From Gammaproteobacteria bacterium (GTDB taxonomy: Bacteria > Pseudomonadota > Gammaproteobacteria > SZUA-140), in contig JAKISP010000009.1 in assembly GCA_021648525.1 (NCBI GenBank), positions 1 through 64,000 on the forward strand: 64,000 nucleotides of DNA, written 5' to 3'. The position numbers and the translations under genes are program-made. How positions within the stretch are numbered: the first letter of the stretch is position 1; each line of letters begins with the position of its first letter. Shown in pieces: positions 1 through 64,000 of the stretch. Under the pieces are notes generated by a model that worked only from the letters and a program-made list of their open reading frames with translations, searched no databases and was not told the origin of the DNA.

Positions 1-98
1 GCAGTAAATAAGCTTCATTAACAGGCCGGATATACGACCGCAATCCTGTTCCTGTTATTTATATCACAAAGATTGCAAAACGGGGGGAGACCATATAC

Positions 99-167
99 GG
101 GCTGAGCTTCCAGCGAAACCCGGGAGGACAGTGCCACATTCCCCGGGTTTCGCTGGAGGCTCAGCCC
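99..167. repeat. Palindromic intergenic repeat (large hairpin)
   Basis: Two 26-base arms (99-124 and 142-167) are reverse complements with a single mismatch, separated by 17 bases. The arms carry CCCGGGTTTCGCTGG. GC-rich palindromes of this kind are dispersed between genes in many proteobacteria. It lies just beyond the end of the symporter gene, so the transcript could fold there, but no run of T follows on the minus strand. The rest of 1-188 shows no gene. Confidence 0.7.
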
Positions 168-188
168 GGGCTACAGAATCGAAAGCAG

Positions 189-1490
189 TTACCTTTTTTC
201 GTGTGGTAGGTGTACCTCTTCAACCTGGCCTGCATTTGGATCATTGAAGGTTTCGATTGATAGGCTCTTTTCTGATTTGGCAACGATGGTGGTGATCGCT
301 GCATCACCCGTTACATTGACGGCGGTACGCATCATATCAAGCAGGCGATCGACACCCATGATGAGTGCGATACCTTCGACGGGCAGGCCGACCTGATTGA
401 GTACCATTGCCAACATAATCAGGCCGACGCCAGGAACACCGGCGGTTCCAATCGAGGCAAGCACTGCCATGCCGATGACCGTTAGATAACCCATTAAGCC
501 AAGGTCGATACCGTATACATTGGCGATAAAGACAGTCGCGACACCTTGCATAATGGCGGTGCCATCCATGTTAATCGTTGCCCCAAACGGCACAATAAAA
601 GAGGCGGTGGAGTTATCAACCCCGAGCCGTTTTTCCGCGGTGCGCAGTGTCACCGGAATGGTGGCGTTTGAGCTTGAGGTACTAAACGCAAAGATTTGTG
701 CGGTGCGCATCTTGCGTAAAAACACCAACGGGTCTAGTTTTGAGAATAGTTTAAACAGCACCATTAATGTGCCACCGGCATGTAGTAACAACACGGCCGC
801 GACGACGGCAAAGTAGCTGATCATCGGCAGTATCAAGCCTAGTCCCTGTAGTGAAAAGGTCTTTGCCATCAACGCAAATACGCCATACGGTGCGATATGC
901 ATCACAACAGTAACCACCTTCATCATCACTTCATTAAGGCGTTCGGCTGCTTCTGCAATGGGACGCGCTCTTTCACCAACCATTAAAATACAGACCGCAA
1001 ATAAAATGGTGAAGAAGATGATCTGCAGCATGTTGCCTTCTGCGTAAGCGGCAACTGGGTTGCTGGGCACAAGGTCGATAATGACCTGGGTTAACGGTGG
1101 CCCTGCCGGTGCGGTAAAGCTGTTGGTGGCATCGCTGCTGAATTCAAAACCCTGGCCAGGGCCAACTAGCGAGGCGACTGCGATAGCCAATGAAATGGCG
1201 AGTGCTGTTGTCAGTAAAAAAAGTAGGAAGGCCTTAAGACCAACGCGCCCAAGTTTATTAATATCACCAATGCCACACACTCCGCAGATGAGAGAGAAGG
1301 TGACGAGTGGTACCACCAGCATTTTTAACAGGCTGATAAAAAGCGCACCTAACACATGAAAGAGCCCATTGACCAGGTGGTCCTGAACAAAGGCGATATC
1401 ACTGGCGAATGTATTGATTAGACTGCCGAGTACTAATCCGGCGCACATCCAGATTAATATTTTGGTTGTTATGTTGGGGCTGGTTTGCAT
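189..1490 (-). CDS. Dicarboxylate/acidic amino acid:cation symporter (DAACS family)
   Basis: A 433-residue inner-membrane secondary transporter of the GltP/DctA family, which takes up glutamate, aspartate or C4-dicarboxylates with Na+ or H+. It has about eight hydrophobic segments. The family signatures are present: a serine-rich hairpin (STSSSNATIPVT), the NMDGT motif, a Gly-rich second hairpin (GTAGVPGVG), and in the last helix DRLLDMMRTAVNVTGD. In GltPh the Asp, Arg, Asn and Asp of that last helix bind cation and the substrate side-chain carboxylate, and all are kept here, which favours an acidic substrate. A GGAGTG ribosome site precedes the ATG. It follows the LVIVD-repeat gene on the same strand with a 57-base gap. 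The exact substrate is not resolved. Confidence 0.9.
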   Translation of the reverse strand: MQTSPNITTKILIWMCAGLVLGSLINTFASDIAFVQDHLVNGLFHVLGALFISLLKMLVVPLVTFSLICGVCGIGDINKLGRVGLKAFLLFLLTTALAISLAIAVASLVGPGQGFEFSSDATNSFTAPAGPPLTQVIIDLVPSNPVAAYAEGNMLQIIFFTILFAVCILMVGERARPIAEAAERLNEVMMKVVTVVMHIAPYGVFALMAKTFSLQGLGLILPMISYFAVVAAVLLLHAGGTLMVLFKLFSKLDPLVFLRKMRTAQIFAFSTSSSNATIPVTLRTAEKRLGVDNSTASFIVPFGATINMDGTAIMQGVATVFIANVYGIDLGLMGYLTVIGMAVLASIGTAGVPGVGLIMLAMVLNQVGLPVEGIALIMGVDRLLDMMRTAVNVTGDAAITTIVAKSEKSLSIETFNDPNAGQVEEVHLPHEKR

Positions 1491-1547
1491 GGGTCACTCC
1501 GTTGAGTATGAATGGGGTGGTGATAAACGTGGCTTGAATAGGGCGGC

Positions 1548-4500
1548 TTATTTTACGGCCTTATCCTGTTGCTTCTGTTTCATCGCATTTTGCAGGTTTT
1601 GTAACATCTGGCCTGAATTTCCGAAAGGCTTCATTTCTAATTTAATTGCATTATACAGGGTGGTTTTTTGATTGGCATCATCGCTGATGATTACGTGATA
1701 ACCACCCAGTGGCATTGCCTTAGGTAGTGTTGTAGTGAGCTGCTGTGTGGTGACATCAATCGTTAGTGTTGTTTCGGGCAGTGGTTGTAGTGCAATGATA
1801 TTGGTACTGCCTGAAAAATAGAGCACGCCATGATGGATATCGAAACGATCAATCTCGCCATTAGTATGGTACTGGGTTAACAGTTGCGGCTGTTGAGGGT
1901 TGCTGATGTCATATGTAAAAAGATAACGCCCATCCGCCGCGGCATAGAGTATTGAGCCATCGATGTGGAAATCACTAATGTTCTTTTTCAAAGGAATGCG
2001 GCCGATGGTACGTGGTTTCGCTGGTATTGAAATATCTACCATTAAAATACCTTCGTCAGGCTGGTAGAGAAAAAGCGTTGCCCCATCACTACGCAGTAGT
2101 TGCGCACTGCTTGATAGTTTAAAGGTGTGTTGCCTTGTTAGGTTTGCAGGGTCACTGCTGTTGATAATTTCAAGTTGCTGTTCATCGGTAGTGAGATAAA
2201 GGATGTTGCCATCGTTCCACAGGTCAAGCAGTGGCACATGATAAGTAGAACGAATCAGAGGGGCCTGAGGTTTTTTGATATCGATGACAGTGACAGCATT
2301 ACCGCGTTCAGCGACATAAAGCTGATCATTGGCGATGCGAATAATATCGGCATTGTGGTCGAGTTTGATCTGCTTGAGTAGCTCGGCCTGGAATGGATTC
2401 GAAATATCGATGATGGTGATGTATTGATTCTCCTGTGCAACATAGGCGTGATCACCATCGATAGTGACATTGATCGCAGCACTTTCAAGGTCAACGCCGG
2501 TAATCCAGGTGGGGTTGAGCGGGTTGTTGATGTCGAAGATCTGTAGTCCATCAGCACCACTGGCAGCGAAGAGAAATTTACCGCGCGCAGTGGTTTGTTG
2601 AATTTGGTCGTTACCAGGGTAGTGACCTAACAGTTGTGGTTGCGCAGGTTTTTGAATATCGACCACGGCCAGTCCACCCCACCAGTCGAAGATATAGGCG
2701 TGGTCACCTTTAAGGCGAAGCCCCCATGCGGCACCTTCTGTGTCATAACTGCCAACGATAGTTGGCTGGGTTGGTTCACTGATATCGATCACCTGCATCC
2801 CTGCAAGCCAACTAGCGATGTAAAGGTGGTCGCCCTTGCGCTCGATACCGCGTGCGTTGCCGGGTGTTGATACATGGCCGATTTCAGTGGGGCTGGTGGG
2901 ATCGCTGATGTCGATAATATAGACGCCGTTATCAAAAAAGGTGACGAAGGCGTAGTTGCCATCCACCAACACATCTTCGGCGGCTCCGCCTGGGCTAAAT
3001 TGTCCGATCTGTCTGGGTGCGAGTGGATCACTGGTATTAAAGATCAGCAGGCCGGATTCATCATCGGCAATAAAGGTTAGTTCATCGCGTACCTGAATAC
3101 CCCACGCCTTACCGGCTGTGTTCACACTACTCAGTAGTTTAGGTTGGGTGGCATCACTGACATCGATGATTTGAAAACCACCGCGATGGCTGGCGAGATA
3201 GAGCAGGTCACCTTGCAGTTGCGGAATGTAGGCTAGCCCTGCTGTTGGTAGTGTCGCAACCGGCTTTGGTTGATGTGGGTCACTAATATCAGCGATTAAC
3301 AGACCGTAATCATCATCGGCGACGTAGGCGTAATCATCGCGCACCACAATACCTTTGGGTGACCCTTTTGTTTTAAGGCTGGATAGCAGTAGTGGCTGGT
3401 GTGGTTCACTGATGTCATAGAGATGAATGCCAGAGAACCAGTCGGCCACGTAAAGAATATTGTCGCGGATAAAGCCACGGCGCTGTCCGCCAAAGTTAAC
3501 CCCCTGGCCAAAGTCTAGCCCTTCGTTACTGATAACAGGTGGCAAGGTGGTGAAATCATATTCAAGGAGTTCATCAGTGGAAATAGCAAACAGGCGATCG
3601 TGATATTGTGCAAAGGAGATCAACTGGCGCTGGGTATGAAGTGGATGACTATAGGTTGCCATAATAGAGGGCATGCTCGGCATGCCTGCATCGAGCAGGG
3701 TGAGGTGATTTTCATCATTTAATACCATCACCATCTCACCGTTGATATCAATATCGGTAGCGTTGCCGACTTTTTGATGGCTGCCTAGCCAGCTAAAGTG
3801 TTCATCATCTTTAATATTAAACAGGGTTACCCCGGCGCTACTAGTGGCGACATAAAGAATGCCATTGTTCTGCTTGAGGCTAATTGCAGCACCGCTGGTA
3901 CGGTAGTGCTGCTGTCTCGTGAGGGCGGTTGGATCACTGCTATCGAGCACCGTGATACCTGCTTTACCCATTGCCAGGTAGATGCGTGACTTGCTAATAC
4001 TGAGATCATAGCCGTCGCTTTCAAGTGTGGTGGTTGAGCGCAGTGTTGTTTTGTCTGCAACGCGGGCATCGAGAACAAGTAGTGTCTTGTTGGCTAACAG
4101 TAACGCAGTTGTACCGCTGGTCAATGTGTCGATGGCGATGATTTCAGCATCTGTTTTGTAGTTGCCAATGATCCTGGGTTTTTCTGCTTGTGTGATATCA
4201 ACAATCGAAAGTTGTTGGTCACCTGTGACGAAGAGGCGATTATTAACCACGCTTAACTGCTTAGCGGCATGTGGCAGAGTCAGGCGTGCAACCACGGTGG
4301 GGGGGATGGCTGCTGAGACATCGATAATCAGCAGGCCATTCTTTGCGGTGGCAATAAACGCATGGTCATTTACCAGTGCAAGATCAAAGGCCTGTTCGTT
4401 AAGCAGGGGTAAGCGTTGTTTTAAATAGGGGCCACCCGGTATGAGAGTCGCTTCTTTGGCATTAATGAATCTGTTATCGATCGTGTTGAGATCGATGCTG

Positions 4501-4643
4501 ACTTCACTCTGTTTACCGGCGTAAAGTGTGACATTTTCGATGCGAGCACTATTGGCTTGTGTGCTACTTGCGAGTAACAAGAGTACGGTGCAGGCTGAGA
4601 ATAGTTGAGTCCGTTTAAAGAGGGCGTTTATTAATGGCGTCAT
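1548..4643 (-). CDS. Secreted LVIVD-repeat beta-propeller protein
   Basis: A 1031-residue protein with an N-terminal signal peptide (basic start, hydrophobic core, cleavage near TQA-NSA). Nearly the whole chain is repeats of about 40 residues with the core LxIVDISDPxxPxLLG, the LVIVD repeat that folds as propeller blades. I see well over a dozen, enough for two or three propellers. A short C-terminal tail (from about residue 955) lacks the repeat and ends basic and Gln-rich. There is no anchor or catalytic motif, so a role in periplasmic or surface protein binding is inferred only from the fold. No strong ribosome site precedes the ATG. About 210 bases separate it from the end of hemL, so it probably has its own promoter. 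Confidence 0.88.
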   Translation of the reverse strand: MTPLINALFKRTQLFSACTVLLLLASSTQANSARIENVTLYAGKQSEVSIDLNTIDNRFINAKEATLIPGGPYLKQRLPLLNEQAFDLALVNDHAFIATAKNGLLIIDVSAAIPPTVVARLTLPHAAKQLSVVNNRLFVTGDQQLSIVDITQAEKPRIIGNYKTDAEIIAIDTLTSGTTALLLANKTLLVLDARVADKTTLRSTTTLESDGYDLSISKSRIYLAMGKAGITVLDSSDPTALTRQQHYRTSGAAISLKQNNGILYVATSSAGVTLFNIKDDEHFSWLGSHQKVGNATDIDINGEMVMVLNDENHLTLLDAGMPSMPSIMATYSHPLHTQRQLISFAQYHDRLFAISTDELLEYDFTTLPPVISNEGLDFGQGVNFGGQRRGFIRDNILYVADWFSGIHLYDISEPHQPLLLSSLKTKGSPKGIVVRDDYAYVADDDYGLLIADISDPHQPKPVATLPTAGLAYIPQLQGDLLYLASHRGGFQIIDVSDATQPKLLSSVNTAGKAWGIQVRDELTFIADDESGLLIFNTSDPLAPRQIGQFSPGGAAEDVLVDGNYAFVTFFDNGVYIIDISDPTSPTEIGHVSTPGNARGIERKGDHLYIASWLAGMQVIDISEPTQPTIVGSYDTEGAAWGLRLKGDHAYIFDWWGGLAVVDIQKPAQPQLLGHYPGNDQIQQTTARGKFLFAASGADGLQIFDINNPLNPTWITGVDLESAAINVTIDGDHAYVAQENQYITIIDISNPFQAELLKQIKLDHNADIIRIANDQLYVAERGNAVTVIDIKKPQAPLIRSTYHVPLLDLWNDGNILYLTTDEQQLEIINSSDPANLTRQHTFKLSSSAQLLRSDGATLFLYQPDEGILMVDISIPAKPRTIGRIPLKKNISDFHIDGSILYAAADGRYLFTYDISNPQQPQLLTQYHTNGEIDRFDIHHGVLYFSGSTNIIALQPLPETTLTIDVTTQQLTTTLPKAMPLGGYHVIISDDANQKTTLYNAIKLEMKPFGNSGQMLQNLQNAMKQKQQDKAVK

Positions 4644-4851
4644 TGAACGGGGTACTCAAGAAAAGCGTTATAAAATTATGGACAGGGATTAGGATAGCGT
4701 TGATGAATCACCACAATGAGTTGTGCATGCGCTTTGGCTTCATTGTTTTGTTTCAACCCAGGTCATAGTACGGAGGTAGATGGCACTGACCTCGATACCG
4801 CTGCGACCTGGTTTTCGCTGTTGCATGATCTCTGTTTAAGCGCTTACTGAT

Positions 4852-6132
4852 TTAGAGTTTTGAGAACACGCTTTCAGCGGAGACCAGCGTGCTCTTTATA
4901 TCGCGATGGCCATGTGCCGCAGAGACAAAGCCTGCCTCGTAAGCAGAAGGGGCAAGGTAGATACCATCTTCCAGCATTGCGTGGAAGAATTTTTTGAAGC
5001 GTTCGATATCACACTCGGTTACCTGTTTAAAGGTAGTGACTTTTTCTTCCTCAGTAAAGAACAGGCCAAACATGCCGCCGATGGTGTTGGCAGTCATCGG
5101 AATATTGAACGCCTTGGCGCGGGTCAGCATCCCTTCCACCAGGTGTTCGGTGTTGGAGACGATCCCTTCGAACACGCCTGGTTTTTCAAGTTCAGTCAGT
5201 GTCGCAAGGCCTGCCGCCATCGCAATTGGGTTACCCGAAAGGGTGCCTGCCTGATAGACCGGGCCGAGTGGTGCGAGCTGTTCCATGATTTCACGTTTGC
5301 CACCAAAGGCACCGACAGCAAGGCCGCCGCCGATCACTTTACCAAGGGTGGTCATGTCAGGTTTTACGCCGTAGTGCTGTTGCGCACCGCCGAGCGAGAC
5401 ACGAAAGCCGGTCATCACCTCATCAAAGATCAATACGGCGCCATGTTTGTCACATACTTCGCGTAGCCCTTCAAGGAAGCCCGGCAGCGGTGGAATGCAG
5501 TTCATGTTGCCAGCTACCGGTTCAACGATGATGCAGGCTATTTGATCGCCAATTTCAGCGAAGGTCTCGCGCACCTGTTCGATGTCGTTAAAGGTGAGTG
5601 TCACAGTGAGTTCTGCCAGTGCGGCTGGCACCCCTGGTGAGGTTGGTACGCCGAGTGTCATTGCGCCAGAACCGGCCTTTACTAATAAGGAGTCGGAGTG
5701 ACCGTGGTAACAGCCCTCAAATTTAACAATCTTGTCGCGAGCGGTGAAGCCACGTGCGAGGCGAATTGCACTCATGGTCGCTTCGGTGCCGGAGCTGACC
5801 ATGCGTACCATCTCAATCGATGGCACCAGTTCGCATACCTTTTCAGCCATCACGGTTTCGATTTTGGTCGGGGCGCCAAAACCGAGACTGTTGTCGACGG
5901 CTTCTTTGACTGCCCTGGTGACGGCAGGGTGGGCATGACCTAAAATCATCGGCCCCCATGAGGCGACATAATCGATATATTTGTTGTCGTCTTCATCAAA
6001 GGTGTAAGCACCTTCTCCGCGTTTCAGGAAGACAGGTTCACCACCAACACCATTAAAGGCGCGCACTGGGGAGTTAACACCGCCCGGAATGTATTTTTTG
6101 GCTTCGGTATAAAGGTCGTGTGATTGTGTCAT
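4852..6132 (-). CDS. hemL: Glutamate-1-semialdehyde 2,1-aminomutase
   Basis: A 426-residue PLP enzyme that converts glutamate-1-semialdehyde to 5-aminolevulinate in the C5 route to tetrapyrroles, in the cytoplasm. It opens with the typical [13 protein letters not shown] and holds [17 protein letters not shown] (phosphate cup), [10 protein letters not shown] (cofactor Asp) and [18 protein letters not shown] with the Schiff-base lysine. Length matches the family. It is the last gene of thiD-thiE-hemL, 30 bases after thiE, with a GGAAAG ribosome site. hemE lies elsewhere in this window at 48298. Confidence 0.97.
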
Positions 6133-6162
6133 CGCTGCTTTCCTTAAATTCTATGGTGCTAT

Positions 6163-6819
6163 CTATTTAAATAGTTGTGCGTATTGTTGTGCCGCTACAC
6201 GGATCTCTGTCTGTGCAAAAACCCCGTTGACCGCCGCCAGCATGTCTGCCCCTGCGTCGATTAGCATTTTGCCATTGTCGGCAGTGATGCCACCAATCGC
6301 AATAAGCGGGATATTAAGCGCTCTCTTTGCCTGCTGTAGTAACGCTGGGTTTGCTTTGAGCGCCAGCGGTTTGGTAGCGGATGCAAAAAAGCGCCCGAAG
6401 GCGACATAGTCCGCGCCCGCCTGTTGTGCTTTGAGCGCTAAATCGATTGAATTGTAACAGGAGGTACCGATGATTGCCTGCTCTCCCAGTTGAGCGCGCG
6501 CAGCGGCTAGTGCCATATCATCTCTGCCGAGATGTACGCCGTCGGCTCCAATGATGGCCGCGAGTGCAACATCGTCGTTAATGATCAGCGGAATGGCACG
6601 TTCATGGCAGCAGTCGAGCAGGGCGCGAGCCTGCTGTTCCCGTTGGCAGGCGGTGAGGTTTTTGTGACGATACTGAATGATGCGTGCACCACCTTTAATT
6701 GCCGCGATGACTTGATTACACAGGGCCGTTGCGCTTAATTGTGCAACGTTATGTGTGATGGCGTAGAGACCGTGAAAGTAGTCCGGGCGATGGTGGTTGT
6801 GCGCTAATGGGGCGCTCAT
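6163..6819 (-). CDS. thiE: Thiamine-phosphate synthase
   Basis: A 218-residue TIM-barrel enzyme that joins hydroxymethylpyrimidine diphosphate to thiazole phosphate to give thiamine phosphate. Visible signatures are GARIIQYRHKN near residue 45, LIINDDVALA, GADGVHLGRDD (metal and pyrophosphate binding), GTSCYN and IPLIAIGGITADN near the C-terminus. Its ATG overlaps the thiD stop in an ATGA arrangement, so the two are translationally coupled. No thiamine riboswitch was recognised upstream of thiD. Confidence 0.95.
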   Translation of the reverse strand: MSAPLAHNHHRPDYFHGLYAITHNVAQLSATALCNQVIAAIKGGARIIQYRHKNLTACQREQQARALLDCCHERAIPLIINDDVALAAIIGADGVHLGRDDMALAAARAQLGEQAIIGTSCYNSIDLALKAQQAGADYVAFGRFFASATKPLALKANPALLQQAKRALNIPLIAIGGITADNGKMLIDAGADMLAAVNGVFAQTEIRVAAQQYAQLFK

Positions 6820-7673
6820 GCCTTGTCTGGGGTGTCATCTTCGTGATTTTCGCCTTCACGCTCTTCCTCTTCCTCTGCATCATCTCGCGCCCAGAAGAAG
6901 CGGTTTGGCAGGTGTTGTCCCATGCCCAGCCGGTAACCAGCACGCAGTGCTTCCCAGGTATATTCCTGTGCTTCGTGAACGGCGGTGAAGGGTTCCATTC
7001 CCTGTGCAATTAGCCCGGCAATAGCTGAGGCCAGGGTGCAGCCTGAGCCGTGATAGGTCTCGGGCAGGCGATCCCAGGTGAAAGACTCTAATTTGCGACG
7101 ATTGCCGTAGAGGGTATTGGTGACTTCGGTGGTCGCTTCATGAGTACCGGTGACCAGTACATATTCGCAGCCCATCTCCAGTAGTTCCTGTGCGCAGGCG
7201 TCTAGTGAGTCGGCTTCGTGCGCCAGGATGCGTGCTTCGATGCTATTGGGCGTCAAAATGGTGGCTTGTGGTAATAACAATGAGGTGATGGCATCGATCA
7301 TCTCTTCATCTGCAATCTCACTGCCGCCGCCTGCCACCAGTACGGGGTCTAGCACCACGGGGATATCAGAGTAGTCTGTTAGAATAGTATGCACCGCTTC
7401 AATGACTTCAACACTGCTTAGCATGCCGATTTTAAAGGCGGCGATTGGCATGTCTTCGAGCACGGCACGGGCTTGCTGTACCAGCAGGCTGGCATCAATC
7501 GGTACGTATCCCTGAATATCCTGGGTATCCTGAATGGTCAGTGACGTGATCACGGGCGCAGCATGACACCCCATGCTGGCAAGTGCTTCAATGTCGGCCT
7601 GAATGCCAGCGCCGCCAGTTGGGTCATTGCCAGAGAATGCCATCACGGCAGGAAAAGCTTGTTTTGGGGGCAT
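6816..7673 (-). CDS. thiD: Hydroxymethylpyrimidine/phosphomethylpyrimidine kinase
   Basis: A 285-residue ribokinase-fold enzyme that phosphorylates hydroxymethylpyrimidine and its monophosphate to the diphosphate used by ThiE. It has SGNDPTGGAGIQADI near the N-terminus, VLDPVLVAGGG, the substrate/phosphate motif LTPNSIEA and the ATP motif HGSGCTLASAI with the catalytic region. The last 20 or so residues form an unusual acidic tail (DDAEEEEEREGE) beyond the normal end of the fold. It is first in the thiD-thiE-hemL operon. Confidence 0.95.
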   Translation of the reverse strand: MPPKQAFPAVMAFSGNDPTGGAGIQADIEALASMGCHAAPVITSLTIQDTQDIQGYVPIDASLLVQQARAVLEDMPIAAFKIGMLSSVEVIEAVHTILTDYSDIPVVLDPVLVAGGGSEIADEEMIDAITSLLLPQATILTPNSIEARILAHEADSLDACAQELLEMGCEYVLVTGTHEATTEVTNTLYGNRRKLESFTWDRLPETYHGSGCTLASAIAGLIAQGMEPFTAVHEAQEYTWEALRAGYRLGMGQHLPNRFFWARDDAEEEEEREGENHEDDTPDKA

Positions 7674-7798
7674 CGATAATACCTTGCTGCTAATGATTGA
7701 TTTTATAGTGGATTCTATATTAGCACCAATACCGGGGTGGTGGGGAAGAGGGCGTGTTCAGGGCTCGCTTGTCTTGTTGGCGTGTTTGATTAGCAGGC

Positions 7799-7829
7799 AA
7801 AAAAAAGCCAGTCATTAAGACTGGCTTTT
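7799..7829 (-). terminator. Rho-independent terminator of the cytochrome c gene
   Basis: On the minus strand GAAAAGCCAGTC, a TTAAT loop and GACTGGCTTTT form an 11-bp perfect stem followed by eight U (plus-strand A run at 7799-7806). It lies 23 bases past the stop of the cytochrome gene and separates it from thiD. Confidence 0.9.
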
Positions 7830-7851
7830 CTACTTCACTGCTTAGTCTGAA

Positions 7852-8172
7852 TTACAGAGCAAGAATGAAGTCTACCAGTGTATCGATGTTTGCATCAGTA
7901 ACACGTGGTGAGTATGGAGGCATTGGAACGCCACCGGTTACGTCATTCCAGTTACCTTTACCACCTTTTTTGACTTTAGCAATTAGCGCATCTCTGTCTC
8001 CAGCGCTATATTTGGCAGCAACATCTTTCCATGCTGGGCCAACTACTTTTTTCTCGATGCTGTGACATGCCAGGCAACCGCTCTTCTTAGCAAGATCCAG
8101 GTCGGCAAAAGCCTGACTTGAGCCTAGCATTAAGAGAGCCGCGGCAGGAACGCTTAACCAACGTGCTTTCAT
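7852..8172 (-). CDS. Periplasmic cytochrome c551/c552-like protein
   Basis: A 106-residue small class I cytochrome c. The signal peptide is cleaved after SSQAFA. The single heme site CLACH is at residues 33-37 and the likely Met ligand is in VPMPPYSPRV near the C-terminus. Small soluble cytochromes of this type carry electrons between periplasmic complexes and terminal oxidases or reductases. I place the start at 8172 because GAGGAGA lies just upstream; a longer in-frame start at 8190 would make the ribosome site itself coding. It is monocistronic, with its own terminator. Confidence 0.93.
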   Translation of the reverse strand: MKARWLSVPAAALLMLGSSQAFADLDLAKKSGCLACHSIEKKVVGPAWKDVAAKYSAGDRDALIAKVKKGGKGNWNDVTGGVPMPPYSPRVTDANIDTLVDFILAL

Positions 8173-8718
8173 ACTTTTCTCCTCATTCAAGGGTATTTAA
8201 TGGATAAAACAGTTATAGACTCTCCCCTCTGAAAATCTGTAACAGCAACCCCCCCCGATATGCATTTCTCTCTACAGAAACCCTAATGCGGGGGAGTCAG
8301 CAATATGTCTCACATGTGGTGAGTATTACCAGCGCTCTTTTATGCCACGCCGAATAGCGGGTGTCAAGCCTGGTTCAGCAGGGGTTCAGTTAAACTGTAG
8401 TTAAAAATACTCATTTTGTGATTTTCCTCACAATTAAGCACCTCTGGGATTATTTTACCCCCAAAATTCCCCTCCAGAGTTACTGTTAATAATAGATATT
8501 GAATTTTAGCTGAATAGGATGCTTAATAAGCATCGTTAATACCGACTAAATTCATCGGTTATTTCTGCATTAATCGTGTGGTTTTATATCCGTTTATTTA
8601 TATGGGATTTTGCTTTTTTCTGGATGAATTGAGAAAGCAGTGCTTTAAGGGCATCACGTTGTAAACAGGTTATAGGGGGAGGGCTATCTTAGTAAGCAAT
8701 TTAAACTGGGTAGGTGGT
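8173..8718. other. Divergent intergenic region without a gene
   Basis: About 545 bases between the cytochrome c gene (minus) and the FGE-like cluster (plus). I see no coding frame of credible composition. It holds AT-rich promoter-like DNA, a 17-base dyad (8518-8534, listed separately) and a GGGGGAGGG purine run at 8675-8683 that may be a ribosome site. Confidence 0.6.
8518..8534. promoter_or_regulatory. Perfect 17-base dyad, possible operator
   Basis: GATGCTTAATAAGCATC is an 8-bp inverted repeat around one central base. It lies in the divergent region about 200 bases before the FGE-like gene and 345 before the cytochrome gene. Dyads of this size commonly bind dimeric regulators; no regulator is encoded next to it. 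Confidence 0.35.
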
Positions 8719-9717
8719 GTGTTCGTTACGGTAGTCATATCGTTGGCATCTGTTTGCATTCAGGTGGATCTGGTTAATGCTGATCAGCAAGCATGTCAGA
8801 CCTGTCACACGGGTATGAGCCATCCAGCGGTTGAACGGAAGAGACTGGCAGCCTGTATTAGTTGTCACGCAGGGAGTGAGGCTGACAGGGGCATCATGAC
8901 AGCGAGTCATTCAGCGCATCAGCAAGTGGATTTTACTAGCAGTAATAAGACGGCTGGGTTTGCACCAGGCATGCATTTGCCGATGACTTATGAGACGACG
9001 CGGATCGGTCGGCAAGCCAATGAGATGGTATTGATCCCTGCCGGTGAATTTACCATGGGTTCAGATAAGCGTTTGCCAGATGAGGGGCCTGAGCATCGGG
9101 TGCTGCTGGGGGCATATTGGCTGGACCGTTACGAGGTCACTAACCTGCAGTACAAACAATTTATCGATGCTACTAACCGCAAGTCACCTCGCCATTATGA
9201 AAACAGGACGTTTCCAGATGGCCTGGTTGACCATCCTGTGGTGTATGTCAGCTGGTACGATGCCACTGACTATTGCGCCTGGGTTGGTAAGCGTCTACCG
9301 AGCGGGGCTGAGTGGGAAAAAGCGGCACGAGGAGATGATGCAAGGATTTATCCGTGGGGCAACGAGTTTGATATTACTCGCGCTAATATGCCGCAGCGCT
9401 GGAAAACGTTGAAACAGGCAGGTGGTACTACGCCAGTCGGTGCGTTTAAAGAGGGGGTGAGTCCCTTTGGTCTGTACGACATGTCTGGCAACGTATGGGA
9501 ATGGACATCATCCTGGTACGAAGCCTATCCGGGCAATCAAAAGCCAACAGAAAATTACGGTCAGACTTATAAAACGTTAAAAGGTGGCTCCTGGTGGAAT
9601 TGTAGTTTCTACAAATGTGGTGTATCTGCACCTGCATTCAATCGGTCATTTTTTTTACGCACCACACGAAATAAAAGTTTTGGTTTTCGTTGTGCGAAAG
9701 ATTCAGAGGAGAAGTAA
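8719..9717 (+). CDS. Exported FGE-sulfatase-domain protein with two CxxCH motifs
   Basis: A 332-residue protein. After an export signal come CQTCH (26-30) and CISCH (46-50), which look like c-type heme sites. From about residue 90 there is a formylglycine-generating-enzyme (SUMF1/FGE-sulfatase) domain: IPAGEFTMGSD, DRYEVTNLQYKQFI, PVVYVSWYDATDYCAWVGKRLPSGAEWEKAARG, YPWGNEFD, DMSGNVWEWTSSWY and GFRCA. Near its end C295 and C300 have the C-x4-C spacing of the copper-binding pair of true FGE. The GTG at 8719 has no ribosome site; GGGGGAGGG lies about 36 bases upstream in an open frame, so the real start may be a non-standard upstream codon. It ends one base before the ATG of the next FGE-like gene. 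Confidence 0.85.
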   Translation: MFVTVVISLASVCIQVDLVNADQQACQTCHTGMSHPAVERKRLAACISCHAGSEADRGIMTASHSAHQQVDFTSSNKTAGFAPGMHLPMTYETTRIGRQANEMVLIPAGEFTMGSDKRLPDEGPEHRVLLGAYWLDRYEVTNLQYKQFIDATNRKSPRHYENRTFPDGLVDHPVVYVSWYDATDYCAWVGKRLPSGAEWEKAARGDDARIYPWGNEFDITRANMPQRWKTLKQAGGTTPVGAFKEGVSPFGLYDMSGNVWEWTSSWYEAYPGNQKPTENYGQTYKTLKGGSWWNCSFYKCGVSAPAFNRSFFLRTTRNKSFGFRCAKDSEEK

Positions 9718-9718
9718 G

Positions 9719-10702
9719 ATGAAATCTAATCTTCTATCAGGGTTAAGCATGAGTATTGGTTTGTTGACGGTGCCGTTAGCTGGCTTTGCACTGGAGGGTG
9801 TGGCAACGAGTGCTGATCAGGAGATGAAGCTGATACCCGCGAGTGAATTCATTATGGGCAGTAATAAGGCAGATAATAACAATAGTTCAGGTGAATATGG
9901 CAATGCCAAGCCGTGGTATCTGGATGAGCACCCTAAGCATAGCCAATATCTGGATGGTTTTTATATTGATGAGCACGAAGTGACCAATGGTCAGTTTAAG
10001 GCGTTTGTCGCACAGAAAAATTATGCACCACCTCAGTATTGGGTCAACAATGGTTATCTGTTGAGTCTGCGGAGAAATAAGATCGAGGCGGTCTCGGTTG
10101 AAAAAATACGACGACTGGCGGTGAAGGTAATGCGGCTTGATATCGATACACGGAAGATGACGAAGCCTGAATTGTTGGCTGTGATCGATAAGCGCTTTGC
10201 CTATATGGACTGGTTACCCGTGGTTTATGTTAGTTGGTATGATGCAAAGGCTTATTGTGACTGGAAAGGGAAGCGGTTACCGACAGAGGCCGAGTGGGAA
10301 AAATCAATTCGAGGCGATAAGGGGCTAGAGTTTGCCTGGGGTAATCAGTGGGCATATGGCCAGAGCAATACCGGCGAAGAGATGTGGGATGATGGGGTGG
10401 CACCGGTCGGCTCCTATCAGGGGGACGTTTCACCGTTTGGTGTGCTTGATATGAGCGGCAATGTGTCGGAGTGGACCGCGGACTGGTATCAGGCGTATGA
10501 AGGATCAGATTATACAAGTGAGGATTTTGGCGAAATATTTAAAGTGGTGAAAGGCGCCGCCTGGGGGGGGGACGGTCATTACGCACTGAAACTGTTTCAA
10601 CGCGGCGCGTATCGATATAATTTGAAGCCAGAGTCGCAGCATGAAGACCTGGGCTTTCGCTGTGCTGCTGATGTTAAGCTTGCTGGCGTTGAGGCGAAGT
10701 AG
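9719..10702 (+). CDS. Second exported FGE-sulfatase-domain protein
   Basis: A 327-residue protein with signal peptide (MKSNLLSGLSMSIGLLTVPLAGFA) and an FGE-sulfatase domain: LIPASEFIMGSN, IDEHEVTNGQFKAFV, VVYVSWYDAKAYCDWKGKRLP, FAWGNQW, DMSGNVSEWTADWY and LGFRCA. At the place where the first protein has C-x4-C, this one reads WGGDGHYALKLFQRGA with no cysteine, so it is probably not an oxidase but a binding or structural member of the superfamily. An insert of about 60 residues (roughly 100-160) precedes the VSWYDA block. I start it at 9719, one base after the previous stop, with GAGGAGAAG upstream; an in-frame start at 9584 would run through the end of the previous gene. Confidence 0.87.
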   Translation: MKSNLLSGLSMSIGLLTVPLAGFALEGVATSADQEMKLIPASEFIMGSNKADNNNSSGEYGNAKPWYLDEHPKHSQYLDGFYIDEHEVTNGQFKAFVAQKNYAPPQYWVNNGYLLSLRRNKIEAVSVEKIRRLAVKVMRLDIDTRKMTKPELLAVIDKRFAYMDWLPVVYVSWYDAKAYCDWKGKRLPTEAEWEKSIRGDKGLEFAWGNQWAYGQSNTGEEMWDDGVAPVGSYQGDVSPFGVLDMSGNVSEWTADWYQAYEGSDYTSEDFGEIFKVVKGAAWGGDGHYALKLFQRGAYRYNLKPESQHEDLGFRCAADVKLAGVEAK

Positions 10703-10769
10703 CGTAGTGGTTCACGCCTGAGATAGATCCCTGTTAACATGGTTTTTTGCCAATAGAAAGACAGGACCT

Positions 10770-12110
10770 ATGATGAATCGCCACTGTGTCACATTATTAT
10801 TGCTAGCACTAATTTTTGCAGGTTACACAAAACAGGTTTCGGCACTGGCGGTATGGATTCCAGGTTGGCAGCAAGCGAGTGAAATGAACAGTGCGCGCGC
10901 AGGTGCATCGATATTGCAGGTGAATGGTGTGATCTATGCCATTGGTGGTATCAATGGGCATGACTTTCTCAACACCACGGAATACAGCAAGATTAACCCT
11001 GATGGCACGCTTGCCCCATGGAAGCGCAGTGCCATTCTTAATGACGCCCGTGGTTTTTTTGACGCGGTTGAGCACAATGGTTTTATTTATGCAGCCGGTG
11101 GTGGCAAGGGCGAAAACGGTAAAATATTGTTGCGCAGCGTAGAGCGCTCGCGGATTTCAGAGAGTGGTGCACTTGAAGGGTGGATTACGGAGCGCTACAG
11201 GCTGCAATATCCGCGTCGTTGTGTGAAACTGTTTGTCGCGAATGAACGTCTTTATGCGTTAGGTGGTTTTGCTGGCACACTGCTAGATTCGGTTGAAAGT
11301 GCACCTATCAATCAAGATGGTAGTCTGGGACGATGGCGTGCCGAGACAAACCCACTCACTATGGCGCGCTACATCAATAGCGTGAAATCACTAAACGGGT
11401 TTGCCTATGTGATGGGTGGCCATGCAGAGAGCGAAGGCGTTGGTTTGACCGAGGTTGAATTTACTCTGCCATCAATTGCTGATGAACTGGTCTGGAAAAA
11501 AACGACGCCGATGCAAGCGCCTCGCTATGGCCTTTCATCTGCAACACATGGCAAGCAGTTGTACGCGATAGGTGGCCTGAATGGGGCGCGCTATTCCGAT
11601 AAGATTGAAGTGACTCAGCAAGCGGATGACGGTGAACTGAGCGAGTGGCGTTATACAACCCCACTTTCATCAATGCGCGCAAACTTTGGCAGTGTGGTTT
11701 ATAACAACCAACTCTATATTATTGGTGGCACTAACCGTGATGGTTATTATAAAACGGCAGAATACGCCAGCCTGGATGAGCGTGGCGATATTGGATTCTG
11801 GGGGACGCAACAGCAGTTAAAAGATTACCAGCAGCAGCAACAGGCTCGGCTATCAAAGCCCAAACGCAAACTGCCGAATAGTGGCGTGGTTGCGGAAGTG
11901 ATTCAGACCAGGGCCTATAGTTATATTCGAGTGGTAAAAGGTGTCACCGAGCAGTGGATTGCAGGTTCACGTGAAGCGTTTAATGCGGGTGATCCGATTG
12001 AATATAGCCGTGGCACGACAATGGCAAATTTTCACAGTTCAACACTGAATCGTACCTTTGATTCCATTATCTTTGTTGAGCATCTGCGCCTGGGTGATGG
12101 CCAGAAATAG
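10770..12110 (+). CDS. Exported Kelch-repeat protein
   Basis: A 446-residue protein with a signal peptide (MMNRHCVTLLLLALIFAG...VSA). Six Kelch blades are readable by their hydrophobic-hydrophobic-x-GG cores (IYAIGGINGH, IYAAGGGKGE, LYALGGFAG, AYVMGGHAE, LYAIGGLNG, LYIIGGTNR), each followed by a conserved W about 20-25 residues on, enough for one closed propeller. After the propeller come a Gln-rich stretch (QQLKDYQQQQQ) and a C-terminal region of about 90 residues of unknown type. It sits 67 bases after the second FGE-like gene on the same strand and probably belongs to the same envelope function. The substrate is unknown. Confidence 0.88.
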   Translation: MMNRHCVTLLLLALIFAGYTKQVSALAVWIPGWQQASEMNSARAGASILQVNGVIYAIGGINGHDFLNTTEYSKINPDGTLAPWKRSAILNDARGFFDAVEHNGFIYAAGGGKGENGKILLRSVERSRISESGALEGWITERYRLQYPRRCVKLFVANERLYALGGFAGTLLDSVESAPINQDGSLGRWRAETNPLTMARYINSVKSLNGFAYVMGGHAESEGVGLTEVEFTLPSIADELVWKKTTPMQAPRYGLSSATHGKQLYAIGGLNGARYSDKIEVTQQADDGELSEWRYTTPLSSMRANFGSVVYNNQLYIIGGTNRDGYYKTAEYASLDERGDIGFWGTQQQLKDYQQQQQARLSKPKRKLPNSGVVAEVIQTRAYSYIRVVKGVTEQWIAGSREAFNAGDPIEYSRGTTMANFHSSTLNRTFDSIIFVEHLRLGDGQK

Positions 12111-12161
12111 AGGATGTTTATCGGTTGTTGCCGCCACTCGTCGCCAGGCAAAATGGGCTGA

Positions 12162-12977
12162 TTACTGGCTGTATCCGCCGCCTTTTCCTTTGAAAGGCAG
12201 GCTCAGCATCCATTTAAAGGTCTGTGCCGGAGGTTCCTGAAATTGATCCAGCCCGATGGTCATCTTATCGTGGCCTTTGGCGGGTTGGGCACAATAGGAG
12301 CCAAAGAGGTGATCCCACCACGGTAGATTGAAGCCGTAGTTGCTATTGGTTTCATCTTTGAGCACAGAGTGATGTACGCGGTGCATGTCCGGGGTGACGA
12401 TAAAGCGACGTAACCGTTGGTCGATGCGTGCCGGGATGTGAACGTTGCTGTGGTTAAACATCGCCACTGCGTTGAGAATGATCTCAAAGATCACGACTGC
12501 AACAATGGCGGGGCCGAGCAGGCAGATAAGGATCATCTTGATCAGCATCGACAATATTATTTCGATCGGATGAAAGCGTGCGCCGCTGGTGACATCAAGG
12601 TCAACATCGCTATGGTGCATCATATGCAGTTGCCACAACATCGGTACGCGGTGAAACAGCCGATGTTGCAGGTAGATACAAAAGTCGAGGATGACGACTG
12701 CGAGGATGATCTCAAACCACAGTGGTAGATCAATCTGGTTTAATACGCCCCACTGTTGTTGTGAGGCGTAGAGTGCCACACCGACAGCAGCGGCAGGAAA
12801 TAGCAGGCGCAGTAATAGTGTATTGAAAACAGTGAGGCTGATGTTATTGAGCCAGCGAAACTGTCTGGAGCTGCGCAATGGTCGCCGTGGTGATTTAAGC
12901 TCCCATAGCGCCATGATGGCAAAGATGCCGAAGAAAAAGCTGAGTCGGATGATGGGTTCCAGGTTGCTGCTCTCCAT
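12162..12977 (-). CDS. Sterol desaturase/fatty acid hydroxylase family membrane protein
   Basis: A 271-residue multi-pass membrane protein. Its histidine clusters HRLFH, HMMHHSD and MHRVHHS match the di-iron ligands of the fatty acid hydroxylase superfamily, which oxidise lipid C-H bonds with O2. About four to five hydrophobic segments frame them. The substrate is not predictable; bacterial members act on carotenoids, ornithine lipids, sterols or alkyl ethers. It lies 20 bases after rhlB on the same strand and may be read from it. It converges with the Kelch gene. Confidence 0.9.
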   Translation of the reverse strand: MESSNLEPIIRLSFFFGIFAIMALWELKSPRRPLRSSRQFRWLNNISLTVFNTLLLRLLFPAAAVGVALYASQQQWGVLNQIDLPLWFEIILAVVILDFCIYLQHRLFHRVPMLWQLHMMHHSDVDLDVTSGARFHPIEIILSMLIKMILICLLGPAIVAVVIFEIILNAVAMFNHSNVHIPARIDQRLRRFIVTPDMHRVHHSVLKDETNSNYGFNLPWWDHLFGSYCAQPAKGHDKMTIGLDQFQEPPAQTFKWMLSLPFKGKGGGYSQ

Positions 12978-12997
12978 ATACGAGATTTATATGTCGC

Positions 12998-14293
12998 TTA
13001 GTTGCTGGAGGTTGCCTTTGAATGCGAGCGCCCAGGTGGGCGACGGCGTTGATTTTTACTGCCTGACTTTTGATGATGGTGAGCCCTGGGGGTTTTTTTA
13101 GGATAGATCGGTGGCTCGGGCGCTATTAGCAGTTCGGTGGTGACGCGTTCGGTTGGAATCTTGTTGCCAACATACTCTTCAATATCGGGTAGCGCAAAGG
13201 CGTAGTCTTCGCAGGCAAAACTGATCGCAACACCGCTGCTGCCTGCGCGTGCAGTACGCCCAATGCGATGCACATAATCTTCAGAGTCCTGCGGCAGGTC
13301 GTAATTGAAAATATGGCTGACATCCGGAATGTGCAGCCCGCGTGCCGCTACATCGGTCGCGACCAGAATCGGTAGTTCACCATCCTGAAAACGTTTGAGC
13401 AGGCTGATACGTTTTTTTTGTGGCACATCGCCAGAGAGCGTGCCCGCATTAAAACCGTTTCCGGAGAGAAAGGCGTTAACCTTATTGCCCGCATCTTTGG
13501 TATTGACGAAGATAATTGATCGCATGGGTGCTAACTGTTTAAGCAGACCGAGCAGCAGCGGAATTTTTTCGTCGTTTGAGGTGTAATAGATCTGCTGTAC
13601 GACTTTGTCCGCGGTAACCTTTTCCGTCTCAATCTTGATTAGCGTTGGGTTGTTCATATGCTCATAAGCGAGTTCGGTAACCCGAAACGACAGTGTTGCG
13701 GAGAAGAGCAGGTTGAGGCGTTTGTCCGGATCAGGCATGCGGCGCAGTAGAAAACGGATATCTTTAATAAAGCCGAGATCGAACATACGATCTGCTTCAT
13801 CCATCACCATGACCTCAATCGACTTGAGGTTAAAGAGGTTCTGTTTGAAGAAGTCGATGGTGCGCCCGGGTGTGCCGATCAGGATATCGAGCCCTTCGCG
13901 TAGCATCTCTTTTTGAGTGTCGTAACCAGCACCGCCGTAGACGACACCAATCTTAAGGTCTGTTGCCTCGCCGAGTGAGACCGCATCTTTATGGATCTGG
14001 AGTGCCAGTTCACGCGTGGGGGCGAGTATCAGTGCGCGTGGGTTATGTCCAGCTTTGGCGCTGTCGGTGGCGCTGGTGAGCAATCGGTTCATCAGCGCAA
14101 TTAAAAAGGCAGCCGTTTTGCCGGTGCCGGTTTGCGCCTGGCCTGCGATATCGGAGCCTGCTAATGCCAGCGGCAAGGTTTCTGCTTGTATTGGAGTGCA
14201 TCGAGTAAAGCCTGTTTTTTCAATGCCCTGCGAGAGTTCCTCTGGAAGATCCAGAGATGAAAACAGTGTGTTAGATAGGTGATTATCGCTCAT
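12998..14293 (-). CDS. rhlB: DEAD-box RNA helicase RhlB
   Basis: A 431-residue ATP-dependent RNA helicase; RhlB unwinds RNA for the RNase E degradosome. Motifs in order: [13 protein letters not shown] (Q motif), AQTGTGKT (Walker A), [26 protein letters not shown] (DEAD), [20 protein letters not shown] and [10 protein letters not shown]. It ends in a basic, His- and Ser-rich tail from about residue 395. Orientation divergent from trxA-rho, the usual place of rhlB in gammaproteobacteria, supports RhlB rather than RhlE. About 175 bases separate it from trxA. Confidence 0.9.
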
Positions 14294-14468
14294 ATTCGAG
14301 AAAGGATAGCAGATTCAGTGGACTCTTTATGGTTTTTATTATTGACACAATAGTTTGTGTATTGCGACCAGATTGTTAATAATCACGTTTAGCCATAGAT
14401 CCTGAGGCAGGGACGAGATGGATTTTAGCTTAAAATTGAATAAATAAAGTAATTTGGAGGCATAGAGG

Positions 14469-14795
14469 GTGAGTGACAATATTAGCGCTGTAACAGACGC
14501 CACATTTGAAGATGATGTATTAAAGTCTGAAGTACCTGTACTGGTAGACTTCTGGGCGGAATGGTGTGGTCCATGCAAAATGATTGCACCGATTCTAGAA
14601 GAAATTGCTGCGGAATATGATGGCAAAATTCGCATTGCTAAACTTAATATTGATGATAATCCAGCAACGCCACCACGCTATGGTATTCGCGGTATTCCAA
14701 CCTTAATGCTATTTAAGGCTGGCAATGTTGAGGCGACCAAGGTTGGTGCGGTTTCAAAGTCGCAGCTTTCAGCATTTATCGATAGCAATAATTAA
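14469..14795 (+). CDS. trxA: Thioredoxin
   Basis: A 108-residue thioredoxin, the general cytoplasmic disulfide reductant. The active site WCGPCK has its cysteines at 33 and 36, with buried Asp27 and the cis-proline loop RGIPTLMLF. The start is GTG (encoding the first residue of MSDN), preceded by TTGGAGG about 8 bases upstream. It lies upstream of rho, the common gammaproteobacterial order. PPRYGI replaces the usual APKYGI, a small variation. Confidence 0.97.
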
Positions 14796-14817
14796 AAAAC
14801 CCATATAAAGCACCTTT

Positions 14818-14859
14818 AGGGCTGGACGTTGCCAAGAAAGAGTGGTAGCGTTTAGCCCT
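14818..14859 (+). other. Stem-loop between trxA and rho
   Basis: AGGGCTGGACG (14818-14828) pairs with CGTTTAGCCCT (14849-14859) as 11 pairs including two G-U, with a 20-base loop. No T run follows, so it is not a classical terminator. It could be a processing site or part of the rho leader, which is 206 bases long and otherwise featureless. Confidence 0.4.
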
Positions 14860-15001
14860 ACTCTAAAAAATAATAAATCAAGCCTTTACTGGCGCACCTC
14901 TCTCCTTATCAAAGCAAAAGTGATTTAACTGTCCTAGAGGTGAAATCCATTCTTAATTTTGTCCACTTCGTTTTATCAATAACTATCCAAAAAAACTTCA
15001 T

Positions 15002-16258
15002 ATGAATCTTACTGAACTGAAACAAAAATCCGCTGCTGAGCTGGTTGAGCTCGCCCGTTCTATGGGCATCGAAAACATGGCGCGTTCGCGTCGACAAGAT
15101 ATTATCTTCGCAATTCTCAAATCCCATTCAAAAAAGGGAGAAGATATTCACAGTGAAGGTGTGCTGGAGATATTGCAGGATGGCTTCGGTTTTTTGCGTT
15201 CAGCGGACAGTTCTTACCTGGCAGGTCCAGATGATATCTATGTATCACCGAGTCAGATTCGCCGCTTTAGCTTGCGCACTGGCGATACCGTTACTGGTAA
15301 GATTCGGCCGCCAAAAGAAGGTGAGCGTTATTTTGCGCTGTTGAAGGTTAGTGAGATTAATTTTGAGTCCCCTGAAGTGGCTAAGAGTAAGGTACTGTTT
15401 GAAAACCTGACGCCACTATTTGCCAACGAGCGTCTGAACCTGGAATTGGGTAACGGCAGTACCGAGGATCTCACCGCGCGTATTATTGAGCTGGTTTCGC
15501 CAATTGGTAAGGGCCAGCGTGGTTTGATTGTATCGCCACCAAAAGCGGGTAAAACTATGATGTTGCAGAGCATTGCGCATTCGATTACCGAGCTGAACCC
15601 AGAGTGTTACATGATCGTGCTATTGATCGATGAACGCCCGGAAGAGGTAACAGAGATGTCGCGCTCAGTGAAAGGCGAAGTGATCTCCAGTACCTTTGAT
15701 GAGCCTGCGACACGTCACGTGCAGGTTGCCGAAATGGTGATTGAGAAGGCGAAGCGTCTGGTTGAACATAAACGTGACGTGGTGATTCTGCTTGATTCGA
15801 TTACCCGCCTGGGCCGTGCCTATAACACTGTCGTGCCATCATCGGGTAAAGTACTGACGGGCGGTGTGGATGCCAATGCACTACAACGTCCGAAGCGTTT
15901 TTTTGGTGCCGCACGTAATGTTGAAGAGGGCGGTAGTTTGACCATTCTTGCAACCGCATTGATCGATACTGGTTCGCGCATGGACGATGTGATCTACGAA
16001 GAGTTTAAAGGTACTGGTAACATGGAGCTACATCTTGAGCGCCGTATTGCCGAGAAGCGTATCTATCCGGCGATCAACCTGAATCGTTCCGGTACACGCC
16101 GTGAAGAGCTGTTGACCAAGCCAGACGAGCTACAGAAAATGTGGATTCTACGCAAATTATTGCACCCAATGGATGAGTTGGCGGCGATGGAATTTTTGAT
16201 GGATAAGCTCAAGGCGACCAAGACCAATGCTGAATTCTTTGATTCGATGAAGCGATAA
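15002..16258 (+). CDS. rho: Transcription termination factor Rho
   Basis: A 418-residue hexameric RNA helicase that ends transcription. It has the N-terminal helical RHO_N domain ([18 protein letters not shown]), the cold-shock-like RNA-binding domain ([15 protein letters not shown]), Walker A in PPKAGKT, the Walker B region [16 protein letters not shown] and the Q- and R-loop region. Length is standard. The ribosome site before the ATG is poor (A-rich), which is common for autoregulated rho. Confidence 0.98.
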
Positions 16259-16437
16259 GGGAACTGATCAATAACTTATTGCTTGTTTAATCAATAGGTT
16301 AAGGCTTGAAGGTGATTCAGGTGATTATATTAACTTGCTGATCAGTCAGTATTTACATACAATACGCGACCAGAGTTTGTGCGGTGCCTGGAGTGGGTTC
16401 AGGTGGCGGCATATATAAATTTGTGAGGTTGAACAGC

Positions 16438-16644
16438 ATGAAATCGGATATCCATCCAGATTATAACGAAATCGACGTTACCTGTAGTTGTGGTAATACT
16501 TTTAAGACACGTTCCACTGCCGGCAAAGCGCTGCGTCTGGATGTATGTTCAATGTGTCACCCTTTCTACACCGGTAAGCAGAAGATCCTTGATACTGCTG
16601 GCCGTGTTGATAAGTTTAGACAGAAATACGGTAAAAAAAGCTGA
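16438..16644 (+). CDS. rpmE: 50S ribosomal protein L31 (zinc-binding form)
   Basis: A 68-residue ribosomal protein. Cysteines 16, 18, 37 and 40 (TCSC and CSMCH) are the four zinc ligands of the C+ form, so zinc is needed and this is not the zinc-independent paralogue. I start it at MKSDIHPDY (16438); an in-frame upstream start at 16384 adds 18 residues unlike any L31. A strong terminator follows at 16680. Confidence 0.97.
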
Positions 16645-16679
16645 TTTGAACCCGCTGCCAACAATGGCCGTTGATTCAC

Positions 16680-16712
16680 AAAAAAGGGTGCCTGATTCAG
16701 GCACCCTTTTTT
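16680..16712 (+). terminator. Rho-independent terminator after rpmE (bidirectional form)
   Basis: GGGTGCCTG (16686-16694), loop ATT, CAGGCACCC (16698-16706), flanked by six A on the left and six T on the right. This is a strong terminator for rpmE. It lies just before the start chosen for the nuclease gene. Confidence 0.93.
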
Positions 16713-16717
16713 CGTTT

Positions 16718-17476
16718 ATGGTGATGGTTTTTGCCCTCATTTTGGTCGTTTCCTCGCCGTTGAGTGTTGCTGGAGAGTGTGGGGCAAAAAAAATCGATGC
16801 TTACTTTAATGTTAAATATGTGCACGATGGCGATACCTTGTATCTGGTTGGTGGACAAAAGGTTCGTTTAATTGGTATCAACACGCCAGAAGTGGCGCGA
16901 GATAAAAAACCAGCGGAGCCTTATGGGGATGAGGCACGCGATGCGTTGAGAAAGCTATTTAAAGCAGATTCGCGGGTAGGTGTGCAGTATGGGCGTGAGC
17001 GAAAGGATCGCTATGGGCGCACGCTGGCACATCTCTACCTGGCTGATGGCAGCAGTGTGCAGCAGAGATTACTCGACAAGGGTCTGGCGATGGCCATTGC
17101 AATCCCACCTAACTTGTATAGTGTTGATTGTTATCAGAAATCTGAGCGTTTGGCGCGTATTAAGCGACAAGGCTTCTGGCGGAATGGTGGCCCCAAAGTG
17201 CTTGATGTGACCGATTTAAGGCGGGGTGACCAGGGGTTCACGCGGCTTAAAGGGCGCGTGGAAAAGGTGAAGTGGAGCAAAAAATGGATCTGGGTTTCAT
17301 TTTCAGACAAGGTCTCGTTACGCATCTCACACGATGACGCACATTATTTTGAAAAGGGGCTGTTGGCATCACTGGCGCAAAAAAAGGTGGTGGCGCATGG
17401 TTGGCTAACGCGGCGCAAGGGGCGCTGGTCGATTCATGTGAGGCATCCTGCATCACTCAAAGTGGCAGGTGATTGA
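16718..17476 (+). CDS. Secreted thermonuclease-family protein with C-terminal OB-like domain
   Basis: A 252-residue exported nuclease. A signal peptide (MVMVFALILVVSSPLSVAG) precedes a staphylococcal-nuclease domain: VKYVHDGDTLYL (calcium Asp), VRLIGINTPE (Arg and Glu of the active site) and RKDRYGRTLAHLYL (second Arg). The last 80 residues (GFTRLKGRVEKVKWSKKW onward) look like a small beta-barrel. The open frame extends upstream through the rpmE terminator, but the ATG at 16718 directly after it gives a clean signal peptide. If the upstream ATG at 16664 were used, the terminator hairpin would be coding. Confidence 0.85.
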   Translation: MVMVFALILVVSSPLSVAGECGAKKIDAYFNVKYVHDGDTLYLVGGQKVRLIGINTPEVARDKKPAEPYGDEARDALRKLFKADSRVGVQYGRERKDRYGRTLAHLYLADGSSVQQRLLDKGLAMAIAIPPNLYSVDCYQKSERLARIKRQGFWRNGGPKVLDVTDLRRGDQGFTRLKGRVEKVKWSKKWIWVSFSDKVSLRISHDDAHYFEKGLLASLAQKKVVAHGWLTRRKGRWSIHVRHPASLKVAGD

Positions 17477-17640
17477 GTAACTGGCCGCTATTTTTGCAAA
17501 ATGAGTGGCGTATTATAACTATGTATTATGGTGCTCAAAATACCGCTGATAGATGAAATTTGCAGCGGCCTGGGCAATGACCGATAATCGCTTCCTGTGG
17601 GTAGTGAAATAGATACTATATATAAGGTGTGAGTTGTTGT

Positions 17641-18906
17641 ATGACTGAAGAGAAAAAACAAGCGGCCCTGAATTACCATGCACTACCGGAGCCGGGTAAA
17701 ATCTGTATCTCGATCACCAAGTCGTGTGTGACGCAGGATGATCTTGGCCTGGCATATACCCCGGGTGTTGCCGAGCCTGTGCGTGAAATTGCCAAAGACC
17801 CGGAAGCTGCCTATAAATATACGGCTAAAGGAAATTTGGTGGCTGTCATCACCGATGGTACTGCGGTACTGGGTTTGGGTAATGTGGGTAGTCTTGCCAG
17901 TAAACCCGTGATGGAAGGTAAGGGGGTACTGTTTAAAAAATTTGCGGATATTGATGTCTTTGATATCGAGGTTGTTGCAAAAGACCCAGAAGACTTTATC
18001 AATACTGTTGCCAATATCGCGCCGACCTTTGGCGGCATCAACCTTGAAGATATCGCCGCACCACACTGCTTTGAGATTGAAAAGCGTTTGAGTGAGCTGC
18101 TTGATATCCCTGTTTTTCATGATGACCAGCACGGTACTGCGGTGATCACAGCGGCAGGCCTGATTAATGGATTAGAGCTGCAGGAAAAGCGCCTTTCCAA
18201 CGCGAAGATTGTCTGCCTTGGCGCGGGTGCTGCAGCCATTGCATCGATGCGGCTATTGGTTGCACTGGGCGCGAAAAAAGAAAATCTGCGTATGCTGGAT
18301 CGTCGTGGTGTGATCTATCGTGGGCGAGATGGGCTTAATGAATATAAAGAAGAGTTTATGGTAGAGACTGATGACCGTACGTTGTCTGATGCCATGACCG
18401 GTGCTGATGTATTCATCGGTCTCTCTGGGCCGGATCTGGTGAGTCCTGAACATATTGCTTCGATGGCTGATAAGCCGATCGTTTTTGCACTCTCTAATCC
18501 TGATCCTGAAATCTATCCGGCAGTTGCCAACGCGGTACGTGATGATCTGATCATGGCGACAGGCCGTAGTGATTTCCCTAATCAGGTGAATAACGTGCTG
18601 GGTTTTCCTTTTATTTTCCGTGGTGCGCTTGATGTCCGCGCACGACAAATCAATGAGCATATGTTGATGGGGGCGGTTTATGCATTGGCCGATCTGGCAC
18701 GTGAGCCTGTGCCTCAGGAGGTGTTGAGTGCGTATAAGCTGGATAAATTGAGTTTTGGGCGTAATTATATTATTCCGACACCGCTTGACCCTCGTTTGAT
18801 TGATCGAGTACCCGCGGCAGTTGCCTATGCGGCGGTTGAGTCGGGCGTTGCCCGCATGGATTACCCTGAGTTTTATCCGCGCATTGAGCAGCGATGCTAT
18901 GGGTAA
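17641..18906 (+). CDS. Malic enzyme (NAD(P)-dependent, short form)
   Basis: A 421-residue enzyme that converts malate to pyruvate and CO2. It has the bacterial malic signature YTPGVAEPVREIAKDPE near residue 40, GTAVLGLGNVGSLASKPVMEGK, FHDDQHGTAV (metal-binding Asp residues) and the dinucleotide site IVCLGAGAAAIASMRLL. It lacks the phosphotransacetylase-like C-terminal domain of MaeB, so it is the short type. I use the ATG at 17641; an in-frame GTG at 17629 sits on top of the AAGG ribosome site. mdh and gltA follow, which makes a malate/citrate node cluster. Confidence 0.95.
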   Translation: MTEEKKQAALNYHALPEPGKICISITKSCVTQDDLGLAYTPGVAEPVREIAKDPEAAYKYTAKGNLVAVITDGTAVLGLGNVGSLASKPVMEGKGVLFKKFADIDVFDIEVVAKDPEDFINTVANIAPTFGGINLEDIAAPHCFEIEKRLSELLDIPVFHDDQHGTAVITAAGLINGLELQEKRLSNAKIVCLGAGAAAIASMRLLVALGAKKENLRMLDRRGVIYRGRDGLNEYKEEFMVETDDRTLSDAMTGADVFIGLSGPDLVSPEHIASMADKPIVFALSNPDPEIYPAVANAVRDDLIMATGRSDFPNQVNNVLGFPFIFRGALDVRARQINEHMLMGAVYALADLAREPVPQEVLSAYKLDKLSFGRNYIIPTPLDPRLIDRVPAAVAYAAVESGVARMDYPEFYPRIEQRCYG

Positions 18907-19038
18907 GAGGGCTATCTATATAATCGTATTCAATTTATTGTTAGGCTGGCCGATTCATCCCAGTGAATACAATCGTTAAGAATGGAATTAGGTTCTCAAC
19001 AATCGGTAGATTAAGAGCAAAGAGCGCAAGGAGCTAGC

Positions 19039-19962
19039 ATGAAAAAAATTTCGATTATTGGTGCGGGGCGAGTCGGTGAGTCGACCGCACAGATTCTGGC
19101 CTATCGCGATAATGTCCATGAAGTGGTGTTGACCGATATTCGTGACGGGGTTGCGGAAGGAACGGCGTTGGATCTGCAGGAATCTGCACCGCTGTTCGGG
19201 TTTGATACCCGCGTGAATGGTAGCGAAAGCAATGAGGCGATTGTCGATTCTGATATTGTTGTGATTACAGCGGGTCTACCACGTAAACCGGGTATGTCTC
19301 GTTCCGATGTTTTAGAGGCCAACCTTGCGGTGATTCGTCCGATCGCTGATGATGTGATGAAATATGCACCCAATGCGATGGTGATTTTAGTCACGAATCC
19401 TGTTGATGTGATGTCATACGCTTTCTGGAAAGCAACTGGCTGGGATCGCAGTCGCGTATTTGGACTTTCAGGTGTGCTGGACGCGGCACGCATGGCAAGC
19501 TTTATTGCGATGGAGACTGGTTACTCAAATCTGGATGTGTCGGCAATGGTGCTGGGTGGTCACGGTGACTCAATGGTACCGATGATCAGTTATACCACCA
19601 TCAGTGGGATTCCAGTGAGTAATTTTCTAGATGCTGACACAATTGCGCGCATTGTTGATCGTACTAGAAATGGTGGAGCAGAGATCCTTGCATTGAAAAA
19701 AACCAGTAGTGCTAATGATTCCCCAGCGGCAGCGGTTGCCACCATGATTGATGCGATCTGTCATGATCGTAAACGAATCTTGCCATGTGTCGCGATGCTT
19801 GATGGTGAGTATGGTGAAAAGGATATCGCTCTTGGTGTGCCGGTGGTGCTTGGTTCGGGTGGTATGGAAAAAGTGATTGAATTACCGCTGAGCGATGAAG
19901 AGGCTGCATTATTTAAGCAATCATCAGATCAGGTGACAAAAGATATCGAATTAATATCCTGA
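19039..19962 (+). CDS. mdh: Malate dehydrogenase (LDH-like type)
   Basis: A 307-residue enzyme that interconverts malate and oxaloacetate in the citric acid cycle. It has the Rossmann motif [30 protein letters not shown] (substrate-contact arginines, with Arg in the position diagnostic of malate rather than lactate), [13 protein letters not shown] and the catalytic [10 protein letters not shown]. The sequence belongs to the lactate-dehydrogenase-like MDH group, not the E. coli type. AAGGAG precedes the ATG. gltA follows after 20 bases, likely in the same transcript. Confidence 0.95.
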
Positions 19963-19982
19963 ACGATACCGCTGAGAGGGAG

Positions 19983-21287
19983 ATGAGTCAGATGGGGAAG
20001 CGTACCTTTACAATTACGGACAATGAAACGGGTAAAAGTATAGAGCTGCCCGGGTTAGTCGATGGGCAGGGCATTCCTGCGATCGATATCAGCACGCTCT
20101 ACCGAGATCACGGTTATCTTACCTTTGATCCTGGTTTTCAGTCGACGGCGAGCTGTCGTAGTGGCATCACCTTTATTGATGGTGATGAAGGTATCCTGCG
20201 TTATCGCGGGTATCCGATTGAGCAGTTGGCTGAAAAGAGTAGTTTTCTTGAGGTATCTTATCTGTTGATGAATGGAGAACTGCCAGGCAAAACGGAGCTG
20301 GATGATTTTGTCGGTATGATTAGCCGTCATACAATGATAAAAGAGAGTCTGAGAACTTTCTATAAAGGCTTCTACCATGATGCGCACCCGATGGCGAGTA
20401 TGGTGGGTGTGGTCGGTTCACTCTCCGCTTTTTATCATGACTCAACGGATGTACATGATCCGCGTCACCGTGAGATTGCTGCGCATCGCATGTTGGCGAA
20501 GATGCCGACGATTGCTGCGGCCTGTTATAAATATTCAATTGGAGAACCATTTATCTATCCAAAGAATAGCCTGAGTTACTGTGGTAATTTGTTGCATATG
20601 ATGTTCTCTGTGCCGAGTGAAGATTATGTAGTGGACCCGGTTGCTGAAAAGGCACTGGATATGATCTTTATTCTGCATGCAGACCATGAGCAAAATGCGA
20701 GTACCGCGACAGTACGCTTATCGGGTAGTTCGGGTTCAAATCCATTTGCCTGTATCTCATCTGGTATTACCGCATTGTGGGGGCCTGCACATGGCGGTGC
20801 TAATGAAGCGGTATTGCACATGCTGAATGAAATTGGTGACGCTTCAAATATCCCTAAATATATTGCGAAGGCGAAAGATAAAGATGATCCATTCCGTTTG
20901 ATGGGATTTGGTCATCGTGTCTATAAAAACCATGACCCACGCGCGACGATTATCCGCAAGATGTGCCATGAGGTACTAGAGAAATTTGGTGACTCCAATG
21001 AACCACTATTTGAGCTAGCGATGGGGCTGGAAGATATTGCATTAAAGGATAGTTACTTCATTGAGAAGAAGCTCTATCCAAATGTCGATTTCTACTCAGG
21101 CATTATCTACAAGGCGCTGGGGATACCGACTAACATGTTTACGGTGATGTTTGCCGTTGCACGTACCGTGGGTTGGGTATCGCAGTGGATGGAGATGATT
21201 GGTGAGCCGGGGCAGCGCATCGGCCGACCACGCCAGATGTACATGGGTGAGGATGTGCGTGAATATGTTGATGTTGATAAACGGTAA
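19983..21287 (+). CDS. gltA: Citrate synthase
   Basis: A 434-residue type II (hexameric, Gram-negative) citrate synthase that condenses acetyl-CoA with oxaloacetate. Catalytic elements are [11 protein letters not shown] (His), [15 protein letters not shown] (His) and NVDFYSGI (Asp). The N-terminal small beta domain ([18 protein letters not shown]) is present, as in NADH-regulated gammaproteobacterial enzymes. Preceded by GAGAGGGAG. Confidence 0.97.
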
Positions 21288-21441
21288 CTATTCAGCTCAC
21301 TTCTGAAATCGGCCATTTCTGCGTTGAAAAATGATCATTTACACCTGTAAACTCATATTTTTCGCCTTACACCCGAGGGCATAAAGAAACTGACAAATTT
21401 TAGATTCAATCTGAATAGTTACGATAAGTGTTAACGAATGC

Positions 21442-22047
21442 TTATCTCTGCTGAAGTAGTTGTTGTACTTCAGAAATTGAAGCCCGCTGAATGGGTTTTC
21501 CATCCAGCGGGCCTTTTGGTGCCTGGCGTATCCCTTTTTCAGGGAAGACCGCTAATTCTACCCTGGCTTCCTCATCTTCGACCCGGTAGCACGGGTAGCG
21601 TTTTATCTCGCCATCATTGAAGCGGTACTCATGCTCTTCGACATTAAAAGGGATGTGGCGTTCGATAAGCAACCACTCAAGCGTCTGGCTATTGTCTGTG
21701 AATAGATGAATGTTGATGGCCGAGTGATGGTTAGCGCTGCCGCGCAGTACCGGGCCGACCAGGCGTGGTGAAAAATCGTGTAGCAGATTCATAATTTGGA
21801 TGGCTGTTTTTCTTAGTGCCAGGAGCTCATTTGCTTGTTGCTGTGGTCGAAAGATGGCCTGGTATTCTTTGAGTGCTTGCTCAATCTCAATATTGCGCGG
21901 CATACTCTGCTCGCCTGTGATGCCGAGGCGATTGGCTGCTTTTTGTTTCGCGGCCTGAAAACCACTGAGGCTCTCTTCACTCATGATGCGCGCGGCTTCT
22001 ACCGCAAGCCGTTGACGTAAGCGTTGCGTTTTGTCTGATTGAAGCAT
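21442..22047 (-). CDS. Conserved hypothetical, nucleotidyltransferase-like protein
   Basis: A 201-residue soluble protein. A helical N-terminal third (MLQSDKTQRLRQRLAVEAARIM) includes ESLSGFQAAKQKAANRLGI. The central part LVGPVLRGSANHHSAINIHLFTDN recalls the Gly-Ser plus hydrophobic strand of nucleotidyltransferase folds, but the paired acidic residues of an active enzyme are not clear. The C-terminal ARVELAVFPE and PLDGKPIQRASI complete the domain. I start it at 22047, ten bases after the PBP1A stop; a longer in-frame start at 22113 would overlap that gene by about 55 bases. Function unknown. Confidence 0.7.
   Translation of the reverse strand: MLQSDKTQRLRQRLAVEAARIMSEESLSGFQAAKQKAANRLGITGEQSMPRNIEIEQALKEYQAIFRPQQQANELLALRKTAIQIMNLLHDFSPRLVGPVLRGSANHHSAINIHLFTDNSQTLEWLLIERHIPFNVEEHEYRFNDGEIKRYPCYRVEDEEARVELAVFPEKGIRQAPKGPLDGKPIQRASISEVQQLLQQR
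21482..21517 (+). terminator. Possible gltA terminator overlapping the convergent gene end
   Basis: GCCCGCTGAATGG, loop GTTTT, CCATCCAGCGGGC (13-bp stem with one mismatch) followed by CTTTT. It lies within the 3-prime coding end of the minus-strand gene. It could stop gltA transcription, but the T run is short. Confidence 0.4.
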
Positions 22048-22057
22048 GGTGTGTGAT

Positions 22058-24520
22058 TCAGAACAGTTGTGCTGGTGGTGCATCCGCGACAGGTGTAGCT
22101 GGATTGCCACCATCTACAGGAGGTAGCTGTTTAATCCTGGGTTTGCTATAGCGCGTAGGTGCGTATTCACTTCTGAAGGTTTCAAAAATTGCACCAGGTT
22201 GATTGCTTTCAGCAAGCAGGCCATTTGCAGGGTCGATGCGGACTGTGACCAGGCCCGCTGGGCGCTCAAATGGTTTTTCTGGTGTATCTTTTAATGCCTC
22301 TTTCATATAATAGATCCACATTGGCAATGCGGCACGTCCACCCGTTTCACGGTTACCGAGTGATCGTACCTGGTCAAAACCGACCCAGGCGATGGTGGCA
22401 ACATCCGCATTGTAGCCAGAGAACCAGGCGTCCTGCAGGTCATTGGTGGTGCCAGTCTTGCCAGCGAGGTCATTTCGTTTTAACTGGAGTGCACGCCGTC
22501 CTGTGCCGCGTTTGATCACATCACGCAGCATTGAGGTCATCAAATAGATATTTTCTTCTGAGGCAACACGCCTGGCAATATTAAGTGGAGGAGGTAAAAC
22601 GCCATCGTTAGCATCATCTAATATCAGGGCGTCAAGTTCATCTGCTGAAAGGGTGCAGTCCTGAAGGCACACAGTGGCCGGATTGGCCTCAAAAACGATT
22701 GAGTCATCAGCATCGATAATCTGTTTTATAAAATATGGCGTGACACGGTAGCCGCCATTGGAAAGTACTGCGTAGCCCGCAGAGAGTTGCAGGGGGGTGA
22801 TTGCTCCGCTACCGAGTGCTAGCGAGAGATCTCGCGGCAGGCTTGTGGGATCAAAGCCGAATCGACTGACATATTCAAGGGCATAAGAAATGCCAATGGA
22901 ACGCATTAGACGGATAGAAACCAGGTTGCGAGATTTAATGAGTGCCTGACGTAGACGGGTAGGGCCAAAGAATTTGCCACTATAATTTTCTGGGCGCCAG
23001 GCGCTTTCAAGGCCGGGGTCATCAAATACAACTGGGGCATCATTGATCATGCTGGCGGTGGTGAATCCCTTTTCGAGCGCTGCAGAATAGATAAATGGTT
23101 TGAAATTTGAACCTGGTTGACGTGTTGCCTGGGTGACGCGATTGAAGTTGCTGCGATGAAAGTCATAGCCACCATTGAGTGCGATAATGTGGCCATCATG
23201 TGAGGAAACGGAAACCAGAGCACCTTCTATCTGCGGTGGTTGGGATAAGCGCCAGCTATCTTCTGGGTCTCTCTGGACATAGATCAGGTCGCCCTCTTTA
23301 AGCACATCAGCGGCTATTTTTAGTTTTGGGCCACGCCGGTTGTCATCAATATAGGTGCGGGCCCATGATAGGCCGCCCCATGGAATATGGACAATATGAC
23401 TGGTTTCAGAGTTAAGCATCACGGTGATCGCCTGTTCTTCAAGTGCCAATACCACGGCAGAGGTCAAATAACCGACTTTAGGGATTTTTTTGAATAACTG
23501 ATTCCACGCCTCAATAGTGGGCAGACTGGAAAAATCGACATGCCCAAGTATGCCGCGATAGCCATGACGTGAATCATAATCGAGCAGGGCACGGCGTAGT
23601 GCATTGTTAGCGGCGACCTGCAGGCGGGAGTCGATGGTGGTGATTACCTTGTAACCACTGGTATAGGTTTGTTCCTCACCGTACTGCTTTACCATCTGTG
23701 AGCGCACCATTTCAGCTATATGTGGTGCTGAGACTTCAATCGAAAGGCCATGAAGCTTCGCAGTATCTTTTGCATTAAGTGCATCTTCATAGGTATCGGT
23801 ATTGATGTAGTTAAGCGCATGCATACGCCCTAGCACATAATTGCGCCGAGTAACGGCTCGTTTTGAATTAGTGACAGGGTTAAATCGAGACGGTGCTTTT
23901 GGTAGGCCTGCAATCATGGCTACTTCAGCAATTGTGAGTTGATCTATAATTTTACCATAATAAACCTGTGCTGCAGCCGCAATGCCATAGGAGCGGTGGC
24001 CAAGATAGATCTTATTAAGGTATAGCTCAAGGATCTCTTCTTTACTTAATTCATTTTCTATTTTAAAAGAGAGAAAAATTTCATTTACCTTTCGAAGATA
24101 GGTTTTTTCACTGCTTAAAAAGAAGTTGCGAGCGACCTGCATGGTAATGGTGCTGCCACCCTGTGATTTCTTACCTGTCATTGCAAGATTGATTATGGCG
24201 CGAAGGATCCCCTGGTAATCGACGCCGGGATGTTCAAAGTAGCGATTATCTTCGGCCGACAGGATTGCATCTATCATGGGTTGTGGGATTTCGTCGAACT
24301 TTAAGGGTGAGCGCTTCATTTCGCCAAATTCAGAAATTAGTTTTTTATCTGCTGTGTAAACACGCAGTGGTACCTGAAGTTTCACCTCTTTTAATGTCGC
24401 AATGGAAGGAAGATCGGGTGATAGATAGAGATAGACGCCAAAAACAGTTGAGACACCAAGAATGAAGAGTGCCAATAGCGTAATCAGCGTAGTTTTAAAT
24501 AGTTTCTTTAGAAATTTCAT
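22058..24520 (-). CDS. mrcA: Penicillin-binding protein 1A (bifunctional)
   Basis: An 820-residue inner-membrane peptidoglycan synthase. An N-terminal membrane anchor (residues 8-30) is followed by the glycosyltransferase domain (EDNRYFEHPGVDYQGILRA with the catalytic Glu, GGSTITMQVARNF, and KEEILELYLNKIYLG), an OB-like insert (about 290-410), and the transpeptidase domain with the SxxK serine in QPGSNFKPFIY, the SRN triad in KSRNLVSIR and the KTGTT box. Divergent from pilM, exactly as ponA/mrcA is placed in many gammaproteobacteria. About 200 AT-rich bases hold both promoters. Confidence 0.96.
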   Translation of the reverse strand: MKFLKKLFKTTLITLLALFILGVSTVFGVYLYLSPDLPSIATLKEVKLQVPLRVYTADKKLISEFGEMKRSPLKFDEIPQPMIDAILSAEDNRYFEHPGVDYQGILRAIINLAMTGKKSQGGSTITMQVARNFFLSSEKTYLRKVNEIFLSFKIENELSKEEILELYLNKIYLGHRSYGIAAAAQVYYGKIIDQLTIAEVAMIAGLPKAPSRFNPVTNSKRAVTRRNYVLGRMHALNYINTDTYEDALNAKDTAKLHGLSIEVSAPHIAEMVRSQMVKQYGEEQTYTSGYKVITTIDSRLQVAANNALRRALLDYDSRHGYRGILGHVDFSSLPTIEAWNQLFKKIPKVGYLTSAVVLALEEQAITVMLNSETSHIVHIPWGGLSWARTYIDDNRRGPKLKIAADVLKEGDLIYVQRDPEDSWRLSQPPQIEGALVSVSSHDGHIIALNGGYDFHRSNFNRVTQATRQPGSNFKPFIYSAALEKGFTTASMINDAPVVFDDPGLESAWRPENYSGKFFGPTRLRQALIKSRNLVSIRLMRSIGISYALEYVSRFGFDPTSLPRDLSLALGSGAITPLQLSAGYAVLSNGGYRVTPYFIKQIIDADDSIVFEANPATVCLQDCTLSADELDALILDDANDGVLPPPLNIARRVASEENIYLMTSMLRDVIKRGTGRRALQLKRNDLAGKTGTTNDLQDAWFSGYNADVATIAWVGFDQVRSLGNRETGGRAALPMWIYYMKEALKDTPEKPFERPAGLVTVRIDPANGLLAESNQPGAIFETFRSEYAPTRYSKPRIKQLPPVDGGNPATPVADAPPAQLF

Positions 24521-24701
24521 TGCTTCGTGTCATGTGAAATTATGGTTCGTGAATTTATCTTAATAATATTATAAAACTTTTTACGATAGCGGACGATAAC
24601 ATCTGTGACGTTAGGAAATAAATATTGTCTTTTAATTACCTGGTACCTATAGTTGAAAATGAGATTGAAATCACAGAACAATCATTTGTCATTATTGTTA
24701 A

Positions 24702-25786
<1,085 letters not shown>

Positions 25787-25787
<1 letters not shown>

Positions 25788-26356
25788 TGACGCGTATTAA
25801 TCTACTACCATGGCGGGAACGGCAAAGAAAAGAGCTACAGCGGCAGTTTGTATCTATTGCGGGTGGCGCTGTGATATTGATGGGCGCAATCATTTTTTAT
25901 GTCCATCTTCATATGGCCGCATTAATTGATGTGCAGGGTGCCAGGAATGATTTTTTAAATAAAGAGATTGCTTTGGTGGAGGAAAAGATAAAAGAAATTA
26001 AGGGCCTGGAGAGCGAAAAGCAAAACTTATTGACAAGGATGGACGTGATCCAGCAATTACAGACACGGCGCCCTGAAATTGTGCATTTATTTGATGAATT
26101 TGTGCGAAATGTACCAGAAGGTGTTTATTTAACTGGAATTACTCAGAATGCTACCGCGATTAAAATAACCGGTGTAGCGCAGTCAAATGCGACGGTGTCT
26201 ACATTTATGCGCAAATTAGATGAGTCTGAGTGGCTTTCTAATCCAAGACTGGAAGTGATAAAGGCAAATCTTAACGGGCGTATTCGAACCAGTATTTTTA
26301 CACTGAATGTTAATCAAACAGTTCCTTTAGAAGAAATGACTGAAGAGGGGGCATAG
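25787..26356 (+). CDS. pilN: Type IV pilus alignment protein PilN
   Basis: A 189-residue bitopic inner-membrane protein. The conserved cytoplasmic segment INLLPWRERQRK (residues 3-14), the peptide bound by PilM, precedes a transmembrane helix (about 22-42), a coiled coil (about 50-90) and a ferredoxin-like periplasmic domain. It pairs with PilO. Confidence 0.93.
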
Positions 26357-26363
26357 GGAAATC

Positions 26364-26981
26364 ATGGCCATTGATTTGAAAATTGATTTCTCTGAGCTGA
26401 GCAAGATTGACCCTAATGATGTCTCAAAATGGCCAATAGCGCTTAAGGCTATTGTTATTGTGGCTTTATCTGTTGGTGTGTTAGGTGCTGGTTATTGGTT
26501 TGATACCCAGGATCAAATCGCGGCATTGGAAGTGGCAGAGAGAAAAGAGCAAGAATTGAAGGATGTGTACAAGATTAAGCAGTCAAAGGCGGCAAACCTG
26601 GAGGCATACAGGGCGCAGATGGATGAAATGAAGTTATCATTTGGTGCGATGTTACGCCAGTTACCCAGTAAAACAGAGGTGGCAGAATTATTGGTAGATG
26701 TTTCTCAGACGGGTTTACAAAACGGGCTTGAATTTGATTTGTTTAAACCGGAGGCTGAGGTGCCTGCAGAGTTCTATGCAGAATTACCGATTAAAATAAG
26801 GGTGTCTGGAAGTTACCATGAGTTTGGTAAGTTTGTTAGTGACCTCGCTGAGCTTCCCAGAATCGTCACCTTGCATGATTTTGCAATAAAGCCTGATAAA
26901 GGTGCGATAAAAAATGGTGAAAGTTCGTTGATTATGGAGGCTACGGCTAAGACGTATCGTTATATTGAGGAAGAAGAGTAG
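26364..26981 (+). CDS. pilO: Type IV pilus alignment protein PilO
   Basis: A 205-residue inner-membrane protein, the heterodimer partner of PilN. A short N-terminal cytoplasmic part is followed by one membrane helix (AIVIVALSVGVLGAGYWF), a coiled coil rich in Glu and Lys, and a periplasmic domain with LPSKTEVAELLVDVSQTG and the fold-defining GSYHEFGKFVSDLAELPRIV. It starts seven bases after pilN. Confidence 0.94.
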   Translation: MAIDLKIDFSELSKIDPNDVSKWPIALKAIVIVALSVGVLGAGYWFDTQDQIAALEVAERKEQELKDVYKIKQSKAANLEAYRAQMDEMKLSFGAMLRQLPSKTEVAELLVDVSQTGLQNGLEFDLFKPEAEVPAEFYAELPIKIRVSGSYHEFGKFVSDLAELPRIVTLHDFAIKPDKGAIKNGESSLIMEATAKTYRYIEEEE

Positions 26982-26982
26982 C

Positions 26983-27603
26983 ATGTTGAAAAAACGATTC
27001 AATATAGGCGAGAAGCAAGGCCAGACATTGAGTGATGGTACAGGACGAGGCTTAATTCAAATTTGTTATGTTGGGTTATGTCTGAGTGCTGTTGTTATGC
27101 TTTCTGCCTGTAGTGGTGGTGGTACTAGTGATTTAGAGGGCTTTGTTGCCAAAGTTAAGGCGGGAAATCCTGGGCAGGTTGAGCCATTGCCTGAATTAAA
27201 ACCATTTGAGAAATATGCATATAGTGCCTATTTTGATGAAATTAAAGATCCATTTGTCACCTGGGCAACGATTAATCCGAAGGTTGATCGTCTGAAAGGC
27301 CCCGGTGGCGGAATGAATAATGGAGTGCTTCCTGATGGTGAGCGTGTCAGGGAGGCATTGGAGTCATACCCGCTGGAAACGCTGACTATGATGGGGTCGC
27401 TTGAGTATTCAAATGAAAACTGGGGGCTGATTAAGGCGCCTGATGGAATTATTTACAGGGTAAAAAGTGGGAGTTACATCGGGCAAAATCACGGCAAAAT
27501 ATCTAAGGTAAGCAGTGAAGATATTGCCCTTATTGAAATTGTCTCCGATGGTCTTGGCGGGTGGGAAAATCGGCCTGCAGAGTTGTCTCTGAATGAAGAA
27601 TGA
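26983..27603 (+). CDS. pilP: Type IV pilus lipoprotein PilP
   Basis: A 206-residue lipoprotein that connects the PilNO complex to the secretin PilQ. The lipobox is LSAC (AVVMLSACSGGG), after an unusually long N-terminal segment of about 30 residues. The C-terminal beta-domain begins near IKDPF and contains LETLTMMGSL and VKSGSYIGQNHGKI. I start at 26983, directly after the pilO stop; an in-frame ATG at 26965 would overlap pilO. Confidence 0.93.
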   Translation: MLKKRFNIGEKQGQTLSDGTGRGLIQICYVGLCLSAVVMLSACSGGGTSDLEGFVAKVKAGNPGQVEPLPELKPFEKYAYSAYFDEIKDPFVTWATINPKVDRLKGPGGGMNNGVLPDGERVREALESYPLETLTMMGSLEYSNENWGLIKAPDGIIYRVKSGSYIGQNHGKISKVSSEDIALIEIVSDGLGGWENRPAELSLNEE

Positions 27604-27625
27604 AATGGATTGGGAGAGTTGGAAA

Positions 27626-29764
27626 ATGAAAACCCAGAGTTTTAGCCGTTTGAAGTGGCATCTGAAGGATTTGTTGTGCCAAACACACCTGGGAAAGGTA
27701 TTTGCATTCTTATTAATAGCATTCTCTTCATCTGTTTATGCGCTTAACGTTGCCGATGTTCAGAATCAACCGGCGCAGGTGCTGGAGGATGTGGGTTTTG
27801 TGACTCTACCGGGTGACAGGGTGCAGATTAAGTTATCTATTTCTGGTGCGATGGAGATCGCACAGCCCCTGAGTTTTACGATTGATAATCCAGCTCGTAT
27901 TGCATTAGATTTCCCTGGCACGACTAGTAACGTGGTAAAAAAGACCCCGATAGGAATGGGTATTGCGCGTAGTATTAATGTAGTGGAAGCAAAGGGACGG
28001 ACGCGCGTGGTACTGAATTTAGTAAGAATGGTGCCATACGAAACCCGTATTGATGGTAGTGATTTTTATATCATTCTTGGTAGCGATGCAGTGAAAAGGA
28101 CAGTATCAACCCTGAGTGATAATGGTGAGGTGGTTCACGAGGCTGTGGAAAAATCGCATGAGATTAAACATATTGATTTTAGGCGTGGTAAAAAAGGTGA
28201 AGCTCATATTATTGTGACGCTGTCTGATCCGACTACCCCCGTCAATATTACGGAAGAGAGTGGTAATGTTATACTGGATTTTCTTGATGCAACGCTACCT
28301 GAGGAATTTATTCGTCGCCTGGATGTGATTGATTTTGCGACACCTGTTACCACCATTGATAGTTTTATGGAACAACGCAATGCTCGATTAGTTGTGAGGG
28401 CTGAAGGCGACTATGAGCAGCTAGCGTATCAGACTAATGAAACATTTACGCTTGAAATTACACCGCTATCAGAAGAGGAGAACAAGGTTAAAAAGGACAA
28501 GTTTGGTTATTCAGGAGAGCGACTTTCTCTTAACTTTCAGGATATTGAAATTCGAGCTGTCTTACAGCTAATAGCGGACTTTACTGATATTAATATGGTG
28601 ACAAGTGACACGGTGCAGGGCAGTGTGACATTACGTTTGCAAAATGTCCCCTGGGATCAGGCATTAGATCTTATTTTAAAAACAAAAGGACTGGCTAAGC
28701 GTAAACAGGGTAATGTGATGTTGATTGCCCCTAGTGAGGAAATTGCAGCACGAGAAAAACAGGAATTTGAGGCACAAAAACAGATCGAAGAGCTTGCACC
28801 GCTTTTTTCTGAAGTGATTCAAATTAACTATGCAAAAGCGGCTGACATATCGGGGATTATATCATCGTCTGAAAACTCGATGATGTCGGATAGAGGGCGT
28901 GTGTCGGTTGACGAGCGAACCAATAATTTATTGATTCGTGATACGTCTGAAAAACTTGAAGAGATATTGCGGCTTATTGATGATCTTGATATTGCGGTGA
29001 GGCAAGTATTAATTGAATCACGTATTGTTATCGCAAATGATGATTTTAAGCGGGATGTTGGCTCTCGTTTTGGTGCGTCGGGTTTTAAGCTTAATGGCAC
29101 AAATCAGGAGATTACATCTGGCTCTCTTAACGGTACTACTCAGATTGGCAATGGTGATGTCTGGGAATTTGATGATCGTTTGAATGTTAATTTGCCAGTG
29201 ATTGGCAATGCTGGCTCTATGGGGCTGGCCGTTCTGGGATCTAATTTTTTGATTGAAATGGAGCTTTCTGCGATGCAAGCAGAAGGAAAAGGAGAGGTGG
29301 TGTCTAGCCCTCGTGTGATCACCTCTAATCAGTCAACGGGTATTATTGAACAGGGTGTGGAAGTGCCCTATCAGCAGGCCGCGTCTAGTGGTGCGACGAC
29401 AACTGCTTTTAAAAAGGCTGTATTGAGCCTTGAGGTGACGCCACAAATTACACCCGATGATCGAATTATTATGGATTTGATCGTTAAAAAAGATAATGTG
29501 ATCCTGACTGTGGGTGGTGGCTCTATTCCTAGTATTGAGACACGCGAAGTTCAGACGCAGGTGTTGGTTGAAAATGGGGAAACAGTGGTGTTGGGTGGGA
29601 TCTATGAGCAGTTTAAAAATGATGGTGTAGAGAAAGTGCCATTCTTTGGTGATATCCCTGTGCTTGGGGTGTTGTTCAGAAGAACGATCAAGCAAGACTC
29701 TAAAGATGAGCTATTAATTTTTGTGACGCCAAAGATCCTTAAAGAGTCGCTTGGGGCGCGCTAA
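27626..29764 (+). CDS. pilQ: Type IV pilus secretin PilQ
   Basis: A 712-residue outer-membrane secretin that forms the pilus pore. After the signal peptide come two AMIN domains that bind peptidoglycan (about 50-150 and 180-270), a secretin/TonB short domain (LSLNFQDIEIRAVLQLIADFTDINMV), N1 (INYAKAADISGII...VDERTNNLLIRD) and the C-terminal secretin domain with EVVSSPRVITSNQ and VENGETVVLGGIYE. I start at 27626 because GGGAG lies upstream and a normal signal sequence follows; an in-frame ATG at 27593 overlaps pilP by 11 bases. Confidence 0.95.
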   Translation: MKTQSFSRLKWHLKDLLCQTHLGKVFAFLLIAFSSSVYALNVADVQNQPAQVLEDVGFVTLPGDRVQIKLSISGAMEIAQPLSFTIDNPARIALDFPGTTSNVVKKTPIGMGIARSINVVEAKGRTRVVLNLVRMVPYETRIDGSDFYIILGSDAVKRTVSTLSDNGEVVHEAVEKSHEIKHIDFRRGKKGEAHIIVTLSDPTTPVNITEESGNVILDFLDATLPEEFIRRLDVIDFATPVTTIDSFMEQRNARLVVRAEGDYEQLAYQTNETFTLEITPLSEEENKVKKDKFGYSGERLSLNFQDIEIRAVLQLIADFTDINMVTSDTVQGSVTLRLQNVPWDQALDLILKTKGLAKRKQGNVMLIAPSEEIAAREKQEFEAQKQIEELAPLFSEVIQINYAKAADISGIISSSENSMMSDRGRVSVDERTNNLLIRDTSEKLEEILRLIDDLDIAVRQVLIESRIVIANDDFKRDVGSRFGASGFKLNGTNQEITSGSLNGTTQIGNGDVWEFDDRLNVNLPVIGNAGSMGLAVLGSNFLIEMELSAMQAEGKGEVVSSPRVITSNQSTGIIEQGVEVPYQQAASSGATTTAFKKAVLSLEVTPQITPDDRIIMDLIVKKDNVILTVGGGSIPSIETREVQTQVLVENGETVVLGGIYEQFKNDGVEKVPFFGDIPVLGVLFRRTIKQDSKDELLIFVTPKILKESLGAR

Positions 29765-29794
29765 TCAACTAAGTTTTGGTAGGTGTACATTAAA

Positions 29795-29820
29795 AGTCGG
29801 GAGTTGCCCGGCTTTTTTTT
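29795..29820 (+). terminator. Rho-independent terminator after pilQ
   Basis: AGTCGGG, loop AGTTG, CCCGGCT (7 bp with one G-U) followed by eight T. It ends the pilMNOPQ transcript and separates it from aroK. Confidence 0.85.
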
Positions 29821-29879
29821 GCCTGAAAAATTATAACCACTTGATTTGTTGCCTAAAAAATGGCATATCATCTATTTAT

Positions 29880-30407
29880 ATGGACGAGTTAAATAATATA
29901 TTTTTAGTGGGGCCGATGGGGTCAGGGAAAACGACGATCGGACGGCAGTTAGCAAAAGTACTCGAACGAGCGTTTGTCGATAGTGATCATGAGATTTCTC
30001 GTCGTACTGGTGCGGATATTCCATGGATCTTTGATATTGAAGGTGAAGCGGGTTTTCGTGAGCGCGAGTGCTCAGTGATTGATGACTTAACTCAACGACA
30101 GGGGATCGTGCTTGCAACAGGTGGTGGTGCTGTGCTCGATGTTGGCAATCGTCAGTGTCTTGCTTCTCGCGGCACAACCGTTTATCTATCCGCTTCTCTT
30201 GACCAGCTTCATATGCGTACGGCAAAAGATCGCAATCGCCCGTTATTGCAGATGGATGATCCTCGCGCAAAGCTTGAAGCGTTGATGCTGATTCGAGAGC
30301 CACTCTATCGTGAAGTCGCAGATATCGTGGTTGATACCGATGACCGAAGTGTGCGCGCGACAGTGCAGTATGTGATTGATGAAATCTCTCTACAGTCGGG
30401 TAGTTAA
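29880..30407 (+). CDS. aroK: Shikimate kinase
   Basis: A 175-residue P-loop kinase that phosphorylates shikimate in aromatic amino acid synthesis. Walker A is GPMGSGKTTIGRQLA; substrate contacts lie in VDSDHEISRRTG, FRERE and LATGGGAVL, and the lid is in KDRNRPLL. I start at MDELNNIFLVGPMG (29880), after the pilQ terminator; an in-frame start at 29751 would include the terminator. Confidence 0.96.
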   Translation: MDELNNIFLVGPMGSGKTTIGRQLAKVLERAFVDSDHEISRRTGADIPWIFDIEGEAGFRERECSVIDDLTQRQGIVLATGGGAVLDVGNRQCLASRGTTVYLSASLDQLHMRTAKDRNRPLLQMDDPRAKLEALMLIREPLYREVADIVVDTDDRSVRATVQYVIDEISLQSGS

Positions 30408-30458
30408 TCCAGGCATAGCGTATATAATGGCGCAAATTAACTTAGGTAGAGCGGTTTC

Positions 30459-31541
30459 ATGAAAACGTTTGATGTCGATTTGGATGAGCGTAGTTATCCC
30501 ATCTTTATAGGTGGTGAGTTGCTTGCACGCCCTGAATTGCTTGCACCCTATATTATTGGTCAGCAGGTGGTGGTGGTGAGTAATGAGACAGTTGCACCGC
30601 TTTATCTTGAGCAGTTAAAAGCCTCTCTCACAGCATTTAATTGTGAAAGCATCATTTTGCCTGATGGCGAGCAATATAAGACGCTAGAGTATTTGAACAG
30701 GATCTATGATGGTTTGTTGACGGCACGATGTGGTCGTGATGTTACGTTGATTGCATTGGGCGGTGGTGTAGTGGGTGATATGACCGGCTTTGCTGCAGCG
30801 TCATACCAGCGTGGTGTTAACTTTATTCAGGTACCGACTACGGTGCTAGCACAGGTTGATTCGTCTGTTGGTGGAAAAACAGGGGTCAATCATCCGTTAG
30901 GTAAAAATATGATCGGTGCCTTCCATCAGCCGCAGGCGGTACTGATCGATACGTCGGTATTGGCCACACTGGATGATCGTCAGTTGAGTGCCGGGATTGC
31001 AGAAGTGATTAAGTATGGCTTGATTAGTGATGAGCCTTTTTTCTGCTGGCTGGAAGAAAATATGCCACGCCTGTTAGCGCGTGATGATGAGGCGCTTGTC
31101 TATGCGATTGAGCGTTCATGTCATAACAAGGCAGCGATTGTTGCGCAGGATGAAAAAGAGAACGGCATTCGTGCGCTACTAAATTTAGGGCACACCTTTG
31201 GCCATGCGATTGAGGCGGGTATGGGTTATGGCAAGTGGCTTCATGGTGAGGCAATTGCGGTGGGTACCTGCATTGCAGCGGATCTTTCACGGCGACAAGG
31301 GTGGATTGATGAAGTTGCAGTGGCGCGTGTGATGACTTTAACAAAGGCGGCGCTGCTGCCCACGCAAGTGCCCGCTGAACTTTCAGTGGCGAAGTTTAAT
31401 GAATTGATGGCAGTCGATAAAAAAGTGAAGGCGGGTAAGCTGCGTCTGATTTTGTTAAAGGGCATTGGCGAAGCCGTTGTCTCGGCTGACTTTGATAGTG
31501 ATTTAATGAACGCCAGCATCGAAGCATACCGGGAGTCATAG
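30459..31541 (+). CDS. aroB: 3-dehydroquinate synthase
   Basis: A 360-residue NAD- and metal-dependent enzyme of the shikimate pathway. Signatures are [57 protein letters not shown] and the metal ligands in [16 protein letters not shown] and [10 protein letters not shown] consensus -10 TATAAT lies at 30423-30428, but no convincing -35 was seen. It follows aroK in the usual order. Confidence 0.97.
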
Positions 31542-31545
31542 TCAC

Positions 31546-32700
31546 GTGAATTTTTTTCTGGCATCTTATGCGGCAACGGTTACCAACTCACGTGGTCGTC
31601 GGCAGCAGGAGCCCTCACCCAATTACCGCACAGAATATCAGCGAGATCGAGATCGAATTGTTCACTCCGCCGCTTTTCGACGTCTTGAGTATAAGACGCA
31701 GGTTTTTGTCAACCACGAAGGAGATATGTTTCGTACACGACTGACGCATTCGGTTGAAGTGGCGCAGATTGCCCGCTCGATTTGTCGCATATTAAATTTG
31801 AATGAAGACCTGGTCGAAGCGATTGCCCTGGCGCATGATCTGGGGCATACCCCTTTTGGCCATGCAGGGCAGGATTCATTAAACCGTTGTATGAGTGAGT
31901 TTGGAGGCTTTGAACATAACCTTCAGTCGTTGCGCGTGGTCGATGAGCTTGAGGAGCGCTATGCAGAATTCAGTGGGCTCAATCTTACCTATGAATCACG
32001 TGAAGGCATTTTGAAGCACTGTTCGCCTTATCGTGCAAAAGAGCTGGGTGAATTGGGTGAGCGCTTTATTAATAAGCAGCAGCCGAGTCTTGAGGCGCAG
32101 CTTGCCAATGTAGCAGATGAGATCGCCTATAACAATCATGATATGGATGATGGCATGCGCTCCGGTTTGATCACACTTGAGCAGCTATGTGAGATGCCAC
32201 TGTTTGCGGAGCAGCATGAATTTGTGATTGGTCATTACAAAAACCTGACCGAACGCCGTACCATACATGAAGTGGTTCGGCGGATGATTAATGCACAGGT
32301 AACGGATCTTATCGATACCAGTATTGAGAACATTAAAAATGCCGCTCCAGAAACGATTGACGATATCCGTCAGCAGGAAAAATCGTTGATCAGTTTTAGT
32401 GATGAGATGTATGCCTATAATCTGGAGTTGAAACGTTTTTTGCGCAAGGGTTTATATCAACACTATCGCGTCCGCCGCATGAGCGCCAAGGCCGGCCGAA
32501 TCATCAAATCATTGTTTGATGTTTTTGTAGAAGACCCGCATCTTCTGCCGCCAGAATACGATAGCAAAGTATCTCAGATGGAAAAGGCAGAAGGCGATAC
32601 CGGCAAAGCACGCGTGGTTGCCGATTACATTGCAGGGATGACTGACCGCTATGCGATTGGAGAATTTGAACGTCTCTTTAATCCTTCGCAATTAACTTGA
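31546..32700 (+). CDS. dgt: dGTP triphosphohydrolase-like HD protein
   Basis: A 384-residue HD-domain phosphohydrolase of the type II dGTPase group, which cleaves dNTPs to nucleosides and triphosphate. Metal residues are in [13 protein letters not shown] (His), [15 protein letters not shown] (His-Asp) and [13 protein letters not shown] (Asp). The start is GTG at 31546, four bases after aroB, with GGGAG at the end of aroB as ribosome site. Confidence 0.92.
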
Positions 32701-32713
32701 ATCGAGAGCTGTA

Positions 32714-32965
32714 ATGCGAATTTATATGCAGACAGCGATGGAAGAAAACGCGCCGATGCGCTTTTGTCAGCTGATCTTGCAGCAAGATTTACTCGGTGGA
32801 TGGACATTGATAAAAGAGCGCGGCACACAGGGGTCAAAAGGCAGGTTTCAGCGTGAGCACCATGAAAGTTATGCCGATGCTGAAAATGCGATGATACGTG
32901 CCCGTGATGTGCTGGTGAACAAAGGCTACCGGGTCGTTTTTATCCGTGGTGAGGCAATCTCTTAG
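32714..32965 (+). CDS. Small WGR-like domain protein
   Basis: An 83-residue protein. CQLILQQDLLGGWTLIKERGTQGSKG matches the core of the WGR domain, in which a Trp and Gly-Arg face nucleic acid in PARP-type and bacterial proteins, although the W-G-R triplet itself is not kept. The second half (SYADAENAMIRARDVLVNKGYRVVF) is a helix followed by a strand. Its stop overlaps the GTG of the next gene by one base, so it is co-translated with the AAA+/SPOR protein. Function unknown. Confidence 0.8.
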   Translation: MRIYMQTAMEENAPMRFCQLILQQDLLGGWTLIKERGTQGSKGRFQREHHESYADAENAMIRARDVLVNKGYRVVFIRGEAIS

Positions 32966-34944
32966 TGGTGGAGCAAGCTACCAATCGCAATCCATCAGAT
33001 AGCAGCGGTTATCTTGATCTGTATGGATTAACGCGTGAGCCATTTATTGGCGAGATGTTGCCCGCTTCTTTTTATCCTGGTGCGACACGTGAGCAGCGAC
33101 TTAATCTGTTATTGCACCTAATCCCATTGGGTGAAATTTTACTGATTAGCGGCATGGCAGGAATTGGTAAAACCACGCTACTGGAGCAATTCCTGGTCAG
33201 GGGAAAAGAGTCCTGGCGTGTATGCCGGCTTGATGGTAGTGCAGGGCTAGATTCAAACCAATTGTTGCAACAGTTGGTACAGGCATTTTCGCCTGAGATT
33301 GCAGGGCAAACAGATCGAGCTGAAATGGAGCGGTTGTTGATCTCTCAGTTGCAGTTGCTGCGCAAAAATGCACAGCAAGCAATTTTGTTGATCGATAATG
33401 CACAGCATATCTCTGAGTCTGGCTTGCGAGCATTGAGCAAATTTATTGTTGATGACCCTGATGAAGAGAAGCTGTTGGGTGTGGTGTTATTTAGTGAACC
33501 AGCGATAGAAGAGAAGCTCAAGAATCCTGCGTTGCAAGTGCTGCGAGGTCAAATTAAACACACCTTTGAATTGCCGTTGTTAAGCGAAGAAGAGACGCTA
33601 CAGTATATCAATCATCGAATTCATGCGGCAGGATTCCAGGAGAGTAGCCCTTTTACCGCAGCGGTTAACAAGGCGGTTTTTGGTGGATCAAAAGGTTTGC
33701 CGGTAAAAATTAACGAACTGGCGCAGGCGGTGATGCAAAACAGACAGCATGTTGCGGTGCCGGCCCCAGCGGTAGTTGAAAAAAAGGCGGGCGTTGATCC
33801 GCTTGAGAAAAATAAGACGAGACGCATAATGGTATGGCCATTTGCTGTTGCTGCCGTGTTAGCGAGTGTGCTGGTGTTTCAGAATGAGTTTAATACACTG
33901 TTTGATCCGCCAGCTGAACAGATTGAAGCAAAGGCGATAAGTGAGACTGTTGAACTGCCAGTGGTAGTAGAAGAGCGTGTTGTACAAGATGCAGTGGCAG
34001 TAGTTGCGGAGCCAATGGTTGAGGATGTCGCTTCTGTTGAGCATGAGCAGCACGCAGCGAATGAGTCTGAGGTTGCTACGCCGGAAGTAGCCGTTAAAGC
34101 GTTTGCTGTTGATGCTTTGGAGCGGGTTGAGCCAAATGAAGAGGCACCATTAGCCGCTGAGAAAGAGGAGTTCGTGACGCCTGAGGTAACCGAAGCGGCA
34201 GTAACCGATTCCGCGAAAGCAACCTTGCCTGTTGCTAAATTGGCCACGACCACACCTAACAAAGAGGCGCCTCAAAAAGGACTAATGGAGGCCCAGCCTC
34301 CTGCGCCAAAGCGTGACTGGGTGAGTGCACAGCCTGCTAAAGCGTATACCTTGCAAATTGTAGCGCAGGAGAAGAGTCAGAAACGAGAGGCGTTTATCAC
34401 TCGTTTTGAACTGGAAAACCGGGTTGAGCGCTTTAGTACCAATAAGAACGGTGTACGCTGGTATGTGGCGGCGATTGGTGTCTATGATTCACGCACCGCA
34501 GCGCTTGAGGCGAGCCGCCAGTTGCCGCAAGGGGTGGTGCCATGGGTGCGTAGTTTTGCCTCGATTCAGAAAGAGCGATGGCAGGAGGAGCCTGCGCAGC
34601 CGCCATTTTCTGGTAGCGTTAGCTCGCCATCGCTGCTGACAGATCAGGAGCGTTGGGTGATGACGCGTTCACCTGACCATTATGTTTTGCAGCTGGCGGC
34701 ATTTGAAAAAGAGGCCAGGACGCGTGGTTTTATCGAGAGTCATCAGCTGCAGGATTCAGGTAAATTAGTGCGCCTAATCAACAACGGGCGGGTTTGGTTT
34801 GTTGCTATTTATGGTGACGCTGCAGATCGTGCCACGGCACTTCAGATGGCCGATAACCTTGAGCATGACAAGGGGATTCGCCGTCTATGGGTGCGCTCAT
34901 TTAACTCTTTACAGCAAGCAATGCAAAAATTTCAACAGAAATAA
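32965..34944 (+). CDS. DamX-like AAA+ and SPOR-domain protein
   Basis: A 659-residue inner-membrane protein. Residues 15-270 are an ExeA-like AAA+ domain (Walker A GMAGIGKTTLL, Walker B ILLIDNAQ). A membrane helix (IMVWPFAVAAVLASVLVFQ, about 290-308) is followed by a Glu/Val/Ala-rich periplasmic linker (about 310-450) and two SPOR domains (about 455-530 and 570-659) that bind denuded septal peptidoglycan. Position between aroB/dgt and gltB is that of damX in many gammaproteobacteria. GTG start. The last 83 residues are duplicated at 41546-41797, next to gltB; bases 34701-34754 are the identical core, so the present 3-prime end may have been supplied by inserted DNA. Confidence 0.9.
   Translation: MVEQATNRNPSDSSGYLDLYGLTREPFIGEMLPASFYPGATREQRLNLLLHLIPLGEILLISGMAGIGKTTLLEQFLVRGKESWRVCRLDGSAGLDSNQLLQQLVQAFSPEIAGQTDRAEMERLLISQLQLLRKNAQQAILLIDNAQHISESGLRALSKFIVDDPDEEKLLGVVLFSEPAIEEKLKNPALQVLRGQIKHTFELPLLSEEETLQYINHRIHAAGFQESSPFTAAVNKAVFGGSKGLPVKINELAQAVMQNRQHVAVPAPAVVEKKAGVDPLEKNKTRRIMVWPFAVAAVLASVLVFQNEFNTLFDPPAEQIEAKAISETVELPVVVEERVVQDAVAVVAEPMVEDVASVEHEQHAANESEVATPEVAVKAFAVDALERVEPNEEAPLAAEKEEFVTPEVTEAAVTDSAKATLPVAKLATTTPNKEAPQKGLMEAQPPAPKRDWVSAQPAKAYTLQIVAQEKSQKREAFITRFELENRVERFSTNKNGVRWYVAAIGVYDSRTAALEASRQLPQGVVPWVRSFASIQKERWQEEPAQPPFSGSVSSPSLLTDQERWVMTRSPDHYVLQLAAFEKEARTRGFIESHQLQDSGKLVRLINNGRVWFVAIYGDAADRATALQMADNLEHDKGIRRLWVRSFNSLQQAMQKFQQK
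34693..34944 (+). repeat. Left copy of the duplicated SPOR 3-prime segment
   Basis: 252 bases that encode the last 83 residues of the SPOR gene. They align without gaps to 41546-41797. The first 62 bases differ at one position and 34701-34754 are identical to 41554-41607; after that identity drops sharply. I count 58 of 83 residues identical overall. Confidence 0.95.
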
Positions 34945-34979
34945 TCTTCTATGCGGCTATTAATGGTAGGGGATTAACG

Positions 34980-36758
34980 TTATCTTGCCGTGTTAATAAT
35001 ACTTTCAAGAATATCACCCCAGTGTTTATAGATAAAAAAATGGCCTTCACCTTGAACAGGGGTAATGGTTGCGTTATCAACGTCTTCTGCAAGCATCTGT
35101 ATTCTTCGAATAGGTGAGTGTAAATCATCTGTGCCATGCCAAAAATCGAGTTTTATTTTTATATCGTCAAAAAAAAATGGTAAGGCTTGAGTCGATGTTT
35201 TAATATCCTTAATAAAACCATCGTGAGAGATTTCACCGCCAGCCAGTAACGAATTAACAAAATGTTGATGAAATTCTTCTTGAAAAAATATTTCGCGATC
35301 TTGATCGCTCATCGGTATATTTTTGAAAAATTTGGCTGGATTCGAGTGGGCATTTTTGATAGCCATCTCTGGGAATATGCTTACCAGGGCTGGCATGTAT
35401 CGTCCAGATACATATTGAAATTTGAATGAAGATGGCAGGCCGTCCATGTCTGAAAATGAAAGAAAAGGTAAAGTAGTACCTAGTAAAGTGGCATTTTTTA
35501 TTTTCCCTGGAAACTTATACGCACATGCTGCTGCATAGATGGCACCAATTGAAAGGCCGAAAATTGAAAAAACATGAATGTTTAGATAATCAGCAAGCTG
35601 CGCAATATCTTCCGCAAAGTCAAGATAATCGCCGCTATGATTAGCATCGGAATAACCATACCCTGGACGATCAGGAATGATTAACCGAATCCCAAGACGC
35701 TTGATAATGGAGTCGTCAGGATGTCGCTCGTAACGACTTCCTAGTATTCCGTGAAAGAAAAACAAAGGTACTCCATTAGGATCTCCATATTCGCAAAAGC
35801 TAAGCTGACGTCCGTCAATTAAAATTAAACGTTTTTCATCGAAGGTATATTGTGATGTTTGCAGGGTATGGTCTGGTTTTTGAGAATACGGTTGCTCAGC
35901 ATGAGAAGGGATGAGCATGGCTGGACTGGTTAAAACTAATTTGATCAATTCTGTCTGCTTATGAGTGCCTGTTTTTTGAAAAATATTTTTTAACTGGGTT
36001 CTGGCGGTGTGCTTCGTAATGTGGTTTGTGAGTGAGAATTGATTGATTGAGATGCCGCTTGCTAATGATGCGGTTAAACGAGTTTCAGCAGGCGAGAGTT
36101 GAAATAGGGACTGTAAGGCATCATGAGAAATAGAATATTGGTTAATAGGCGAAGCAATAAATAAGATGACTCTACAATTGGCACTATTATCATAGTGTTG
36201 ATGGCAATAGGAATTATTCATAACCAAAAGGGATAGCGCAGCTTGATCTTGTTGGTGAACGGATAAACTATAGGTGTTGTCTTTTTTATGTTCTTTTTCT
36301 GTCAGGTGTCTAATGTACCCGGTTAGTCGCTCATTTTTTTGAGGGTCATCAATGAGAAATTTATTGTTAATGATGGAAATTTCTGGTTGACGATGAATGA
36401 TTTTATTGGCGCACTTGTTGGCTGAAATAACTTCTCGTTCAGCATTGATGATGACAATGCCGACGGGCAACTGGTCAATGATAGCGTTTGAAAGTTGATT
36501 CTCTTGTTTTGTGTTACTAAGGCGACGGTTGATAGCCTGGGCACGATGGATGTGAGGGCGTAAGCGAAAAAGCCTGTCATTTTCTGCTGTGTGGATATGC
36601 GCGCTAAGATTTGCAGCGTCTGAATGATTGATGGTGCTCCCAAGTACATCGAGTAAATCGGGCCACAGATGAGGATCGAGAGCTACTTCATAAATTATGC
36701 CTATGAGTTCAGTATCAATATTGTCATATAAGCAATTCTCTGCGTATGTGTTTTTCAT
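34980..36758 (-). CDS. LuxR-type HTH regulator fused to an alpha/beta hydrolase
   Basis: A 592-residue cytoplasmic fusion. Residues 1-80 are a helical N-terminal region (ELIGIIYEVALDPHLWPDLLDVLG), 90-200 look PAS-like (IIDQLPVGIVIINAEREVISAN), and 217-277 are a LuxR-type helix-turn-helix (LSPAETRLTASLASGISI...RTQLKNIFQKTG). From about 310 there is an alpha/beta hydrolase: oxyanion HGILG (336-340), nucleophile Ser403 in GLSIGA, acid Asp544 or Asp545 in HGTDDLHSP and His573 in GEGHFF. All catalytic parts appear intact. The hydrolase could sense or destroy a small ligand. Divergent from the giant secreted protein, with an 18-bp dyad between them. It lies in the block bounded by the duplicated SPOR segment. 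Confidence 0.88.
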   Translation of the reverse strand: MKNTYAENCLYDNIDTELIGIIYEVALDPHLWPDLLDVLGSTINHSDAANLSAHIHTAENDRLFRLRPHIHRAQAINRRLSNTKQENQLSNAIIDQLPVGIVIINAEREVISANKCANKIIHRQPEISIINNKFLIDDPQKNERLTGYIRHLTEKEHKKDNTYSLSVHQQDQAALSLLVMNNSYCHQHYDNSANCRVILFIASPINQYSISHDALQSLFQLSPAETRLTASLASGISINQFSLTNHITKHTARTQLKNIFQKTGTHKQTELIKLVLTSPAMLIPSHAEQPYSQKPDHTLQTSQYTFDEKRLILIDGRQLSFCEYGDPNGVPLFFFHGILGSRYERHPDDSIIKRLGIRLIIPDRPGYGYSDANHSGDYLDFAEDIAQLADYLNIHVFSIFGLSIGAIYAAACAYKFPGKIKNATLLGTTLPFLSFSDMDGLPSSFKFQYVSGRYMPALVSIFPEMAIKNAHSNPAKFFKNIPMSDQDREIFFQEEFHQHFVNSLLAGGEISHDGFIKDIKTSTQALPFFFDDIKIKLDFWHGTDDLHSPIRRIQMLAEDVDNATITPVQGEGHFFIYKHWGDILESIINTAR

Positions 36759-36840
36759 TAAGAGTCCTCATCATTAAGATAAATATATTTTAAATATTAT
36801 TTATCGTCTCTTACCTGAATATAGTAATAAGCACGTTAAT

Positions 36841-36858
36841 ATACCTCAAATGAGGTAT
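36841..36858. promoter_or_regulatory. Perfect 18-bp dyad, candidate LuxR-type operator
   Basis: ATACCTCAAATGAGGTAT is an 8-bp inverted repeat around AA. It lies 83 bases from the regulator start and about 210 from the giant gene. Size and symmetry suit a LuxR-type dimer, so autoregulation and control of the divergent gene are plausible but inferred. Confidence 0.45.
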
Positions 36859-36910
36859 TCCACATTAATCTTACTGTATGAGAATATCAAGCATCAGTAT
36901 TATCTGCTCC

Positions 36911-37024
36911 ACGGAATGAGGGAGTTTATCGCTATAAATGACCGATTGAGATCGCTTTTACCAACAGTAGGCGCTTTAGGCGACGCCGCCAGAGGAGAAA
37001 AGAACAATCGTGCAAAGGTCTCAG
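36911..37024 (+). repeat. Dispersed two-box repeat, copy A
   Basis: Box 1 (36911-36950) contains GTTTATCGCTATAAATGACC, and box 2 (36985-37024) contains CCAGAGG followed by AAAAGAACAATC. Both boxes recur in inverted orientation at 52777-52868 (box 1 with 38 of 40 bases identical) with a shorter spacer. Box 1 can fold as TTTAT-CGCT-ATAAA. Confidence 0.8.
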
Positions 37025-37065
37025 GTTAATGATTTGTGTTTAGATTTAATATAAGGAGCATTATT

Positions 37066-40000
37066 TTGAAGGCTAATTCAAGGATGAACCTATTAGTATT
37101 CACTATCATGGTTGGGTCGAGCCAGGTGATGGCAGCGCCAAATTACAGTGTTGAGCATAACCCAATGCCAGGTGCACAGGTGACGAGCACTTACAGTCAT
37201 AATGCGGGTGGATGGGGTATCACACCCTCTTATGGGTACTATGTTTCTGAGTTTCCTTCGCTGAATGACTACGGTTATATTGCGGGTCGCACTGATGTGG
37301 CGAATTCGCCTAACCCCATGGTAACGGGGCCGGGTAGTGGCCAGGCAGCGGTGTGGATAGATGGTGTTGTTAAGAATGTTGCGGGGGTTAATTGTCGTGA
37401 CAGAGATGGTGATGGCAATGCTGATGCTACATCTTGCGGGAGTCGGGCGCTAGCCATTAACAATTTGGGGAAAGTAGGTGGCTCCGCACATATAAGCATG
37501 GCTGGACGAGACAGTTATTTTGAATATAATCAGTCGTGGTGGCCAAACGAAGAGGGTGACTACGATAGCCTCGGCGGCAATCTCGACCTAAGTTTTGCCG
37601 CTTCTCAATCTCAAATTCAAGATATTAATGAGCAGTCTCTCTCCGTTGGTAACGGCATCACGCCAGGAGGAGCGGGGCCGCAGGATGGGCTTGCTCATGG
37701 CCTGGTCGGTAGTCAGTATATTGGCATTCAATATCAGGCCAGTCGTGCACATGCCGTGAATGAAAATAATCAGGTGACGGGAACGGTCATATGGAACGAC
37801 ACTGATGATTATGGCGCCGGTTTGCCGACCTCGTCGAAAGTATATACCTGGCTCTCTGGTGAACTCAGTGTTGTCCAGGATGGTATCGTGGATCCAGCTT
37901 ATTTTAGTGAAGGTTATGATATTAACGACTCAGGGCTGGTTGTTGGCCATATGGGGTGGACACGCGCCATACGTGCCTTCAAATGGGCGAGTCCGAGTGG
38001 TGGCCTGGAAGATCTTGGTACCCTGGGCGGCAGTCAAAGTGTTGCCCGCTCAGTGAACAATGCCGGCACAATCATTGGTTGGGCGAGCACGTTAAGCGGT
38101 GCAAAACACGCTTTTGTTTACGAAGATGGGATCATGTACGATCTCAATGAATATGCCATCGGCGCACCCGGGTTTGTCATTGTTGATGCCTATTCAATCA
38201 ATGAGATGGGTCAAATTCTCGTTCGTGCACATAACAATTCGAGCAATGAACATCAATATTGGTTGTTGACGGATCCTGATTCACCACCCGCACAACCACC
38301 TGAACCGCTGCCCGATGCTGTGGAAGTTAGATCCATGAGTTCTTTTGCAACTAATCAGGATCAGCCTATCGAAACGATGGCAGCCGGAGATGGCAGTACA
38401 ATATCTATTGGTTATTTTAATGTGGATGGGTATTTCAGAGGGGGCAATACATCAATCGATTTTGACCCATCGTCAGCAGAAGATATTCACTCTATTACTG
38501 GGGAAGGGGTATATATTCAAAAGCTTGATGCGAATGGTGATTATTTATGGACAAAAACATTGCCTGGATGGCGTATGACCGGGGCGTATACTCGAAACAT
38601 TGCAGACCTGTTTGTTGAACCTGACGGTTCATTTCATATTGTTGGTTGGATAGGTCGTTTGGATTATACCTTTTTAGAGATAAACCCCGATCCTGATGTG
38701 CGCGAATTCGTGCGAGATCAATCTTTCCGCGCCACTTATTCTTCGACTGGCGAGTTAAAATCCTGGGTATTTTTGAATGGAGATATGAGACCTCAAGGAG
38801 TTACTGTTGACGATGACAGGAATATTTATGTGGCGTATAACAAGGATGGCAGGTCAAGTTATTTTAACGGCGTAGATTTTGACCCAGGTGTTAATGAAGT
38901 GTTTTTGCCGAGCAGACCGGGGCAGTCCGCTATCGTGGTGACTAAGACATCAAGAGACGCTGTGAATGTTGAACAGTTGGAATGGGTCAGATCACTATCA
39001 TCTGTTGGTAGGTCTTATAATGGTTACAATGCGATAAATGATGATGATTATGCCTGGATACATGACATCGATATTGCTGCACCCGCCGTTGCGGGAGAAG
39101 GGCCGATGGTGGCTTTTTCCTATAGAGGGGCGATAGACTTTCAGGTGTACGATAGTAACCTGGGTTTGCTTGGAGACTCCCTGGTCGTAGATACCGGCGG
39201 AACGACTACTCGTAATGGGTTTATTCGCATGGCTGGGTCAGGTGAGGAGCCAGGCGTACTTTGGATGGCGCCTGAGGAGTACGACGCCCGGTCTGTCAAG
39301 CTGGTTCGAAGTGGTGAGTATTTTGGCATGTTATCAGGGAATCGTTTTCTTGTTCACGGAATTGCGGCAGAGGCCGGATATAACCATATTTCCAAAATAT
39401 TAACCGGACGACTTGATAGCATGGCGATTAGTCCGCGAGGTGATTTGTATGTTTCTGGTGAGGTTAGAAATAGGGCTAACTTTGATACTACGGGGTATGA
39501 TGTTCAGGGCAAGGGAAGCAGTTCGGGTTTTATAACTAGAATTAATGCGAATGGAAGTTATGGCTGGACTTTTACGTATCGCGGAATTTCTTATCCAGTT
39601 TCCGCGCCTTTGACCGTTGATCGTTTTGATAATGTTACTGCCATTGGCAAACTTAGCAATCGTGACTGGTTAACAGAGGATGGTTATACCCCCACAGGTG
39701 ATGGCTCGATATTGATTACTCGTTTGCGTTCTCTATCATCACAATGGTCGCATACTGGCGGAAATTATTTTCCAAATGAGACGCCTGCATGGATGATTGA
39801 TACGGATGGCGATGGATTTACTAATGATCGAGATTTTTTCCCCAATGACACTTCTGAATGGTTAGACACTGACGGTGATGGCATTGGTGATAACCAGGAT
39901 GCGTTTCCCAATGATGGCTCTGAATGGTTGGACACGGATGGTGATGGAACTGGTGATAATCAAGATGTGTTTCCAGACGATGCCTCTGAATGGTTAGACA

Positions 40001-41559
40001 GCGATGGTGATGGCGTTGGTGATAATCAAGATGCTTTCCCTAATGATGCCTCTCGATGGTTAGATAGTGATGGTGATGGATTTGCCGATGATCAGGATGC
40101 TTTTCCCTATGACGGCTCTGAATGGTTAGACAGTGATGGTGATGGTGTTGGTGATAACAGTGATATTTTTCCTAATGATCCTGCGCTTTCCAGGATAGAA
40201 CAGGAAATTGGCTATGTTCACACTATTGGAAGTTCATCCGATAGAGGCGATGCCGATGTTGTCAATAGTGTATACGCTGATTCGTATGGTAACGTTTACC
40301 AGGCGGGTTCATATCTTGGTACCATGGATTTTGATAGTAGTTCGGCTGTTGATGAACGATCATCTGGTAATTATGATAGGTATGGTTACAGGACATCCCA
40401 GGATGCCTATGTGATTAAAACCAATGCGGATGGTACTTATGCCTGGAGTTGGGTTTCCCGTGGTTATTATGGAGCGGCGGCTCATGATGTGACTACTGAT
40501 GAAGATGGTAATGTTTACATCTCAGGTCGATTTAGTGGTGACACATATTTTGACCCAAATGATGCATCCGGGACTGGTAATGCGACAGGCTGGGCACCCT
40601 TTGTGGTTAAACTAGATTCTCAGGGTAATTACTTATGGTCTTATACTATTTATGAAAGATTCAAACGAGCAGACCTTTTAGCCCATCATATAGCACTGGA
40701 TAGCCAAAATAATGTTTATATTGCGGGAGCTTTTAACAGTCCGAGGCCGATTGATTTTGATTCTGGCCCAAATCAGGATCACCAGGTTTCGTTAGGTTAT
40801 GTCGATCTCTTTGTCAGTCGAATTAATGCTGACGGTTCGTATGGTTGGACATACACAGCCGGTGGAGATAGGGGGTTTATTGGTACGACTAACCTGTCGC
40901 GGTACATTTATGGAGGTATTGTGATTGATGCACAAGATCGCATTTATGTGGGTGGCAAGTATTCTGGCACGGTGGATTTTGATGGTGACGGAATAGCGGA
41001 TGATGTGTCGAGTTCAGGTAACGGTTTTGTCATACAGCTCAATACAGTCGGCGAGTTTGCCTGGAAATATACCGACCTGGGAAGCGTCACCGACATGGCA
41101 GCAGCACCTCAAGGGCTTTACGTATTGGCTGCGGGGGATTTAATTGGTTTAGATAATGGCGGAAACCGCAATAGTACTCGCTCAGTAAGAGGCTCATTGA
41201 TTGATGTTGATGGTGTCGGTAATGTGTTTGTTTCAGGCAATTACAGTGGAACAGTTGATTTTAACAAGGATGAAGAAGATGTCGATTACCGAACGAGTGC
41301 CGGTAGTACTGATTTCTATGTGACTCAATATTCGGCAAGCGGTGAGTATAATTGGACACGTAGTTTTGGTGGCCCCGGTCGTGACATTGTTCGGGAAATG
41401 AGCGTAACACCTGACGGTGAAATATTACTGACGGGTACTTTTTTCGATACCATTGATTTTGGAGAAGGCTTAGTAAAAACATCCTCGGGTTATGGAGATA
41501 TTTTTCTTTTATTGTTAACAAAACAACCTGCTATTTACAAAAACACTGGCGGTATTTGA
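37066..41559 (+). CDS. Giant secreted beta-propeller and thrombospondin type 3 repeat protein
   Basis: About 1497 residues. The start is TTG at 37066, seven bases after AAGGAG, giving a signal peptide ending SSQVMA. The N-terminal third has HAF-type repeats (DINDSGLVVGH, LGTLGGSQSVARSVNNAG), then SBBP/beta-propeller blades (GNVYVAG..., FDPSS, INANGSYGW). Six thrombospondin type 3 calcium repeats (DTDGDGIGDNQDAFPND type) occupy about 39790-40190. A second set of propeller blades (NVYISGRFSGDTYFD) runs to the end. No C-terminal sorting or autotransporter domain is seen. The last codons (GGC GGT ATT TGA) lie in the duplicated SPOR segment, so its stop comes from that sequence. Likely an extracellular calcium-binding surface or released protein. 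Confidence 0.88.
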   Translation: MKANSRMNLLVFTIMVGSSQVMAAPNYSVEHNPMPGAQVTSTYSHNAGGWGITPSYGYYVSEFPSLNDYGYIAGRTDVANSPNPMVTGPGSGQAAVWIDGVVKNVAGVNCRDRDGDGNADATSCGSRALAINNLGKVGGSAHISMAGRDSYFEYNQSWWPNEEGDYDSLGGNLDLSFAASQSQIQDINEQSLSVGNGITPGGAGPQDGLAHGLVGSQYIGIQYQASRAHAVNENNQVTGTVIWNDTDDYGAGLPTSSKVYTWLSGELSVVQDGIVDPAYFSEGYDINDSGLVVGHMGWTRAIRAFKWASPSGGLEDLGTLGGSQSVARSVNNAGTIIGWASTLSGAKHAFVYEDGIMYDLNEYAIGAPGFVIVDAYSINEMGQILVRAHNNSSNEHQYWLLTDPDSPPAQPPEPLPDAVEVRSMSSFATNQDQPIETMAAGDGSTISIGYFNVDGYFRGGNTSIDFDPSSAEDIHSITGEGVYIQKLDANGDYLWTKTLPGWRMTGAYTRNIADLFVEPDGSFHIVGWIGRLDYTFLEINPDPDVREFVRDQSFRATYSSTGELKSWVFLNGDMRPQGVTVDDDRNIYVAYNKDGRSSYFNGVDFDPGVNEVFLPSRPGQSAIVVTKTSRDAVNVEQLEWVRSLSSVGRSYNGYNAINDDDYAWIHDIDIAAPAVAGEGPMVAFSYRGAIDFQVYDSNLGLLGDSLVVDTGGTTTRNGFIRMAGSGEEPGVLWMAPEEYDARSVKLVRSGEYFGMLSGNRFLVHGIAAEAGYNHISKILTGRLDSMAISPRGDLYVSGEVRNRANFDTTGYDVQGKGSSSGFITRINANGSYGWTFTYRGISYPVSAPLTVDRFDNVTAIGKLSNRDWLTEDGYTPTGDGSILITRLRSLSSQWSHTGGNYFPNETPAWMIDTDGDGFTNDRDFFPNDTSEWLDTDGDGIGDNQDAFPNDGSEWLDTDGDGTGDNQDVFPDDASEWLDSDGDGVGDNQDAFPNDASRWLDSDGDGFADDQDAFPYDGSEWLDSDGDGVGDNSDIFPNDPALSRIEQEIGYVHTIGSSSDRGDADVVNSVYADSYGNVYQAGSYLGTMDFDSSSAVDERSSGNYDRYGYRTSQDAYVIKTNADGTYAWSWVSRGYYGAAAHDVTTDEDGNVYISGRFSGDTYFDPNDASGTGNATGWAPFVVKLDSQGNYLWSYTIYERFKRADLLAHHIALDSQNNVYIAGAFNSPRPIDFDSGPNQDHQVSLGYVDLFVSRINADGSYGWTYTAGGDRGFIGTTNLSRYIYGGIVIDAQDRIYVGGKYSGTVDFDGDGIADDVSSSGNGFVIQLNTVGEFAWKYTDLGSVTDMAAAPQGLYVLAAGDLIGLDNGGNRNSTRSVRGSLIDVDGVGNVFVSGNYSGTVDFNKDEEDVDYRTSAGSTDFYVTQYSASGEYNWTRSFGGPGRDIVREMSVTPDGEILLTGTFFDTIDFGEGLVKTSSGYGDIFLLLLTKQPAIYKNTGGI

Positions 41560-41797
41560 AAAAGAGGCCAGGACGCGTGGTTTTATCGAGAGTCATCAGC
41601 TGCAGGACTCAGGTAAATTGGTGCGATTAATCAATAAAGGGCGGCTTTGGCATGTCGCGATTGATGGTGATGTGGTAAATCGTTCTGCTGCATTGCAGTT
41701 GGCGGATGACCTTGGGAATAGCAAGGGTGTTTCACGGCCGTGGATGCGTTCATTTGGCTCATTGCAGCGCGCAGTAGAGAAAATCGAGCAAAAATAG
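41546..41797 (+). pseudogene. Truncated duplicate of the SPOR-domain gene 3-prime end
   Basis: An open frame of 83 codons and a TAG with no start codon. It encodes the C-terminal SPOR half (FEKEARTRGFIESHQLQDSG...), 70 percent identical to residues 577-659 of the protein at 32965-34944 by my count and of the same length. The first 32 residues differ at two positions, the rest at about 23 of 51. No frameshift or internal stop is seen, so the separation is recent or selection acted before it. It lies directly before the gltB leader, where the intact gene would be expected to end. Its 5-prime edge overlaps the last 14 bases of the giant gene. Confidence 0.93.
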
Positions 41798-42167
41798 CTG
41801 TCAAAGTCGCACAGTCTTCCCTCAGCATTGTGGTTGTTTTCTTTTAAATTTCAATTGGTTAAATTGTATTTTCCGGCTTTTTAATAATTTGCTGATATTG
41901 AATGGTGGCGCCTGGACGGGTATACTTCGGCGTCCTAGTCTGTGTGGAGTGTCCGCACCTCTGTGCATGGCCATTATTGATCTTGTTTGCGCAAAAACCA
42001 GACTGGATGTGACAGAGAATCCCCCGCCCCGATTGACTGGGATGCTTTGGGGTGCATGAGGAGGGTGTTTATTTCCACCTCGGGCATCTGCTGTTTAAAG
42101 GGTGTCCGCGTATTTGAGAGAGATGCGCGTCGTACATTTCGGAATTATTTTTGAGAGGAACAAACTA
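41798..42167 (+). other. gltB leader region
   Basis: 370 bases without a gene. An AT-rich part (41830-41910) probably holds the promoter. The remaining leader is GC-richer, has short self-complementary stretches (GCACCTCTGTGC; CCCCGCCCC with a later TTGGGG) and a repeated GTGTCCGC at 41949 and 42102. I recognise no known riboswitch. Confidence 0.5.
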
Positions 42168-45100
42168 TTGTCCCGCCAAACACGACCTTCTAAGCAAGGT
42201 TTATACGATCCTGCCTATGAGCATGACGCCTGTGGTGTCGGTTTTGTTGCCAATATTAAAGGCATAAAAAGCCACGCGACTGTTCGTCAGGGCCTCACTA
42301 TTCTTGAAAACCTTGAGCATCGCGGTGCGGTGGGCGCAGACCCGCTGGCGGGTGATGGCGCTGGTCTGTTGTTACAGATCCCTGATCTATTTTTTCGCGA
42401 AGCGTGCGCAGCCAACAATATTACGTTGCCAGCTGAAGGTGCTTATGGCGTTGGCATGCTCTTCCTGCCACAAAACGCGGCGGATCGTCAGGCGTGTGAG
42501 CTGCTGATTGAAAGCACCATTGAAGATGAAGGGCAGTCAGTGTTGGGCTGGCGCGATGTGCCGACCGACAATAGCGGTCTCGGTGAGAGTGTTAAGGCGG
42601 TAGAGCCGGTCGTTCGACAAATCTTTATCGGACGTGGTGATAACTGTGTTGATACTGATGCCTTTGAGCGCAAACTGTTTGTGATCCGCAAACTTGCAGA
42701 AAATGCGATTGCGACCTCTGGTCTGGAAGAGAGTGGCCAGTTTTACGTCCCTTCTTTTTCTGCGCGTACCATCAACTATAAAGGGATGCTGCTCTCTAAT
42801 CAGGTCGATTCTTATTTTAGCGATCTGAATGATGAGCGAGTTGTTTCTGCATTGGCACTGGTGCATCAACGTTTCTCAACCAACACCTTTCCATCGTGGG
42901 ACCTGGCGCATCCGTTCCGCATGATTGCGCACAACGGTGAGATCAACACGGTGCGTGGCAACATCAACTGGATGGCGGCACGTCGCCATGCGATGTCTTC
43001 TGGTCTATTGGGTGATGATCTTGAAAAACTGTGGCCGCTGATCACCGAAGGACAGTCGGATTCAGCCTGTTTCGATAACGCGCTAGAACTGCTGGTGGCC
43101 GGTGGCTACTCAATGGCGCATGCGATGATGATGCTGATTCCAGAAGCGTGGTCCGGTAACCCGCTGATGGACGAAAAGCGCCGTGCTTTTTATGAATATC
43201 ACGCCGCACTGATGGAACCATGGGATGGCCCCGCCGCCGTTGCCTTTACCGATGGTAAGCAGATTGGCGCAACACTAGATCGTAACGGCCTGCGGCCTGC
43301 GCGTTATGTGATCACCGATGATGACACTGTGATGATGGCCTCTGAAATGGGTGTGCTGAAGTTCGCTGATGAGAAGATCATTAAAAAGTGGCGCTTGCAA
43401 CCGGGCAAGATGTTTATGATCGACCTGGAGCAGGGGCGCATCATTGATGATGCTGAGCTTAAGGCCGATCTTGCTAATTCACACGACTATCAAGCGTGGC
43501 TCGACAAGACACAGATCCACCTGAAAGATCTACCAGCCGCCGATGTGCACGCCGGTTTTGATGCCGACACCTTGCTCAACCGTCAGCAAGCATTTGGTGT
43601 TACTCAGGAAGATATTAAAACCATTATAACCCCAATGGCGCTCACTGGTCAGGAAGGAACGGGTTCGATGGGGACAGATACTCCGATTGCAGTGTTGTCG
43701 AGCAAGGCGAAGCCGCTGTTTAACTATTTCAAACAGAACTTTGCGCAGGTGACCAATCCACCCATTGATCCGATTCGTGAAGAATCGGTGATGTCGCTGG
43801 TATCACTGATTGGGCCACGTCCTAATCTACTCGGTCGTGATGAAGCGGGTAGTCACATGCGCCTTGAAGTGTCGCAACCGGTACTGACCAACGAAGACCT
43901 TGATCGCATTCGTCACATTAAAGATCACACCGAGGGAGCCTTTAGCACCTGTACACTGAACATCTGTTATCGGTCAGATCTTGGCGCTAACGGTATGGAG
44001 AAGGCGATTGCCGATCTATGTGCAAAAGCAGAAAGTGAAGTGAAACAGGGCTACAACATTGTGATTTTGTCGGATCGCGCAGTTGATGCGCAACATGTTG
44101 CGATCCCTGCTGCACTGGCCACCTCGGCAGTACATCAACATCTGGTTCGTAGCGGGCTACGTACTGAGGCGGGCCTCGTCGTTGAGACGGGTGCTGCACG
44201 TGAAAACCATCATTTTGCAGTGCTTGCGGGTTACGGAGCTGAGGCAGTGAATCCGTATCTGGCATTTGAAACACTCTATTCGATTAAAGATATTTTACCG
44301 GAAAAGCTTGATGAAGTTGAGCTACAGAAGCGCTACATCAAAGCGGTTGGCAAAGGTCTGTTGAAAATTATGTCGAAGATGGGTATCTCTACTTACCAAT
44401 CTTATTGTGGCGCGCAGATCTTTGATGCGGTTGGTTTATCGACCGCATTTGTTGATCAGTACTTCACTGGCACCGTGACTACTATCGAAGGGGTGGGGCT
44501 AATTGAGGTTGCTCAGGAAGCGGTTAGCTGGCACCGCAATGCCTATGGTGATGAGCCGATCTACCGTAATATGCTGGATGTTGGTGGTGACTATGCCCTG
44601 CGTGTGCGCGGTGAAGATCATGTCTGGACTTCAGATACGATCTCTAAACTGCAACATGCAACACGTACCAACGATGCTAAAACCTATGCTGAGTATGCAA
44701 AACTGATCAATGAAAGCAGTGAGCGTCTGCTGACACTGCGTGGCCTGTTTAAATTTAAGTCTGACAATGCATCGGTGCCGCTGGATGAAGTGGAAGATGC
44801 GAAAGAGATTGTTAAACGTTTTGTGACCGGTGCGATGTCATTCGGTTCGATCTCACATGAAGCGCATTCAACGCTGGCGATTGCAATGAACCGCATCGGT
44901 GGTAAATCGAATACCGGTGAAGGTGGTGAAGAGCGTTCGCGCTTTAAGCCGCTGCCCAATGGTGACTCGATGCGCTCTGCGATCAAGCAGGTAGCATCGG
45001 GACGTTTCGGTGTCACCGTTGAATATCTGGTGAATGCTGACGAGATTCAGATTAAGATGGCGCAGGGCGCTAAACCCGGCGAAGGTGGACAGCTACCGGG

Positions 45101-46799
45101 CCATAAAGTCAATCAGGTGATTGCACGTGTACGTCACTCAACGCCGGGTGTCGGTCTGATTTCACCACCGCCACATCACGATATCTATTCGATTGAAGAC
45201 CTGGCGCAGCTGATTCACGATCTGAAAAATGTCAATCCAGAGGCACGCATCAGCGTTAAACTAGTTTCAGAAGTGGGTGTTGGTACTGTTGCTGCAGGTG
45301 TTTCGAAGGCACATGCTGATCACGTCACCATCTCCGGTTTTGATGGTGGTACCGGCGCAAGTCCGTTGACCTCAATTAAACATGCTGGTTCTCCATGGGA
45401 GATTGGTCTTGCCGAGACCCATCAAACACTGGTGATGAATAAACTGCGCGGTCGTATCTCGGTACAGGTTGATGGTGGACTGCGTACCGGTCGTGATGTA
45501 GTGATTGGTGCGCTACTGGGTGCAGACGAATTTGGCTTTGCCACCGCGCCACTGATTGTTGAAGGGTGTTTGATGATGCGTAAGTGTCACCTCAATACCT
45601 GTCCGGTCGGTGTTGCCACGCAAGACCCTGAACTGCGCAAACGTTTTACTGGCAAACCAGAGCATGTGGTGAACTACTTCTTTATGGTGGCCGAAGAGAT
45701 TCGCCAGATTATGGCTGAACTCGGTTTCCGACAATTTAATGACATGATTGGCCATTCTGAATTCCTCGACATGAACCGTGCAATCAACCACTGGAAGGCG
45801 AAGGGGCTAGATTTTTCTCGCATCCTTTACAAACCAGAAGCGGGGCCAGGTGTCGCGATTTATAACTGTGAAACACAGGAACATGGTCTTGAGCATGCAC
45901 TTGATAACAAATTAATTAAAGAAGCGGCACCTGCATTAGAACGCGGTGAAGCGGTAACGATTGAAACACCGATCACCAATGTGAATCGAACCTTCGGTGC
46001 AATGTTGTCTGGCCGCGTGGCTGAGCGTTATGGCCTTGAAGGGTTGCCGGAAGATACCATCTCGATTAAAGCTCGTGGTATCGCGGGCCAGAGTTTTGGT
46101 TCTTTTGCCGCGCATGGTGTCAGCATTGAGCTGACTGGTGAAGCGAATGATTATGTCGGTAAAGGGCTTTCCGGTGGGCGCCTGGTTATCTTTCCACCAA
46201 AAGAGTGCCCGATTGTGCCGGAAGAGAACATCATCGTAGGTAACACGGTGCTTTACGGTGCGATCGCGGGAGAGGCCTACTTCCGAGGTATCGGTGGCGA
46301 GCGTTTCGCAGTACGTAACTCAGGTGCAACCACAGTTATTGAAGGTGTGGGTGACCACGGTTGTGAATACATGACTGGCGGTGTTGTGGTGGTGCTTGGC
46401 CAGACCGGGCGCAACTTCGCAGCAGGTATGAGTGGTGGTATCGCTTATGTACTGGATGAAGCGGGTGACTTCAAACAGCGCTGCAACATGGCGATGGTTG
46501 ACCTTGAACCGATCCCGGCAGAAGATGATTCGCTTGAACGTCTTGAGCAGCAGGGCGGTGAACTGGAGACTCACGGCAGCGTCGATATCCAGAGCGACAT
46601 GACACGTTATGATGCACTGCGCCTAAAACATTTGATTGAACGCCATATGCACTATACCGATAGTGGTCGTGCACGTGAAATCCTCAATAACTGGGATGAG
46701 TGGTTGCCGAAGTTTGTGAAAGTAATGCCGGTTGATTATCGTCGTGCGTTGCAGGAGATGCAGTCTGCCCAGGAGAAATCAGCAGGAGGAAAACACTGA
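42168..46799 (+). CDS. gltB: Glutamate synthase (NADPH) large subunit
   Basis: A 1543-residue enzyme that transfers the amide of glutamine to 2-oxoglutarate. A short propeptide ends before Cys22 (EHDACGVGF), the N-terminal nucleophile of the glutaminase domain. The central and FMN domains include [41 protein letters not shown] and [12 protein letters not shown]; the 3Fe-4S cysteines are in [15 protein letters not shown]; the C-terminal beta-helix has repeated GG motifs. I choose TTG at 42168 because AGAGG lies nine bases before it; an in-frame GTG at 42102 has no ribosome site. The stop overlaps the gltD start. Confidence 0.97.
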
Positions 46800-48226
46800 T
46801 GGGTAAGCCAACAGGATTTCTGGAAATCGCACGGCAGGAACGTACCTATAAACCGGTCGAAGAACGCATCAGACATTATAGCGAATTCGTTGTGCCACTA
46901 AGCGAAGAAGCGCTTAATGCACAGGGTGCACGCTGTATGGATTGTGGTGTCCCATTTTGTCATGAGGGGTGCCCGGTCAATAACATCATTCCCGAATGGA
47001 ATGATCTTGTGTATAAAAATGACTGGCGCAATGCGATTGATGTGCTGCATTCAACCAATAACTTCCCAGAGTTCACCGGGCGTATCTGCCCTGCGCCTTG
47101 CGAAGCGGCCTGTACCCTGAACCTTGAAGATATTCCGGTCACGATCAAATCAATCGAATGTGCAATTGTTGATCACGCCTGGCAGGAGGATTGGATCAAG
47201 CCACAGATTGCTAGCCATAAGAGTGGTAAAAAAGTGGCTGTGATTGGTGGCGGCCCGGCGGGTATGGCGGCTGCACAACAGCTCGCACGTGCTGGGCATG
47301 CGGTGGAACTCTTTGAAAGAGAAGATCGTGCGGGTGGTCTACTGCGTTATGGTATTCCTGATTTCAAGATGGAAAAACATTACATCGATCGCCGTGTTGA
47401 GCAGATGAGAGCAGAAGGCGTTGTCTTTCATGTTAATGCTAACGTTGGTGTCGATGTTGATATTAAGCAGTTACAAAAAGATTTTGATGCGGTGGTGTTG
47501 ACGGGTGGCAGTGAGCACCCGCGTGATCTACCAGTCGATGGCCGTGATCTTGATGGCGTCCATTTCGCAATGGACTTTCTGCGTCAGCAAAACAAGCGCG
47601 TTGCTGGTGATGAAGTCCTTGCCTCTGAAGCGATTAGTGCCAAAGGTAAACATGTGGTGGTGATTGGTGGTGGTGATACCGGTTCCGACTGCATCGGCAC
47701 CTCGATTCGCCAGGGCGCAGCATCCGTGACCCAATTAGAGATTATGCCGCAGCCACCGGAAAAAGAAGATAAAGGTAGCACCTGGCCGGACTGGCCCAAC
47801 AAAATGCGCACCTCAAGTTCACAGGAAGAAGGTGCCGTGCGTCAGTGGTCGGCTTCAACCAAATCGATTGAAGGTGAATCAGGTAACGTTAAAACATTGA
47901 ATGCGATCAGCGTTGAATGGGGCGCGAAAGGCCCGCAAGAAATTGAAGGCAGTGAATTTTCACTGAAAGCAGATTTAGTGCTACTGGCGATGGGTTTTAT
48001 TCATCCCGTACGCGAAGGAATGCTCGAAGCACTGGGTGCCGAGTTAGATGGACGTGGCAATGTACAGGCAAATACAGATGACTATAAAACTTCCGTAGAG
48101 AAGGTATTTGCTGCTGGTGACATGCGTCGTGGCCAATCGTTAGTGGTATGGGCGATTCGCGAAGGGCGCCAGACAGCACGCGCGGTTGATGAGTTTTTGA
48201 TGGGGAGTTCTGATCTGCCACGTTAG
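46799..48226 (+). CDS. gltD: Glutamate synthase small subunit
   Basis: A 475-residue flavoprotein that feeds electrons from NADPH to GltB. N-terminal cysteines ([14 protein letters not shown] and [10 protein letters not shown]) bind 4Fe-4S clusters. The FAD site is [15 protein letters not shown], the NADPH site [14 protein letters not shown], and the C-terminal FAD motif [18 protein letters not shown]. The ATG overlaps the gltB TGA; AGGAGG lies inside the end of gltB. Confidence 0.97.
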
Positions 48227-48297
48227 CTATATCTGGTAATGCCAGAATGTGAGCAATCATGAAAAAGAGACAATAACTAAAAGTTTAAGGCTGACCG

Positions 48298-49362
48298 ATG
48301 ACTGAATTAAAGAATGATCGTTTCCTGCGTGCCCTGCTAAAAGAGCCAGTGGACGTAACTCCAGTATGGATGATGCGCCAGGCGGGGCGTTACCTGCCAG
48401 AATATCGCGCCACGCGTGAGCAGGCCGGTAGCTTTATGGATCTATGCAAAAATGCAGAGCTTGCCTGTGAAGTAACGCTGCAACCATTAGAGCGTTATCC
48501 GCTCGATGCGGCGATTCTTTTTTCTGATATTTTAACGATTCCCGATGCGATGGGGCTTGGTCTGCGTTTCACTGCCGGTGAAGGGCCAACCTTTGATAAT
48601 CCAGTGCGCACAGAAGCCGACGTTAATAAACTATTTGTGCCAGAGCCAGAAGGTGAACTGCAATATGTGATGAATGCAGTACGTACTATTCGTAAAGCAC
48701 TTAATGGCCGTGTACCGCTCATTGGTTTTTCGGGTAGCCCGTGGACATTGGCGACTTATATGGTTGAAGGCGGCGGTACCAAAGACTATGCGAAAGTCAA
48801 AGGGATGATGTTTGACCGCCCAGACCTGATGCATAAACTGCTCGATACCACCGCACAGTCAGTTACCTCTTATCTGAATGCACAGATTGAAGCGGGTGCA
48901 CAGGCCGTACAGATCTTTGATACCTGGGGCGGTGCACTGACACCACGTGACTACAAAGAATTTTCACTGCGCTACATGCAGCAGATCATTGATGGGCTGA
49001 TCCGTGAAAAAGATGGCCGTAAAGTACCGGTGATTCTATTTACCAAAGGCGGCGGACAGTGGCTGGAAGCGATGGCGGATACCGGTTGTGATGCACTGGG
49101 GATTGACTGGACTACCGATATTGGTGAAGCACGCAAGCGTGTGGGTAACAAAGTGACATTACAGGGCAATATGGATCCAAGCACCCTTTATGCCAGTCCA
49201 GAACGGATCCGCGAAGAAGTCGCCACTATTCTGAAAAGCTTTGGCAGCGGTGAAGGCCATGTCTTTAACCTGGGACACGGTATTCATCAACATGTTGACC
49301 CTGAACATGCCGGTGCATTTATTAATGCCGTGCATGAATTAAGCGCCCAATATCATAAATAG
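48298..49362 (+). CDS. hemE: Uroporphyrinogen decarboxylase
   Basis: A 354-residue cofactor-free enzyme that removes four carboxyl groups from uroporphyrinogen III in heme synthesis. Signatures are [16 protein letters not shown] (active-site arginines), [15 protein letters not shown] (catalytic Asp), [17 protein letters not shown] and [14 protein letters not shown]. Follows gltD by 71 bases, the usual order gltB-gltD-hemE. Confidence 0.97.
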
Positions 49363-49398
49363 CCGTCTTCCCAAATTACTGTAAGCGAGAGTAGCTGT

Positions 49399-50313
49399 AT
49401 GAAAGATGTCGATGACCTAAGTATGTTTGCTCCATCCGGGCCGCCACCGATACCGGAAGAGTTTGAAAAACTACGCCATATGGAAGCCTTTTCTGAAGCG
49501 ATGTTTAATCGAATCGTTAGTATTCAGGAGAAAGAACATGCCGTGTGGGATGCAACCAAACCGTTTGCTGAGCGCATTAAAGATATCCCGCTGCACGCAC
49601 TGATTTTCAGTAATCCGGATCGTGATCCAACCGAATTTGCCACCACCATCGCACCGTTTTATCCACTGCGGGGTGAAATGCAGCAGCTTGCACATTGTGT
49701 AAAACAGGTCACTGAAAATCCAACCGTGTGCGAGCTACACGCCGGTAACGGTTTTGTCGGTAGTCTGTTAGCACAGGAAGGTGTGAATGTCATCGGTACA
49801 CGTGATTTAGCCGCTAAGCCAAACCAGATTGAAAATTTATATGATGCCGACAACTACACCATGAAAGAGATGGCGGTTGATGCGATCGACTTTGAATTCG
49901 ATGTCGCTTTTTCAGCGTGGATGCCCGGCGGTCAAAACCTGACGCCAGCGATCTTAAAACACAAGCCAAAATTGATCGTCTTTATCCATACCGATCACAC
50001 CGATGAAAACGGTGAAGTGCCACAGACCGGAATTCCAGAGGCATTTATAGACTTACCGGAAAACTATGCGTTGATCGCAGGCTGGTCAATTACCCGCCCA
50101 AAAAATTGCCTGCATGAGGTTTGGGAGGAGCTAACCCCAAGCATTGAAGAAGTGCGCCACGTTAAAATTTACGCCGATATTCCGTATCATGATATTGACC
50201 TCGGTGAAGGGCTAGAACCATCCGAGCCTTACGACTGGGAAAAAGAACTCGACATGGTGCTGACTGGGTTAAGTGCCAAAGAGCATCTGCGTAGCCAGGG
50301 ATTCCCGGTTTAG
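49399..50313 (+). CDS. Methyltransferase-like conserved protein
   Basis: A 304-residue cytoplasmic protein. VCELHAGNGFVGSLLAQEG resembles motif I of Rossmann-fold SAM-dependent methyltransferases, and FDVAFSAWMPGG is placed like motif IV. KLIVFIHTDHTDENG follows. Other catalytic residues are not recognisable, so activity is uncertain. It lies 36 bases after hemE and ends in an acidic, Trp-containing tail. It is probably co-transcribed with hemE. Function unknown. Confidence 0.6.
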   Translation: MKDVDDLSMFAPSGPPPIPEEFEKLRHMEAFSEAMFNRIVSIQEKEHAVWDATKPFAERIKDIPLHALIFSNPDRDPTEFATTIAPFYPLRGEMQQLAHCVKQVTENPTVCELHAGNGFVGSLLAQEGVNVIGTRDLAAKPNQIENLYDADNYTMKEMAVDAIDFEFDVAFSAWMPGGQNLTPAILKHKPKLIVFIHTDHTDENGEVPQTGIPEAFIDLPENYALIAGWSITRPKNCLHEVWEELTPSIEEVRHVKIYADIPYHDIDLGEGLEPSEPYDWEKELDMVLTGLSAKEHLRSQGFPV

Positions 50314-50343
50314 TTTTTCTTTCTACATCATTGATTTAAGTAG

Positions 50344-50363
50344 GGTGGGCACATGTGCCCACC
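50344..50363. repeat. Perfect 20-bp palindrome after the methyltransferase-like gene
   Basis: GGTGGGCACATGTGCCCACC forms a 10-bp palindrome followed by TTTGCG. It may act as a weak terminator of the gltB-hemE transcript or be a member of a dispersed repeat family; the T run is only three bases. Confidence 0.5.
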
Positions 50364-50496
50364 TTTGCGTTGTGGGGTAGCGCCTTCCTCTTTATTTGAT
50401 TAGCAATGCCACGTGAACCTGTTATACTTGTTTTTTATTTCAAGTATTTAATAGCATTCTATTGCTTCATCTTATTGATTATTAGGGGGGGTTCGA

Positions 50497-51870
50497 GTGA
50501 AAATGCCAGTATTACCCCCGGTTTTTAAGGATCTTTGGGATTCTATTGCTGAACATAATCCTGGCGTTCTTTTAGAGCTGTTTCAAAACGCTAGTCCGCT
50601 GGATCAAAAAGGGCGTTACCTGCATTGGGATAAATTACGTCACCTCACGCCTCCTGAGGGCTTAACGAGTGAGACGTGGTGGTTCAGTATAAAAAATGCA
50701 CGGCGCAATCTGTATCAGTTATTGCCACTACAAGCTAAGCAAGGCGCACAATTCAGATTTGCGGCACCAGATCGGGTGTTGCGTGAGCTGCACTGGTTGG
50801 ATCGTTATGCCGCAGGAAATATTCGGTCACATGATGCCATTACCAATACACAAACACGGAATACCTATCTTATTCGCTCATTGATTGAAGAGGCGATCAG
50901 CTCTAGCCAGCTTGAAGGTGCATCGACGACTCGTAATGTGGCAAGGGAGATGATTCGACAGGGTCGGGCGCCAACAGATAAAAGTGAGCAGATGATTCTA
51001 AATAATTATCATGGGATGCAGTTTGTTCGAGAGATTAAAGATGAGGAGTTGACACCATCAATTATCGTCGAGTTGCATCGATTATTGACCATCAATACAT
51101 TAGATGCTGATGCGGTTGGGCGTTTTCGAACAGAGTCTGATGACGTTCATGTGGTCGATAATAAAACACAGGAATACTTGCACACACCGCCACCTGCTGG
51201 GCAACTAGCAGTGCGTATGCAGGCGTTTTGTGATTTTGCGAACCAGGGTAGTGAAATTGAATCTAGTGCAGATTCCGGGAATGTATTTTTACACCCGGTT
51301 ATTCGTGCTATCGCCCTGCATTTCATGCTGGCCTATGATCATCCTTTCTGTGACGGGAATGGGCGTACGGCACGTGCACTATTTTACTGGGCAATGGCTA
51401 GAGAGGGCTATTGGTTGATGGAGTTTGTTTCTATTTCACGAGTGATTAAAAAAGCATCGGCACAATATAGTAAGGCTTACCTCTATACAGAAACCGATGA
51501 AAATGATCTGACCTATTTTTTGATTCATCAGCTAGAGGTCATTCATCAGGCCGTCGGTGACTTGCATGAATTCCTCGATAAAAAAATGCAAGGCGTGCAG
51601 GAGGCAGAGAGAATGTTGATGGACAATCCCAGATTGAGTGGAAAGCTGAATTTTCGTCAGCTAGCCCTACTGCGTCATGCTTTGAAGCATCCTCGTTTTA
51701 GTTATGTGGTAGAGGAACACAAAAGATCGCATGGGGTGTCCTATGATGTTGCACGAAAAGATTTGCTGGAGATGGCAGATAAACTGAAATTGCTAGTGAA
51801 GACCAAAGAGGGTAGACGTTACTATTTTATTGCGCCTAATGATCTGGAAAATAGAATAGCGACTTCATAA
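50497..51870 (+). CDS. Fic family protein (AMP-transferase type)
   Basis: A 457-residue protein. A Fic N-terminal domain is followed by the Fic core, with the catalytic loop HPFCDGNGRTAR at 282-293 (full HxFx(D/E)GNGRxxR). The inhibitory helix motif (S/T)xxxE(G/N) is present as SSQLEG (136-141), so this looks like a class II, self-inhibited AMPylator. The C-terminal 80 residues (LALLRHALKHPRFSYVVEEHKRSHGVSYDVARKDL) look like a winged helix. GTG start at 50497 with a G-rich ribosome site; ATG at 50503 is the alternative. No adjacent antitoxin, so it stands alone. Target unknown. Confidence 0.9.
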   Translation: MKMPVLPPVFKDLWDSIAEHNPGVLLELFQNASPLDQKGRYLHWDKLRHLTPPEGLTSETWWFSIKNARRNLYQLLPLQAKQGAQFRFAAPDRVLRELHWLDRYAAGNIRSHDAITNTQTRNTYLIRSLIEEAISSSQLEGASTTRNVAREMIRQGRAPTDKSEQMILNNYHGMQFVREIKDEELTPSIIVELHRLLTINTLDADAVGRFRTESDDVHVVDNKTQEYLHTPPPAGQLAVRMQAFCDFANQGSEIESSADSGNVFLHPVIRAIALHFMLAYDHPFCDGNGRTARALFYWAMAREGYWLMEFVSISRVIKKASAQYSKAYLYTETDENDLTYFLIHQLEVIHQAVGDLHEFLDKKMQGVQEAERMLMDNPRLSGKLNFRQLALLRHALKHPRFSYVVEEHKRSHGVSYDVARKDLLEMADKLKLLVKTKEGRRYYFIAPNDLENRIATS

Positions 51871-51877
51871 AGCCGTA

Positions 51878-52756
51878 TTAATAGAACTCTGCCTCACCCT
51901 CAGGCCGTGTCGCAAACCGTTTATAATTCCATTGATACTGGGCCGGAATGGTGCGCACCGCATCTTCAATCATTTGATTAATCGCAATAACAGATGTTTG
52001 AGTATCCGGGCTACTGACTTCAGTGAGTGCTGGTATAAAATGAAGGTGAAAGCCTTTGCTATCAGGCAGCCGTTCAGCATAAGTCAATAATACGGCAGCG
52101 TCGCTTTTTTGAATAAGGCGTGACAGCAATGTCATGGTATTGGCCTGAATACCAAAGAACGGCGCAAAGCTTCCGCTGTTAACCCGAGGATCCTGGTCGG
52201 GCAGAATGCCGATCACTTCATTTTTAGCGAGTACCTGATAAAGCATGCGAATGCCTTTGGCATCGGTGGGGGCTAATTTTTGCTGGTAACGCTTACGGCC
52301 ATTAAGGATGATGCTATTGAGCGTGGCCATGCGAGGTGGTCGATAAAGATTGGTCATTGGGTAACGCGGTGCGCAGTAGACGCCAAGCATCTCCCAGTTT
52401 CCGAGATGGGGTGCGACAAGAATAACGCCCTTACCACGTGCAAGCCCAGCTTTAAGATGTTCTTCACCACTGACCTGTTGAATAAACGCTGAGACCTTAT
52501 CACGACTGCCTAACCATATCTTGCCACATTCAAGTAATGTTTTGCTGCCCTCGATGAGTGTCTGTTTCGTTAGTTGTTGCTGTTCATCAGCGGCCAGTTC
52601 AGGGAAACAGCGCTCAATGTTAAGGCGTGTAACGAGGCTGTGTTTGTTGTCATTGCTTGCGTAATAACGACCCGTCCAGTTGGCGATACGGTGTAGCCAG
52701 CTCAATGGTAAGTGGGCGAGCAGGTGGAGCAGAGCTTTGATAAGTGGTTCACGCAT
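51878..52756 (-). CDS. LpxL/HtrB-type lipid A acyltransferase
   Basis: A 292-residue inner-membrane enzyme that adds a secondary acyl chain to lipid A. The HX4(D/E) catalytic pair is His117 and Glu122 in VAPHLGNWE, with an N-terminal hydrophobic segment (LLHLLAHLPLSWLHRI) and IGILPDQDPR in the C-terminal half. Slightly short but within family range. Convergent with the Fic gene, seven bases apart. Confidence 0.92.
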   Translation of the reverse strand: MREPLIKALLHLLAHLPLSWLHRIANWTGRYYASNDNKHSLVTRLNIERCFPELAADEQQQLTKQTLIEGSKTLLECGKIWLGSRDKVSAFIQQVSGEEHLKAGLARGKGVILVAPHLGNWEMLGVYCAPRYPMTNLYRPPRMATLNSIILNGRKRYQQKLAPTDAKGIRMLYQVLAKNEVIGILPDQDPRVNSGSFAPFFGIQANTMTLLSRLIQKSDAAVLLTYAERLPDSKGFHLHFIPALTEVSSPDTQTSVIAINQMIEDAVRTIPAQYQWNYKRFATRPEGEAEFY

Positions 52757-52776
52757 TGAATTGTCCGAATCGATTA

Positions 52777-52868
52777 CGAGGCTCTTTGTATGATTGTTCT
52801 TTTGCCCTCTGGCAGCGTTACAAGTGCACTCAATCGGTCATTTATAGCGATAAACTTCCTCATTTCGT
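52777..52868 (-). repeat. Dispersed two-box repeat, copy B
   Basis: On the minus strand, box 1 (52829-52868) and box 2 (52777-52816) match copy A at 36911-37024, with a 12-base spacer instead of 34. The 8-bp arms CTCTGGCA (52807-52814) and TGCCAGAG (52881-52888) bracket box 1 and could form a terminal stem. It lies just upstream of the acyltransferase gene. Confidence 0.8.
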
Positions 52869-53070
52869 GCGCTTTTGCCTTGCCAGAGAACAAAACCCCT
52901 GCTCGAGCAAAGATCTCTTACTTAGCTTTTGAAGCTGAATTCATAAAGATCAAATTTTAACAGGTATTGATGCAAGGTAACTACCGGTGTTTTTCAAGGT
53001 AGATAATTGGACTCCCCTATCTTAGCAGTATGCTGACAGGGTTGTTTTGCGAACAAAAAAGGGGGCTGCA

Positions 53071-53293
53071 GTGAAAAATATTATTGTTGGTGTAGATCCT
53101 GGAAAAAATGCGTTCAAATATTGAAATGACACGGTATGAATTGACAGACTGGTTCGCAAATTCCAGACCTGTAACTATAGTGTTTGAAGCATGTGGCACA
53201 TCTAACTATTGACAGACGATGGTGAACAAAGGATGTATCCTCACATGGCAACCCAGACGGCTTCTGTTGGTGAAGTCGATTCGTCAGGGGTGA
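53071..53293 (+). pseudogene. IS110-family transposase remnant
   Basis: GTG start and KNIIVGVDPGKNAFKY match the N-terminal DEDD-type start of IS110-family transposases. A stop and a frame change follow, then MTRYELTDWFANSRPVTIVF and FEACGTSNY, a stop in place of the expected Trp, and LLLVKSIRQG. About 15-20 residues are missing between the two parts and everything after this N-terminal fragment is gone. The element is dead. Confidence 0.85.
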
Positions 53294-53744
53294 GTAGTTA
53301 CCATCTATTTTGATAACTTAATAGAATAAATCATGAGGTTATTGAATGACATACAGTTTAGTATAGCGCATAGTGTGGTGTAGATTGATAGTGATAGATG
53401 CGACTACCCATTGTGTTTTTATTAAAGCTAGCGGGTCAATAAATACGACGTTTTACCGCTGCTTCTTCATCATAAAAATGGTCTAAACATTGCCACTTTA
53501 ATGATTTGCTTTATTGTTATGACAGCTGTTCTTGTTGGCGATGACTAACAGTCAACCGTTACAGTTATTACGTCTGCTATCTATCATTAGTATTCATAGT
53601 GAGATTTATAACTGAATTAAGTTTTCCCTAATAGATACAAAAAACTACAGGGACAAGTTCAAGAAAAGAAATAGCGTGTCGATACACGCGGTTGTACAGT
53701 AAAAACTTTTTGTGCAATACACTAGCATTATGCGCAGAGATGTT

Positions 53745-53750
53745 TATACT
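53745..53750 (+). promoter_or_regulatory. Likely -10 element of the histone-like gene
   Basis: TATACT lies 32 bases before the ATG with TG two bases upstream, close to an extended -10. No good -35 is visible at the usual spacing. GGAGG at 53771-53775 is the ribosome site. Confidence 0.4.
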
Positions 53751-53781
53751 AATTTGCGGATAACATTCTGGAGGATGAGTA

Positions 53782-54165
53782 ATGGCGACAAAACGTTCTG
53801 CAACCAAGAAAAAGGTGGCGGCAAAGAAGAAGCCTGCTGTCAAAAAGAAAGCTGTAACAAAGAAAAAAGTGGCTACTAAAAAGAAAGTAGCGGTTAAGAA
53901 AAAAGTAGCCACAAAGAAGAAAGCGGCTACTAAAAAGAAAGCAGCAACTAAGAAGAAGGTTGCTAAGAAAAAAGTGGCCACAAAGAAGAAAGCGGCTACT
54001 AAAAAGAAAGCAGCAACTAAGAAGAAGGTTGCCAAGAAGAAAGCGGCTACTAAAAAGAAAGTAGCGACTAAGAAGAAGGTTGCTAAGAAAAAAGTGGCCA
54101 CAAAGAAGAAAGTGGCTACCAAAAAGAAAGCAGCGAAGAAGAAAGCTGCTAAAAAGAGGAAATAG
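53782..54165 (+). CDS. Lys/Ala-rich histone H1-like protein
   Basis: A 127-residue protein almost entirely of Lys, Ala, Thr and Val in VATKKK/AATKKK/VAKKK units, like the C-terminal tail of histone H1 and the bacterial HctA/AlgP-type tails. It should bind DNA without sequence preference through charge. The DNA carries long internal direct repeats, for example 53944-54018 against 53971-54045 and later units, so length probably varies between strains. A strong terminator follows. The opposite strand is open over the same stretch only because of the repeat. Confidence 0.88.
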   Translation: MATKRSATKKKVAAKKKPAVKKKAVTKKKVATKKKVAVKKKVATKKKAATKKKAATKKKVAKKKVATKKKAATKKKAATKKKVAKKKAATKKKVATKKKVAKKKVATKKKVATKKKAAKKKAAKKRK

Positions 54166-54216
54166 GGGCTAAGTAACACACCCTCTTAATTGGGTGTTGT
54201 TAACCCCGATGGTTAA

Positions 54217-54249
54217 GCAAAAGGTTCGGTTTCGAACCTTTTGCTTTTT
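54217..54249 (+). terminator. Rho-independent terminator of the histone-like gene
   Basis: GCAAAAGGTTCG, loop GTTT, CGAACCTTTTGC (12-bp perfect stem) followed by five T. It lies between the convergent histone-like and ilvA genes; only the plus-strand side has a T run. Confidence 0.92.
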
Positions 54250-54273
54250 ATATGGTCTGGAAATGATGTTCAA

Positions 54274-55815
54274 TTAGTATTGATGTGGTTCTTTTGCTAA
54301 AAAGAGTTGATAGGCTGGATTATTAACTTCTTCCCAGTAGTCATACCCAAGGCTTTCAAAATAATCAATTAATTCAATGTGTTCCGATGGATTTACCTGT
54401 AGACCAACAAACACGCGGCCGTATGCCGCACCATGATTACGGTAGTGAAACAGGCTAATATTCCAACGCTGGCCAATCAACGTCAGAAACTTCAGTAATG
54501 CACCTGGGCGTTCAGGAAACTGGAAGCGAAACAGCACTTCATCATCAATAGACTCGGCATGTCCTCCCACCATATGACGGATATGCATCCTGGCCATCTC
54601 ATTATCAGTCATATCAATCACCTCGTAATCGCTATTGGCAAGCCTGTCTATTAATGCATTCTTCTCTTTATCACCTTTAGATAATTCAACGCCGACAAAG
54701 ATATGTGCATCGCGTGTATGGGCATAGCGATAGTTAAATTCCGTGATACTTCGCTTGCCCAGCAGGCTGCAAAATTCCAGAAAACTACCGGGCTGTTCGG
54801 GAATGGTGACGGCAAGTAACGCCTCCCGCTGCTCGCCAACCTCGGCACGTTCTGCGACATGCTGCAGGCGATCAAAGTTGATGTTGGCACCGCTATCGAT
54901 TGCCACCAGATGTTGACTGTGGCATTTTTCACGTGCGATATATTTCTTTAAACCCGCCACTGCCAGCGCGCCCGCAGGTTCAGCAATCGAACGGGTATCA
55001 TCAAAGATATCCTTGATTCCAGCGCAGATCTCATCGGTTGAGACAAGAATCACCTCGTCGACATAGCGTTGTGCAACATGAAATGGCTCTGCACCTACCT
55101 GACGAACCGCCACACCATCAGCAAAGATACCGACCTGATCAAGTACCACTCGCTCACCAGCTTCTAGTGCATGATGCATGCAAGGTGCATCCTCAGGCTC
55201 CACTCCAATCACCTTTGTCGATGGTGATTTTGCTTTGAAGTAAGTCGCCACGCCTGCAATCAGGCCACCACCACCGACCGGTACAAAGATCGCATCAATA
55301 GCTGTTGATGGTGTCTGCTGTAGTACTTCCATTGCCACCGTTCCCTGACCCGCAATCACATCTTCATCATCATACGGATGAATAAAGGTTAGCCCTTGCT
55401 CGATAACCAACTGCTTTGCATGTTCATACGCTTCATCGTAGGTATCACCATGCAAAATGATCTGCGCCCCTTTTTCATGCACCGAATTGACCTTAATCGC
55501 AGGCGTTGTTCTGGGCATCACGATCAACGCATCGATACCCAGTTTTTGTGCTACCAATGCTACGCCCTGCGCATGATTACCTGCAGATGCGGCAATCACC
55601 CCCTTGTTTCGGCTCTCTTCTGACAGTGAGGCAATTTTGTTATAGGCACCGCGTAATTTAAACGAAAAGACCGGTTGCAGATCTTCGCGCTTTAACAACA
55701 CCTCGTTATTGAGGCGTTTTGAGAGCGTTGGCATCGCATCGAGCGGGGTTTTGATCGCCACTTCATAAACAGAGGCATTTTCAATTTTTTCTACGTATTT
55801 CTTCAACATCGCCAT
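54274..55815 (-). CDS. ilvA: Threonine ammonia-lyase, biosynthetic
   Basis: A 513-residue PLP enzyme that makes 2-oxobutanoate from threonine, the first step to isoleucine. The Schiff-base lysine is in VFSFKLRGAYNK, the phosphate loop in VGGGGLIAGVA, and SAGNHAQGVA is conserved. The C-terminal third carries two ACT-like regulatory domains (about 325-400 and 420-513: IPEQPGSFLEFCSLLG and FPERPGALLKFLTLIG), so it should be inhibited by isoleucine. The ATG at 55815 or 55809 may be the start; no strong ribosome site is seen. Confidence 0.96.
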   Translation of the reverse strand: MAMLKKYVEKIENASVYEVAIKTPLDAMPTLSKRLNNEVLLKREDLQPVFSFKLRGAYNKIASLSEESRNKGVIAASAGNHAQGVALVAQKLGIDALIVMPRTTPAIKVNSVHEKGAQIILHGDTYDEAYEHAKQLVIEQGLTFIHPYDDEDVIAGQGTVAMEVLQQTPSTAIDAIFVPVGGGGLIAGVATYFKAKSPSTKVIGVEPEDAPCMHHALEAGERVVLDQVGIFADGVAVRQVGAEPFHVAQRYVDEVILVSTDEICAGIKDIFDDTRSIAEPAGALAVAGLKKYIAREKCHSQHLVAIDSGANINFDRLQHVAERAEVGEQREALLAVTIPEQPGSFLEFCSLLGKRSITEFNYRYAHTRDAHIFVGVELSKGDKEKNALIDRLANSDYEVIDMTDNEMARMHIRHMVGGHAESIDDEVLFRFQFPERPGALLKFLTLIGQRWNISLFHYRNHGAAYGRVFVGLQVNPSEHIELIDYFESLGYDYWEEVNNPAYQLFLAKEPHQY

Positions 55816-55932
55816 ACGGTATCAGCTCAAGATCGCTTTTCCTACCGAAATTCGCTGCCAAACTGTTGCTTACCATGACTTTTTGCTACTTCACAGGTAT
55901 CATTTCATGGATCAAAAGATTGGAGAGCGGAA

Positions 55933-56589
55933 ATGACACAGGATGAGATGAAAAAGATGGTGGCCCACGCGGCGCTGGAGTATGTAGAAGCAGGTGCGAT
56001 TATTGGCGTTGGCACTGGCTCAACGGCCAATCATTTCATTGATGCCCTCGCAGGCATCAAACATAAAATCGACGGCACGGTTGCCAGTTCCGAGGCAACA
56101 GCGGAGCGTCTAAAGGGGCATGGCATTGCTGTATTTGAATTGAATGAAGTGAGTGACATTCCTGTCTATGTCGATGGTGCAGATGAGTCCAATAAATACC
56201 TGCACCTGATTAAAGGGGGCGGCGGTGCGCTAACACGCGAAAAGATCATCGCAGCCGCGAGTGATAAATTCGTTTGCGTGGCTGATGAAAGCAAGCTAGT
56301 TGATGTCATGGGTACATTCCCACTGCCGGTTGAAGTGATCCCAATGGCACGCAGTTATGTGGCGCGCGAGATCGTTAAGATGGGCGGTCAACCGGTTTGG
56401 CGTGAAAACTTTATCACCGACAACGGTAATCAGATTATCGATATTCAAAATCTTTCGATTATGGAGCCGGTTAAGCTGGAAGAGCAGCTTAACAATATCG
56501 TTGGCGTGGTCACCAATGGGCTGTTCGCCATTCGTCCTGCTGATGTGCTACTGCTCGGCAGCGAAGACGGTGTGAAGACCATCACGTAA
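55933..56589 (+). CDS. rpiA: Ribose-5-phosphate isomerase A
   Basis: A 218-residue enzyme that interconverts ribose-5-phosphate and ribulose-5-phosphate. It has [38 protein letters not shown] and the catalytic region around [17 protein letters not shown] is the ribosome site. Divergent from ilvA. Confidence 0.97.
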
Positions 56590-56611
56590 CAGCAGCCGAC
56601 GAAGTCGCGCC

Positions 56612-56671
56612 ATGCAAAAGTTTTTGGCCATTGCTGCCGTGGTTTTGTTGATTATTGGTCTGTTAGCTTAG
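56612..56671 (+). pseudogene. 5-prime fragment of a DUF2905 membrane protein gene
   Basis: Encodes MQKFLAIAAVVLLIIGLLA then TAG, which matches the first transmembrane helix of the DUF2905 family. The continuation (RLPGDIAVEKEG...) is found 930 bases on, at 57602-57715. The Tae4/Tai4-type gene pair sits between the two parts. Confidence 0.8.
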
Positions 56672-56704
56672 ATACAACACTAAAAAATTAAAGAGGTATA
56701 TAAG

Positions 56705-57094
56705 GTGAAAGTGAAAATAATATGGAATATATGCATAGCGTCTATTTTTTTTGTTATTTCGAATAATGCCTATAGTCAGTCAATAACAATTCCTCATGAT
56801 ACTAAGCAGCGATTATCAATAAGCAACCTAAGTCTTACCGGGGCAAAGTTTTTTGACGCATATATGAGCAAAAATGTCGGTCAGAGACACCTTGCTGAGA
56901 TGTTCTTGATTGGTGTTCTTGATAGTACTGAGGGTGAATCATGGTGTGGATATAAGGTTGCATTGCCTGGTTCAATACAAGAGTTAATTTATATTGGATT
57001 TAAAAAAGAGTCTGAACAGTCTTTGAATCGAAGAGCGTCTGAAATAATCATCTCCATAATGTCGCAAAAACTACCATGCAAGGATAGAACATGA
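56705..57094 (+). CDS. Rap1a/Tai4-type immunity protein
   Basis: A 129-residue periplasmic protein with signal peptide ([20 protein letters not shown]). The pattern of a helical domain with [17 protein letters not shown] and a final Cys in KLPCKD resembles the Rap1a/Tai4 immunity family, which protects against periplasmic T6SS amidases. Its stop overlaps the ATG of the downstream effector-like gene (ATGA). Visibly AT-rich against its neighbours. Confidence 0.82.
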
Positions 57095-57579
57095 AACCTA
57101 CCTATGAGAAACTGAAGAAGAACTACTATTCATCAAATGAATTAGCAACTAATTTTGTAGATGCAGAGTCTTTGTATGATGAAATTGGTTACAAATTGGA
57201 TGAGCTGATTAAAAGAAACCCTGCCTATGTAAACACTTGTGCAGTTCGCGTAAGCCTTGCCCTCCTAAAAACTGGCGTATCTTTCACAGGTAGGCTGCCT
57301 GTAAAAGAGGGCGGTTTTAAAGGCAAAAAAGTCGAGGCTGGTGCAAAATTATTAGCAGATCAGCTCATGAAGCCCGATGCTTTCGGAAAACCAAAATTAA
57401 TCAATCCTAAAAATGCACTGGCAGAATTAACAGGAAAAAAAGGTGTCGTATTATTCTGGAAAATTACAGGTTATGGCGGTGGTCATATTGATTTGATTGA
57501 AACATCAAATTCCATACAAGTATGCAACTCTGGGTGTTATTATCATTCTAAAGAAATATGGTTTTGGTCTTTGGTGTAA
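57091..57579 (+). CDS. Tae4-type peptidoglycan amidase effector
   Basis: A 162-residue protein. [15 protein letters not shown] carries the likely nucleophile Cys50 and GGHIDLIE the likely catalytic His132, as in Tae4 amidases that cut the gamma-D-Glu-mDAP bond in the periplasm. Cys145 and Cys149 (VCNSGC) have the spacing of the Tae4 disulfide, and EIWFWSL is the typical C-terminus. I could not assign the acidic third residue with certainty. No signal peptide, as expected for a T6SS cargo. No T6SS structural genes lie in the window, so it is an orphan pair with the upstream immunity gene. The order immunity-then-effector is reversed from the usual. Confidence 0.85.
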
Positions 57580-57601
57580 ATGCGGCTAAAATGCGCCAGC
57601 G

Positions 57602-57715
57602 AACAGGCTGCCCGGTGATATTGCGGTTGAAAAAGAGGGTCCTGGTTTCTACTTTCCCGTGATGACATCGATCATCAGCGTTTTATCACTGCTCTTCTGG
57701 TTGTTTCGCAAGTAA
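57602..57715 (+). pseudogene. 3-prime fragment of the DUF2905 gene
   Basis: Open frame N-RLPGDIAVEKEGPGFYFPVM...LSLLFWLFRK then TAA. This is the C-terminal half of DUF2905 with the RLPGDI motif and second membrane helix. It starts 22 bases after the effector stop and has no start codon. Together with 56612-56671 it lacks about 6-12 residues of a complete protein. Confidence 0.85.
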
Positions 57716-57733
57716 TCGTTTTTCGTTACCTGG

Positions 57734-57757
57734 ATCCCGGCCAAAACGCGCCGGGAT
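57734..57757. repeat. Short palindrome after the DUF2905 fragment
   Basis: ATCCCGGC, 8-base loop, GCCGGGAT. It lies between two convergent transcripts. It has no T run and resembles short dispersed GC-rich palindromes. Confidence 0.4.
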
Positions 57758-57767
57758 GGCGTGTGTA

Positions 57768-60700
57768 TTAGAGCAGTACCCGCTCAATCCCACCTTTTTT
57801 CACCTTATCGATAAAAGCTCGTTGCCATTTCTCACCGAAGTAACGATTAACCAGTTCAACCACGATATATTTTGGTTCCATACCGGTCACATCGCTATAG
57901 CGGGCCAACCCTTGTTGACAGGCGGGGCACGACGTCAGCAGACGCACTTCATTATTTTCGACCTTTGGCTTATTAGTCAGCTGTTCAATGCCTATCTTTA
58001 GCTCCTCTTCCTTGCGGAAGCGTACCTGTGTCGCGATATCGGGGCGCGCCACCGCAAAGGTACCGGCCTCGCCACAACAGCGATCCGTGAGTGTTGTTTC
58101 GCCATTCAGCAATTTGCTGGTCACTGTCAGTGGCGAGTGGTGTTTCATCGGGGTGTGGCAAGGATCATGATAAAGGTATTGCACTCCTTCCACACCATCA
58201 ACCGAGATCTCTTTTTCCATCAGGAATTCATGGATATCCATCAGGCGACAGCCAGGAAAAATCTTCTCAAACTCATATTTCAATAGTTGATCCATACAGG
58301 TGCCGCACGACACCACCACCGTTTTGATATCAAGGTAGTTGAGCGTATTGGCAACACGGTGGAACAATACTCGATTATCGGTGGTGATCTGCTTTCCCTT
58401 CGCCTGATCGCCCGATGAAGTCTGTGGGTAACCACAACATAAATAGCCCGGCGGCAATACGGTCTGTACGCCACTTTCATACAGCATCGCCAGGGTCGCC
58501 ATGCCGACTTCACTAAAGAGCCGTTCCGAGCCACAACCAGGGAAGTAGAAGACCGCTTCCGCATTTTCATCCGTCTTTGCAGGGTCGCGAAGAATCGGAA
58601 TCGCCTTATCGTCTTCCACTCCAAGCAGCGCGCGAGTAGTCTGCGTTGGAATGTCCGCTGGTAGCGGCTTCTTCATAAAATGAATCACCTGTGCCGGTAT
58701 CGATGGCTTGCCAGTGGTCGATGTCGGCCGTGCATCGGGTGCCTCTTTTGGTGTTAGCGCCTTGAATACGCGATGGCCAAGGCGCTGCCCAGCATAACCC
58801 CACTGTAGCATCAACTTGCGCATCACCTTAATCGAGGTTGCACTGGTGACGTTAAGGAACGCCATCGCGAGGCGAGGCCCCGGCTTCAGTTTAAACGGCA
58901 GGCGTGTCTTCAGGATGGTGCGCATGCGGATCGACACTTCACCAAAATCGATATCCACCGGACAAGCGGGTTCACAACGATGACAAACGGTGCAGTGATC
59001 GGCTACGTCTTCCATCTCATCAAAGTGACGTACTGAAATACCGCGGCGCGTCTGCTCTTCGTAAAGGAACGCCTCAATCATCAAGCCGGTCGCAAGGATC
59101 TTGTTGCGCGGTGAATAGAGCAGGTTAGCACGCGGCACATGGGTGGTGCAGACAGGCTTACACTTACCACAGCGCAAACAGTTGCTGATATCGTCGTTAA
59201 GCGCGCCCAGGTCGCTTTCCTCAAGAATAAGCGCCTCTTGCTGCAGTAGCCTCAAAGAGGGTGTGTAGGCCTTCTCAAGGCCGGAGCCGGGCAGTAGTTT
59301 GCCGCGATTAAAGAAACCATTGGGGTCGATGCGCGTTTTGTACTCGGCAAAGGCATCAATGCTCTGTGCATCCATGTACTGCATCTTGGTGATGCCAATG
59401 CCGTGCTCACCAGAGATAACGCCACCCAGCGAGCGCGTAATTTCCATCACGCGATCAACGATATGCTCCGCTTCGCGCATCATCTCGTAGTCATTGGAAT
59501 TGACCGGAATGTTGGTATGCACATTGCCGTCACCCGCATGCATATGCAGTGCGACAAAGAGGCGGCTGGAACGAATCTCACGATGAATATCATCGAGTCG
59601 TTGACGCACGGGTGAGAGTGCCTCGCCACCAAAGATCTCTTTTAGTGGACGCTCAATCTCACGACGATAAGAGATACGCACATCGCGACGCAACAACAAC
59701 TGAAACAGGGTATCGTCGGCTTGACGTCTGGCGTGCTCATCGGCACTTAACAGGTCATCTTGCGTTGTCGCAAGCGCATCCATCTGTTCGATCAACGCGA
59801 CCCAACGATTGCGAATGGTCTTTAAATGCGTGCAAGCCGCATCACGCTTGCTAAGGATAATCGCATCACCCTCTTTGCTCGCTTCAAATTTTTCAGAGAG
59901 CGGCATGGTGGCCAGCTCATCATCGAGAAAGGCGATTACCGCATCGATCATCTGCAGTTTATTGCTAGTCGATTGCTCGATGTTAATACGTTCGATCTGC
60001 TCGTTATAGGTCGCAAGGTGTTCGAGCGGGATCACCACGTCTTCATTGATCTTGAAGGCGTTGGTATGCGCGGCAATCGCAGCGGTACGACCACGGTCCT
60101 GCCAGAAACGACGACGCGCTTCAGGTGTCACGGCGATAAAGCCTTCCGCCTCCCGCTCATTGGCAATACGTACCACCGCAGATGCCGTACGCGCCACGTC
60201 ATCTTCGTTATGACCGCCAATATCGATTAACAACAACATCTTTGGCATCTCGGAACGGAGCGCCTTGGTCGAGTAACTCACCGCGCGCAGGTAACGCTCA
60301 TCAAGGTGCTCCATGCCCGAAAGCAAGGTCTCGGTCTGCTGCTCAATATGGTCTTTAATCGACACAATCGCTGAGACCGCTGGTTTCATATCCGCGCCAA
60401 AGAACTCCAGGCACACTGTGCGGGTAAATGCGGGCTTCTGATGCAGAATAAAGGTCGCTGAGGTGATGAAACCATCACACCCCTCTTTTTGAATGCCGGG
60501 CAGGCCACCGAGAAATTTATCGGTCACATCTTTGCCCAGACCGCGACGACGAAATGCATGTCCTGGGAATATCAGTGTCTCTACCGGTCTGGTTGGTGTC
60601 TCTCCATCCGCACCAAAATAACTGACGCGAAATTCAACCTCATCCTGGTCATGAATCTTGCCCAGGTTATGGTTAATACGCTCTACTTCGAGCCACTGTG

Positions 60701-61628
60701 CATCCGGCGTCACCATGCGCCACGACACCAGGTTATCGAGCGTCGTGCCCCATAAAACGGCCTTTTTACCACCAGCATTCATCGCCACGTTACCACCAAT
60801 GGTGGAGGCATCCTGCGAAGTAGGATCAACTGCAAAGACATAGCATTGCGATTCGGCACGTTCAGCCACTCGACGTGTCACCACACCACATTCAGCACGC
60901 ACCGTAGCGACCGCTTCAGGCACCCCTTCCAGCTGGCGCTGTTCAACGAGGCCAAGTCCTTCCAGCTTTTCGGTATTGATCACGGCGGTTTCGGCAATCA
61001 GAGGTACCGCGCCACCGGTATAACCGGTGCCGCCACCACGCGGAATAATGGTTAGATTAAGGTCAATACAGGCCTCGACCAGCGCGCGTATTTCTTCTTC
61101 GGTATCCGGCGTGAGCACCACAAAGGGCAACTCAACACGCCAGTCGGTCGCATCAGTGACGTGAGAAACACGTGCGATGGCGCTGAAATCGATGTTGTCT
61201 GAACGGGTGACTTTAAGTAGACGCGCTTCGGCTTCACTGCGTAACACTTTCTGCTTTGGCAACCACGCTTCAAACTGGTGTACTGCTCGTCGCGTCGCTT
61301 CTAATAGACTTAAGGCGGTATCATTGCTGTCGGCGCGTTCAATAGTTTGATCAAGGCGATGATGCAGCGCTTTCACCAGCGCACGCCAGCGCTTGTTACT
61401 ACTGATCAAATCATCCTGAATATAAGGGTTACGCGTCACTACCCACATGTCACCCAGCACTTCGAACAACATGCGCGCCGAGCGTCCGGTGCGCCGAGAG
61501 CCGCGCAGGTTGTTGAGTTGATGCCAGCTCGTTTCGCCCAGAAAGCGGATCACTATTTCACGGTCGGAAAAAGAGGTGTAGTTATAGGGGATCTCGCGAA
61601 TCCGCGATGTGGTGGTGGTTTTTTGCAT
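57768..61628 (-). CDS. DUF3683 FAD-binding/Fe-S oxidoreductase
   Basis: A 1286-residue protein. The N-terminal DUF3683 part ([20 protein letters not shown]) precedes a VAO-type FAD domain ([17 protein letters not shown] near 195-210, [15 protein letters not shown]) and its C-terminal cap, with the acid-loop [13 protein letters not shown]. Two 4Fe-4S motifs follow near residues 815 and 880 ([11 protein letters not shown] and [14 protein letters not shown]). The C-terminus has two CCG-type cysteine-rich domains (CCGYP and CCGEAGTF). Such proteins oxidise 2-hydroxy acids (D-lactate, glycolate, D-2-hydroxyglutarate); the substrate here is not fixed. Convergent with the disrupted DUF2905 gene. Confidence 0.9.
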
Positions 61629-61802
61629 TCTTGCTCTGATTTATAAAGATTTATTGTCGAAGGCCGATGGTATTTTTAATCGCATCAGGGCGTGCAGTTT
61701 AACACGCATTGTTGGTGCTGAGCAGCATATCCAAAGATGTTATTGACAACGAATAAAAAATAAAAACCCTATAAATTAGCAGATTACGATTCATGGACGA
61801 CA

Positions 61803-62924
61803 ATGCTAGAAGCCGATAATAAGCGGGTGATTTCACCTGAAGAGCTTGATTGCGACAAACTTGCCGCTCAACTCTATCGCTGTTCGCCACTATCGACTAT
61901 GGATGAAGCGCAAATTCCCGTGCTAATTTCGCTTTCAGTGATTGAAAGATACCCCACCGGCACACAGCTTTACAGTGATGGCATTCCAGATGGCGTTGTA
62001 CTTTATCTGCTGAAAGGTGGCCTTGAGGTCACTCAAGAGGATAACCAGTCAACGATACAGGCTGATTCGGATGAGGCGCTAAACCCTTTTTCCATTAAAC
62101 ATTTTGCGACAGCCGCCATCACCACCTCGGGTGAAGTGGATCTGATTCGTATCGAAAAAGAACTCATAGAGACGCTCACCGCCTGGGGACAGATCTCTGC
62201 ACCCGAAACTGAAATTGTGATGAGTGAAGAGGGCATTGTTACCATTGATCGTGCCAGCTGGCTTAATTCCATGATCAAATCACCGACATTTAGAAAACTG
62301 CCCGCTGCTAATATTGAAGAGCTGCTCAATAAACTGGAGCCGATACGCGTTAATGCCGGCGATTTAATCATCAGACAGGGCGATCAGGGCGACTATTTTT
62401 ATATGATCAATAACGGTACCGCGTTAGTCACCATCAACCCTGAAAATGATGAAGATTCTGTCATCATGGCAGAACTAAATGAAGGCGCCAGTTTTGGTGA
62501 AGCCGCGTTGATTTCAGATAAGCCACGAAATGCCACCATCACAATGATGGAAGATGGGGTGTTACTACGCCTTTCTAAAGATGACTTTATTAATCTGCTC
62601 AAGCAACCAACCCTTCGCTGGGTCGAGTTTGATAAGGCTGACGGCATTATCAAGCGCGGCGCCAAATGGATTGACGTGCGTATGGCCGAAGAGTACGAAC
62701 GAGGACATATCCCTGGCGCGATCAACATTCCAATGCGTGACCTGCATAAACGTGCACGTGAACTGAATAAAAAGATCCCCTACATCTGTTATTGCGAGAC
62801 CAGTACCCGCAGTTCTGCTGCAGCTTTCGTCCTGTCTCAATACGAAATTCGTACCGCGGTATTAAAGGGCGGTATTGAAATACTGCCTGAAGATTGCCTT
62901 GAAGTCAGTAACGCGGCTGCTTAA
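61803..62924 (+). CDS. Two cyclic-nucleotide-binding-like domains plus rhodanese
   Basis: A 373-residue cytoplasmic protein. A degenerate first CAP-like domain (about 25-115) is followed by a well-formed second (about 155-265: IRQGDQGDYFYMINNGTALV, EGASFGEAALISDKPRNATI) and a C-terminal rhodanese (about 280-365: WIDVRMAEEYERGHIPGAINIP) with the catalytic-loop Cys in YCETSTRSS. It probably binds a nucleotide and transfers or senses sulfane sulfur. No DNA-binding domain is present. The first CAP domain lacks the full phosphate cassette. Confidence 0.9.
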   Translation: MLEADNKRVISPEELDCDKLAAQLYRCSPLSTMDEAQIPVLISLSVIERYPTGTQLYSDGIPDGVVLYLLKGGLEVTQEDNQSTIQADSDEALNPFSIKHFATAAITTSGEVDLIRIEKELIETLTAWGQISAPETEIVMSEEGIVTIDRASWLNSMIKSPTFRKLPAANIEELLNKLEPIRVNAGDLIIRQGDQGDYFYMINNGTALVTINPENDEDSVIMAELNEGASFGEAALISDKPRNATITMMEDGVLLRLSKDDFINLLKQPTLRWVEFDKADGIIKRGAKWIDVRMAEEYERGHIPGAINIPMRDLHKRARELNKKIPYICYCETSTRSSAAAFVLSQYEIRTAVLKGGIEILPEDCLEVSNAAA

Positions 62925-63047
62925 CCCTCACCACTAAAAGTTCCTGAATCAATATCGTGATAGCAGGCGATTTGCTAGAATGGACGAAAGCGGCTATTTC
63001 CGCCTACTTTAAAGCTCTGGAACACTACCAACAAATACCATCATAAA

Positions 63048-64000
63048 ATGGCTAATTTGAAGTCACATCTTAATCGCCGCTTCGCGAAATTTCGCTTATC
63101 AATGGCGACGGTTGAAAGCGTGCCACAACTTGCACTGCTTGGTGCGATCAGCGGCATCATTGCCGGGCTTGTCATCGTCGCCTTTCGCATTTTAATTGAA
63201 TACACTCAGATGAGTTTTCTGCCTGGTGCTGATGCGGAAAACTACGAGGGACTATCGCCCGTCATGCGTCTGCTACTCGCCACCGTCGGCGGGCTTGTGG
63301 TGGGGCTTTTGTTTCAATACATCGCAAAAAACGCCGCTCAAGTAGGTGTTGTCCACACCATGGAACGTCTTGCCTATCATCAAGGGCGACTACCCCTACG
63401 AAATGCCATCTGGCAATTCATCGGTGGTGCTATCACGATCATCAGTGGTCATTCAGTCGGCCGAGAAGGACCCAGTGTTCACCTTGGCGCTGCCAGTGGT
63501 AGCTTGCTAGGGCAGTGGCTTCAGCTCTCTAACAGCAGTACCCGTACCCTGGTTGCCTGTGGTGTTGCAGCCGCAATTGCTGCTTCATTTAATACGCCGC
63601 TAGCGGGTGTTATTTTTGCTATGGAAGTGGTGTTAATGGAATACACCATCGCCGGTTTTATTCCCGTGATTGTGGCAGCAGTACTGGCAACCATCGTGTG
63701 TCATTGGTTTTTTGGTAACGAAGCTGCCTTTCTGATTCCTGATATAGGCCTCAGCACAATCGCAGAGCTGCCATTTGTTTTAGTGCTGGGCCTGGTCATT
63801 GGCGTGCTTGCCGCCACCTTTATAGAGCTACTGCAACGATTTGTACGCATCAGCGCGACTTACCCCTTGTGGCAGCGCACCACATTAGCGGGCTTTATCA
63901 TTGGTATTTTCGCCCTTGGTGTTCCGCAGATAATGAGCATTGGCTACGATACCGTCAATGCCGCTATGCTGGGTGAATTCGCTCTCGGCATGTTGATTGC
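63048..64000 (+). CDS. ClC-type chloride channel or transporter (N-terminal part)
   Basis: Partial; the open frame runs through the window edge from ATG at 63048, giving about 317 residues. At least six hydrophobic helices are visible. GREGPSVHLGAASGS is the selectivity-filter motif; the earlier GSGIP-like motif reads GHSVGREGP here, and FNTPLAGVIFAMEVV is the conserved glutamate region (E in AMEVV, gating or proton Glu nearby). The end of the window (SIGYDTVNAAM) is in the second half of the channel. CBS domains may follow beyond the window. Confidence 0.92.
   Translation, partial: MANLKSHLNRRFAKFRLSMATVESVPQLALLGAISGIIAGLVIVAFRILIEYTQMSFLPGADAENYEGLSPVMRLLLATVGGLVVGLLFQYIAKNAAQVGVVHTMERLAYHQGRLPLRNAIWQFIGGAITIISGHSVGREGPSVHLGAASGSLLGQWLQLSNSSTRTLVACGVAAAIAASFNTPLAGVIFAMEVVLMEYTIAGFIPVIVAAVLATIVCHWFFGNEAAFLIPDIGLSTIAELPFVLVLGLVIGVLAATFIELLQRFVRISATYPLWQRTTLAGFIIGIFALGVPQIMSIGYDTVNAAMLGEFALGMLI

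Follow-up and report, generated by a model that had tools for sequence, protein, structure and literature searches.

The window considered here is a stretch of 64,000 nucleotides of contig JAKISP010000009.1, from a gammaproteobacterial genome. We analyzed three successive genes on its forward strand, whose boundaries agree with those given by an earlier interpretation of the DNA that used no database searches (hereafter, the sequence-only reading). Genes 1 and 2 both encode proteins with the fold of formylglycine-generating enzyme (FGE), and their features are collected in Table 1. We refer to the family of gene 1 as D, for its diheme domain, and to the family of gene 2 as G, for its invariant G-x-G-H-Y loop. 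The ATG of gene 2 is found one base past the stop codon of gene 1, and lies within a longer, mechanically defined open reading frame.

Table 1. Genes and features of the D-G locus in contig JAKISP010000009.1 (aa, amino-acid positions)
Feature	Coordinates	Strand	Description and basis
Divergent monoheme cytochrome c, upstream of gene 1	7852..8190	-	Pfam Cytochrom_C, E 3e-9
Gene 1, type D (diheme)	8719..9717	+	c-type diheme domain fused to FGE-fold (PF03781) domain; predicted exported
Gene 1, probable signal peptide	8719..8781	+	Weak, start codon uncertain; sequence and ortholog comparison
Gene 1, heme motif 1, C26-Q-T-C-H30	8794..8808	+	Invariant, 36/36
Gene 1, heme motif 2, C46-I-S-C-H50	8854..8868	+	Invariant, 36/36
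Gene 1, FGE-fold domain, aa 100-327	9016..9699	+	Pfam FGE-sulfatase (PF03781), E 2e-62; VIA Z 26-28
Gene 1, active-site-loop signature GGSWWNCSFYKCGVSAPAFNR	9583..9645	+	C295 = 9601-9603, C300 = 9616-9618; both invariant, 35/35
Gene 2, type G (GHY)	9719..10702	+	Predicted exported FGE-fold paralog without Cys pair; Pfam, co-occurrence with D
Gene 2, G-x-G-H-Y loop, aa 284-288	10568..10582	+	Invariant; occupies the place that the Cys loop has in gene 1
Gene 3, Kelch-repeat protein	10770..12110	+	Outside the conserved module; neighbor in this genus only

The third gene encodes a Kelch propeller (Pfam Kelch_1, E 2e-27), whose C-terminal part (aa ~357-446) has no Pfam match. The sequence-only reading had grouped all three genes into one cluster, and proposed looking for their conserved synteny. 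Genes 1 and 2 are indeed conserved as neighbors, but the Kelch gene adjoins them in the window's genus alone. In other loci (L190-L193), the gene next to the Kelch gene is of the DUF255/DsbH type and thioredoxin-like (PF03190). Because it travels apart from D and G, a conserved three-gene unit that includes it is ruled out.

The diheme domain and loop cysteines of D

The N-terminal region of gene 1 (aa 16-69) has weak matches to multiheme Pfam families (Cytochrome_C7, MtrC-like and Multi-haem_cyto), with E-values of 6e-4 to 6e-3, all below the curated cut-offs. The two CxxCH motifs in this region had been pointed out by the sequence-only reading, which took conservation in orthologs as the test of their significance. 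Both motifs are invariant in the gene 1 homologs, at identities down to ~45% and including two homologs from Deltaproteobacteria. The D family is monophyletic in our tree (59 members), and an extra histidine is found close to the CxxCH motifs in 58 of these members; its position varies, and there is no one fixed site for a distal ligand. In having two CxxCH motifs ~20 residues apart with histidine nearby, D resembles small multiheme c-type cytochrome domains. Unlike these, it has just two predicted hemes and is fused to an FGE fold. The heme of D would be covalently bound, and the window's genome encodes CcmH, which is involved in heme attachment. The N-termini of D proteins are signal-like across the family, and weakly so in the window's copy, where a GTG start leads into a hydrophobic signal that has no charged n-region, and where GTA is present at the position at which the closest relative has ATG.

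We also compared structural models of D with known structures. The D model aligns to human FGE (1y1e) with a VIA Z of 26.8 (rmsd 2.7, 221 aligned positions, 38% identity). Its best matches are ToxD (Z 28.4) and CalU17 (Z 27.7), along with EgtB (Z 27.6), and it also matches FGE folds of the scaffold type, i.e., TvpA (Z 24) and PorK (Z 23). The low-confidence regions of the models are the heme linker of D and the active loops of both D and G. The linker between the diheme domain and the FGE fold, which has a pLDDT <50 at aa 54-80 of the D model, is presumably flexible. The pLDDT of the Cys loop is ~57, so the modeled geometry of C295 and C300 is of low confidence.

The loop at aa 289-312, one of the best-conserved parts of D, contains the C-x4-C pair (C295 and C300) that the sequence-only reading had likened to the copper site of FGE. 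The one homolog of the 36 that does not contribute to the count for this pair ends at its contig edge. FGE activity depends on Cys336, Cys341, Ser333, His337 and Tyr340 (PMC4505483). In ungapped MAFFT and hmmsearch alignments, S291 falls on Ser333 and Y298 on Tyr340, and both of these residues are invariant or nearly so in D. In the same alignments, C295 and C300 are one residue (+1) off Cys336 and Cys341, while in the HHalign alignment the second FGE cysteine is matched by C295; D has no equivalent of His337. The loop has the form GGS-x3-C-x4-C-x21-GFR in D versus GGS-x2-C-x4-C-x20-GFR in true FGEs, i.e., there is one extra residue on either side. The pair is therefore present in the same loop and with the same spacing as in FGE, but its homology to the copper site is not upheld, since it is out of register with the FGE site in every alignment tried (MAFFT, hmmsearch and HHalign).

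D also keeps two cysteines of the family, C186 and C325. These align to Cys218 and Cys365 of human FGE, which form a structural disulfide (PMC4505483). Since these are retained, C295 and C300 are an additional pair in the active-site loop. The conservation of the CxxCH motifs and the Cys pair is far above chance, and because the motifs are invariant in 36/36 homologs and the pair in 35/35, we regard the architecture of two hemes and a Cys pair as real and strongly constrained.

The G partner and the distribution of the pair

FGE-sulfatase (PF03781) is the sole Pfam domain of gene 2 (E 9e-53), and the G model aligns to human FGE with a VIA Z of 23.5 (rmsd 3.0, 223 aligned positions). The sequence-only reading had described gene 2 as a Cys-less, non-catalytic partner. 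The first term is correct as to the loop pair, although two family cysteines, C180 and C315, are still there. The second is unsupported, as gene 2 carries an invariant loop of its own: G284, G286, H287 and Y288 do not vary among gene 2 homologs, and the loop appears replaced by this GHY motif rather than decayed.

D and G occur in the same genomes. Using profiles built in this analysis, from which the genome E-values were derived and with scoring limited to the top few candidates in each genome, we found full-length D and full-length G in an identical set of 28 of the 369 genomes of the class, spanning 12 families. Two more genomes were retrieved with the D profile, but their matches are partial and belong to a different FGE type. 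The formal p-value for co-occurrence (~1e-42) is too optimistic given the relatedness of the genomes. Of the 56 non-redundant loci with enough flanking sequence to judge adjacency, 54 have G immediately after D (48 identified by motif and 6 by inspection), and the two genomes in which D has no adjacent G (G083 and G313) both hold G elsewhere. The exact match over 12 families, together with these unlinked cases, points to an obligate partnership of D and G, as judged from gene content. The ratio of the two departs from 1:1 in several genomes, where G has more copies than D. Lone G genes are found at housekeeping loci (mutY, yjbQ/ankyrin) of the kinds that elsewhere hold D-G pairs, which suggests that D was lost repeatedly, leaving G alone.

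The distribution of D is rare and patchy. It extends beyond the class to Deltaproteobacteria (L052 and L053), and a probable case from Nitrospirae (L054) ends at a contig edge, while a sample of 397 further genomes from across the phylum contains no D. In the L052 operon, a third FGE-like gene follows the G-type gene, and two FGE-like genes are downstream in L054. All named full-length D matches are metagenome-assembled genomes, some of whose names suggest marine or vent samples.

Among the loci examined, no neighboring gene is shared by D-G pairs or by lone G genes. Their contexts (mutY-yggX, yjbQ/ankyrin, aroKB, purF, tilS, nusA, YbaK-like and others) are housekeeping in character, and name no pathway. 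The divergent monoheme cytochrome c in the window is a candidate electron partner of D; in both deltaproteobacterial loci, a monoheme cytochrome gene different from that of the window is directly upstream of D. We also considered a link to NirS-dependent denitrification, but found no positive association: cd1 nitrite reductase is present in 0/28 D-positive genomes versus 73/341 others (p 0.002), a difference that speaks against such a link but is in other respects hard to interpret given the relatedness of the genomes.

Phylogenetic placement of D and the sulfatase question

In a tree computed with the loop columns removed, a branch with SH-aLRT support of 98 parts D, G and many Cys-less homologs from true FGEs. 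With the same columns removed, a clade uniting D with true FGEs has a log-likelihood that is 103.7 lower and is rejected (p-AU 5.4e-5), which rules out that D is a formylglycine-generating enzyme by descent. Profile comparisons also place D nearer to G (43%, E 5.6e-85) than to FGE (38%, E 3e-61). The heme-linked FGE proposed by the sequence-only reading therefore survives as an FGE-fold protein that has heme motifs and a conserved Cys pair and is linked to a partner with the same fold, but not as an FGE by ancestry. Given the position of D apart from the FGE clade, the simplest explanation of its Cys pair would be an independent gain in the FGE-site loop. Alternatively, the pattern may reflect repeated loss in other lineages.

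The sequence-only reading had noted that no sulfatase gene is near, and this holds for the whole genome containing the window, which is 99.9% complete. It encodes no CxPxR sulfatase, and its two PF00884 proteins, one EptA-like and the other LtaS-like, both lack CxPxR. A true FGE acting on a sulfatase encoded elsewhere in the genome is therefore ruled out.

Possible functions of the D-G pair

Several known systems are useful for comparison. D shares with FGE (SUMF1, the founding member of PF03781) the fold, a C-x4-C in the loop following GGS, and the equivalents of Ser333 and Tyr340. It differs in its separate clade, in the displacement of its Cys pair by one residue, in lacking His337, and in having an N-terminal diheme domain, an obligate GHY partner and a sulfatase-free genome. 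SUMF2, or pFGE, is a paralog of human FGE without the catalytic cysteines. Gene 2 is likewise a protein of the FGE fold (Z 23) that lacks the Cys pair and obligately co-occurs with a Cys-bearing paralog, but it belongs to a bacterial clade of its own, in which the GHY loop is invariant. EgtB, OvoA and SenA are sulfoxide and selenoneine synthases with an FGE-fold C-terminal domain. Although D has this fold in common with them, their DinB-type iron domain is unmatched in gene 1 or gene 2 according to Pfam, and the N-terminus of gene 1 is instead a diheme domain. PvdO, ToxD and CalU17, which belong to natural-product pathways, also share the fold with D, and their functions within the broad family are different or still unsettled. 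They have neither a heme domain nor a conserved GHY-type partner. NirV is an FGE-like protein often encoded by nirK (PMC4770552). D and G resemble it, in that it is an accessory-looking FGE-like protein of respiratory bacteria, but no nirK was noticed beside D-G in the loci read. We found no description of a heme-linked FGE architecture in the open-access literature, which is weak evidence of absence.

Because the two genes always co-occur, D and G look like halves of an undescribed redox enzyme whose role is other than sulfatase activation. In our judgment, there is about an even chance that they are two subunits of an exported oxidoreductase module, with the hemes wired to a dithiol or metal site within D. 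In such a module, D and G would form a heterodimer, and the flexibly linked diheme domain would relay electrons between cytochromes of the periplasm and the Cys pair of D, which would act as a metal (copper-like) or dithiol/disulfide center. The pair would then oxidize or reduce a periplasmic thiol, protein or small molecule, with G as either an active or a structural partner. FGE itself requires an external reductant, and assays use added thiols (PMC4505483). Since FGE chemistry uses electrons besides O2, a diheme donor tethered to a redox enzyme of this fold makes chemical sense. A more specific version, which we put forward tentatively as possible rather than probable, is that D-G is a new cytochrome-wired enzyme. 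The Cys-x4-Cys of D would then have evolved independently as a metal or dithiol site supplied by the diheme domain of the same protein, and G would contribute a GHY site. Jointly, the two subunits would modify a thiol, protein or small molecule by a type of periplasmic redox reaction new to the literature.

It is important to weigh this proposal against other explanations. D might be a heme-powered FGE, i.e., a copper-dependent cysteine oxidase that receives the two electrons needed per turnover from its diheme domain. Its target would be something other than a sulfatase, and G would have a SUMF2-like role. The use of O2 plus an external reductant by FGE (PMC4505483) is in keeping with this idea, as are the C-x4-C of D and its conserved S291 and Y298. 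The absence of cd1 nitrite reductase from D-positive genomes fits aerobic life, without demonstrating it. However, we consider such an enzyme improbable, given a Cys pair that is out of FGE register by all three methods, many Cys-less lineages between D and the FGE clade, and a genome without a CxPxR sulfatase. A different possibility is an electron-transfer or docking protein, in which non-catalytic FGE folds position a diheme cytochrome, and C295-C300 is a structural disulfide. FGE folds are known as scaffolds, e.g., PorK/GldK of the T9SS ring and variable lectin-like proteins, with PorK and TvpA among the matches of the D model, and the diheme domain would by itself account for a cytochrome role. 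We are nonetheless doubtful of this explanation, since the high conservation of the D loop and the invariance of the GHY loop are typical of active sites, not of scaffolds.

D-G could also be a maturation or accessory factor that assembles or repairs a heme-copper or other redox enzyme, whether periplasmic or membrane respiratory, as has been guessed for NirV near nirK. The nearest tree relatives include an FGE-like protein from the same genome whose gene lies in a cbb3-type oxidase-like cluster (L023), norC/norB are downstream of D in L053, and a CcoN-like gene adjoins a lone G in L200. These respiratory clues from context are weak. Most D-G loci have no respiratory neighbor, and the position of the oxidase-cluster protein relative to D and G differs between two trees, so we regard this role as quite unlikely.

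The exported oxidoreductase module remains our preferred, if tentative, reading. The co-occurrence of D and G over 12 families marks an unrecognized protein pair that has been hidden by generic FGE-family labels. A Cys-x4-Cys in the FGE-site loop outside of the FGE clade would mislead annotation that is based on motifs. As an FGE-fold protein with a predicted built-in diheme electron donor, D offers a way to test how such an active site is wired.

Start of gene 1 and partners of the Kelch protein

At the start of gene 1, the diheme-FGE (type D) gene, the window reads GTA where its closest orthologue (L002) reads ATG; a GTG start remains, and the signal peptide is without a charged n-region. 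The start looks eroded in the window. In other genera (L190, L191, L192 and L193), orthologues of the window's Kelch protein immediately adjoin a DUF255/DsbH thioredoxin-like protein, with which the Kelch protein possibly forms a separate functional pair.

Lone G-type genes and respiratory neighbours

At mutY in the window's genome, the adjoining place is held by a lone gene for a lipoprotein of type G, the FGE-fold paralogue without the Cys pair; the full D-G pair occupies this place in other genomes, which suggests that this locus has lost its D gene. The same genome has a further FGE-like gene within a cbb3-type oxidase-like cluster, among COX1, FixO-like, monoheme cytochrome and ccoG-like genes, and many Gammaproteobacteria carry an FGE-like gene of this type (E about 1e-48). 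At L053, norC and norB lie downstream of a D locus, and at L200 a CcoN-like open frame adjoins a lone G-type gene (Table).

Coordinates of the features discussed
Feature	Locus	Positions	Source
Gene 1 start	window	8680-8725	
Lone G-type gene at mutY	L024	7041-8117	G000:C53
FGE-like gene in oxidase-type cluster	L023	4932-5987	G000:C66
norC and norB, downstream of cytochrome c, diheme-FGE and FGE lipoprotein locus	L053	5843-7730	Deltaproteobacterium
971-aa CcoN-like open frame, three CxxCH motifs, adjoining lone G-type gene	L200	4028-6943	G259
Third FGE-like gene	L052	7840-8682	Deltaproteobacterium
Third FGE-like gene	L054	885-1772	Nitrospirae MAG

A third FGE-like gene

In L052 and L054 alike, the gene after the G-type one is again FGE-like, the third of its kind there, and its loop reads KGGSWGLSH. 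The operon may thus have comprised three FGE folds in its ancestral form.
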